Assembly: GCA_016180525.1 (NCBI GenBank)
Contig: JACPBB010000003.1
Span: 1-38,394 of the forward strand
Direction: 5' to 3'
DNA length: 38,394 nucleotides
Source: Parcubacteria group bacterium
Lineage (GTDB): Bacteria; Patescibacteriota; Minisyncoccia; Phycocordibacterales; UBA2135
The notes beneath the pieces were generated by a model. That model was given only the letters and a program-made list of their open reading frames with translations. It was not told where the DNA came from and did not search any database. A program made the position numbers and the translations under genes. Below, one piece after another: positions 1 through 38,394 of this stretch (position 1 is its first letter; each line of letters starts with the position of its first letter).

Positions 1-56
1 GTTTTCGACTTATTTTTTTACTAAATCCCTATGACACTTTCTGTTGGATATACAAA

Positions 57-86
57 AAACCCGACATCTTTTCAGATGTCGGGTTT
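57..86 (-). terminator. Terminator downstream of secA
   Basis: A perfect 12-bp stem (57-68 paired with 75-86, 6-nt loop) lies 41 nt beyond the secA stop. Read on the minus strand it is followed by a run of T residues, the layout of a rho-independent terminator. Nothing else recognisable is in bases 1-56. Confidence 0.85.
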
Positions 87-127
87 GTGGTTTTGGCTTA
101 TTTCAAGGTCTTTTTAGACCTTTTTGG

Positions 128-2623
<2,496 letters not shown>

Positions 2624-2679
2624 GCGATATATAGTAACATATTTTTGCGACAGAATTTAATATAAATCAAGATCGTAAA

Positions 2680-2710
2680 CGCCCCCTCACTCTGATAGAA
2701 TGAGGGGGCG
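2680..2710 (-). terminator. Hairpin terminator of the 36-residue basic gene
   Basis: A 10-bp GC-rich stem (2680-2689 with 2701-2710) begins 26 nt after the stop of the small basic gene. The minus-strand T run after it is short (TTTAC), so termination may be moderate. It separates this gene from secA. Confidence 0.6.
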
Positions 2711-2735
2711 AAAAACCTGTTTAAAGAAGATGATG

Positions 2736-2846
2736 CTATCTCCTTCGTCGGCGACTGGATCGTTTCTTCTTAGCGGGTTTTTTTGCTTTCTTTCGTTTAG
2801 CAGCTTTTCGTCTCTTTGGAGCTGCTTTTTTTCTTCGCTTTGCCAT
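2736..2846 (-). CDS. 36-residue Lys/Arg-rich basic peptide
   Basis: An ATG-initiated frame encodes 36 residues starting MAKRRKKAAPKRRKAAKRKK and ending in five arginines before TAG. By my count 13 Lys and 11 Arg make two thirds of the protein, and only six amino-acid types are used (K, R, A, P, S, M). This resembles the tails of histone H1-like or other nucleic-acid-compacting proteins. Binding to DNA, RNA or ribosomes is inferred from charge alone. No family is recognised. It stands alone between two non-coding stretches, with a hairpin terminator just downstream, which supports it being a real expressed gene. No Shine-Dalgarno sequence is visible. Confidence 0.7.
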   Translation of the reverse strand: MAKRRKKAAPKRRKAAKRKKAKKPAKKKRSSRRRRR

Positions 2847-3098
2847 TATAATTGTTTGCTACAAAAAATAATTTTAAATTATGTAACAAAATAGAGTTAA
2901 GTCTTTTAATTCGACCTTCGATTTAAGTATTACACACTCTTTTTATTAAAACAATCATAATTTTAAAAAAGTTGTGGACAATCACGCTTTACTAAATGCA
3001 AAATTAAAAACACAAAGCACAAAATAAAGTAAAAAAATAAAACTTAAAAAATCTTTTTAATTTTTTAATTACTACTTTTCGCTTTTCATTTTACATTT
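2847..3098. other. AT-rich intergenic spacer
   Basis: About 250 nt of very AT-rich sequence without a coding frame. It should hold the promoter of the basic peptide gene (minus strand), but no convincing -35/-10 pair stands out. A one-mismatch DnaA-box-like word (TTGTGGACA, near 2969) occurs singly and is not evidence of an origin. Confidence 0.5.
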
Positions 3099-4136
3099 TT
3101 AAAACTCTCCAATAAAAGAAATTTCAAACTCAACAAGAATGCCGGTATGGCGTTTTATATCATCACGCAACTCATTCGCGCATTCTTTAATATTTTTAGC
3201 CGTCCCTTCTCCGTAATTAACAAGCACAAGCGCTTGTTTATCATGAACACCGACATTATTTTTTTTATATCCTTTTTTCTTACATACATGTTCAATAATC
3301 CAACCAAGCGGTACTTTAACTTTATCGTTTGAAACAACATACCCAGGCAATCCTCTGTATATATGAGATAGGGCATTAAATTTTTCTTTTGAAATAATAG
3401 GGTTTTTAAAGAACGAGCCGACAGTTCCAACTGTTTTCATATCAGGAAGTTTTCGCGCCCTAATTTTAATAATAATATTACGCACATCTTGCGGAGTCAG
3501 AGTTCCGGAGTCCAGAGGATGCTCTTTTATATATTCAAGAATATCTTTGTAATCAAGTTTTGCTTTTCTTTTTTTAGAAATTCTTAAAACAACGTTAGTA
3601 ATAAGCAGATGTTTTCCTTCCAAGTGTTTAAATACGCTGTCTCTATATGAAAATAAACATTCATCCGGCGATATCTTTTTTTCTTCAAAAGAGTGAGTGT
3701 CTATAACTTCTACGGAATCAATAAATTCTTTTAACTCTACTCCATACGCGCCGATATTCTGAACTGGAGCGGCGCCAACTGTTCCTGGGATTGCGGAGAG
3801 GTTTTCAATACTAAAAATATTTTTTGAAACAATTTTTTGAACACAAACATCCCACTGCTCTCCTGCTCCTAAAGAAACAAGGTGGCCATTGCTGTCTTCC
3901 GTAATATCTAATCCACGAATATCGGGTTTAAGTACTAAACCATTAAAACCCTGATCAGAGATTACAATATTAGAACCCCCGCCTAGAATAAAAACAGGTA
4001 GTTTTTTATCTTTTGCAAAAGATAAAGCTTCACGTATTTCTTTTATATTTTTTGCAACAAAAAAATACCGCGCAGGACCACCAACGCGCATAGTCGTGAG
4101 CCTCGAGAGCGGTACATGTTCTTGTATTTTACGCAC
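3099..4136 (-). CDS. murB: UDP-N-acetylenolpyruvoylglucosamine reductase MurB
   Basis: MurB uses FAD and NADPH to reduce UDP-GlcNAc-enolpyruvate to UDP-MurNAc, the second committed step of peptidoglycan precursor synthesis in the cytoplasm. The 345 residues carry the FAD-site motifs TTMRVGGPARYF (14-25) and GGGSNIVISD (52-61), and the GSFFKNP motif (240-246) with the catalytic serine at 241. The length and the extra C-terminal region match the long E. coli-like type. The start is GTG. It fits the family N terminus (about 15 residues before TTMRVGG). A perfect 14-bp inverted repeat with a 39-nt loop ends 1 nt upstream of this GTG, so start-site access may be controlled. Confidence 0.96.
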   Translation of the reverse strand: MRKIQEHVPLSRLTTMRVGGPARYFFVAKNIKEIREALSFAKDKKLPVFILGGGSNIVISDQGFNGLVLKPDIRGLDITEDSNGHLVSLGAGEQWDVCVQKIVSKNIFSIENLSAIPGTVGAAPVQNIGAYGVELKEFIDSVEVIDTHSFEEKKISPDECLFSYRDSVFKHLEGKHLLITNVVLRISKKRKAKLDYKDILEYIKEHPLDSGTLTPQDVRNIIIKIRARKLPDMKTVGTVGSFFKNPIISKEKFNALSHIYRGLPGYVVSNDKVKVPLGWIIEHVCKKKGYKKNNVGVHDKQALVLVNYGEGTAKNIKECANELRDDIKRHTGILVEFEISFIGEF

Positions 4137-4137
4137 A

Positions 4138-4204
4138 GCGATGACCGGCGGAATGCGAACTCCGAAACAAATGTCCTTATATGAGTGCCGCCGCCGGTCA
4201 TCGC
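4138..4204 (-). promoter_or_regulatory. 14-bp inverted repeat directly upstream of the murB start
   Basis: Bases 4138-4151 and 4191-4204 are perfect reverse complements (GCGATGACCGGCGG against CCGCCGGTCATCGC) around a 39-nt loop. On the minus strand the hairpin would end 1 nt before the GTG codon of murB, where a ribosome must bind. A role in translational control is inferred. It could equally be a mobile palindromic repeat. Confidence 0.5.
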
Positions 4205-4302
4205 CAAGCGCAATTTGTGTATATTACAGTATACCACGTAACGTAAAACACGTAACACGAGAATTTTGCTTCTTCGCGCCTTGTGTTTTGCGCTTTACGC
4301 TT

Positions 4303-4578
4303 CTATGATATGTCACGATGTGTTTCATACATAAATGCTGCTTTCTCGTCATGCTGTCTCATTACCCGCGCTACTTCTTTGAAAATATCTTCAGACGCAA
4401 CAATGTCTTTCCCGTTAATCCACGCATCAATGGCAAACGTTACTTTTTCACACAATATCTCACTTTCTGGCTTTGAAAGCCCCGCGTTTAAACATGCGGC
4501 ATAGCAGGAGGCATATACTTTGTGATTATCATATGGTTCCCTGTGTCCTTTTCTTCTTTTTACAATATGAGTGTGCAT
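4303..4578 (-). CDS. Orphan ATP-cone domain protein
   Basis: The 91 residues begin with HIVKRRKGHREPYDNHKVY, which resembles the opening of ATP-cone domains (the pattern VxKRDGrxEpFDxxKI of NrdR and of the N terminus of ribonucleotide reductases). The rest is a helical stretch of about the length of one cone, and nothing follows. ATP-cones bind ATP or dATP and act as allosteric sensors. Here the domain stands alone, without the NrdR zinc ribbon and without a reductase. A regulatory or nucleotide-sensing role is inferred. There is no Shine-Dalgarno sequence. The next gene upstream is separated by a terminator at 4618-4670. Confidence 0.65.
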   Translation of the reverse strand: MHTHIVKRRKGHREPYDNHKVYASCYAACLNAGLSKPESEILCEKVTFAIDAWINGKDIVASEDIFKEVARVMRQHDEKAAFMYETHRDIS

Positions 4579-4617
4579 GATAGATTTTTAAGGAATGAAA
4601 TGACTGTAAAAATCATC

Positions 4618-4670
4618 ACCCCCTCTTTTTGAGTTCCCTTTAAATTTAGAAGAATCTAAAAAGAGGGGGT
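4618..4670 (-). terminator. Terminator after the CcdA-like gene
   Basis: A 13-bp perfect stem (4618-4630 with 4658-4670) with further internal pairing lies 58 nt after the CcdA-like stop. On the minus strand a TTTTTA tract follows a few bases later. Confidence 0.65.
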
Positions 4671-4727
4671 AAAGGTTTGGCGATTGTATTTTATCTCGCT
4701 CCGCTTATAAAATACAAGCCAATTCCT

Positions 4728-5435
4728 TTATCCAAAGTTAATGGTTCCATTAGCTATTAAAATAAGTAACCATCCAAGACCAACAAGCAATAATCCTATG
4801 GCGAGACGCATGCTTCCGCGGCTTTCTTGTTTCCACATTTTTACCTTCTGTAACTCCATGCCGCTTCCGACCAAAACAAGAATAATGAACAGCGGAGCGA
4901 CAAAAATAATGTTGTAGAGGGTGAGCATTATAAAGGCTGGCAGATCAAAATTTTGTGACAGGATGGTAATAATCGCAAGATACGGCGCACCCGTACATGG
5001 CAGTTCAACCGCCGAGACAAACACTCCTAAAAACATAACACCCGGAATTGTCATGCGATTTGAATACGTATGAATTTTTTTTGCAAATGATGTAGGAATA
5101 GCGAGAGAAAACCATCGTCCGTACCAAAAATAGTCTTTCACTTCCACAAGTCCCGCAATAATGATTAAAACTCCGATAATAATAGAAAGATACAATGTTA
5201 AAACAAGCGGAATATTTTGAAAGAAATACACAAGCCCAAGCCCGGCGGCAAGATAAACGATAAAAATTGCAAATATGTAGAGAGAACCGAGGAGTAGCAA
5301 CCGTTTCCGTGAACCGCCAGAGGCAAGAACAACGGATACCATTAAAATTAGTACTCCGATTGCACACGGATTTATGGCGTCAATTGCGGCCGTTGTAATT
5401 ACTGTAATAAATGTTGGTAATTGAGAAGTAAGCAT
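4728..5435 (-). CDS. CcdA/DsbD-family transmembrane electron carrier
   Basis: This 235-residue protein has about six hydrophobic segments. Two family-typical half-motifs each carry a cysteine: AIDAINPCAIG (Cys24) and VELPCTGAPYL (Cys147). These match the proline-flanked cysteine pair of CcdA and of the membrane domain of DsbD, which pass reducing equivalents from cytoplasmic thioredoxin across the membrane. A thioredoxin reductase is encoded elsewhere in the window (28187-29143). The gene starts 10 nt after the stop of the upstream histidine-rich membrane protein and is probably cotranscribed with it, so that protein is a candidate electron acceptor or partner. The family assignment is firm. 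The partner is inferred. Confidence 0.82.
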   Translation of the reverse strand: MLTSQLPTFITVITTAAIDAINPCAIGVLILMVSVVLASGGSRKRLLLLGSLYIFAIFIVYLAAGLGLVYFFQNIPLVLTLYLSIIIGVLIIIAGLVEVKDYFWYGRWFSLAIPTSFAKKIHTYSNRMTIPGVMFLGVFVSAVELPCTGAPYLAIITILSQNFDLPAFIMLTLYNIIFVAPLFIILVLVGSGMELQKVKMWKQESRGSMRLAIGLLLVGLGWLLILIANGTINFG

Positions 5436-5445
5436 TTTTTAGGTT

Positions 5446-6195
5446 TTAGGGTATAGGATTTAGAGACTTAATCGTTATATCTCCGCGAACTTTAGCAATA
5501 GTATATTGTTCGCATATATACTCTGTCCGTTCTTTTGGAGCTCCAAATTCAAAAATAACACAGTCTCCCGGAGGAACAAGCGCGTAGGGGGATATTATGT
5601 AATCTGCGAATAAAGATAGTTTTTTCTGTGTAGCGACAGTATTCTCAGTACTCCATAAGAATGCCTGCAATACCGCTTCTCTCCCCTCACATAAGTTCCC
5701 ATTTTTCATTTCAATAATCCCGCCGTTTGTGGGAATCCGCATCATATTGTTGTCAAGAAATCCTCCGATCGCGCTCCAAAAGTTTTCAAGTGAAGCAGTA
5801 TTTTCTGTTTCGGAAATTCCCTCTATGTGTACTCGATTGTCGCCATGTTCATGAACAAGTGCTGTGCCAATCTTGTTTGAAAGACCGTCAGGATCTAGTA
5901 AGTTCAATTCTGTGCCACAATTGAAAATTCTAAAATCAGCATGCCAATGAACAGGGCCTTTCGTTGGAGAAGATTGAATAAGCGTTACTGTCCCAATAAT
6001 TATATACACCGTTGTCGTAATAATAACGATAGAAATTAATAAAAAGAAAATCGCCTTGGAAGAATTTTTTTGGGGCTTCAAAAAAATAGTTATCAATACT
6101 AAAAAGAAAATGACCGCTGCTGCAAGGGCAACAATTAACAATTGGTTAAATATAAATGAAGTATCTGGCTTGAGTATGGAGACTATATATTCCAT
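5446..6195 (-). CDS. Histidine-rich membrane-anchored protein of unknown function
   Basis: The 249 residues have two N-terminal membrane segments (about 17-40 and 48-70), then a domain of about 175 residues, probably extracytoplasmic, with three histidine clusters: HWHAD (83-87), HEHGD (115-119) and HIEG (123-126). Four cysteines are also visible in this domain. Clustered His with acidic residues suggests binding of a metal such as copper or iron. This is inferred from composition, not from a named family. It lies 10 nt upstream of the CcdA-like gene, and the two probably form a two-gene envelope redox or metal unit. Confidence 0.65.
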   Translation of the reverse strand: MEYIVSILKPDTSFIFNQLLIVALAAAVIFFLVLITIFLKPQKNSSKAIFFLLISIVIITTTVYIIIGTVTLIQSSPTKGPVHWHADFRIFNCGTELNLLDPDGLSNKIGTALVHEHGDNRVHIEGISETENTASLENFWSAIGGFLDNNMMRIPTNGGIIEMKNGNLCEGREAVLQAFLWSTENTVATQKKLSLFADYIISPYALVPPGDCVIFEFGAPKERTEYICEQYTIAKVRGDITIKSLNPIP

Positions 6196-6264
6196 GTCAT
6201 AAGAGTTATGCCGAACGTCCTCTATATCAAAGAACGCTCGGCATGTATTGTAAAGAAATAATTT

Positions 6265-6441
6265 CTAGCAAAATTCACACACATTCTTAGGTTTTTCCTT
6301 CTCCTCATTCGCCATATGTTCTTTCTTTTGAGAAAGTAACCGTTCCTGATGACAATTTTCACAAACAAATGTTTCTTCCAAAGCAGCTCTCTTCTTATCA
6401 TCATTTTGTTTCCCACCAAATAATTTTTTAAAAAATTCCAT
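6265..6441 (-). CDS. 58-residue double-CxxC zinc-ribbon protein
   Basis: The ATG at 6441 opens a 58-residue frame: MEFFKKLFGGK, a charged stretch, CENC, a helical Lys/Glu-rich linker, then CEFC at the very C terminus before TAG. Two CxxC pairs separated by about 28 residues suggest one bound zinc. The N-terminal EFFKKLFGG looks like a short amphipathic segment. A longer frame over the same DNA (6222-6419) has no such order and is rejected. No specific family is recognised. Small zinc ribbons of this type often bind nucleic acid or ribosomes, but that is only a possibility here. Confidence 0.7.
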   Translation of the reverse strand: MEFFKKLFGGKQNDDKKRAALEETFVCENCHQERLLSQKKEHMANEEKEKPKNVCEFC

Positions 6442-6523
6442 ACCTAAAAGTGTTTCATCTAATAATATTCCATATTATAACACACACTCAAATAATCTTA
6501 TATTAATTAGTCCACATATTAAA

Positions 6524-6540
6524 ACCCCCCCTCGGGGGGT
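6524..6540 (-). terminator. Terminator after the YkuK-like gene
   Basis: A compact stem of seven G/C-rich pairs (6524-6530 with 6534-6540) with a 3-nt loop is followed on the minus strand by TTTTAAT. It sits 28 nt beyond the stop of the gene at 6568-7062. Confidence 0.75.
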
Positions 6541-6567
6541 CAAAAAATCTTACTGTGCTGGATTATA

Positions 6568-7062
6568 CTACCCTGTGTGCCTGTCAGCGACGGAAAATGC
6601 GCCAAAGGCGTATGGTTTTATGACAGGAATAAATTGATACCCTCTTATCATGCCGGTAATCGCCTCAATTAAATCTTTTGTCGGTCCTCCCTCGCCAATA
6701 TCAACGTGTATTTCATTGCCGTCCCACGAAAACGTTTCCGGTATCACTTCGCGAAGGCCTGAACGCAATTCCTGCGCAAGCATGATGGAAGTCATTGCTT
6801 CATCAAATATTCTGTCACGAAGAACTGAAAAATGCTTTACTCGTGATTTCAGTAAAAAATAAATTGCTCCTCGGCCTACCCGATGCACGATAAGCGCAGT
6901 AGTAAGCGCCGTATCTCTTCGCGCAGAAGAATCGGTTCCCACGATAATTTTATATTCCCGACGAGGATCTTCGTCCATATATCCCCTGATAGCAGAAAGT
7001 AATTCTTTAAACGAAAGCCATCCTTTAGTCGGGCTTTGAAACCGAAGTGTTTCAATGGTCAT
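6568..7062 (-). CDS. YkuK-family RNase H-fold protein (DUF458)
   Basis: The 164 residues fit the DUF458/YkuK family, a predicted RNase H-like fold. The motif VGTDSSARRD (41-50) supplies the first acidic residue. ALIVHRVGRGAIYF follows, as in the family. A central acidic region (HVDIGEGGPTKDLI) and a C-terminal FSVADRHT give further candidate metal ligands. The biochemical activity of the family is not well established, so nuclease function is inferred from the fold. The length is full for the family. It lies 36 nt downstream of the HD-domain gene, with no clear promoter between them, so the two may be cotranscribed. Confidence 0.75.
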   Translation of the reverse strand: MTIETLRFQSPTKGWLSFKELLSAIRGYMDEDPRREYKIIVGTDSSARRDTALTTALIVHRVGRGAIYFLLKSRVKHFSVLRDRIFDEAMTSIMLAQELRSGLREVIPETFSWDGNEIHVDIGEGGPTKDLIEAITGMIRGYQFIPVIKPYAFGAFSVADRHTG

Positions 7063-7098
7063 GTAGAATACCGTATACCGAAACCATTAGAAATGCAA

Positions 7099-8292
7099 CT
7101 ATGTAATAATGTGTACTTTAATTAGAAGTTTTTTGAGTGATTTTGTGTCAACAGTTTTACTGTCTATAAGCGGCTGGAATTCATCGTGTATTCGCTCATA
7201 TCTCTCATACGCGGCGATGATATTACTGTCAAAGTATTGAAACATCAGGGAAAGAGATGATTTTATGGTCTCTGCCCGTATATCTGTCTTAGGAATCGCA
7301 TGTGGACTTTTTTTTAGCAACCTTTCATTCTCTTTTTTATGAGTATTAATGGCAAGATTTTCGTCAAGCGCTTTATGAAACAACTCTCTCTGCCACATCG
7401 CAAACCCAACCTGTGACCTAATCCAGGTTACAATCTCCTGCGCAATGACCACTCGCCGCTCCGGAGAGATATACTCAACTCCACCCCGCGCTTCCTTGAC
7501 TATCGTTTCTGTGTTTAATTCATAAAACTCGGCATCTCCTGTTTTTTGAAACACGGCGGGATCTTCTACCGCTCCACAAGGACCTCGTAAATCAGCCTGT
7601 GCGATTGCAAGCGTAATAAGAGAGCTTTCTTCAGTAAGTTCAGGTTGAGAAAATTTTGGACCAGACTTCATGGGAAGACGTTCGTCTGGTATTTTTTTAC
7701 CGTGTACGTGAAGTGACTGTTCCGGTAACATCACACCAAATTCAGGATGCGGATATGTTGCCCCAATTGCCTCGAAAACTTTTTCTTTAAAATCATTTTC
7801 AGGAAATAAAAAATTTCCTTTTGGGTCCCGGTATTTTTTCATTTCTTTCCATATCTCAATCGCAGTTGCCTCTTCGTTCCCAATCTCTGCCCCTATTTTC
7901 TCTAGATTCTCTTTATTGTGTGTCTTGAATCCGCGGTGTCGCGCGCGTACTTTCCCCTCCTCAAGCGTCGCTTTTTGAACAAGGTCATGCCCTAATCCAA
8001 CAACATATGCAAATTCAATATCTTGATCAGTAACCGTTCCAGGCTCAACTTTTAACTCCTTATCAATTTTTTGAATTCTTTTTAATATTTCCACAGCGCC
8101 TCGGGCCACGCCTTCGCTATGAGCAAGGTTATGAAACGACATTTCTCCTTCAGTGCCATTTTTTCCAAATCGCTCTATAAGACGTTTCCTAAATGTTTCC
8201 GCCAATTTTCCAAATGCTTCATGCCTATTCTCAACGGTCTCAAAGCCACCCTCTTGCTTTGTTATAAAATGTGGAGATTCTATATTTTTCAT
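7099..8292 (-). CDS. HD-domain protein, predicted phosphohydrolase
   Basis: The 397-residue soluble protein has FHNLAHSEGVA (His54 and His58) and, about 45 residues later, GLGHDLV (His102-Asp103). This is the spaced His...HD arrangement of metal-dependent HD phosphohydrolases, which usually act on nucleotides or cyclic nucleotides. The remaining two thirds, including EYISPERRVVIAQEI and a helical C terminus, match no domain I recognise. The substrate is unknown. The start ATG at 8292 has no strong ribosome binding site. The opposite-strand gene at 8406 diverges from it, so the 113-nt gap should hold promoters for both. Confidence 0.6.
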   Translation of the reverse strand: MKNIESPHFITKQEGGFETVENRHEAFGKLAETFRKRLIERFGKNGTEGEMSFHNLAHSEGVARGAVEILKRIQKIDKELKVEPGTVTDQDIEFAYVVGLGHDLVQKATLEEGKVRARHRGFKTHNKENLEKIGAEIGNEEATAIEIWKEMKKYRDPKGNFLFPENDFKEKVFEAIGATYPHPEFGVMLPEQSLHVHGKKIPDERLPMKSGPKFSQPELTEESSLITLAIAQADLRGPCGAVEDPAVFQKTGDAEFYELNTETIVKEARGGVEYISPERRVVIAQEIVTWIRSQVGFAMWQRELFHKALDENLAINTHKKENERLLKKSPHAIPKTDIRAETIKSSLSLMFQYFDSNIIAAYERYERIHDEFQPLIDSKTVDTKSLKKLLIKVHIIT

Positions 8293-8335
8293 TACTCAAA
8301 AATATAGCAGATATAGGCTGTTTTAGCAAATTTAT

Positions 8336-8364
8336 TTGACAGATTCAGGATAAAGATATATAAT
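8336..8364 (+). promoter_or_regulatory. Consensus sigma-70 promoter for the secreted protein gene
   Basis: TTGACA (8336-8341), a 17-nt spacer and TATAAT (8359-8364) match the housekeeping sigma consensus at all twelve positions. The start of transcription would fall near 8371, giving a leader of about 35 nt before the ATG at 8406. Confidence 0.9.
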
Positions 8365-8405
8365 AAAAATAGTCTTTTGACAATCGAAATTAGGAGTACC
8401 GACAA

Positions 8406-8999
8406 ATGAAGTCTTTACGATTTATCTTTTTTGCTGCATTTGCGTTTAGCCTTATTTTTATACTAACATCACAGAACTCCGTAAACGCATCTCTGTCATC
8501 TCCTGTAGACAGTGTATATCCAGAAGTTAAAGCTTCTCCTCCAACTTTAAAAAGTTGGACGATAGACAAGGATGTGAGGCGTGTATACAGCCCAAGCGCG
8601 GATGCGTTTGAGGCAATGATAGATGTTCTTGAAGCAAGCGGGGTTATCGTGGGTGATGGTTTGCATCGGCCAATTCAAACACTTATTGTTGGCACACCGC
8701 ATAAACCAGGTACCGTTGCATATTTTTTCATATCCCCAATTGCCTTTGACGGACTTTTCATATGGATGCTTGAAGAATATGAGCAACGTGAACATGGTCT
8801 TCATGTCAGATTCTGGTATTTCTCTGATGAAATAAAAAGTTTTGAAATGAATATGTATGGTGATTGGTCTCCCACAGCATCAGAGTATTTTATTCCGGGA
8901 ACTCCTGATTGGAGCATCGCCGTGGAGAAATCTCGTCTTGCGTGGAAACTTCTGTGTAAAAAATATTCTTGTAACCCTCATCGCAACAGCGCGTTTTAA
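8406..8999 (+). CDS. Secreted protein of unknown function
   Basis: This 197-residue protein has a clear Sec signal peptide: MKSLR, a hydrophobic core FIFFAAFAFSLIFILT, then a cleavage-like SVNA near 26-29. The mature part is about 165 residues, rich in aromatic residues, with two cysteines close together near the end (KLLCKKYSCN), possibly a disulfide. No family is recognised. TAGGAG eleven bases before the ATG is a good Shine-Dalgarno sequence, and a perfect sigma-70 promoter lies upstream, so strong expression is expected. It stands as a single gene between the divergent HD-domain gene and a small membrane protein. Confidence 0.75.
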   Translation: MKSLRFIFFAAFAFSLIFILTSQNSVNASLSSPVDSVYPEVKASPPTLKSWTIDKDVRRVYSPSADAFEAMIDVLEASGVIVGDGLHRPIQTLIVGTPHKPGTVAYFFISPIAFDGLFIWMLEEYEQREHGLHVRFWYFSDEIKSFEMNMYGDWSPTASEYFIPGTPDWSIAVEKSRLAWKLLCKKYSCNPHRNSAF

Positions 9000-9074
9000 A
9001 GAATTCTTTGAGTAGAAAACCTAAAGAGTCCTTTTCCTTTAAACTAAATTTTTGTGATATAATTAATTACATAT

Positions 9075-9275
9075 ATGTCAGTTTCACCTTCAATTCTATC
9101 TCTTCTTTTCTGGATCATTCTTACTATCGTCGTCATCGCAAGTACGGTTTTTATATATCATTGGCAAAAATACGGAACAGATGCTAAAACCGTAAAAAAA
9201 ATTATTACAATATACAGCATCGTAACAGTCGTATTGCTGATAATCGCATGGATTCTTTTGCAGGCAAGTGTTTAA
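9075..9275 (+). CDS. 66-residue two-helix membrane protein
   Basis: The protein consists of two hydrophobic segments (about 6-27 and 42-63) joined by a short basic hinge containing WQKYGTDAKTVKK, so it should form a membrane hairpin. No family is recognised. A TATAAT hexamer at 9057-9062 could be the -10 element, leaving a leader of only a few bases, and no Shine-Dalgarno sequence is visible, consistent with leaderless translation. Its neighbour downstream is another membrane protein (9394-9945). Confidence 0.6.
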   Translation: MSVSPSILSLLFWIILTIVVIASTVFIYHWQKYGTDAKTVKKIITIYSIVTVVLLIIAWILLQASV

Positions 9276-9280
9276 TAAAA

Positions 9281-9385
9281 GATACCAATATACAAATTGT
9301 ACTAATGATACTAATGAATACGAATGTGTTTAATTAACGATTGGTATCTATTCGTATCATTCGCGTGCATTCGTATATTAGTATC
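9281..9385. repeat. Nested inverted repeats, AT-rich
   Basis: GATACCAAT (9281-9289) pairs with ATTGGTATC (9340-9348). GATACTAATGAATACGAAT (9307-9325) is nearly complementary to ATTCGTATATTAGTATC (9369-9385), with two bases missing in the second arm. The word ATTCGTAT and its complement recur several times. The array fills the whole gap between two membrane protein genes and carries no T run. Confidence 0.65.
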
Positions 9386-9393
9386 TCATATTC

Positions 9394-9945
9394 ATGATTA
9401 ATCTTGCGCCAGATGAACATATCGTCTATATAGCTCGTAAACACTCGTTTGTTTTTTTTACCGAAACAACATTCATTTTTATATTGGCTTTGTTGCCGCT
9501 TATTCTTATCCCCGGATTAGAAAGTATTCTCATAGCAAATGCGCTATCGGGCGTATATGTTGGGTCAATTCTGTGGTATTTGTATATGCTTTGGCTCATT
9601 GTTCTTTGGATTGCATTTGCATATGTATGGACTGACTATTATCTTGACGTGTGGGTAGTTACCAATAAGCACATGATGGACATTGACCAACGGGGATTAT
9701 TTAGCAGAAAAGTCTCCACGTCCCGACTTGATTTAATACAGGATGTAACAGTTACTATCCCCGGAATGCTCGCTACCTTTCTAGATTACGGAGATATTCA
9801 CATGCAAACTGCAGCACAGAGCCGTGAATTCACTTTAAAAAATGTTGCGCACCCAAATAAACTAAAAGATATTATTGTAAAGGAGCAAGATAAAGTAGCA
9901 GATAAAAAAATTCCTGCCGCGCCCCAAAACAATACGATTGTGTAA
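9394..9945 (+). CDS. Membrane protein with bacterial PH domain (YdbS-like)
   Basis: The 183 residues start with LAPDEHIVYIARKHSFVF, typical of the DUF304/bacterial PH (bPH2) family. Two membrane segments follow (about 24-46 and 55-80). A cytoplasmic beta-rich domain comes next, beginning YYLDVWVVTNKHMMDIDQRGLFSRKVSTSRLDLIQDV. The pattern of a normal-to-altered coordinate strand (VVTNKHMMDID) followed by a conserved Arg-Leu-x-x-Ile is diagnostic for this family. Function is unknown in general. The protein is anchored at the inner membrane with its PH domain probably facing the cytoplasm. It converges with murI, only 9 nt separating the two stops. Confidence 0.78.
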   Translation: MINLAPDEHIVYIARKHSFVFFTETTFIFILALLPLILIPGLESILIANALSGVYVGSILWYLYMLWLIVLWIAFAYVWTDYYLDVWVVTNKHMMDIDQRGLFSRKVSTSRLDLIQDVTVTIPGMLATFLDYGDIHMQTAAQSREFTLKNVAHPNKLKDIIVKEQDKVADKKIPAAPQNNTIV

Positions 9946-9954
9946 GATAAATTC

Positions 9955-10785
9955 TTAATTTAAAAACGCTTTTTGAACTTTTATATTTTTGCCAAAAAAT
10001 TGACTGCCAAGAGCCTGAAACCGAGACGTAACACCCGTTGAGTAAAAAATCGAGGCTCCTTTTTTCCCAAGTTTTTTTTCTATTTCGGGATGATTTTCTA
10101 AATACTGATGTAATTTTAGAGGCAGAGAAGACGAGCTCTCTATAATAGAGACTGAGGGGCCAGTAATGTCTCTAATTTGATTTTTTAGAATGCCATAATG
10201 GGTGCAGCCAAGAATAAGTGTATCTACGCCTTGCTCTAAAAGCGGAGAAAGATATTTTCTAAGAATATCTTTTGTTGTTTGCCCATTGTGCTCACCTGCC
10301 TCAACGAGGGGCACGAGCAACGGACACGCTTTTTCAAACACTATTACGGCTGGATCAATTTTTATAAGTTCTCGCGTAAATGCGCCAGAGGAAACCGTCC
10401 CTTCGGTAGCAAGTACTCCTATTTTTTTATTTTTTGTTGAAATAACAGCGTCTTCAATTGTAGGAATAAGTACTCCTAAAACGTTTTTATCAAGATATTT
10501 TTGAGGTAGATACTGTTGTTGAATTTTTCTAAGCGCGGTGCTTGAAGCGGTGTAGCAGGCAAGAATAACGAGTTCACAGTCATTTTTAAAAAGAAAATCA
10601 ACAGCTTGTTTCGTAAATGTATAGACCTCATCTTGAGAGCGCGTACCATATGGCATGCGCGCGGTATCGCCAAGATATATGTAATTGTATTGCGGAAGCG
10701 ACTCTGTAATGCTTCGCAGTACATGAAGCCCTCCAAATCCTGAGTCAAATATGCCGATAGAACCACCTTTTTTCTGCTGTGCCAT
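9955..10785 (-). CDS. murI: Glutamate racemase MurI
   Basis: MurI interconverts L- and D-glutamate to supply D-Glu for the peptidoglycan stem peptide. FDSGFGGLHVL near the N terminus, YLGDTARMPYG, and the two catalytic cysteines in LACYTASS (Cys77) and LGCTHYG (Cys194) identify it. The first cysteine motif is normally CNTAS. Here Asn is replaced by Tyr, which is unusual because that Asn lines the active site. I chose the ATG at 10785 (MAQQKKGGSIGIFDSG) because family proteins begin just before the FDSG motif. An in-frame start at 10833 would add 16 residues and overlap the upstream oxidase gene. The gap to that gene is then 10 nt, suggesting an operon. Confidence 0.93.
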   Translation of the reverse strand: MAQQKKGGSIGIFDSGFGGLHVLRSITESLPQYNYIYLGDTARMPYGTRSQDEVYTFTKQAVDFLFKNDCELVILACYTASSTALRKIQQQYLPQKYLDKNVLGVLIPTIEDAVISTKNKKIGVLATEGTVSSGAFTRELIKIDPAVIVFEKACPLLVPLVEAGEHNGQTTKDILRKYLSPLLEQGVDTLILGCTHYGILKNQIRDITGPSVSIIESSSSLPLKLHQYLENHPEIEKKLGKKGASIFYSTGVTSRFQALGSQFFGKNIKVQKAFLN

Positions 10786-10795
10786 GTGAAATTTT

Positions 10796-12097
10796 TTAAC
10801 GGAGATATTTAACGAATGCGTGAGAGAGGCCAAATGCCATTGGTGTCGTAATCAAACGTTGGAATGCGCGCATAAGAGGGTCAAGAGGAAAATGTCTGTA
10901 AAGCGAAAATAATTCATCATAATCGTTCCTTCCTTCAAGCACTTTTTCTGCAATGTATGTTCCAAGCCCAAGCGCCCACGCAAGTCCCGTAGCGCCTGCC
11001 ACATAATAGACGTTGGGCATTTTCTTATCAGCGCCCGCAAGCGGCACGAGGTCTTTTGAAACACCAAGAAGCCCCGGCCAGACATACTCAATCTCTATTG
11101 GAATATTTGGAAATTTTTTTTGCATATACCGAGTAAGTTTTGGAATAATGTGTTCTGGGTTTACGCTTCGTTTGTACGCATATGTCGTAAGATAATCACC
11201 GCCACCCAAAAGCAATCTCCCTTCTCCTGTTACTCGATAGTACTGGTAAATCATATCGCTATCGGTCATCATGAACGGCCCCTGTGGAAACATTTTTTTA
11301 ATAATTTCTTGTGAAAGTGGCTTTGAAAGCGAGAGATACGTTTCAACATGATAGACATCTTTTTTAAACCGGCGCAATTCAGGAAGAAATTTATCAATAC
11401 AGATAATGGTATGCGTAGCATCTACGCGATGCCCGTCTAGAGTCACGACACCGGAAGCATCAATTGATGACACGGCAGTATTTTCAAATATACGCACCCC
11501 TTTTTGTATGAGTATTTCACGCATTGCCTGTGCATACAGAAAACTATTAATCGCAAACGTGCCGGGGTAACGAATCGCCCCTTTATAGCCAGAGGACCCA
11601 ATAATTTCTTTCACGGTATTTTTATCGTACAAATAACTTTCATATCCTAAAATCTCTCTTCCTTCATGTTCGCGAAGCACTTTTCGCAGGCCACGATTGT
11701 CATTCGCAATAAATACGTAGTCTTGTTCCTGATAATCACACGAAATACCGTGTTGTTTAATATTCTCACGCATCACTTCCATGCTTTTGCCGACAAATTC
11801 CCACAACCTCCGCGCCCTTTCTTTCCCGAGGTTAGTAATAAGGTCAACGAGTTCAAGTTCGGAATCTTGCGTAATAAACCCAGAGCTTCTGCCGGAGGCG
11901 CCTGCCCCTACATGCTCCCGTTCAATTAAAATAACCTTTTTCCCTTTTCCGGAAAGATAATCAGCCGCCGCAATCCCCGCCATGCCGCCGCCCACAACGA
12001 CCACATCCGCCGTCAGATTTTCCGAAAGCCGTGGTGTAGGACTAACTTTTTTAAGCGTATGCCAATATACTTCTTTTTTAATGTGAGACATATACAC
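10796..12097 (-). CDS. FAD-dependent oxidoreductase, D-amino acid oxidase family
   Basis: The 433 residues carry an N-terminal dinucleotide-binding motif VVVVGGGMAGIAAADYLSG (about 32-50), the ERxxVGAGASGRSSG segment that contacts FAD, and a C-terminal GATGLAWALGLGTYIAEK segment. This is the DAO fold of the glycine oxidase, PuuB (gamma-glutamylputrescine oxidase) and OrdL group, enzymes that oxidise an amine to an imine with transfer of electrons to FAD. The substrate cannot be read from the sequence. It is 10 nt upstream of murI, so a D-amino-acid role is possible. The ADC gene at 12838-13380 makes agmatine and offers a polyamine alternative. There are no membrane segments. Confidence 0.8.
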   Translation of the reverse strand: MYMSHIKKEVYWHTLKKVSPTPRLSENLTADVVVVGGGMAGIAAADYLSGKGKKVILIEREHVGAGASGRSSGFITQDSELELVDLITNLGKERARRLWEFVGKSMEVMRENIKQHGISCDYQEQDYVFIANDNRGLRKVLREHEGREILGYESYLYDKNTVKEIIGSSGYKGAIRYPGTFAINSFLYAQAMREILIQKGVRIFENTAVSSIDASGVVTLDGHRVDATHTIICIDKFLPELRRFKKDVYHVETYLSLSKPLSQEIIKKMFPQGPFMMTDSDMIYQYYRVTGEGRLLLGGGDYLTTYAYKRSVNPEHIIPKLTRYMQKKFPNIPIEIEYVWPGLLGVSKDLVPLAGADKKMPNVYYVAGATGLAWALGLGTYIAEKVLEGRNDYDELFSLYRHFPLDPLMRAFQRLITTPMAFGLSHAFVKYLR

Positions 12098-12230
12098 AAA
12101 GTATAATGTAGAAAGCAGAAAGTAGAAAGCATATTTTGTTTCTTATTAGAGTATCTTTGTTTGACATTAAGTAGCCCCCTTGTTAATCTCTAATAAGTTT
12201 TAGATTATATTTCATAACAAGGACAAGCAA

Positions 12231-12764
12231 ATGAAAATCCTTGAAAGACCTGTTGCCATTACCGATGTTGAAACTACCGGCCTTGATTCAACAATCCAGG
12301 AAATTATTGAAATCGGATTGATTTTAGTTAATCAGCAAACCCTTGAAATTATGGACACCCTTGATATTAAGGTACGGCCAGAACATCTTGAAACTGCTAC
12401 AGAATTCGCTTTAAAGCTTAACGGTTATAACGCGCATGATTGGCAAAATGCATTGACACTTCAAGCGGCTATGCAGTTATACGGCGAAAAAACAAAAGAC
12501 GCTATGTTCTGCGCCCATAATGTAACATTTGATTGGGCGTTTATTTTTGAGGCTTTTAAAAAAACTGGCATAAAAAATGCTATGGATTATCACCGAGTTG
12601 ATCTTTTCACAATAGCATGGATGCAGCTCCGAGGCTCCGGTCTTGAAAAATTCAACATGAATGAAGTAGCAAAGTATCTAGGAATTCCAGAAGAGCCGAT
12701 GCCTCATCGAGCCATCAACGGCACAATGACTGCTTACGAAATTTACAAACGATTAATTTCATAA
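12231..12764 (+). CDS. DnaQ-fold (DEDDh) 3'-5' exonuclease-like protein with altered motif III
   Basis: The 177 residues match the exonuclease fold of DNA polymerase III epsilon. Motif I is TDVETTGLD (Asp12, Glu14) and motif II is HNVTFDWAF (His96, Asp101). Motif III should read HRAxxD but reads HRAING (His159, Gly at 164), so the last metal-binding aspartate is missing. The protein may therefore be inactive or weakly active, or use another acid. AAGGAC eight bases before the ATG is a good ribosome binding site. The gene is a single transcription unit, closed by a terminator at 12768-12795. A proofreading or RNA-trimming role would be the family expectation. Confidence 0.8.
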   Translation: MKILERPVAITDVETTGLDSTIQEIIEIGLILVNQQTLEIMDTLDIKVRPEHLETATEFALKLNGYNAHDWQNALTLQAAMQLYGEKTKDAMFCAHNVTFDWAFIFEAFKKTGIKNAMDYHRVDLFTIAWMQLRGSGLEKFNMNEVAKYLGIPEEPMPHRAINGTMTAYEIYKRLIS

Positions 12765-12767
12765 AGA

Positions 12768-12795
12768 CAAGCAAAATAAATGCTTGCCTTTTTTT
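12768..12795 (+). terminator. Terminator after the DnaQ-like gene
   Basis: CAAGCA (12768-12773) pairs with TGCTTG (12781-12786), followed by CC and a seven-T run. It begins directly after the stop codon. Confidence 0.75.
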
Positions 12796-12837
12796 AAATT
12801 GTAAAAATTATCATAAAAAAACAAAATTTTCTGCTTG

Positions 12838-13380
12838 CTATGAAAGTAAAACCGCGGCGGCGATGACTGTCGTCCAGAGACCATCTTTGTTTCCCTCTGC
12901 TGATTGGGTAATGTTTGTCGTCTTTAAAATAAGGCCGGTTGATTTATACTCCTGTTCTCGCTCGTTCCAGGCATGATTGGAATCAAATGGAACGCCGAGT
13001 GTTGTTGCAAGCATCGTTGCCGCCAAATCCTCGGCATATTCTCCCGCTACTTTCGCAGTTTCTCCATAGACATGGTGTTCTGATAGATAACCATACGCGG
13101 CACTGTCTTTCGGACGGGCAACGCCGATTGATGCCGCGACGAGCCGATTCGGTTCATTTGTTTCAATTCTCGCCATGACGCAGTACGTGATCTCTCCCGG
13201 ACTTAACAGTTTTACCCCATCGTCTTTTGGAATTGTTTTGCAATTCGGCGGATAAATGCTTGAAACATATACAAGATTACTTTTTTCTATTCCCGCATCT
13301 CGAAGCGCAAGCTCAAAAGAGGCGAGCTTGTCTTTATGCACACCAACACCTTTTGTAAAAAACATTTTTTGCGGAACCAT
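12838..13380 (-). CDS. pdaD: Pyruvoyl-dependent arginine decarboxylase
   Basis: This enzyme converts arginine to agmatine and CO2 with a protein-derived pyruvoyl group. The 180 residues match the archaeal-type family. The self-cleavage site lies in [11 protein letters not shown], where cleavage between Ser40 and Ser41 would turn Ser41 into the pyruvoyl cofactor. [20 protein letters not shown] and the [15 protein letters not shown] segment are also typical. It is the first polyamine step and is notable because PLP enzymes usually do this job in bacteria. The neighbour on the same strand upstream is dut. No agmatine ureohydrolase or deiminase is evident nearby. Arginine is also the likely substrate of the gene at 32590-33585. 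Confidence 0.9.
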
Positions 13381-13452
13381 ATTTAATTTAGTTATGAATA
13401 AAAGTATATTTCAATATTTTGCAAAATACTGAAATATATAACTTTATGCAAC

Positions 13453-13884
13453 TTATAGAGAGCCTGTTGTGCCGAAACCACCGCGGGAAGGATTTTTCAT
13501 TGTGTCTGTTTCTTCCCATTCCGCTTTTTTATATTCTTTAAAAATACCCTGCGCGATTCTCTCTCCTCTAGATACGCTTGCCTCTGTATCGCTGAAATTA
13601 TAGAGAACCGCATAATATTCATCCTCATCCCCGCAAAAATCCCTGTCCATTATCGCAACACTATTTGCGAGCATGAGCCCTTTTTTATGAAGCGAGCTCC
13701 GCGCGGCAATTAAGAGCATGAATCCTTCAGGCGGTTCAATTACGACATTAAGCGGAGCATAGGCAATTGCCCGAGGAGCAATTTTAATTTCTATTCGCGA
13801 AGCAAAATCAAACGCCACCGCGCCTTCGGTTTTATACTCCGGAAGCGGGAGTGCTTTATCTATTCTTTTTATTCGCACCTTCAT
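13453..13884 (-). CDS. dut: Deoxyuridine 5'-triphosphate nucleotidohydrolase
   Basis: dUTPase hydrolyses dUTP to dUMP and pyrophosphate, keeping uracil out of DNA and supplying dUMP for thymidylate synthesis. The 143 residues show the trimeric-type motifs in order: GAVAFDFAS (motif I), ARSSLHKKG (II), NSVAIMDRDFCGDEDEYY (III), RGERIAQGIF (IV) and the C-terminal glycine-rich SRGGFGTTG (V) that closes over the substrate. The motif III residues DRDF replace the more common DxDY, and the Asp that activates the 3' hydroxyl site is retained. A dCMP-deaminase-like gene near the right end (37503-37994) would belong to the same dUMP supply route. Confidence 0.93.
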   Translation of the reverse strand: MKVRIKRIDKALPLPEYKTEGAVAFDFASRIEIKIAPRAIAYAPLNVVIEPPEGFMLLIAARSSLHKKGLMLANSVAIMDRDFCGDEDEYYAVLYNFSDTEASVSRGERIAQGIFKEYKKAEWEETDTMKNPSRGGFGTTGSL

Positions 13885-13958
13885 ATTATTTTGCTATTTT
13901 ATTATTCCACGGTAATATTTTTTAAAAAAAATCAGAGGATATCACTAAGTGTTCGTTC

Positions 13959-13986
13959 ATTCCACAATTCCATGGAATTGTGGAAT
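13959..13986. repeat. 28-nt perfect palindrome
   Basis: The sequence is fully self-complementary with no loop (centre CCATGG at 13970-13975), lying between dut and the 3' end of tRNA-Ala. It has no T run after it on either side, so it is a poor terminator. It could cap the tRNA transcript, bind a dimeric protein or be a repeat element. Confidence 0.6.
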
Positions 13987-13993
13987 AGGTATT

Positions 13994-14069
13994 TGGTGGA
14001 CCCGAGGAGATTCGAACTCCTGACCTCCTCATTGCAAATGAGGCGCTCTACCAACTAAGCTACGGGCCC
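13994..14069 (-). tRNA. tRNA-Ala (anticodon UGC)
   Basis: Read on the minus strand, the 76 nt fold as a standard tRNA. The acceptor GGGCCCG pairs with CGGGTCC and includes the G3-U70 pair that identifies alanine tRNAs. The D arm carries AGTTGGTAGAGC. The anticodon stem CCTCA/TGAGG presents TGC in the loop TTTGCAA. The T loop is TTCGAAT. The 3' CCA is encoded. It has its own promoter (14169-14197) and a structured leader, and lies just downstream of ddl. Confidence 0.97.
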
Positions 14070-14075
14070 AAATGG

Positions 14076-14161
14076 ACGGCAGGGTTTTGTACCGACGGAG
14101 TCTTCATCGAAACGCCTGCGTTCCAACTACTATACGTCGACCCCGGAGGAAACCCTGCCGT
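14076..14161 (-). ncRNA. Structured leader or small RNA ahead of tRNA-Ala
   Basis: A perfect 12-bp stem (14076-14087 with 14150-14161) encloses 62 nt that have further pairing potential (for example AACGC/GCGTT). The predicted transcription start near 14162 coincides with the 5' edge of the stem, and the 3' edge is only 6 nt before the tRNA. It may be a removable pre-tRNA leader or a separate small RNA processed from the same transcript. It lacks the conserved tip of SRP RNA. The class is unknown. Confidence 0.55.
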
Positions 14162-14168
14162 AGAGGGT

Positions 14169-14197
14169 ACTATACCGCAAAAAAATTTATTTCTCAA
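14169..14197 (-). promoter_or_regulatory. Promoter for the leader and tRNA-Ala
   Basis: On the minus strand TTGAGA (14192-14197), a 17-nt spacer and TATAGT (14169-14174) give a good sigma-70 promoter, each box one base from consensus. It starts 6 nt after the ddl stop, making the tRNA unit independent of ddl. Confidence 0.75.
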
Positions 14198-14203
14198 GAA
14201 AAT

Positions 14204-15169
14204 TTAAACTTGTTCAAGGGCCAGAGAAATAATATGATCAAGTATTTGAGGGAACGAACAACCGACCGCGGAGCATGCTTTCGGCAAGAGTGATTCTTCC
14301 GTAAGACCAGGAAGTGTATTTATTTCAAGAATATAAATGCCGCGCGGAGAGACGATGAAATCAGAGCGGGAGTAATGCCGCGCGCCAATTGCCTTATGCG
14401 CGTCAATTGCCATGCGCATAATTTCTCTTTTCACTTCAGCGGGAAAATTACTTGGGCATATCTCGCGGGTCTTTCCACTGTACTTTGCCTCATAGTCAAA
14501 AAAAGGATTTTTCTGTGGTGGGATAATTTCAATCGGCGGAAGCGCGTAATTTATCTCTCTCCTAAAATTATCAATCACGCCACACGTTGCTTCTCTCCCT
14601 TGTACATATTCTTCAATAATAATAGACGAGTCGTATTCAAACCCTTTTTCTATAAAACGAACTAATTGATCAAAAGTGCGTGCGATATAAACTCCAACCG
14701 ATGAACCACCAACAGCGGGCTTCACCACCCACGGTCTCGGCACGCTCCGAAACACGCCCGAAACCTTTCCCTTCCATTCATTTGAAAAACGAATAGCAAC
14801 GTGCGCTGGCATTTTTAATTTAGAGCGTGCAAAACTTTTTTTTGAAAGCAGTTTGTTCATTCCGAGAGCCGAAGAAAAAGAATCAGAGCCGGTATACGGA
14901 ATGCTAAATTGTTCAAATACTCTCTGTACCTTCCCATCTTCTCCATAATATCCATGCATTGCGTTAAATATGACATCTACTTTGCGGGAAATATTATGAG
15001 GATGCACTGGCAAGCCGTTTGCGTGCCAATTTCCCTCTTTATCAACTAAAATATCAATTCCCCTGTAGTGTCTCGGGAGATTTTTTAATACTGCCGCGCC
15101 GGTTTTGAGCGAAACATCATACTCGCTTGAAGGCCCGCCGCGGAGAACGCCGACTCGCACTTTTGTCAT
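14204..15169 (-). CDS. ddl: D-alanine--D-alanine ligase
   Basis: Ddl joins two D-alanines with ATP to make the dipeptide end of the peptidoglycan stem, the third cell-wall precursor enzyme in this window after murB and murI. The 321 residues show the ATP-grasp order: VGVLRGGPSSEYDVSL at the N terminus, HGYYGEDG, PYTGSDSFSSALGMNK, WVVKPAVGGSSVGV in the ATP-binding loop, EEYVQGREATCGV, and the C-terminal EINTLPGLTEESLLPKAC with the metal-binding Glu and Asn. The length is standard. The ATG at 15169 fits the family start. The gene is not closely linked to other mur genes. Confidence 0.95.
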   Translation of the reverse strand: MTKVRVGVLRGGPSSEYDVSLKTGAAVLKNLPRHYRGIDILVDKEGNWHANGLPVHPHNISRKVDVIFNAMHGYYGEDGKVQRVFEQFSIPYTGSDSFSSALGMNKLLSKKSFARSKLKMPAHVAIRFSNEWKGKVSGVFRSVPRPWVVKPAVGGSSVGVYIARTFDQLVRFIEKGFEYDSSIIIEEYVQGREATCGVIDNFRREINYALPPIEIIPPQKNPFFDYEAKYSGKTREICPSNFPAEVKREIMRMAIDAHKAIGARHYSRSDFIVSPRGIYILEINTLPGLTEESLLPKACSAVGCSFPQILDHIISLALEQV

Positions 15170-15215
15170 ATATATGTATTATAAAGAATAGAACAGAGAT
15201 AGAAAAGACACAGGA

Positions 15216-15884
15216 ATGAAAAAAGCCCTTGGAATTCTTTTATGTGTGCTTCTGGTCGCATGCGGAGCGCAAACAAATAAGAGCGAAACAGCAGTAACAT
15301 ATGGCACAACGCCTATCGTACAAGAAAATCCTCCTGATATATCTGCTGAAGAGTGGTATAAAGGCATACGACCACCTATCGGCTTTAAATCCCAAGAACT
15401 TCCCGCGTGCAGAGCAGTCGTTTCTGTTACTGATATTGTTTCTAAAGATAAAAAAATAGTCTGGAAAGAACATACGATTACTCTCTGTGACCGCCCGGTA
15501 GAACGCAAAAGACGTGTCGGATGGGGAATTATCCTTAACAGTGAAAAGCTGGCACATGGAGACCTGTGGATTAAATATAGTACACCAAACAAATGGGGGG
15601 TCATTTCATACAGAATGCCTGAAACAATGCAAGATGCGGATCTTTTGGGAAGAAAAGGGAAAGAGGCATTTCAACAAAAAATTGGCGTCACGTCGGAGGG
15701 CTTGCCGCTTGTGATTTCACTCATTCCTGAAGATGTTCGAGAAACATTTATTCTTTCTTTTATTGCATACTACAACGGTGCATACGAAATTTATGTATGG
15801 GACAGCAAAAAAGATGTAGCGGAAATGGTTGCGGGTCTTATAAACAAAAAAATCAAAGAATATAAACAGCAGAATAAAAAATGA
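15216..15884 (+). CDS. Lipoprotein of unknown function
   Basis: The 222 residues start with MKKALGILLCVLLVACGAQ, a lipoprotein signal with lipobox LVAC, so Cys16 would be lipid-modified and the mature protein anchored on the outer face of the membrane. The mature part is hydrophilic with two cysteines (LPACRAVV and ITLCDRP) that could form a disulfide. No domain is recognised. ACAGGA just before the ATG is a modest ribosome binding site. A bidirectional terminator starts 1 nt after the stop. Confidence 0.75.
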   Translation: MKKALGILLCVLLVACGAQTNKSETAVTYGTTPIVQENPPDISAEEWYKGIRPPIGFKSQELPACRAVVSVTDIVSKDKKIVWKEHTITLCDRPVERKRRVGWGIILNSEKLAHGDLWIKYSTPNKWGVISYRMPETMQDADLLGRKGKEAFQQKIGVTSEGLPLVISLIPEDVRETFILSFIAYYNGAYEIYVWDSKKDVAEMVAGLINKKIKEYKQQNKK

Positions 15885-15911
15885 CCGCGCTTTTAAGAGC
15901 GCGGATTTTTT
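15885..15911 (+). terminator. Terminator of the lipoprotein gene, overlapping the convergent gene
   Basis: CCGCGCT (15885-15891) pairs with AGCGCGG (15898-15904), followed on the plus strand by ATTTTTT and on the minus strand by TCATTTTTT. The stem includes the last codons of the convergent gene that ends at 15893, so one palindrome probably serves both directions. Confidence 0.8.
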
Positions 15912-16330
15912 ATAAATTTTTTGTAACAATTTTTTAAATCTTCAAGAGTATTTGCCGCAGAAAGACCAAAATGAGTCATGAGAATGGCATTGCTATAGCT
16001 TTTATGGTCTGTAACATTAATTTCTCCAACATTGCCGACAACAATTTTTTTCTCCGGCATAAAGTGCATTGCCATACGTGTCTGCGCCGCATCCCACAAA
16101 GACCCTTGCGAGTTAGAATTCCATATAATATGAATTTCATCGGCCCAAATGATGTCCCCTTCATGCTCTTCAACAATTCTCATACCTGTTTCATCGTCCT
16201 GATTCGTATCTCTAAATGGACAACGAACCGTGTGCCCTGCTTTTTCAAGTACTTCAACATAATTGAGAACTTTTGCCTTTTCTTCTTCCGTCGCGTTTCT
16301 CACAGAGCAAATCATGTAAATATTCGCCAT
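15893..16330 (-). CDS. Nucleoside 2-deoxyribosyltransferase-like protein
   Basis: The 145 residues open with ANIYMICSVRNATEEEK, then a helix, a strand HTVRCPFRDTNQ and the segment IVEEHEGDIIWADEIHIIWN with a following SQGSLWDAAQTRMA. This order (a strand ending in a small-residue turn, an Asp in a WADEIHII strand, then SxGSxxD) resembles the nucleoside deoxyribosyltransferase/TIR-like Rossmann fold, where a conserved Glu and Asp handle the sugar. Substrate and even enzymatic activity are not certain. The C terminus overlaps the terminator of the convergent lipoprotein gene. Confidence 0.5.
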   Translation of the reverse strand: MANIYMICSVRNATEEEKAKVLNYVEVLEKAGHTVRCPFRDTNQDDETGMRIVEEHEGDIIWADEIHIIWNSNSQGSLWDAAQTRMAMHFMPEKKIVVGNVGEINVTDHKSYSNAILMTHFGLSAANTLEDLKNCYKKFIKNPRS

Positions 16331-16394
16331 CTTTACTACCTCAATGAAACATTTCTGTTTTTCTTTATATCATATTTTCTGATAGAATGCATCC

Positions 16395-17834
16395 ATGCAG
16401 TGGGAAAAGATAACTTCGTTTAAAACGAGGCACATGCCTCGCGCATATGTAAATTCGCTTGTCCGTTTTCACCATGAATTTTCCGATAAAGAACGGCTAG
16501 AAGCGGCAGAGAAAGCTGGCTGGAACGTATTTCAATTTCCTTCCGAACTGCTCCTTGGTGGCGACCTGCTCTCTGACTCTGGCACTACAACGCTTACGTC
16601 AGAACAACTCTCGGCCATGATACTTGGCGATGAGGCATACGGCACTAATTACGGCTATCCAAAGCTTATTGAAGCATTTGAAAAAACATTTGATATTTCA
16701 GAGGATACTTATGAGATATACATCTTTCATCAAGGACGTGCCGCCGAGCACGCATTGTTTTCACAGCTTGCACAGAGTGTCCCAAAAAACTCCGTGGTTC
16801 CTTCAAACGGACATTTTGACACAACGCGCGCAAATATTGAAGCAAACAATATTGAAGCGCTTGATATAAAGGGGCGCACCGAACAAACGCTTGAACATTT
16901 CAAAGGAAACATGGATATTGCAGCATTAGAAAAACTTTTAAAAGAGGATGGCGAGCGTATTCCTCTTGTATATACAACGATTACAAACAACACGGGAGGA
17001 GGACAGCCGGTATCGCTTCAAAACATCAAAAAAATCCGCGCTCTGTGCGATGAATATGGCAAACCTTTTTTCCTTGACGCGTGCAGGTTTGCTGAAAACG
17101 CTTGGTTTATCAAACAATATGAAGAAAAAACTCTCTCTATTCACGATATTGTGCGCAACATATTTGCGCTCTGTGACGGATTTACTATTTCGCTTAAAAA
17201 AGACGGACTTTCAAATATGGGCGGCGCACTTGTGATTAAAAAAGACTCCATGCTTACAAAAACATATCCGAAACTTTTAAACGACATCAGAGACCACCAA
17301 ATTTTAACGGAAGGACACCCAACATACGGGGGTCTTACCGGCAGAGATATTATGAGTATTGTGGAGGGGTTGAAAACAGTTATAACAGAGCAATACCTTT
17401 CTTCACGAATTGGATTAGTGCGGGCATTTGGTGAATGTATGGACTTTCTCAATATCCCCGTGCTTAAACCATTCGGCGGGCACGCGGTGTATATTGATGT
17501 AGATAAATTTTTTGAAGGGACAAATATGGGGCGAGAAGATTTTGGCGGTATTTCACTCACCGCGCTTCTCCTGCTCAAAGGTGTACGGCTCTGTGAGCTT
17601 GGCGCGTTTGCGTTTGGAAAATGGAATTCTAAAACACAAAAAGAAGAATTTAATGGAAATAACTTTGTCCGATGCGCCGTGCCAAGAAACAAATACGAAC
17701 TGCAGGATTTACAATATGTTGCCGATTGCGTAAAAGGTCTTCATGAGCAAAAAGAAAAAATACCGAAGGCGGTTCCCGTCTATGGCAGAGAACTTACTCT
17801 TCGGCACTTTAAAGCGCGATTTGAATTAAAATAA
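16395..17834 (+). CDS. Tryptophanase / tyrosine phenol-lyase family beta-eliminating lyase
   Basis: PLP enzymes of this family split tryptophan into indole, pyruvate and ammonia, or tyrosine into phenol, pyruvate and ammonia. The 479 residues match the family over their length. TNYGYPKLIEAFEK, the FHQGRAAEH segment, FFLDACRFAENAWFI and the PLP lysine in ISLKKDGLSNMGG (about Lys269) are all visible, as is the C-terminal FVRCAVPRNKYE with the carboxylate-binding arginine. Which of the two substrates it takes cannot be decided. No TnaC-type leader peptide or permease is adjacent. The stop overlaps the terminator of the antisense-oriented RNA gene. The product could supply pyruvate and ammonia. 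Confidence 0.87.
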   Translation: MQWEKITSFKTRHMPRAYVNSLVRFHHEFSDKERLEAAEKAGWNVFQFPSELLLGGDLLSDSGTTTLTSEQLSAMILGDEAYGTNYGYPKLIEAFEKTFDISEDTYEIYIFHQGRAAEHALFSQLAQSVPKNSVVPSNGHFDTTRANIEANNIEALDIKGRTEQTLEHFKGNMDIAALEKLLKEDGERIPLVYTTITNNTGGGQPVSLQNIKKIRALCDEYGKPFFLDACRFAENAWFIKQYEEKTLSIHDIVRNIFALCDGFTISLKKDGLSNMGGALVIKKDSMLTKTYPKLLNDIRDHQILTEGHPTYGGLTGRDIMSIVEGLKTVITEQYLSSRIGLVRAFGECMDFLNIPVLKPFGGHAVYIDVDKFFEGTNMGREDFGGISLTALLLLKGVRLCELGAFAFGKWNSKTQKEEFNGNNFVRCAVPRNKYELQDLQYVADCVKGLHEQKEKIPKAVPVYGRELTLRHFKARFELK

Positions 17835-17857
17835 GGGCCCCGTAGTCGTGGGGCCCT
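17834..17857 (-). terminator. Terminator of the large structured RNA
   Basis: An 8-bp perfect stem (AGGGCCCC at 17834-17841 with its complement at 17850-17857) is followed on the minus strand by TATTTTAA. It overlaps the stop codon of the tryptophanase-family gene and may stop transcription from both sides. Confidence 0.8.
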
Positions 17858-18390
17858 GGCCCTCGCTTCTACGAATCGTCGCAGTCGCGAGGCGTGTGAA
17901 ACCTGTGATTCGTCACGGGTCACTCCTCTTCTTGTTGAAAATGGAAAAACTGTAAAGCTTTCCTCTGGTAATTTACGAGAGTTACCCCTCGCAAACCCAG
18001 GGCAGGACACCCGCAAAGGGCTTAGCTTCCGGAAGCGGTGAACGAGGCGTCCCTCGCCTGCTTGCCTCCTTAAGACCTGCCTCCCATTGCGCGCGCAACA
18101 GAAGGATTTGAAAATTGAAAAAAGAACAATAGCAGGTAACGGCGTGTCCCATACCCCATCTGTGGAGGAATTTGGGAATCGCTCTCAGGGGCCGTATAGA
18201 AGCACCCCGCAAGTGGCCCGTGTCGTTACCTTAGTCCCCTACTACCGTTTCGGGTATGTAAAAACGAAGAGCGAGTCGAGCGTCGAAGAGTATCGATTGA
18301 GAAAACGATACTAGAGCGGCTAACTGGCACGCCTCCCGTTCTGGCTTTCTCATGCAGCTGCTATCGATGCCAATTCTCACGACGCTCGAC
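17834..18390 (-). ncRNA. Large structured RNA, about 560 nt, class unknown
   Basis: No credible coding frame lies here, yet a strong promoter (18398-18425) and a terminator (17834-17857) frame it on the minus strand. The sequence is more GC-rich than its flanks and highly self-complementary. A perfect 11-bp stem (18380-18390 with 18275-18285) closes the 5' domain, exactly at the predicted start of transcription. Further stems are 18135-18141 with 18224-18230, 18001-18006 with 18076-18081, an almost continuous hairpin 17896-17923 with a 4-nt loop, and 17861-17866 with 17887-17892. I looked for the conserved cores of RNase P RNA, tmRNA (tRNA-like ends, tag ending in ALAA), SRP RNA and 6S RNA and did not find them. 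Divergent versions of these remain possible. Transcription and terminator evidence are strong. The identity is open. Confidence 0.75.
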
Positions 18391-18397
18391 ATGTTAA

Positions 18398-18425
18398 AGT
18401 ATACACTTTTAAATATTTTTGTCAA
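18398..18425 (-). promoter_or_regulatory. Near-consensus sigma-70 promoter of the structured RNA
   Basis: On the minus strand TTGACA (18420-18425), a 16-nt spacer and TATACT (18398-18403) form a strong housekeeping promoter. Transcription would start near 18391, at the first base of the 11-bp closing stem. Confidence 0.88.
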
Positions 18426-18543
18426 GCATTTTTTAATGACATCAACTAACTGTCAAAATACATTCTAAACAAAGAGTTTTTTAGAAGCATGAAAAATTTT
18501 CTTATATTTTTGCTCCATAATAGTTGTAAACCCCATAACAAAA

Positions 18544-18561
18544 CCCCCGTTATTACGAGGG
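18544..18561 (-). terminator. Terminator of the 55-residue gene
   Basis: CCCCCGT and ACGAGGG pair with one mismatch around TATT, and a TTTTGTTAT tract follows on the minus strand. The stem overlaps the TAA stop of the small gene. The 118 nt between here and the RNA promoter hold no other feature that I can see. Confidence 0.65.
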
Positions 18562-18720
18562 CTTTTGCAAATCTTTATGAGCTTTTCTTGGTTTGAAAAA
18601 CGTGTCCAGAACAACAGACATGGCACTTTGTGTTTCTTTAAATGCGCGCACTTGTCTCCCTAATGGTTCATCTGGATATCCTTCAAAAACCTGTTGTTTC
18701 TTCACAACAACCATTATCAT
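18553..18720 (-). CDS. 55-residue protein of unknown function
   Basis: ATG at 18720 opens a 55-residue frame starting MIMVVVKKQQVFEGYPDEPL and ending in HKDLQKPS. AAGAGG eight bases upstream is a good Shine-Dalgarno sequence, and a terminator overlaps the stop, so the unit has the layout of a real gene. The protein is soluble and basic with a short beta-like start, and matches no family I know. Its own start is 36 nt after the uvrC stop on the same strand, so it could be the last gene of a uvrA-uvrC transcript. Confidence 0.6.
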   Translation of the reverse strand: MIMVVVKKQQVFEGYPDEPLGRQVRAFKETQSAMSVVLDTFFKPRKAHKDLQKPS

Positions 18721-18756
18721 GATGGTGCCTCTTAATTGAACTAAGCATAGTCTATA

Positions 18757-20076
18757 TCATTTCAACTTTTTTCGCAAGTTTTTTCTGTGAAAAGCGACGG
18801 CAAACCGATGCGCTTCGCTGTTTGCGAGTAGTATTTCTTTTTCATTGTTCTCAATTATTCTCCTGTTCCCTAATATGTTTTTAGGGCGATGGTGTTCATT
18901 TTTTACAACTCCCACAACAGGAATTTGTATTTCATATTTTTTAAAAATATGCTCCACAGCATTCACCTGTGCTTTTCCTCCGTCTACCACGAAAAGCCGC
19001 GGCAGAGGCCATTCGGCGTGTCCAAGTCGCCGTTCAATTATTTCTTTGAGCGCGCCAACATCATTTCCAGTCTCTACTGTTTTAATATTAAATTTTCTAT
19101 AATCGCTTTTTTTTACCACACCGTCTTCAATAACAACCATAACGCCAACAATATGTTTCCCCGCCATGTGTGCCACATCATATGCTTCAATTTTAAAGGT
19201 TGTAGGTTGTAGGTTGCCCGCCCCGCTTCGCTTGGCGAGGCCGGGGTAGGTTGTAGGTTTAATAAGCGAGATATCTTGAATGTGCTTAAGGGCAAATAAA
19301 GTCTTTTTTATCTCCCCTGCTTTTTCAAATTCTCTTTTCTTTGCAGCTGCGTTCATTTCTGAAGTCAATTTTTTTATAATGGTTTTTTTCTTTCCTTCAA
19401 ATAGGAATTTTATATTGCGAATGGTGTTTTGATATTCTTTTTTTGAAATCTCCCCGGTACACACTCCTGGACAAAGACCAATCTGTCTATTGAAACACGG
19501 CTTCCCCAACCCTTTCTTAAAAGACATACCAATATACTCCAGTTTGTCAGTATATTTTTTGTGTGGTGGGATGCATGTGTCGCGAAATAGAAAAATTTTG
19601 CGGATAATTTTGAGTGCTTCTTTTAGGGTGCTTCCTTGGGGGAAAGGACCGAATGCGGATTTAAGATTTAAGATGTCAGATTTATGATTTGAAATTTTGT
19701 TTTGTAAAATTTCTTTTTCCCGGACGAGAAGGATTCGGGGGAAATCTTCATCGGTGATGATAACGTAGTTAAAACTTTTATCGCTTTTTTCTTTTGTGTT
19801 ATATATTGGCTGGTATTTTTTAATTAAGTTTGCTTCCAAAATCAACGCTTCAAGCACTGAATCTGTTTTTATACAATCAACGGTTTTTGCTTCAGAGAGC
19901 ATTTTTTGTATAAGAGGACCACGTGATTCAACAATGTCTTTGTTAAAGTAACTCCTCACTCTGTCGCGAATCGATGTCGCTTTGCCAACATATAAAACTC
20001 TCCTCTTTTTCCCGAGAAACATATATACCCCCGGTGAATCAGGCAATTTTTTTGCTTTTTCTAAAAGACTTGACAT
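18757..20076 (-). CDS. uvrC: Excinuclease ABC subunit C, lacking the C-terminal HhH domain
   Basis: UvrC makes both incisions around a lesion after UvrA and UvrB have found it. The 439 residues contain the GIY-YIG nuclease (PGVYMFLGKKRRVLYVGKA, 15-33), the cysteine motif CFNRQIGLCPGVC, a UVR helix pair for UvrB binding and the RNase H-like nuclease (EAYDVAHMAGK to LFVVDGGKAQVNA). The chain ends soon after EAHRFAVAFHRKN, where most UvrC proteins (about 600 residues) continue into a tandem helix-hairpin-helix DNA-binding domain. That domain is absent. Two low-complexity insertions, at about residues 125-145 and 272-293, are encoded by repeat-like DNA (19655-19700 and 19197-19265). uvrA lies 41 nt upstream on the same strand. 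Confidence 0.93.
   Translation of the reverse strand: MSSLLEKAKKLPDSPGVYMFLGKKRRVLYVGKATSIRDRVRSYFNKDIVESRGPLIQKMLSEAKTVDCIKTDSVLEALILEANLIKKYQPIYNTKEKSDKSFNYVIITDEDFPRILLVREKEILQNKISNHKSDILNLKSAFGPFPQGSTLKEALKIIRKIFLFRDTCIPPHKKYTDKLEYIGMSFKKGLGKPCFNRQIGLCPGVCTGEISKKEYQNTIRNIKFLFEGKKKTIIKKLTSEMNAAAKKREFEKAGEIKKTLFALKHIQDISLIKPTTYPGLAKRSGAGNLQPTTFKIEAYDVAHMAGKHIVGVMVVIEDGVVKKSDYRKFNIKTVETGNDVGALKEIIERRLGHAEWPLPRLFVVDGGKAQVNAVEHIFKKYEIQIPVVGVVKNEHHRPKNILGNRRIIENNEKEILLANSEAHRFAVAFHRKNLRKKLK
19197..19265. repeat. GC-rich palindromic element inside uvrC, flanked by short tandem repeats
   Basis: Four copies of the octamer TTGTAGGT flank a GC-rich core (TTGCCCGCCCCGCTTCGC and on to GGCGAGGCCGGGG). 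It adds about 21 residues between the UVR helix pair and the RNase H-like domain of UvrC, where family members have only a short link. The first 18 bases of the core nearly repeat those of the uvrB element at 26786-26827. Confidence 0.7.
19655..19700. repeat. AT-rich repeat inside uvrC
   Basis: The plus strand reads as variations on AGATTTAAGAT and GATTTATGATTTGAAAT. It is closely similar in wording to the non-coding stretch at 34256-34330. In frame it encodes the NKISNHKSDILNLKS stretch, placed where UvrC proteins usually have a few residues before the FGPF/YP motif. Confidence 0.6.
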
Positions 20077-20117
20077 GTTTATAAAATTTACTACAATCGT
20101 CCGATGTCCTTACATTA

Positions 20118-22706
20118 CTACAACACGCGCTTTAAATATTTTCCGGTAACTGAATGTTTATTATCTGCAATTTCCTCCGGCGTGCCCTTTGCAACAATTT
20201 TTCCTCCTTTCTCTCCGCCTTCCGGCCCAATGTCAATTACATAATCAGCATTTTTAATTACATCCATATTATGTTCAATCACAACGACTGTGTTTCCCGC
20301 AGAAACTAACGTATCTAAAATTTCAATTAGTTTTTTCACGTCTTCATAGTGAAGCCCTACTGTTGGCTCATCCAAAAGATATATTGTTTTCTGCAGATGC
20401 GGCCTATATAATTCAGAGGAAATTTTTACTCTCTGCGCCTCGCCCCCTGAAAGAGTTGTCGCGGATTGTCCGAGCTCTAGATACCCGAGCCCCACATCGT
20501 TAAGAGTTTTTAATCGGTCATAAATTGCGGGAATATCTTCAAAAAACGAAAGCGCTTCTTCAATCGTCATATTGAGCACATCATAAATATTTTTTCTCTT
20601 ATATCGTATCTCCAAAGTCTCTTTTGTGAATCGCTTTCCTCCGCAAATGTCACACTCTACATACACGGTCGGCAAGAAATGCATTTCAACGGCAATCGTG
20701 CCGTTTCCCTGACACGCCTCGCACCTACCCCCCTTCACGTTGAAAGAAAATCGTCCTGATTTCCATCCGCGCGCCCGCGCTTCAGCGGTAGAGGCAAACA
20801 AGTCTCTGATAAAAAGAAAGGCACCTGTGTACGTCGCCGGATTTGAGCGTGGAGTTCTGCCGATTGGCGACTGGTCAATCAAAATTGCGCGACCCAAATA
20901 CTCTGTTCCCGTGAATCCCGCGCAGTTAAATATCTCATTGCTTCTGTATCGCCTGTCAAATCGCGCCTGTAAATTCTGGTGTAAAATATCGTAAAGAAGG
21001 GTTGATTTTCCGGAACCGGAAACGCCCGTAATGACGCTAAGCCGTCCAAGTGGAATCGTAACGTCAATATTATTTATATTCCATTTCTTTGCGCCCTTTA
21101 TCATAAGTGCTCCCTTATTGCTCATTCTCCTGTTTTTAGGAATTTCTATTTTTTTCTCTCCTCTTAAATATGCAAGCGTTACGGAGTCAGAAGGGTTTTT
21201 CTTCGCAGTCAGTAATTTTTCAAGATAATCCGCGACAACAATATGTCCACCATGCACTCCTGCTCCCGGACCGATGTCTACGATATAGTCAGAGGCAAAA
21301 ATAGTGTCTTCGTCATGTTCAACAATAATAATCGTATTTCCAGTATCACGAAGACTCTGGAGCGTTTTTATAAGCCGGTCATTGTCTTTTTGATGAAGCC
21401 CTATAGTCGGCTCATCTAAAACATAGAGAGCGCCGACAAGTCCGGAGCCAAGTTGCGAGGCAAGGCGAATCCTTTGCGCCTCACCGCCGGAGAGTGTGTT
21501 TGCACGTCTATCAAGCGTTAAATAATCAATCCCGACATCAATCATAAACTGGAGTCGTGACTCAATTTCTCGTATCGCAACATGGGAAATTTCTTTTTCT
21601 TTTTTACTCAGAGTAACTGTATTAAAAAATTGCCGCGCGTCTTTTATAGAACTCGCAACTAAATCAACAATATTAGTACCTTTTTTCTCTCCTTTGCCCC
21701 CAAGAAATACATTGAGCGCCTCGGGGCGCAGACGCGCCCCGAGGCAAACGGGGCACACTTCACTTCCAAAAAAATGTTTCGTGCCGAGACCATTACATGC
21801 TTCACACGCACCATATGGAGAGTTGAACGAAAAGAGCCGCGGCTCAATTTCTGGAAACGAAAATCCGTCGTATGGACACATAAATTTTGAAGAGATGAGC
21901 CTCTCTTCTCCGTCAGGAGACTCAATGCGTAAAAGTCCATTTGATTCTAATAATGCTCGCTCAACGGCATCAGAGAGTCGCTCTAGTGCACCTTTTTTGT
22001 CATCAGAAAATTCACTTACATAGATTTCATCAATAAGCACATCTATCGTGTGTTTTTTATTTTTCTCAAGCACGATACTCTCTCGCAATTTCTTTAACAC
22101 ACCATCAACCTTTACATATTCATACCCCTTCCCGAGCAAATCATAGAGCAATTGATAATATTCACCCTTTCTACCAACAACTACTGGGGCAAGTAATTTT
22201 ATTTTTAAATTGTCATATGGCACACCGAGCACTTTTTTGCCCTTTTTCGCCACGTTAATAGTATTTACCGTTTCAATAATAGTATTCATTATTTCTTCCT
22301 GCGAGAGCTTTTTTATTTCTCTTCCACATTTTAAGCAGTGCGGCTTTCCAGTTCGCGCATAGAGAATACGAAGATAATCATATATTTCAGTAATTGTTGC
22401 CACCGTTGAACGAGGGTTATTTGAACGGCTTTTCTGGTCAATTGAAATCGCGGGAGAAAGCCCCGCAATGTCGTCAACATCCGGCTTTTGCATCTGACGC
22501 AAAAACTGACGAGCATACGAAGAAAGTGATTCCACGTACCGCCTCTGTCCTTCGGCAAAAATAGTGTCAAACGCTAAAGACGACTTTCCTGAACCAGAGA
22601 GCCCCGTAAAGACAATCATTTTATTCCGCGGCATTTCAACCGTAATGTTTTTTAAGTTATGAGTGCGCGCACCTTTTACTATAATTTTTTCATTGTTTTT
22701 ATTCAT
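20118..22706 (-). CDS. uvrA: Excinuclease ABC subunit A
   Basis: UvrA is the damage-recognition ATPase of nucleotide excision repair and works as a dimer that loads UvrB. Two ABC modules are present, each with Walker A ([10 protein letters not shown] near the N terminus, [10 protein letters not shown] in the second half) and the LSGGEAQR signature. Cysteine clusters are seen at [14 protein letters not shown]...CEACNGLG...CPVCLGAR and CEACQGNG...CDICGGKR, as in family members. I prefer the ATG at 22706 because family proteins begin a few residues before the [13 protein letters not shown] motif. An in-frame ATG at 22775 would add 23 residues unlike UvrA. A TATAGT sequence near 22806 could be the -10 of its promoter. 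Confidence 0.95.
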
Positions 22707-22831
22707 GGTGATATTCTGATTTATTAACGAATTCGGATTATTATATATACCAGAAATTGCCCCTTGTTTTGTCATAGGGGTTACGTATCTTTTTTATATA
22801 CACACTATAGCATGGGTGGAATAAAAAGCAA

Positions 22832-22860
22832 AGCTCCGTCGTTTTCAAAACGACGGAGCT
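22832..22860 (-). terminator. Terminator after the gene at 22859
   Basis: A 14-bp perfect stem with a single-base loop, followed on the minus strand by TTTGCTTTTTATT. It overlaps the stop codon of the 108-residue gene and insulates it from uvrA. Confidence 0.85.
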
Positions 22861-23185
22861 AATTCACTTCAAGATGCTCTGCATTATGGCGCTCGCCTAA
22901 CGCATCAGAGAGTATGTCTCGCGGGTTAAATTGAAAATTTCTTTCTGTGCAATGCCCTGAAAGTAAGTTTAAAAATTCTGGATTCTCATGCAACTCTCCA
23001 ACCTGCAAACAAATGGCGCGACCCCAAATGTCAAGTTGTGTAAGAGCTTTGGCGCGTGCTTCAACATTTGTCTTATTCTGCGGGTTGTTCAAAGATACCT
23101 TCCAGTTGTGATACGCAAAGAGCATGGGGACAAGTGTATGAAAGAAACCCTCCAGCTCAAATGTTCTTTTGATACGGGTAATCAT
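22859..23185 (-). CDS. 108-residue protein of unknown function
   Basis: A soluble, helix-rich frame from ATG at 23185 with two cysteines and several histidines. No motif I can name. It is one of three minus-strand genes of unknown function between uvrA and the protease gene, each ending in its own hairpin terminator, which supports it being expressed as a separate unit. AGGGTGGTG upstream of the ATG is a weak ribosome binding site. Confidence 0.6.
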   Translation of the reverse strand: MITRIKRTFELEGFFHTLVPMLFAYHNWKVSLNNPQNKTNVEARAKALTQLDIWGRAICLQVGELHENPEFLNLLSGHCTERNFQFNPRDILSDALGERHNAEHLEVN

Positions 23186-23225
23186 GGATACACCACCCTA
23201 CTGCCTCTTTCTAAATTATATACAA

Positions 23226-23251
23226 AAAGCACCCATATATACAGGTGCTTT
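23226..23251 (-). terminator. Terminator after the gene at 23250
   Basis: AAAGCACC (23226-23233) pairs with GGTGCTTT (23244-23251), followed on the minus strand by a TTTTTG tract. The stem overlaps the stop codon. Confidence 0.75.
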
Positions 23252-23570
23252 AATGCAATTTTGAACTGACCATTTTCTCATATCGGCCGGCAATGATGTC
23301 AGAGATGAGCGCTTGTGAATTAATAATAAACCCGTGCTTATCGCAGAATTTTTGAAGCATAATCATAAATCGCTTACTTGTATGATAATCTTGTACGAGA
23401 ATTTTAACCGCTTGACCAATAACCCTCATCCCGTTTCGCGTATCTTCTTTCTCTTCATCGGTTTTTGCCACCTCAAGAAATTCTTTTTCCGCGTCATACT
23501 GCATAAGCAGTGTCGCGATTAAAAGATATAAGTCGTTCGGTGAAAACGAATATTTAAACCTTCCGGGCAT
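23250..23570 (-). CDS. 106-residue protein of unknown function
   Basis: A soluble, helical frame from ATG at 23570. Charged central stretch (KTDEEKEDTRNGMR) and a C-terminal KHGFIINSQALISDIIAGRYEK. No family recognised. The upstream sequence has no strong Shine-Dalgarno motif. It is flanked by its own terminator and by the terminator of the next gene, so it seems to be monocistronic. Confidence 0.6.
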   Translation of the reverse strand: MPGRFKYSFSPNDLYLLIATLLMQYDAEKEFLEVAKTDEEKEDTRNGMRVIGQAVKILVQDYHTSKRFMIMLQKFCDKHGFIINSQALISDIIAGRYEKMVSSKLH

Positions 23571-23623
23571 AAGCGAATATCCTCAACTTTGTCTTTAGTA
23601 ATTATACAATATAAAAAGAAAAA

Positions 23624-23644
23624 CCCGCGGTGATAAGCCGCGGG
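23624..23644 (-). terminator. Terminator after the gene at 23655
   Basis: CCCGCGG (23624-23630) pairs with CCGCGGG (23638-23644), followed on the minus strand by TTTTTCTTTT. It starts 10 nt after the stop of the membrane protein gene. Confidence 0.85.
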
Positions 23645-23654
23645 CATATTTTGG

Positions 23655-24407
23655 CTAGCCAACAATGGCGGAGTGAAGCTGCTCTTTTTCTTTCCCGTCT
23701 TTCTTCTTTTTCTCTCTTAATTCCTTCATCTTTTTTTCTTCCTTTACCCACGCTTCTGATATAGCACGCACTCGCTCGTTTAAATATCCAACAGTGAAGC
23801 ACCATGCAACTCCTCCAGTAACACTCATTAATACGAGCATCCAATTAATTACTTTAAAGCGGGATGGAGATTCGACAGTATTAAATATTTGTGTATCTGT
23901 TAGTGCTATCAAAGCCATTACGACTACTATTACAAGCCCGCTCATAAGTGCTTTAATGGTTCCATGCACCTTAACCTTTCTCCCGCGAGGGGTCTTTACA
24001 CCATGTGCAAACCAAAACTGATACATCTCTGGCGGCTTGCTCTCCTTCACAACCTCAACTTCGCCGGTCTCAGTATTTTTCCAGCATCCGAATTTTCTTT
24101 CAACGCGAGGAAAGTTGGGAAGACTAGAGACTTCTACCAAACCATATTCATCTTGTCCTTCCGGCCACGAAACAACAGCCCTTACACCTATTGGAGAATT
24201 AGTATGAGTTACGTCCTTATCCCAATACTTGTCCCATAGAGTAGCCATCAAAGTATACTGTTCCCCTGTTTTCCAATGCGCATCAGAAGAATGAATTTTC
24301 TTCTCTGGAAAGACGAGGGCAATCGCCTTTTCGGCAGCGTCTCGGTTGATAGTTAATGTAGGAGACACAGACATCTCTTGTGCTTGCTTTCCTTTGGCTT
24401 GCACCAT
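23655..24407 (-). CDS. Two-helix membrane protein of unknown function with structured leader
   Basis: From the ATG at 24407 the protein has about 250 residues: a soluble N-terminal domain rich in Trp and charged residues, two membrane segments (from GTIKALMSGLVIVVVMALIA and from INWMLVLMSVTGGVAWCFTV) and a strongly charged, coiled-coil-like C-terminal tail rich in Lys and Glu. The start is set by GGAGGA four bases before this ATG. The longer frame (to 24659) runs through a large hairpin and is unlikely. No family is recognised. The leader contains an 18-bp hairpin and a helix that would cover the ribosome binding site. Confidence 0.7.
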   Translation of the reverse strand: MVQAKGKQAQEMSVSPTLTINRDAAEKAIALVFPEKKIHSSDAHWKTGEQYTLMATLWDKYWDKDVTHTNSPIGVRAVVSWPEGQDEYGLVEVSSLPNFPRVERKFGCWKNTETGEVEVVKESKPPEMYQFWFAHGVKTPRGRKVKVHGTIKALMSGLVIVVVMALIALTDTQIFNTVESPSRFKVINWMLVLMSVTGGVAWCFTVGYLNERVRAISEAWVKEEKKMKELREKKKKDGKEKEQLHSAIVG

Positions 24408-24411
24408 TTTT

Positions 24412-24516
24412 TCCTCCGTCAGGAGAAACGGAGTGGCACTATTGCCACACCGGCCACCGGTCAACGGCAGCGGTTTGTTCAGTTTCGGTACAAAAACCGA
24501 ACAAACCGCTGCCGTT
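24412..24516 (-). promoter_or_regulatory. Highly structured 5' leader with sequestered ribosome binding site
   Basis: A perfect 18-bp stem (24463-24480 with 24499-24516) is followed, in the direction of transcription, by a 6-bp stem (24433-24438 with 24443-24448) and by CTCCG/CGGAG (24414-24418 with 24429-24433) that takes up most of the Shine-Dalgarno GGAGGA at 24412-24417. There is no T run after the long stem, so it is not a simple terminator. An on/off switch of translation is inferred. No known riboswitch consensus is recognised. Confidence 0.55.
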
Positions 24517-24540
24517 AACACTTCAAGATACTCTTTTTGC

Positions 24541-24569
24541 TTTTTAACATTAGCTACTTCAAATGTCAA
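24541..24569 (-). promoter_or_regulatory. Possible promoter for the structured leader
   Basis: On the minus strand TTGACA (24564-24569), a 17-nt spacer and TAAAAA (24541-24546). The -35 box is perfect and the -10 weak. The start would fall about 20 nt before the long hairpin. Confidence 0.45.
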
Positions 24570-24637
24570 TCTTTTGCACAAATACTTTCGTGTAAGATAG
24601 ATGTCAGTAATATTCCTTGACAAAAAGGACAAGTGAA

Positions 24638-26038
24638 ATGAAGCACACGGCTCGCTCATTTTTTACAGCTCCTCTTCTTACTATCCTTGCGCTCTGCACA
24701 ATCTTTGCTGGAGTGAATATAAACTTCAACAAAGCATATGCGAACGAGGAAGTTGATGAAGCAAAATATTTAATGATTCCAGGTTCGCTTGTTAAAACGC
24801 CCGAAGACGATGATGGTTGGGCAAGGTTCGCTGAAGTATTCTATATATTCACAAGAAAATATTATCGCCCAATAAGCGGCGCGGAAGCTACGAAGAAAAT
24901 GATTGAGGGTGGCCTTACCTCTCTTGACCCCCACACCTCTATTGCTGATGAGGAGGAATTTAGCGATAGAGCAGTAGAAATGAAAGGTGTATTTGGCGGA
25001 CTCGGTATAGAAATTCAAAATAACACGGATGGGAAACCGGGGATACTCATCATAACCCCCATTGACGATACTCCTGCCTCTCGTGCTGGCATTAAAGCGC
25101 AAGATGTCATTATAGAAATTGACGGGCAGTCAACCGTTGGGATGAAACTGACAGACGCCGTCAAACGGATGCGTGGAGAGCCAGAAACTACCGTAACGCT
25201 CACAATCGCTCGGGCGGGCATGACAAAGCCGCTAGTGGTAACTCTTATTCGCGCAATCATTGTCATACAATATGTAAAACATGAATTGAAACAGAATGGC
25301 GTGGGCTATATTCGCGTTACAAGATTTGGGGAAACAGTTACAGAACTTGTGAAAAAATCTGTTGAGTCTCTTGAGAAACAAAATGGCGGTAAACAACTCT
25401 CTGGCGTTATACTTGATTTGCGAAATAACCCGGGAGGCTTACTTCATGTAGCTTATCAACTGAATAATTTGTTCCTTGACGGAAACATGCATAACTTTCA
25501 AGAAGATGTCGCGGGATCAAAGCTTATGATTTCCGAAGAAAGCCGAGGAAAAATTTTGGAGAACAAAAAATATTATATGGATGAAAGTCCGGATATAACA
25601 GGAGGTGTACCGCTTGTCGTACTTGTAAACAGCGGCTCTGCATCAGCATCTGAGATTGTCGCAAAAACACTTCAAGTGTTTGGCCGCGCGACTGTTGCTG
25701 GACCAACTAAAAGTTTTGGTAAAGGTACCGTTCAGACAATTGTCCCGCTTCAAACTGGTGGAGCCCTGACGCTCACGACCTCGCAGTACCTCATTGGACC
25801 AGAGGGATGCGAACAGGTAATTCAAAATATAGGTATCACACCGGATATTATGATACAGGGAGATGCAAACGAGACTGAGAAAGAAGAAGCAAAATTGCCG
25901 GATGCCGTTAAGACGAGTACAATTTCTAATGCAAATTGTAAATACCGCTACACGCTTCCCGAGGGGCATAAAGACATGGCGTTTAAAATGTTAAGAGTAA
26001 TGGATTTAAAGATTAAAACTGAAGGAAGCGCACAATAA
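24638..26038 (+). CDS. C-terminal processing peptidase, S41 family (CtpA-like)
   Basis: Proteases of this family act outside the cytoplasmic membrane on the C termini of exported proteins. The ATG at 24638 gives about 466 residues. It is preceded by AAAGGAC at a good distance, while the longer frame begins with TTG at 24617. A signal sequence (RSFFTAPLLTILALCTIFAG) leads to a cleavage-like AYANEE. A PDZ domain follows (GGLGIEIQNN to VTLTIARAG), then the serine-lysine dyad region with Ser in VNSGSASASEIVA and Lys in SFGKGTVQ. It ends in a short region with two cysteines of unclear role. No penicillin-binding or PDZ-partner gene is adjacent. Confidence 0.9.
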   Translation: MKHTARSFFTAPLLTILALCTIFAGVNINFNKAYANEEVDEAKYLMIPGSLVKTPEDDDGWARFAEVFYIFTRKYYRPISGAEATKKMIEGGLTSLDPHTSIADEEEFSDRAVEMKGVFGGLGIEIQNNTDGKPGILIITPIDDTPASRAGIKAQDVIIEIDGQSTVGMKLTDAVKRMRGEPETTVTLTIARAGMTKPLVVTLIRAIIVIQYVKHELKQNGVGYIRVTRFGETVTELVKKSVESLEKQNGGKQLSGVILDLRNNPGGLLHVAYQLNNLFLDGNMHNFQEDVAGSKLMISEESRGKILENKKYYMDESPDITGGVPLVVLVNSGSASASEIVAKTLQVFGRATVAGPTKSFGKGTVQTIVPLQTGGALTLTTSQYLIGPEGCEQVIQNIGITPDIMIQGDANETEKEEAKLPDAVKTSTISNANCKYRYTLPEGHKDMAFKMLRVMDLKIKTEGSAQ

Positions 26039-26062
26039 ATAAAATGAATGATAGAAAAAACA

Positions 26063-26087
26063 CCCCCGATATAAATCGGGGGTTTTA
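26063..26087. terminator. Bidirectional terminator between the protease gene and uvrB
   Basis: CCCCCGAT (26063-26070) pairs with ATCGGGGG (26075-26082). TTTTAAAT follows on the plus strand, and TGTTTTTT follows on the minus strand. It lies between two converging stops 51 nt apart. Confidence 0.85.
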
Positions 26088-26089
26088 AA

Positions 26090-28129
26090 TTATCTATCCA
26101 ATCTTTTTTTAAGAGCATTAATTTCATCTCGTAGTAATGCCGCCGTTTCAAAATCTAAGATCTTCACAGCTTCGTTCATTTGCTGTTCTTTTTCCTTAAT
26201 AAGTTTTTTGGGATTTTTTTCAAATAATTTTTTATCAATAGTTAGAAGAGCTTTCACTGCTTTATCGTGCTCACTTCGCAATTCTTCGGTAATATCTTTA
26301 ATATTTTTTATAATTGTCTTCGGGGTAATGCCGTGTTTTTTGTTATGCGCAAGTTGAAGTTTTCTGCGCCTGTTTGTCTCATCAATCGCTTTTTTCATAG
26401 AGCCGGTTTCCGTATCGGCATATAAAATAACTCTTCCGGCAGTATTTCTCGCAGCTCTGCCAATTGTCTGGATAAGAGATGTTTCCGACCGTAAAAAACC
26501 TTCTTTGTCAGCGTCAAGAATTGCCACGAGTTCTACTTCAGGTAAATCAAGTCCTTCACGCAAAAGATTGACCCCCACTAAACAATCAAATTTCCCTTTT
26601 CTGAAATCAGTGAGAATGGTGATACGGTCCATAGTCTTTACATCACTATGCACATATTCAGCTTTTACTCCCTTTTCTTTTAAATATTCACTCAAATCCT
26701 CTGCCATTTTTTTAGTAAGTGTCGTTACCAGCGTTCTCCTGCCAGCTTTTGTAACTTTTTCCGCCTCTTCAATAAAATCAGCAATTTGCCCGCCTTGCTT
26801 CGGCGAGTCTCCGCGAGTCGAGGCGGGTCCCTTATATTTTCCACCTTCCGTAATGGGTTTTACAATAATTTCAGGGTCAACAAGTCCCGTCGGACGTATA
26901 ACCTGTTCCACAATGTTTTTACCTGATTTTTCATACTCGTATTCCCCCGGTGTTGCGGAAGTGTATAATACCTGTCCAACTTTTTCTTCAAATTCAGAAA
27001 ACATAAGCGGCCGATTGTCCACCGCGGATGGAAGCCGAAATCCGTGCTCCACAAGCGTTTTTTTTCGCGAGCGATCTCCCGCGTACATTCCTGCAATTTG
27101 TGGAACAGTCACGTGAGACTCGTCTATAACTGTAAGAAAATTTTTGGGGAAATAAGATAATAGCGTATACGGAGGCTCTCCGGATTTACGTCCATCAAAA
27201 TGGCGAGAATAATTTTCTATGCCGTTACAATAGCCAATTTCACGAATAAGCGCCAAGTCATGATTTGTGCGGCGCTTTAACCGTTCCACCTCAAGAATTT
27301 TCCCTTCTTTTTTTAATTTTATAAGCTGGCGCGCTAATTCTTTTTTTATATCTGCCATTGCACGCTTACGCTCCTCTTCCGGAGTAATAAAATGTTTTGC
27401 GGGATATAAAAACAACATTTTCACCTCATCTACAATCCGCCTTGATATCGCGTCAATTTTCAACACGTGCGACATTCGACGTCCAACAATTTTAATTTGA
27501 TAGATAATGCGCTCATTGACCGGCATTATTTCAACGGTATTCCCAATAGCACGGAATTTACCCGGAGTAAGGTCCGCATTTGTGCGTTCAAAATGAACCC
27601 CTATAAGTCGGCGTATGAATTCGGCTCTGTCAATAAGAGCCCCTGTAGAAATTTTAAGATGTACTTTTTCATATTCAATAGGACTTCCGAGTCCGTAAAT
27701 ACACGAAACCGATGCGACAACAATAACATCGCTCCGCGTAAGGAGAGACTGTGTCGTAGCGTGGCGAAGGCGATCAATTTCTTCGTTTATCATTGCCTCT
27801 TTTTCAATATAAGTATCCGTGATTGGCATATATGCTTCCGGTTGATAATAGTCATAATATGAAACAAAATAGTGCACTGCGTTATCGGGAAAAAATTCAC
27901 GATATTCCTGCGCGAGCTGCGCGGCAAGCGTTTTATTGTGCGCAATGACCAGTGTCGGTCTTTGAACTTTTTCAATGACATTCGCAACTGTAAATGTTTT
28001 TCCAGACCCCGTTACGCCCAAAAGCGTCTGGTGCCGTTCACCTCTTTTTAATCCAGTCACTAATTTTTTAATGGCTTGCGGCTGATCCCCAGCGGGACGA
28101 TGTGTTGATTTTATTTTAAATGCATTCAT
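26090..28129 (-). CDS. uvrB: Excinuclease ABC subunit B
   Basis: UvrB verifies damage after loading by UvrA and recruits UvrC. The 679 residues (from the ATG at 28129) show Walker A LLGVTGSGKTFT, the beta-hairpin YYDYYQPEAYMP, helicase motifs through LVATLTKKMAEDL-like and IQTIGRAARN segments, and the C-terminal UVR helix pair that contacts UvrC. I chose ATG 28129 because families begin shortly before the STHRPAGDQP segment. A longer frame to 28186 overlaps a hairpin and is unlikely. Between the KPITEGGKYK and GQIADFIEEA segments lies an insertion of about 15-20 residues coded by a GC-rich palindrome (26789-26827). trxB is directly upstream. Confidence 0.95.
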   Translation of the reverse strand: MNAFKIKSTHRPAGDQPQAIKKLVTGLKRGERHQTLLGVTGSGKTFTVANVIEKVQRPTLVIAHNKTLAAQLAQEYREFFPDNAVHYFVSYYDYYQPEAYMPITDTYIEKEAMINEEIDRLRHATTQSLLTRSDVIVVASVSCIYGLGSPIEYEKVHLKISTGALIDRAEFIRRLIGVHFERTNADLTPGKFRAIGNTVEIMPVNERIIYQIKIVGRRMSHVLKIDAISRRIVDEVKMLFLYPAKHFITPEEERKRAMADIKKELARQLIKLKKEGKILEVERLKRRTNHDLALIREIGYCNGIENYSRHFDGRKSGEPPYTLLSYFPKNFLTVIDESHVTVPQIAGMYAGDRSRKKTLVEHGFRLPSAVDNRPLMFSEFEEKVGQVLYTSATPGEYEYEKSGKNIVEQVIRPTGLVDPEIIVKPITEGGKYKGPASTRGDSPKQGGQIADFIEEAEKVTKAGRRTLVTTLTKKMAEDLSEYLKEKGVKAEYVHSDVKTMDRITILTDFRKGKFDCLVGVNLLREGLDLPEVELVAILDADKEGFLRSETSLIQTIGRAARNTAGRVILYADTETGSMKKAIDETNRRRKLQLAHNKKHGITPKTIIKNIKDITEELRSEHDKAVKALLTIDKKLFEKNPKKLIKEKEQQMNEAVKILDFETAALLRDEINALKKRLDR
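26786..26827. repeat. GC-rich palindromic element inside uvrB
   Basis: CCCGCCT (26789-26795) pairs with AGGCGGG (26821-26827). The left arm TTGCCCGCCTTGCTTCGG (26786-26803) differs from the uvrC element arm (TTGCCCGCCCCGCTTCGC) at three of 18 positions. In frame it encodes about KGPASTRGDSPKQGG, a low-complexity loop absent from ordinary UvrB proteins. Confidence 0.65.
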
Positions 28130-28186
28130 TGACATATGGTAAAAACGGGCCACATAAACGCCCGCTACAATCATATTTTTTAGCAA

Positions 28187-29143
28187 TTATTTGTCAATTA
28201 TTTGCGCATGAAATTCACACGCGTTAGCGCCATGCGTTTTTACGTCTTCATACGCGGAGGTTGCCGCGACTGTTCCCATTGCCGCTGCCGTAATGTCTTG
28301 CTTGAATCTCCCAAAATGATTCACCGTGTCCCCTGCAGCGAAAAATCCGTCAATATTTGTTTTCATCATACTGTCAACTTTTATGTATCCCTTTTCATCA
28401 AGTTCCACGCCGATTGATTGAGGAAGTGCGACATTTGGCTTAAACCCAATTTCAACAAAAAGACCGTCAACCAGGAGTTCACCCGAGCCCTTAAACGGCC
28501 TTGTCAGAATAATTTTCTCAAGTTTTTTATCTCCAACAATTTCTTTCACTTGCGTCTCCGTTAAAACTTCTATTTTATCCCCCTTCTCTTTTAAATGCTC
28601 TAAGTTAATGGGCTCCGCGTGAATATCTTTTTCCATCGTAATCAGATACGCTTTTTTAAAATATTCCGCACCAAGATTAAGCGATTTAACAGAAGAGTCT
28701 CCCCCGCCCACCATTGCAATTGTTTTATCGGTGTAAATTGGCCCGTCACATGTCATACAATAATGCACGCCTCGCCCGGTAAGCGCGTCTTCGTTGGCAA
28801 GTCCCAAGCGTCTATGTTCCGCGCCGCCTGCAAATATGACTGCTTTTGATTGAAATAATTCTTTTTCAGTTTGAATAGAAAAACAATGCCCCTCACGTTT
28901 AATATTCTTTACAAATCCGTCTTTAAATTCAGCACCAACTTTTTTCCCTTGCTCTTTCATGGTTTTCATGAGTTCATATCCGTCAATTGGCATTACTCCG
29001 GGATAATTTGCTATCTCACCTGCTTTTGAGGTTTCGCCTCCAAACTCCCCTTCTATAAGAAGCGTTTTCATCCTATAGCGACCCGCGTAAATGCTTGCGG
29101 CAAGCCCCGCCGCGCCAGAACCAATAATTATAAGGTCGTACAT
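28187..29143 (-). CDS. trxB: Thioredoxin reductase
   Basis: TrxB uses NADPH and FAD to reduce thioredoxin, the reducing power for cytoplasmic thiols and, through CcdA-like proteins, for the envelope. The 318 residues show the FAD motif IIGSGAAGLAASIYAGR (7-22), the redox pair CMTC (Cys129 and Cys132) in HYCMTCDGP, the NADPH motif VGGGDSSVKSL and the C-terminal FAAGDTVNHFGRFKQDITAAAMG FAD-contact region. The length is normal. The two catalytic cysteines are intact. The stop is 57 nt upstream of the chosen uvrB start. Its likely partner in this window is the CcdA-like protein at 4728-5435. Confidence 0.95.
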   Translation of the reverse strand: MYDLIIIGSGAAGLAASIYAGRYRMKTLLIEGEFGGETSKAGEIANYPGVMPIDGYELMKTMKEQGKKVGAEFKDGFVKNIKREGHCFSIQTEKELFQSKAVIFAGGAEHRRLGLANEDALTGRGVHYCMTCDGPIYTDKTIAMVGGGDSSVKSLNLGAEYFKKAYLITMEKDIHAEPINLEHLKEKGDKIEVLTETQVKEIVGDKKLEKIILTRPFKGSGELLVDGLFVEIGFKPNVALPQSIGVELDEKGYIKVDSMMKTNIDGFFAAGDTVNHFGRFKQDITAAAMGTVAATSAYEDVKTHGANACEFHAQIIDK

Positions 29144-29205
29144 AATGTATAAGTATAAGGTATTTAGTATAAAGTATGAAATATATATTTTAAAAAATGT
29201 GGATT
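29144..29205. repeat. AT-rich degenerate repeat between pgsA and trxB
   Basis: The word GTATAAGTATAAGGTATTTAGTATAAAGTATG is a run of imperfect copies of AGTATAAGGT. It has no coding frame. It is one of several short AT-rich repeats in the intergenic spaces of this window. Confidence 0.4.
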
Positions 29206-29210
29206 AAAAA

Positions 29211-29230
29211 AACCACCTCAATTGGTGGTT
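29211..29230 (-). terminator. Terminator after pgsA
   Basis: AACCACC (29211-29217) pairs with GGTGGTT (29224-29230), followed on the minus strand by seven T residues. The loop includes the pgsA stop. Confidence 0.85.
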
Positions 29231-29784
29231 TTGTTTCTAAAAGTAAGAATTGTATAGTGAACTCCGGTAAAAACGGTAAGCGCCGTCATGATAGTAGTAA
29301 AATTAACATAATACCAGGAAGAAACATTCCATAGGTTAACCGCTGGAATATACATCTCTAGAAGAATTGTTGTGAGAATGAATATAAACAAGAGCGCAGT
29401 CTTCCATTTAGCAATACGTGTAGTGGTCACATTTTTATTCCAGCACGTACGCAAGGTGGCAACCCATAACTCTCTCGTTATCATGACCAAAATAAGCCAC
29501 GTCGGAACCGCCAGCGCGTACAATATCCAGATTGAAAAAAGTTTGTCCGCAAGTGGGTCAAGTAACGCGCCGATGCTTGAAGTTTCTTTATTTTTGCGAG
29601 CCAGATACCCGTCAAGAAAATCAGTAACTGCGGCATATAAACATAAGACAAGCGCGGCTGCGTAATAATAAAATCCGTTTTCGCTTTCTTTTGCTTCAAA
29701 CAGTAATAACCCCGCGGGAACCGTTACCGCGATTCGTGAAAGAGTAAGTATGTTAGGCGTCTTTAAAAGAGCTCTATATTCCAT
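29218..29784 (-). CDS. pgsA: CDP-alcohol phosphatidyltransferase (phosphatidylglycerophosphate synthase-like)
   Basis: PgsA transfers a phosphatidyl group from CDP-diacylglycerol to glycerol 3-phosphate, a membrane step toward phosphatidylglycerol. The 188 residues have several membrane helices, and the CDP-alcohol motif is complete: DFLDGYLARKN...GALLDPLADK (about 55-82), with all four metal-binding aspartates. The N-terminal LKTPNILTLSRI and the following helix are typical of PgsA. The partner substrate could be another alcohol, so the gene symbol is likely but not certain. It is a single-gene unit ending in a strong terminator. Confidence 0.88.
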   Translation of the reverse strand: MEYRALLKTPNILTLSRIAVTVPAGLLLFEAKESENGFYYYAAALVLCLYAAVTDFLDGYLARKNKETSSIGALLDPLADKLFSIWILYALAVPTWLILVMITRELWVATLRTCWNKNVTTTRIAKWKTALLFIFILTTILLEMYIPAVNLWNVSSWYYVNFTTIMTALTVFTGVHYTILTFRNKTTN

Positions 29785-29919
29785 CTAAAATCCCCTAGAC
29801 TCTCTCTTTATAATTAAGCAAAATAATACATAACCGTCAAATTCGTAAAAAATATATATTGACATATTTTTAAGGAGGAATAGGCTACAAACAGAATCTC
29901 AAAGAGCGGAGGAGGCAGC

Positions 29920-31029
29920 ATGAACATATTTGAACACCCAAGTTTCAAGCGGCATGAGCGCATTTCACACTTTTATGACGAAGAAACGGGGTTAAAAAGC
30001 GTCATTGCAATTCATAACACTAATTTGGGGCCAGCACTTGGTGGATTACGAATGACTTCCGGAGATATTCTCGGACAGGCACTTCGCCTTTCACGGGGAA
30101 TGACATACAAAAGCGCTCTTGCAAAACTCCCCCTTGGCGGGGGTAAGGCGGTCATTTTGGGCGACCCAAAAGTTGACAAGACTGAACGGCTTCTTCGTGC
30201 ATTCGCGCGTGCGCTGTTTACCCTTGAGGGGCTTTACATCAGTGGCGAGGACAGCGGCATCAATGTGGATAATGTTGAGGTCATCGCCAATGAAATTGAG
30301 AAGCTCTCAAGGGGTACGCCATTTGAAGGACATCCTTTTATTGTCGGCAGAAAGAAAGAATCAGGCGGAAGCGGCAACCCCGCGCCGTACACTGCACACG
30401 GTGTGCGAGCGGCAATTAAATCAGCGCTTCAATTCGTATACGGCGATGACCGCATAGAAGGACGCGTGTTTGGTATTCCGGGACTTGGTGGAAGCGTCGG
30501 GCGTAATCTCGCACGCAGACTCCTTGAGGATGGCGGCATTGTTGTGGGAACCGAGGTTGTCCCCGATAATTTGGAGAGCGTGCTCGCTGAACTGGATCAG
30601 TGGAGACAGAAAATTACCGCCTTGAAAGACCCTGACGCTATATTTGGAACAAAGATGGATGTATTCTGCCCGTGTCGAACAGCGGGAGAAATACTTAATG
30701 AGGAGACAATTCCACGCCTGCTATGTAAAATCGTTGTAGGAGCAACAAACAATCAGCTCGCCGATGAACAAAATGACTCATTTCGTCTTCATAATCGGCA
30801 CATTCTTTATGTGCCGGATTATGTCGCAAACGCCGGCGGACTCATTGCCGTTGCAGAGGAATATTTCAGCAAGAAAGAAGGTCGGCCATATAATTCAGAA
30901 TGGGTGTACCAGCACGTTGCCGGAATTGGTAATACCGTAATGGAAATTCTGGAGAGAAGCGGTGACTCAATTCCTCCCGGTATCACGGCGAACCAGATTG
31001 GTAAAGAACGCGTGCTCAGTGCCGCCTGA
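29920..31029 (+). CDS. Leu/Glu/Phe/Val dehydrogenase-family enzyme
   Basis: NAD-dependent enzymes of this family remove the amino group of an amino acid to give a 2-oxo acid and ammonia. The 369 residues show GPALGGLRM (37-45), the catalytic-lysine regions MTYKSAL (Lys64) and LGGGKAVI (Lys76), SGEDSG with the second catalytic acid, and the nucleotide-binding motif GIPGLGGSVGRNLARRL. The length and the domain order fit leucine dehydrogenase better than glutamate dehydrogenase. The substrate cannot be settled. AGGAGG before the ATG is a perfect ribosome binding site. It begins a plus-strand series with an aminotransferase and an amidino-group hydrolase, suggesting a role in amino-acid catabolism. 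Confidence 0.88.
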   Translation: MNIFEHPSFKRHERISHFYDEETGLKSVIAIHNTNLGPALGGLRMTSGDILGQALRLSRGMTYKSALAKLPLGGGKAVILGDPKVDKTERLLRAFARALFTLEGLYISGEDSGINVDNVEVIANEIEKLSRGTPFEGHPFIVGRKKESGGSGNPAPYTAHGVRAAIKSALQFVYGDDRIEGRVFGIPGLGGSVGRNLARRLLEDGGIVVGTEVVPDNLESVLAELDQWRQKITALKDPDAIFGTKMDVFCPCRTAGEILNEETIPRLLCKIVVGATNNQLADEQNDSFRLHNRHILYVPDYVANAGGLIAVAEEYFSKKEGRPYNSEWVYQHVAGIGNTVMEILERSGDSIPPGITANQIGKERVLSAA

Positions 31030-31044
31030 AACTGCATATGTAAT

Positions 31045-31070
31045 AACCCGGAAATTTTTCCGGGTTTTTT
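31045..31070 (+). terminator. Terminator after the dehydrogenase gene
   Basis: AACCCGGA (31045-31052) pairs with TCCGGGTT (31059-31066), followed by a T6 run. Confidence 0.85.
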
Positions 31071-31151
31071 AACAAAATTAGAAAAGAGAACTAGTCAACA
31101 TCAGGTGTCGCATGGTTGAATAAATGAAGCTGATTTGTTACTCTATTCTTT

Positions 31152-32486
31152 ATGTTTGTAGATATAAAAGGATTACCCGACAATCCAACAATAGATGGGA
31201 TTGATTTCTCAAAACTTTCTGCCGAGGACCATAAAAAAATGGTTGCGAAACATGCCCCTCATAATTACTACCAGATTCCCGGATGGGTTGTAATTGGACG
31301 TGGGCAAAATGACTGGACACTGCGCATTAAACGAACGAAAGAGGGAAAAGAAGAAGAAAAGAGAGTTCTTGATTTTCAAACAATGTACTCAACTCTCAAT
31401 GCGGGTATTTTAAACGAGCGCGTTAAAAAAACAGTTATAGAATTTTTAGAAAAAGGGCACACGCCGGCTATCCCACGCGCGATTGATCATCTTTTCCATG
31501 CTCCGGCGCTTGAAGCAATCAGAAAACTTACCGGAATGGATATGATACTTATGAAATCAGGTGGTGCTGAAACGGTTGAAACCGCGTGCAGTATCGCGTT
31601 TCAATACTGGAAACATAAAAACCAGAAAGAGTCACGCGATACTGAAGAAATGTTTCCTTACATTATTTCTGCAAAAAATAACTTCCACGGAAGAACTCGT
31701 ATGTCCCGCTCACTTTCAACGAGCGACTCATCTCGAAAAAATATTGGTCCGCTTATTGCAAATGTTATCCATGTTCCGTTTAATGACACTGCGGCAATCA
31801 CAGAAGCAATAGAGCATAATGAAGGAGAAGTCGCGGCGGTTATTTTAGAACCCATTCAGGGCGAGGGAGGCGTGCGAGTACCAGATGGAACATATCTTAA
31901 GGAAGTAGAGTCTCTGTGTCATAAAAATAATGTGTTATTTATTCTTGATGAAATACAAACAGGATTTGGAAGAGCCGGCGCGGATTTTGCATTTGAGTAT
32001 TATAAAGTAAAACCGGATTTGCTCTGCGCAGGTAAGGCGGCGGGGGGAGGGATCGTGCCCGTATCGTTTGTCGCCGGGAAAAAAGAAGTCATGTCGGTTA
32101 TTAAACCAGGAACAGAGGGGGCAACGTGGAGCGCGACTCCAATTCAATGCCTTGCGGTCATGCTTGCAATAAAAGAACTCTCTGATAATAAACTTTCAGA
32201 GCAATCGGCTGAAAAAGGAGCCTACGCCCTTGCTCTTCTTAAAAAATTGCAAGAAAAATATCCTGATGTTATTACTGACATTCGTGGAAAGGGGCTGTTT
32301 ATTGGAGTAGACACCATCTATGACGGCAAAAAATTATCAGCCGCGCTCCTTGAAGAAGGTTTGTGGGCAAAAGAGACTGGAGAAGACGGAAAAACACTTC
32401 GTCTCTCTCCCCCACTTATTATTCCTGAAGGAGAATTAGACCGTGCCGTCTCTATTTTTGAAAAAGCATTACTGCGTCTCGCGTAA
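31152..32486 (+). CDS. Class III aminotransferase, ornithine-aminotransferase-like
   Basis: PLP enzymes of this class move a terminal amino group to 2-oxoglutarate. The 444 residues show LMKSGGAETVETA near residue 140, NNFHGRT, the segment IQGEGGVRVPD, LDEIQTGFGRAG (265-276) and the PLP lysine in LLCAGKAAGGG (Lys295), the layout of ornithine aminotransferase and its relatives. Ornithine to glutamate 5-semialdehyde is the favoured reaction. Acetylornithine, 4-aminobutyrate or a diamine are alternatives. The N terminus has about 80 residues before the first family motif. No ribosome binding site is visible. It lies between the dehydrogenase and amidino-hydrolase genes, on the same strand but with terminators between them. 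Confidence 0.85.
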   Translation: MFVDIKGLPDNPTIDGIDFSKLSAEDHKKMVAKHAPHNYYQIPGWVVIGRGQNDWTLRIKRTKEGKEEEKRVLDFQTMYSTLNAGILNERVKKTVIEFLEKGHTPAIPRAIDHLFHAPALEAIRKLTGMDMILMKSGGAETVETACSIAFQYWKHKNQKESRDTEEMFPYIISAKNNFHGRTRMSRSLSTSDSSRKNIGPLIANVIHVPFNDTAAITEAIEHNEGEVAAVILEPIQGEGGVRVPDGTYLKEVESLCHKNNVLFILDEIQTGFGRAGADFAFEYYKVKPDLLCAGKAAGGGIVPVSFVAGKKEVMSVIKPGTEGATWSATPIQCLAVMLAIKELSDNKLSEQSAEKGAYALALLKKLQEKYPDVITDIRGKGLFIGVDTIYDGKKLSAALLEEGLWAKETGEDGKTLRLSPPLIIPEGELDRAVSIFEKALLRLA

Positions 32487-32490
32487 ACAC

Positions 32491-32529
32491 AAACATAAAA
32501 ACAGCCCTTTGGGGGCTGTTTTTATGTTT
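32491..32529 (+). terminator. Terminator after the aminotransferase gene
   Basis: A near-perfect long stem runs from AAACATAAAAACAGCCC to its complement, with TTTTT inside the 3' arm. It begins 4 nt after the stop. This arrangement works in both directions. Confidence 0.8.
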
Positions 32530-32557
32530 GTAATATTTGCTTTAATTAAGGTATAAT
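32528..32557 (+). promoter_or_regulatory. Probable promoter of the amidino-hydrolase gene
   Basis: TTGTAA (32528-32533), an 18-nt spacer and a perfect TATAAT (32552-32557). The leader before the ATG at 32590 would be about 25 nt. Confidence 0.6.
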
Positions 32558-32589
32558 CCGGAATAGAAATAAAACATTAGGTTTATACT

Positions 32590-33585
32590 ATGCAAGTTTT
32601 AATGATTCAACCAACATATCTTAATGTAACAGAAAAAGACAAACATGGGAACCTTCATATGGACCCTGATAATAAACCAAATTTACCCAAAGCAATTCCT
32701 CAGTGGAAGCGGCTAGCCGAAGGGGCGTACATCATGCTCGGTGTTGTTGGTCATTTCATGAATCCAGTACCCGGATTGCCAGATATGACATTTACCGCAA
32801 ACGGAGCATTTACGTTTATTGGAAAAGATGGGCGTAAATATATGATACGAAGCAAGTTCAGGCCGGAGCGCCGCAAAGGAGAAGAGAGATATTTTGAATC
32901 ATATTTCATGCACACATTGCACTATGCTGTCATAAACATTTGGACGGACGAGTACGGCACTAAAAATAAAAACCCTATCTATTTTGAAGGAGCAGGAGAT
33001 GCAATACCGTTTGGAGACGCGATACTTATGGGATATGGATTCCGCACTTCATATGGTATGGCGCGTGAATTGCGAGCCATTAGCGGCAAAAGAGTCATTC
33101 CGTTAAAATTACAAAAAGGAGACGAGGGAGATAAAATTTTGTATCACCTGGACACGACAATGATTGTGATAGACGATCCTCTCGAGAAAATAATTATTGC
33201 TTATAAACACGCTTTTTCAAAATACTCATGGAACTGCCTCGTGCGTGAAGTAAAACGTCAAAAAGGAACTCTGATAGAAGCATCATACGGAGACGCCGCA
33301 GGGCTTGCGTTAAATGCAGTTGTCATACCAACAAAAGAAATTATTTTGAATGAGACGCACGCCCAAAAAGATCCTCTTTTGTACAGCCATTTTCAAAACA
33401 TAAAGGCGGCAATAAAAGATAAGGAAAAGAATTTCAAAGGTGTGATTATAACATCAGATACAGCAAGCCAAGAACTACTCAATATCATAAACAACCTTGG
33501 GTACTATCCGCTCACTCTCCCCCTCGGAGAATTTTTAAAGTCGGGTGGAGGAGCATTCTGTCTTACTAAAATATTGTGTGATTAA
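32590..33585 (+). CDS. Guanidino-group-modifying enzyme (DDAH / arginine dihydrolase-like)
   Basis: Members of this superfamily hydrolyse or transfer amidino groups through a cysteine. The 331 residues show the order PDMTFTANGAF (64-74), FEGAGDAIPFG (132-142), YHLDTTM with His186 and the C-terminal nucleophile in SGGGAFCLTK (Cys324). The Asn in the FTAN motif (position 71), where deiminases mostly carry an Asp or Arg-Asp, recalls arginine dihydrolases such as ArgZ/AgrE that give ornithine, two ammonia and CO2. This comparison is from memory. Dimethylarginine hydrolase or ordinary deiminase remain possible. The gene follows an ornithine-type aminotransferase, which fits an ornithine-producing activity. 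Confidence 0.78.
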   Translation: MQVLMIQPTYLNVTEKDKHGNLHMDPDNKPNLPKAIPQWKRLAEGAYIMLGVVGHFMNPVPGLPDMTFTANGAFTFIGKDGRKYMIRSKFRPERRKGEERYFESYFMHTLHYAVINIWTDEYGTKNKNPIYFEGAGDAIPFGDAILMGYGFRTSYGMARELRAISGKRVIPLKLQKGDEGDKILYHLDTTMIVIDDPLEKIIIAYKHAFSKYSWNCLVREVKRQKGTLIEASYGDAAGLALNAVVIPTKEIILNETHAQKDPLLYSHFQNIKAAIKDKEKNFKGVIITSDTASQELLNIINNLGYYPLTLPLGEFLKSGGGAFCLTKILCD

Positions 33586-33595
33586 ATATATTACA

Positions 33596-33629
33596 AACCC
33601 CCTCACTCTCTGCGAGTGATGGGGTTCTT
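33596..33629 (+). terminator. Terminator after the amidino-hydrolase gene
   Basis: AACCCC (33596-33601) and GGGGTT (33621-33626) close a longer stem with one bulge (TCACTC/GAGTGA), followed by CTTTATG. The T run is short. Confidence 0.65.
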
Positions 33630-33649
33630 TATGTAATGAAAAGTCAGCC

Positions 33650-34111
33650 TTATTCTTGTACTAAAGACCAAACTCCTCCTACTCCATGCCCAAATACATC
33701 ACCTGGCTTTTTGTCTTGCGAGTAATAATACAACAATTTTCCATTCCACGTGTACTGAAGAGATTGCGCGTCATTATTCTGCACGACCCCCAGCAATCCG
33801 TCGCCCTGTGAAACGGCCTTATCGGCAACGTACGGAGGCCAATTCACCAAGCATTCCCCAACGCAATCTTTTTTTGTTGTTACATACAAAGTCTTTCCGG
33901 AGGCGTCAGTTAAATAATTTCCGAGCTGCGGGTGCCCGGCAAGGGAAACCGGTTGTATTCCTGATTCGTTGGCTGTCAAAGTAACGTTATCCTTTAACCC
34001 AAGCCCTTTTTGTAAAGCTGTCGTAACTGAATTATCAGCTCCCGCAACCCAAAATATCCACAACACAACGCCAATAGCAATAAAGGTTACAATTGTTTTT
34101 TTAGTGTCCAT
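33650..34111 (-). CDS. Secreted-repeat (lipoprotein_15-type) protein
   Basis: The 153 residues start with a membrane-anchoring or signal segment (TIVTFIAIGVVLWIFWVAG, 6-24). The rest contains two copies of the secreted repeat of unknown function (Pfam lipoprotein_15, COG4315). The first has the segment YLTDASGKTLYVTTKKDCVGECLVNWPP, with a probable disulfide between its two cysteines. The second ends YYYSQDKKPGDVFGHGVGGVWSL. Proteins of this family are exported and of unknown function. There is no lipobox cysteine, so the N-terminal segment probably acts as an uncleaved anchor. Confidence 0.82.
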   Translation of the reverse strand: MDTKKTIVTFIAIGVVLWIFWVAGADNSVTTALQKGLGLKDNVTLTANESGIQPVSLAGHPQLGNYLTDASGKTLYVTTKKDCVGECLVNWPPYVADKAVSQGDGLLGVVQNNDAQSLQYTWNGKLLYYYSQDKKPGDVFGHGVGGVWSLVQE

Positions 34112-34153
34112 ATAATTAATACAGAATTATGAATTATGAATCGACCTGATCTT

Positions 34154-34252
34154 TTAAGATTTCAAAAAAATGTTTAATACGGTAATTAAGGTGCTAAAAA
34201 ACCCTGAAATAAGAGCAATTATAACTGGTCTGTCGTGATACCATTTACGCAT
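34154..34252 (-). CDS. Possible 32-residue single-pass membrane peptide
   Basis: ATG at 34252 opens MRKWYHDRPVIIALISGFFS, then a hydrophobic stretch to a C-terminal FLKS and TAA. A positively charged N terminus followed by about 20 hydrophobic residues suits a one-helix membrane peptide. There is no ribosome binding site and no homology I can name. It may be a chance frame. Confidence 0.35.
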   Translation of the reverse strand: MRKWYHDRPVIIALISGFFSTLITVLNIFLKS

Positions 34253-34255
34253 GTT

Positions 34256-34330
34256 AAAGATTTAAGATTGAAGATATAAGATTTATGTTTTAAACAAATT
34301 TGAAATCGTAAATCTGAAATCTGAAATTTT
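34256..34330. repeat. AT-rich degenerate repeat
   Basis: Variations on AAGATTTAAGATT, AAATCTGAAATCTGAAATTT fill the gap between the DoxX gene and the gene at 34154. The same wording occurs inside uvrC at 19655-19700. Confidence 0.55.
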
Positions 34331-34332
34331 AT

Positions 34333-34728
34333 CTATAGTAATCCTGCGAGGGAAAACATCCACGGTGCCGGAACAAAAAGAAACGCAAGAGCGCCGCCAA
34401 GTAACGCAAGATTTTTCATAAACATAATCATATCCATCATTTTCGCGTTCGGGTCTTCAATTTTCCAAAAATTATGCATCACAAAAGTAACTATTACTAA
34501 AAATACAGCGAGCAACAAAACAGCCCACTCAACATAAACACCGAGCAAAATCCCAAGTCCTCCCAAAAGAATCACGACTCCAGAGCCCAAAACGGCAAGC
34601 TTGGGAGCAGGGACCCCTTTTGACGCAGTGTAGCCGGTCATCATTTCGCTTTTCGTGAAATGATTTATTCCATTTATAATAAAAAATCCTCCAAATAAAA
34701 TTCGCGCTATTAAAAAAATAATTTCCAT
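34333..34728 (-). CDS. DoxX family membrane protein
   Basis: The 131 residues form four membrane helices with the family opening ARILFGGFFIINGINHF and a following GVPAPKLAVLGSGVVILLGGLGILLG segment. DoxX proteins are widespread inner-membrane proteins often connected to thiol redox or oxidative stress. The exact role is not settled. The start ATG at 34728 has no strong ribosome binding site. A 312-nt gene-free stretch lies upstream. Confidence 0.85.
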   Translation of the reverse strand: MEIIFLIARILFGGFFIINGINHFTKSEMMTGYTASKGVPAPKLAVLGSGVVILLGGLGILLGVYVEWAVLLLAVFLVIVTFVMHNFWKIEDPNAKMMDMIMFMKNLALLGGALAFLFVPAPWMFSLAGLL

Positions 34729-35041
34729 ATGTTTACATTAGTAGTAAATTAGTAGTAAAAAAGCCTTTTATAGACTCTTTCTTCTATTTTATCAGGCAAT
34801 GCTCAACCGTGCATTAGGACTTATAAACACCCCTATATAAGTGGAAAATGCCACCCGAGGGTGACATTTTCCAGTGTATCCGCTCTACCCGAGGGCAAAA
34901 CGAATACCTTTTAATTATAAAATGATGAACCATTAGCACAACCCCGCATTGTATAAAAAGCTGTGGATAAAATCATTCAAATAACATTACTTGTAAAATA
35001 AGGATTTTTTATGGTTGACAGACAGAAAAAATTGTCCTGGT
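34729..35041. other. Gene-free stretch with one hairpin and one DnaA box
   Basis: No coding frame is credible. It contains an almost perfect 13-bp hairpin (34842-34855 with 34860-34873, one mismatch, loop CGAG) without a following T run, and a nearby second copy of the loop word ACCCGAGGG. At 34962-34970 is a perfect DnaA box (TTATCCACA on the minus strand). A single box with no dnaA, dnaN or AT-rich box cluster does not mark an origin. The promoter of the DoxX gene should also be here. Confidence 0.5.
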
Positions 35042-35493
35042 TTAATTTTTTGTTAGCGCAAGCACTTTTTCAGGAGGTCTTCCTAAAACAGCCCTGTCGC
35101 CCTTAACGACAATCGGCCGTTCAATTAAAATAGGATTCTTCGCCATAATTAAAATGAGCTCCTCATCGGACAAATCTTTTTTAGCGACCTTCTTTTTATA
35201 TGCTTCCTCATTTGTCCGAAGGATATCTTTTGGTCTTTTCCTAAGTTTTCGCAATGTGTCTTTTAATTCTTTTTCTGTCGGGGGATGCTTTAAATATTCA
35301 ATAAAAGCAACTTCGTCTTATATTAACTCCTCGGCTCGGCAGTGAGAAAATTCCGCTTCGCTCAGTTTTCTCACTGCACTCGCTCTACGTCGCTAATAAT
35401 TTCAAAGTCAACACTGCTTTTTTCTAAAAGGGCGAAAGTAGCACGTGATTTACTGCACCGTGAGTTATGATATATTATTATCTTGTCACGCAT
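35042..35493 (-). pseudogene. arsC/Spx-family gene broken by a palindromic insertion
   Basis: Two halves of one ArsC-like (arsenate reductase/Spx family, thioredoxin fold) protein lie in different frames. The first runs from ATG at 35493, through the redox motif YHNSRCSKSRATFALLEK (Cys at 13), to a premature TGA at 35371-35373. The second, to the TAA-type end at 35042, carries EYLKHPPTEKELKDTLRKL, the family RP-containing segment AKNPILIERPIVV and GRPPEKVL. About 80 nt separate the two, formed by a GC-rich palindrome (stem 35339-35350 with 35366-35377). The start ATG overlaps by one base the TGA of the CARDB gene upstream, so it was once translationally coupled to it. An assembly error is possible but the inserted sequence has the look of a repeat. 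Confidence 0.75.
35325..35395. repeat. Palindromic element disrupting the arsC-like gene
   Basis: A perfect 12-bp stem, GCAGTGAGAAAA with TTTTCTCACTGC, encloses a 15-nt loop TTCCGCTTCGCTCAG. The word CCGCTTCGC also occurs in the uvrC element. Imperfect pairing extends outward to ATTA/TAAT at the edges. It has stops in the frames that it interrupts. Confidence 0.7.
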
Positions 35494-36803
35494 CATTGCT
35501 CTGCCACAAAAATTTTCAGTTGAGAACAGTTATTATTTTCATCGGTTTCAAAAACTTCTCCCCCTCCATCTGCACATACTGAAAATGTGTGTTCTCCGGA
35601 ACTTGCTTTCCAAATTGTTCCCCACTCAACTTTTTCAAATTTATCGGGCAATAAACTAGGAACAAATTTTTTATACGGTGCATTGATATCTATGATTAAA
35701 TGAGCATATGACTTTTTGGCAGGCGATGGCGCTTTATTCAGTATAATTGCCGAAAAAGCGACATTTTCTCCAGTTTTTGGTATAGACGGTACAATTAAAA
35801 AATTTTGGACAGCTAAATCCCCGCTTATTTCATGCCCCTTCACGGTAAATACAATTTCAGTGCAATTGTTTTTTTCGTTCATTTCAAATAGCGTATTTTC
35901 AGTGTCTGCGCATACGTATGCCCTGTGGGTTCCCGACTTTGCAATCCAGGCTCCTCTCCATGTTTTTGCTTCACTAAACTCCCCAGATTTAAGTGCCCTG
36001 GTTTCAAGGCGACTTAGGTGTAATTCTGTTTTCCCATCATTATCCTCGTCAATATAAAGCTGAGTATTAAAAGTAGATTCCATTTCTTTTTCTCCATTAT
36101 TTAAAACAATGGCTGAAAAATGCAATGATTCTCCTTCTACAAGCTCTCCTCCATAATAATTAAACGATTTTTCTTTGACGACGGCATCGGAAGCTGGTCC
36201 ATTTGCTTCAGGATATTCCGGCCGCGGCGGATCTTTTATTATAAGTGGTACAACTACGGGTGGGGGTAAAGGAGGTAAAACAATTTTGGGCACCGGTAAC
36301 TCCTGGACTGCCGGAGCTGTCTTTTTTTCTTCAATAACTTTCTCTTCCTCCTCCATTGTTTGTACCTCTTCTTTAAGAACATCTTCCGTACTTGAGGCAA
36401 TTATTTCTGACTCTAAAAAAGCATCTTCCGATGCTAAGACCGTTGCTTGTGTGTCTTCGGAAGAGCTGTGCGCAACGTGTTCTACATAACGCAAACCCAA
36501 TCCAATATATTTTGAAACTTCTAATTCTTTCGCGAGAGTATTAAGTGCAAAAAAGCCAACTCCAATAATTACTAGAAGCAAAAGAGTCCCAAAATCTTTT
36601 GAAACCATCCGCATGTACTGTGGAAAAGAAAAAGCAAATGGTTTTTTCTTTACAGTTTTTCTTCTTTTCCGCGTGACAGATTTTTTCACGCCTGAAGCAA
36701 GTTCTTTTTGAAATAAATACAATGAAACAACAAGGGCGACAGAGGCGATTACCGTCGCAGTAATGGAGTTATATATGAGAGCGTAAATAATATCGGCTGA
36801 CAT
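35493..36803 (-). CDS. Membrane-anchored CARDB-domain surface protein
   Basis: From the ATG at 36803 the protein has about 436 residues. It has two N-terminal membrane segments separated by a strongly basic stretch (KKSVTRKRRKTVKKK). A long acidic, Glu- and Pro-rich linker (about 120-200) follows, then two beta-sandwich domains with the CARDB pattern. Each ends in a calcium-binding-like loop (CADTENTLFEMNEKNNCTE and CADGGGEVFETDENNNCSQ) with a disulfide. Such domains occur on cell-surface adhesion proteins. A TTG at 36815 would add four residues but is less likely. It is followed directly by the broken arsC-like gene. Confidence 0.75.
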   Translation of the reverse strand: MSADIIYALIYNSITATVIASVALVVSLYLFQKELASGVKKSVTRKRRKTVKKKPFAFSFPQYMRMVSKDFGTLLLLVIIGVGFFALNTLAKELEVSKYIGLGLRYVEHVAHSSSEDTQATVLASEDAFLESEIIASSTEDVLKEEVQTMEEEEKVIEEKKTAPAVQELPVPKIVLPPLPPPVVVPLIIKDPPRPEYPEANGPASDAVVKEKSFNYYGGELVEGESLHFSAIVLNNGEKEMESTFNTQLYIDEDNDGKTELHLSRLETRALKSGEFSEAKTWRGAWIAKSGTHRAYVCADTENTLFEMNEKNNCTEIVFTVKGHEISGDLAVQNFLIVPSIPKTGENVAFSAIILNKAPSPAKKSYAHLIIDINAPYKKFVPSLLPDKFEKVEWGTIWKASSGEHTFSVCADGGGEVFETDENNNCSQLKIFVAEQ

Positions 36804-36997
36804 AATGAAACGCAAGTTCTCACGAATAATTTAATGTACAGTATATAACAGTATTGTAAAAAAGAAAATAGTGCTTCTATAGTGATAGACCCACCGCCCC
36901 AGAGGCGCTTACGCACAGGCATGATCGCTATTGGAGTGGACATCCTTGTTTTTAATTGGTATTTTTAAACTAGATGAGTGTATTGAAGTGGTGATTT

Positions 36998-37462
36998 ATG
37001 AATAGAAAAAATCTATTCTATTTTTTCATTATTTGTTTGAGCTTATTTTTTGCTCCCGCGATTTCTCATGCGGATACCGGAGCATACCAAACAAAAGTTT
37101 CGTGTAAAGAAATACTTCCCATTGCTGTTCATAACCTAGTTAAGGCAGCATTTCCGAATCAGAATATATTGCACGCGCTTCAGGCATACAATGATGTAAT
37201 GTGCGAAATTCCTGAAAATATGGCAAATGTTGTCATAACGGTTGTTAAAAACAAAGAGGAACAATTCTATGGAACATTTCATCTTCATTTTAAAAATGAT
37301 GGAACTCTCCCCCAATATTTACACGAACTTGCCCGCGATGAAAAATCGTGGACTCGCATAACCGCAAAAAATGACTGGAAAAAGGAGTGGTGCGAGTGGA
37401 TGCGTGATGTATACCCGCAAGAAAAAAATAAATTTGGATGCGACATGTTTATATACGAATAA
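36998..37462 (+). CDS. Secreted protein of unknown function
   Basis: The 154 residues begin with a signal peptide (NRKNLFYFFIICLSLFFAPAISHA, cleavage after HADTG probable). The mature part has five cysteines and a regular spread of aromatic residues. No family is recognised. No good Shine-Dalgarno sequence precedes the ATG. It ends in a strong terminator. The 194 nt between it and the divergent CARDB gene are AT-rich with a short GC-rich patch at 36889-36930 that I cannot explain. Confidence 0.7.
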   Translation: MNRKNLFYFFIICLSLFFAPAISHADTGAYQTKVSCKEILPIAVHNLVKAAFPNQNILHALQAYNDVMCEIPENMANVVITVVKNKEEQFYGTFHLHFKNDGTLPQYLHELARDEKSWTRITAKNDWKKEWCEWMRDVYPQEKNKFGCDMFIYE

Positions 37463-37463
37463 T

Positions 37464-37492
37464 AAAGGCGCCTCCCAAAGAGACGCCTTTTT
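37464..37492 (+). terminator. Terminator after the secreted protein gene
   Basis: AAAGGCG (37464-37470) pairs with CGCCTTT (37484-37490), with CTC/GAG continuing inside, and TTTTT overlaps the end of the stem. Confidence 0.8.
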
Positions 37493-37502
37493 GATTGCTT
37501 GA

Positions 37503-37994
37503 TTATGGATTCCATCGCTCTCCATTTAAAAGAGCTCCCTCTACTCCAACTTTTCCATCAAAGAAAACAATTCGCACTCCGGCTTCTACAAACATAATAC
37601 GAGCATCTTCCATAGACTGCTTCCATGATTCTGGCCTTCTGTCATAGGCCTGTTTATGAGTCATGATTTCAACAATGCCTGATTGAATAATGCCGTGAGC
37701 ACATCGTGCGCATGGGAACATCGTAACCACCATAGAGCACCTCTTCGTACTGATGCCGTCTCGCGCCGCAGAAAAAAGTGCCATTCTCTCTGCGTGTTCT
37801 ATGTATTCGTACTTGAGAGGTTTAATCAATCGTTCGGGTCTTCCCACAACGCCATCGGGAAATCTGTTTACATCCGCAATCTTAATGTCGTCCTTACGAT
37901 GAATGATAAGCGCGCAATTTTTTGTGGAGGGATCTGGACTTGTTTTTGCCGCTTCATACGCAAGGCGAAGCAGTTCTTTTATATTTGATTTCAT
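37503..37994 (-). CDS. dCMP/cytidine deaminase-family zinc enzyme
   Basis: Enzymes of this fold remove ammonia from cytosine nucleotides. dCMP to dUMP would feed thymidylate synthesis together with the dUTPase at 13453-13884. The 163 residues show the zinc and proton-shuttle motif HAERMA (about 67-72) and the second zinc motif MFPCARCAHGI (PCxxC, about 92-102). An N-terminal PDPSTKNCALI fits the dCMP deaminase group. The substrate could also be another cytosine or guanine compound. Its ATG overlaps by four bases the TGA of the upstream kinase-like gene (ATGA), so the two are translationally coupled. Confidence 0.82.
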   Translation of the reverse strand: MKSNIKELLRLAYEAAKTSPDPSTKNCALIIHRKDDIKIADVNRFPDGVVGRPERLIKPLKYEYIEHAERMALFSAARDGISTKRCSMVVTMFPCARCAHGIIQSGIVEIMTHKQAYDRRPESWKQSMEDARIMFVEAGVRIVFFDGKVGVEGALLNGERWNP

Positions 37995-38394
37995 TGTAAT
38001 TGCTCCTTGTAGGAAAGTGGCAGCTCATTCATAAACGTGTCAAACAAGGCAAGGTGTTTTGTCGCATACTCTTTATAATCAAACTCATGTCTCATTGGAG
38101 ATATAGCGTTTTGCAACATCCCCCACGATGCTTCTCGCAAACATACCACCATTTTCATTAGTCGTATCTCCTCAACGGTGATAAAGAGACCGCGCAGTTT
38201 CCATGTACAATTGTGTTTATAAACAAGCTCTTCTTCGTATGAGCTTGTCAATGATGCTTTGAGTGCAAACATCGCTATGTCAAAACGAGGATCTCCGTTT
38301 GCAGAATATTCCCAATCAATAAGTTTTACGTTTCCTTCCGGGGTTTTTACGATATTGCCAAGCATCAGATCAAAATGGCATGCAGTTTTAGGAC
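37991..38394 (-). CDS. Choline/aminoglycoside kinase-like protein, 5' part cut by the window
   Basis: The frame stays open to the window edge, so the N terminus is missing. At the edge the sequence reads CHFDLMLGNIV, which is the kinase catalytic motif HxDxxxxN (His, Asp and Asn present). About 15 residues later comes LIDWEYSANGDPRFDIAMFA, with the metal-binding Asp, as in choline kinase LicA and aminoglycoside phosphotransferases. The internal Met at 38365 is not the start. Substrate is unknown; choline, ethanolamine or a sugar alcohol are typical. The TGA stop overlaps the start of the deaminase gene, so they form a coupled pair. Confidence 0.8.
   Translation of the reverse strand, partial: PKTACHFDLMLGNIVKTPEGNVKLIDWEYSANGDPRFDIAMFALKASLTSSYEEELVYKHNCTWKLRGLFITVEEIRLMKMVVCLREASWGMLQNAISPMRHEFDYKEYATKHLALFDTFMNELPLSYKEQLQ

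Follow-up and report, generated by a model that had tools for sequence, protein, structure and literature searches.

The question raised by this locus is whether a GC-rich gap between convergent genes of a Parcubacteria group bacterium holds the gene of a large structured RNA, and, if so, whether that RNA belongs to a known family. The DNA analysed, here called the window, is a stretch of 38,394 nt (38 kb) that forms part of contig 5 of a genome of 946 kb and 97% completeness. On the minus strand the gene order is uvrA, uvrC (names assigned from the sequence), a short open reading frame (ORF) with its own terminator, and then the RNA region. From the opposite side a gene for a beta-eliminating lyase (PF01212 in Pfam) converges on this region and ends at 17834, its stop codon abutting the terminator of the RNA. 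Downstream of the RNA, the next gene on the same strand is not met before 16330. As the whole convergent lyase gene would have to be crossed to reach it, a role as leader or riboswitch is unlikely, and this gene order makes a trans-acting role the most likely one.

The signals expected of a separate transcription unit are in place (Table 1). The promoter reported by the first-pass annotation is present, and a site of equal quality was found in 16 of 3000 dinucleotide shuffles (0.5%) of the 139 nt upstream, while the 38-kb window contains only four such sites on its two strands. The putative start of transcription, at about 18391, lies 7 nt past the -10 box and one base ahead of the perfect 11-bp stem, in agreement with the earlier claim that start and closing stem coincide. 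The terminator claimed for the other end was recovered as well, and promoter, start-site stem and terminator together make up a complete transcription unit, which counts in favour of an RNA gene. That the RNA would also be strongly transcribed, as first described, is suggested by the promoter.

Table 1. Predicted features of the RNA region, listed in the direction of transcription (window positions).
Feature	Position	Strand	Basis
Promoter TTGACA-16-TATACT, near-consensus sigma-70-type	18398-18425	minus	11 of 12 consensus bases, 16-bp spacer
Predicted transcript, about 558 nt, noncoding, structured	17834-18391	minus	z -5.0; no Rfam match; no coding frame
Domain 1, closed 5' rod with perfect 11-bp closing stem	18275-18390	minus	closing-stem pairing probability 1.00; z -3.2
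Domain 2, branched, with GGTAACG/CGTTACC stem, weakly predicted	18130-18273	minus	z -0.6, chance level
U-rich linker, 18% GC	18108-18129	minus	base composition
Domain 3, hairpins 18095-18105/18080-18090 and 17986-17996/17971-17981 with a stem between	17962-18107	minus	pairing probabilities 0.92 and 0.96; z -2.3
Second AU-rich linker, 27% GC	17929-17961	minus	base composition
3' hairpins 17896-17923 and 17861-17892	17861-17923	minus	pairing probabilities 0.81 and 0.90-0.94
Intrinsic terminator, GC-rich hairpin of 8 bp with 8-nt loop and U-rich tail	17834-17857	minus	hairpin and U-rich tail; abuts lyase stop codon

The base composition of the RNA region sets it apart, with a GC content of 54% compared to 41% in the window and 22% in the promoter flank. 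Long GC-rich intergenic regions in AT-rich genomes have served as a signature for the discovery of structured RNAs in bacteria (PMC6429828). The GC-IGR candidates of that study are similar to the present locus in combining a long GC-rich gap, an AT-rich and gene-dense genome, a promoter and a terminator; unlike the RNA described here, which comes from one genome, they were promoted by comparative evidence. The absence of a protein-coding frame noted earlier was borne out, as the minus strand at the RNA has no ORF of at least 80 amino acids with a start codon, and no Pfam match was obtained with the longest stop-to-stop frames of either strand.

Folding of the whole transcript was better than in any of 100 shuffles (z -5.0), and this was also the case when the terminator was removed (z -3.5; 0 of 100), while the opposite (plus) strand folds more weakly (z -2.2). 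The signal is uneven, much of it being located at the two ends of the transcript, and the 3' part including the terminator reaches a z of -5.7. The closing stem of domain 1 (18380-18390 with 18275-18285) consists of 11 perfect pairs; five of 200 shuffles gave a perfect stem of this length or longer. The four further stems claimed by the first-pass annotation are all present, but their support differs. The stem 17861-17866/17887-17892 has a pairing probability of 0.90 and the hairpin 17896-17923 is partly supported, through its apical stem 17905-17908/17913-17916 (0.81), whereas the 6-bp stem GGCAGG/CCTGCC (18001-18006/18076-18081) and the 7-bp stem GGTAACG/CGTTACC (18135-18141/18224-18230) occur at least partly in folds of the isolated domains and stay below 0.5 in the full-length ensemble. 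A sliding scan of the window revealed other intergenic hairpins with similar or stronger z values, and folding energy alone is therefore no proof of a functional RNA.

In order to relate the RNA to known families, Rfam 15 was run at the curated cut-off and, for the region 17700-18760, at E-values of up to 10. This comparison to all of Rfam, which the first-pass annotation had proposed, gave no match to any family even at the relaxed threshold, RNase P (RF00010), tmRNA (RF00023), SRP, 6S, OLE, ROOL and GOLLD included. SRP RNA and 6S RNA were discarded as candidates, no covariance-model match being obtained at E-values of up to 10, and so were introns and riboswitches, for which Rfam gave no match. 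With tmRNA, a housekeeping RNA, the present RNA shares the character of a large structured RNA, but ARAGORN finds no tmRNA in the window and the canonical tmRNA of the genome (RF00023), which scores 105.5 bits and contains a reading frame for the tag, is located at another site, on contig 1 (G000:C1:233127-233535). The tag of this tmRNA as given by ARAGORN (L009, 1503-1909, the same locus) is long, reading ANLFSKVESALASLFGVDRVGFAPAYA. OLE, ROOL and GOLLD resemble the RNA in size range, in being free-standing and noncoding and in their large amount of predicted structure; one account of OLE RNA gives a length of about 600 nt (PMC9723947). These classes are supported by covariation and form homo-oligomers (PMC12286853), whereas the RNA studied here has neither an Rfam match at E-values of up to 10 nor a homologue among the sequences searched.

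Matches to RF00010 were obtained in nine of 13 genomes of the order, but not in the source genome (G000) or in G002, G007 and G005, the last being only 61% complete. In G000, G002 and G007 no RF00010 match appeared even at E-values of up to 10, a negative result to be read with the caveat that the first-look filter of the search may lose a match of the 5-bit type. All three genomes carry rnpA, the gene of the RNase P protein. Divergent RNase P RNAs have been described from the Candidate Phyla Radiation; among 35 circular genomes of that radiation, the RNA was not called in 10, and was recovered there when the RF00010 cut-off was set to 5 bits (PMC8172020). Judging from the slope of score to E-value, a 5-bit match to RF00010 should have an E-value of only a few in one genome, and the negative result at E-values of up to 10 is therefore informative. 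A covariance model specific to the order (R1) was made from the RNase P cores of the nine genomes with a match and spans the conserved core from GAGGAAAGUCCGAAC to GUGCAAGGCCG. It scores 173 and 132 bits in two of its own training genomes, finds nothing in G000 and gives only 13-nt matches of less than 8 bits in G002 and G007. With the filters off, the RNA scored at chance level against R1, the highest values being 7.5 bits (minus strand) and 9.1 bits (plus strand, outside the RNA). The conserved 3' segment of RNase P RNA, ACAGAANUCGGCUUA, is absent from the RNA when up to three mismatches are allowed; the pattern occurs once in the genome, at 12399-12416 of the window, in what looks like a chance match. 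The 5' end of the RNA closes locally after 117 nt and does not pair with the 3' end.

Given the chance-level R1 score, the missing 3' core segment and the locally closed 5' end, a classification of the RNA as RNase P RNA is not supported by its sequence. A stretch at 18338-18352, UGAGAAAGCCAGAAC, resembles the RNase P segment UGAGGAAAGUCCGAAC by eye; it scores 1.8 bits in R1, is part of a predicted helix and was put down to chance. In several genomes of the order the RNase P RNA gene is situated beside a gene for an O-antigen-ligase-like membrane protein, and in two family members it follows a CcdA-like gene. In the two candidate syntenic slots of the source genome, beside the CcdA-like gene in the window and beside a weak match of O-antigen-ligase type on contig 3, no RNase P RNA was found. 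The earlier suggestion of a highly diverged housekeeping RNA is thus not supported, as the tmRNA is found elsewhere and neither Rfam nor the order-specific core model gives a match; the missing RNase P RNA of the genome leaves it a small opening. The real RNase P RNA may be encoded in the unassembled part of the genome or be extremely diverged. Like class A RNase P RNA (RF00010), the RNA is large, noncoding and presumably stable, with a promoter of its own, and a radically diverged form serving as catalytic partner of RnpA would fit with the presence of rnpA in a genome where both models fail to find an RNase P RNA, and with the diverged relatives recorded in the same radiation. Considering the lack of an RF00010 match or of a core score above chance even unfiltered, the absence of conserved core segments and the self-closed 5' end, we regard this identity as very improbable.

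The search for homologues was equally negative. BLAST searches in 60 and in 397 genomes from the order yielded, apart from the RNA itself, only short, mostly AT-rich matches, five of which were inspected and represent unrelated sequence. Covariance models, each built from the single sequence of domain 1 or domain 3 and run with stricter filters on 347 relatives, matched only the source genome. The uvrA-uvrC-lyase arrangement was met in one family member only, G002, whose gap is occupied by other ORFs and a plain terminator, with no such RNA. A scan of the GTDB collection for UvrC yielded nearest records of about 56% identity, named Taylorbacteria, Nomurabacteria and Campbellbacteria, in keeping with a Patescibacteria lineage, and at none of those loci is the lyase or the RNA found; a pattern scan of genome contigs for the lyase, with poor patterns, gave no relative. 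Phages and plasmids contained no convincing match to the RNA, and in five pattern scans of viral contigs four contigs had a match of 17 to 20 nt with no further similarity. As no homologue was found, neither conservation nor covariation can be adduced for the RNA. The comparison to homologous regions in relatives, which the first-pass annotation had advised, thus came back empty by BLAST, by covariance models and by synteny. Absence from relatives had been named beforehand as speaking against a class, and absence is what was found; a lineage-specific RNA is compatible with it.

Taken together, the promoter, the terminator, the lack of a coding frame, the folding beyond chance and the base composition argue for a free-standing gene of a structured RNA. 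The balance of probability tilts slightly towards such a gene encoding a lineage-specific noncoding RNA that probably acts in trans, either by itself or perhaps as a ribonucleoprotein scaffold. RNA polymerase would start at about 18391 from the near-consensus promoter, make a minus-strand transcript of about 558 nt and stop at the terminator adjoining the lyase gene. The product is predicted to fold into a closed 5' rod, a branched domain, a hairpin-rich domain and stable 3' hairpins, with U-rich linkers between, and is likely to be a stable RNA that acts in trans, possibly as a scaffold. Transcription, stability and trans-action are in this case all deduced from the DNA sequence. The missing homologues, the chance-level fold of domain 2 and the hairpins of similar or greater strength elsewhere in the window count against an RNA gene. 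The earlier description of the locus as a large stable RNA, either of housekeeping type or of a new class, can therefore be retained as regards a free-standing structured RNA gene (promoter, fold, terminator, composition, noncoding character), while the claim of a new class is unproven, no homologue being found. That the RNA stands for a new, lineage-restricted class of large structured trans-acting RNAs in Patescibacteria, or at the extreme even an RNase P RNA that has been radically rebuilt, we consider a doubtful though tenable proposition.

Among the rival explanations, the likelihood was judged to decrease from a functionless stretch, via an effect on the lyase gene and a mobile element, to the diverged RNase P RNA discussed above. 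It is unlikely that the region is a functionless or decaying stretch, in which hairpins and a chance promoter happen to lie between convergent genes with weak or no transcription. No relative searched conserves the sequence, G002 does without it in the same gene order, domain 2 folds no better than chance and strong hairpins are present in other gaps of the window, but the joint chance that a promoter, a start-site stem, an elevated GC content and a terminator coincide is small. Less probable is that the RNA is a regulator or by-product of the convergent lyase gene, through antisense pairing of transcripts that overlap at their 3' ends, or through their collision. On the lyase strand a terminator-like site is present only inside the RNA (17905-17923), so that the lyase mRNA may run into it, and the lyase stop codon borders directly on the terminator of the RNA. 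Overlapping 3' ends do not, however, require a folded RNA of 558 nt, and the same lyase in G002 has no adjoining RNA. Antisense targets of the RNA gave chance-level matches only in the sequence examined. About as improbable, and ranked just after the lyase gene, is the insertion into the gap of an RNA element that was either mobile and non-autonomous or acquired by horizontal transfer. This would explain the absence of the RNA from the syntenic gap of G002 and from all relatives searched, and would be consistent with the deviating base composition, but the RNA occurs as a single copy in the genome, and is not flanked by terminal repeats of at least 12 bp, and the searches of phages, plasmids and viral contigs yielded nothing beyond chance.

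Almost no work on noncoding RNA in Patescibacteria was found in the literature, and the RNA, should it be transcribed, would be a large orphan there. The genomes of Patescibacteria are tiny and gene-dense, and an RNA gene of 560 nt that lacks relatives is costly to maintain in such a genome and should have a function. The source genome and two others of the order, which possess rnpA but no recognisable RNase P RNA, also define a testable gap.

Other features of the window were recorded during the analysis. An inverted repeat of 26 nt at 24460-24519, 92% complementary and with a gap of 8 nt, belongs to the strongest folding signals of the window. On the minus strand, a short and very Lys/Arg-rich frame with a terminator-like hairpin of its own is situated between murB and secA (2741-2846). 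Also on the minus strand, at 35294-35482, an N-terminal frame which we take to be ArsC-like (IIYHNSRCSKSRATFALLEKSSVDFEII) is seemingly interrupted by about 100 nt with a 12-bp inverted repeat and resumes in another frame; the interruption looks like a small palindromic insertion.
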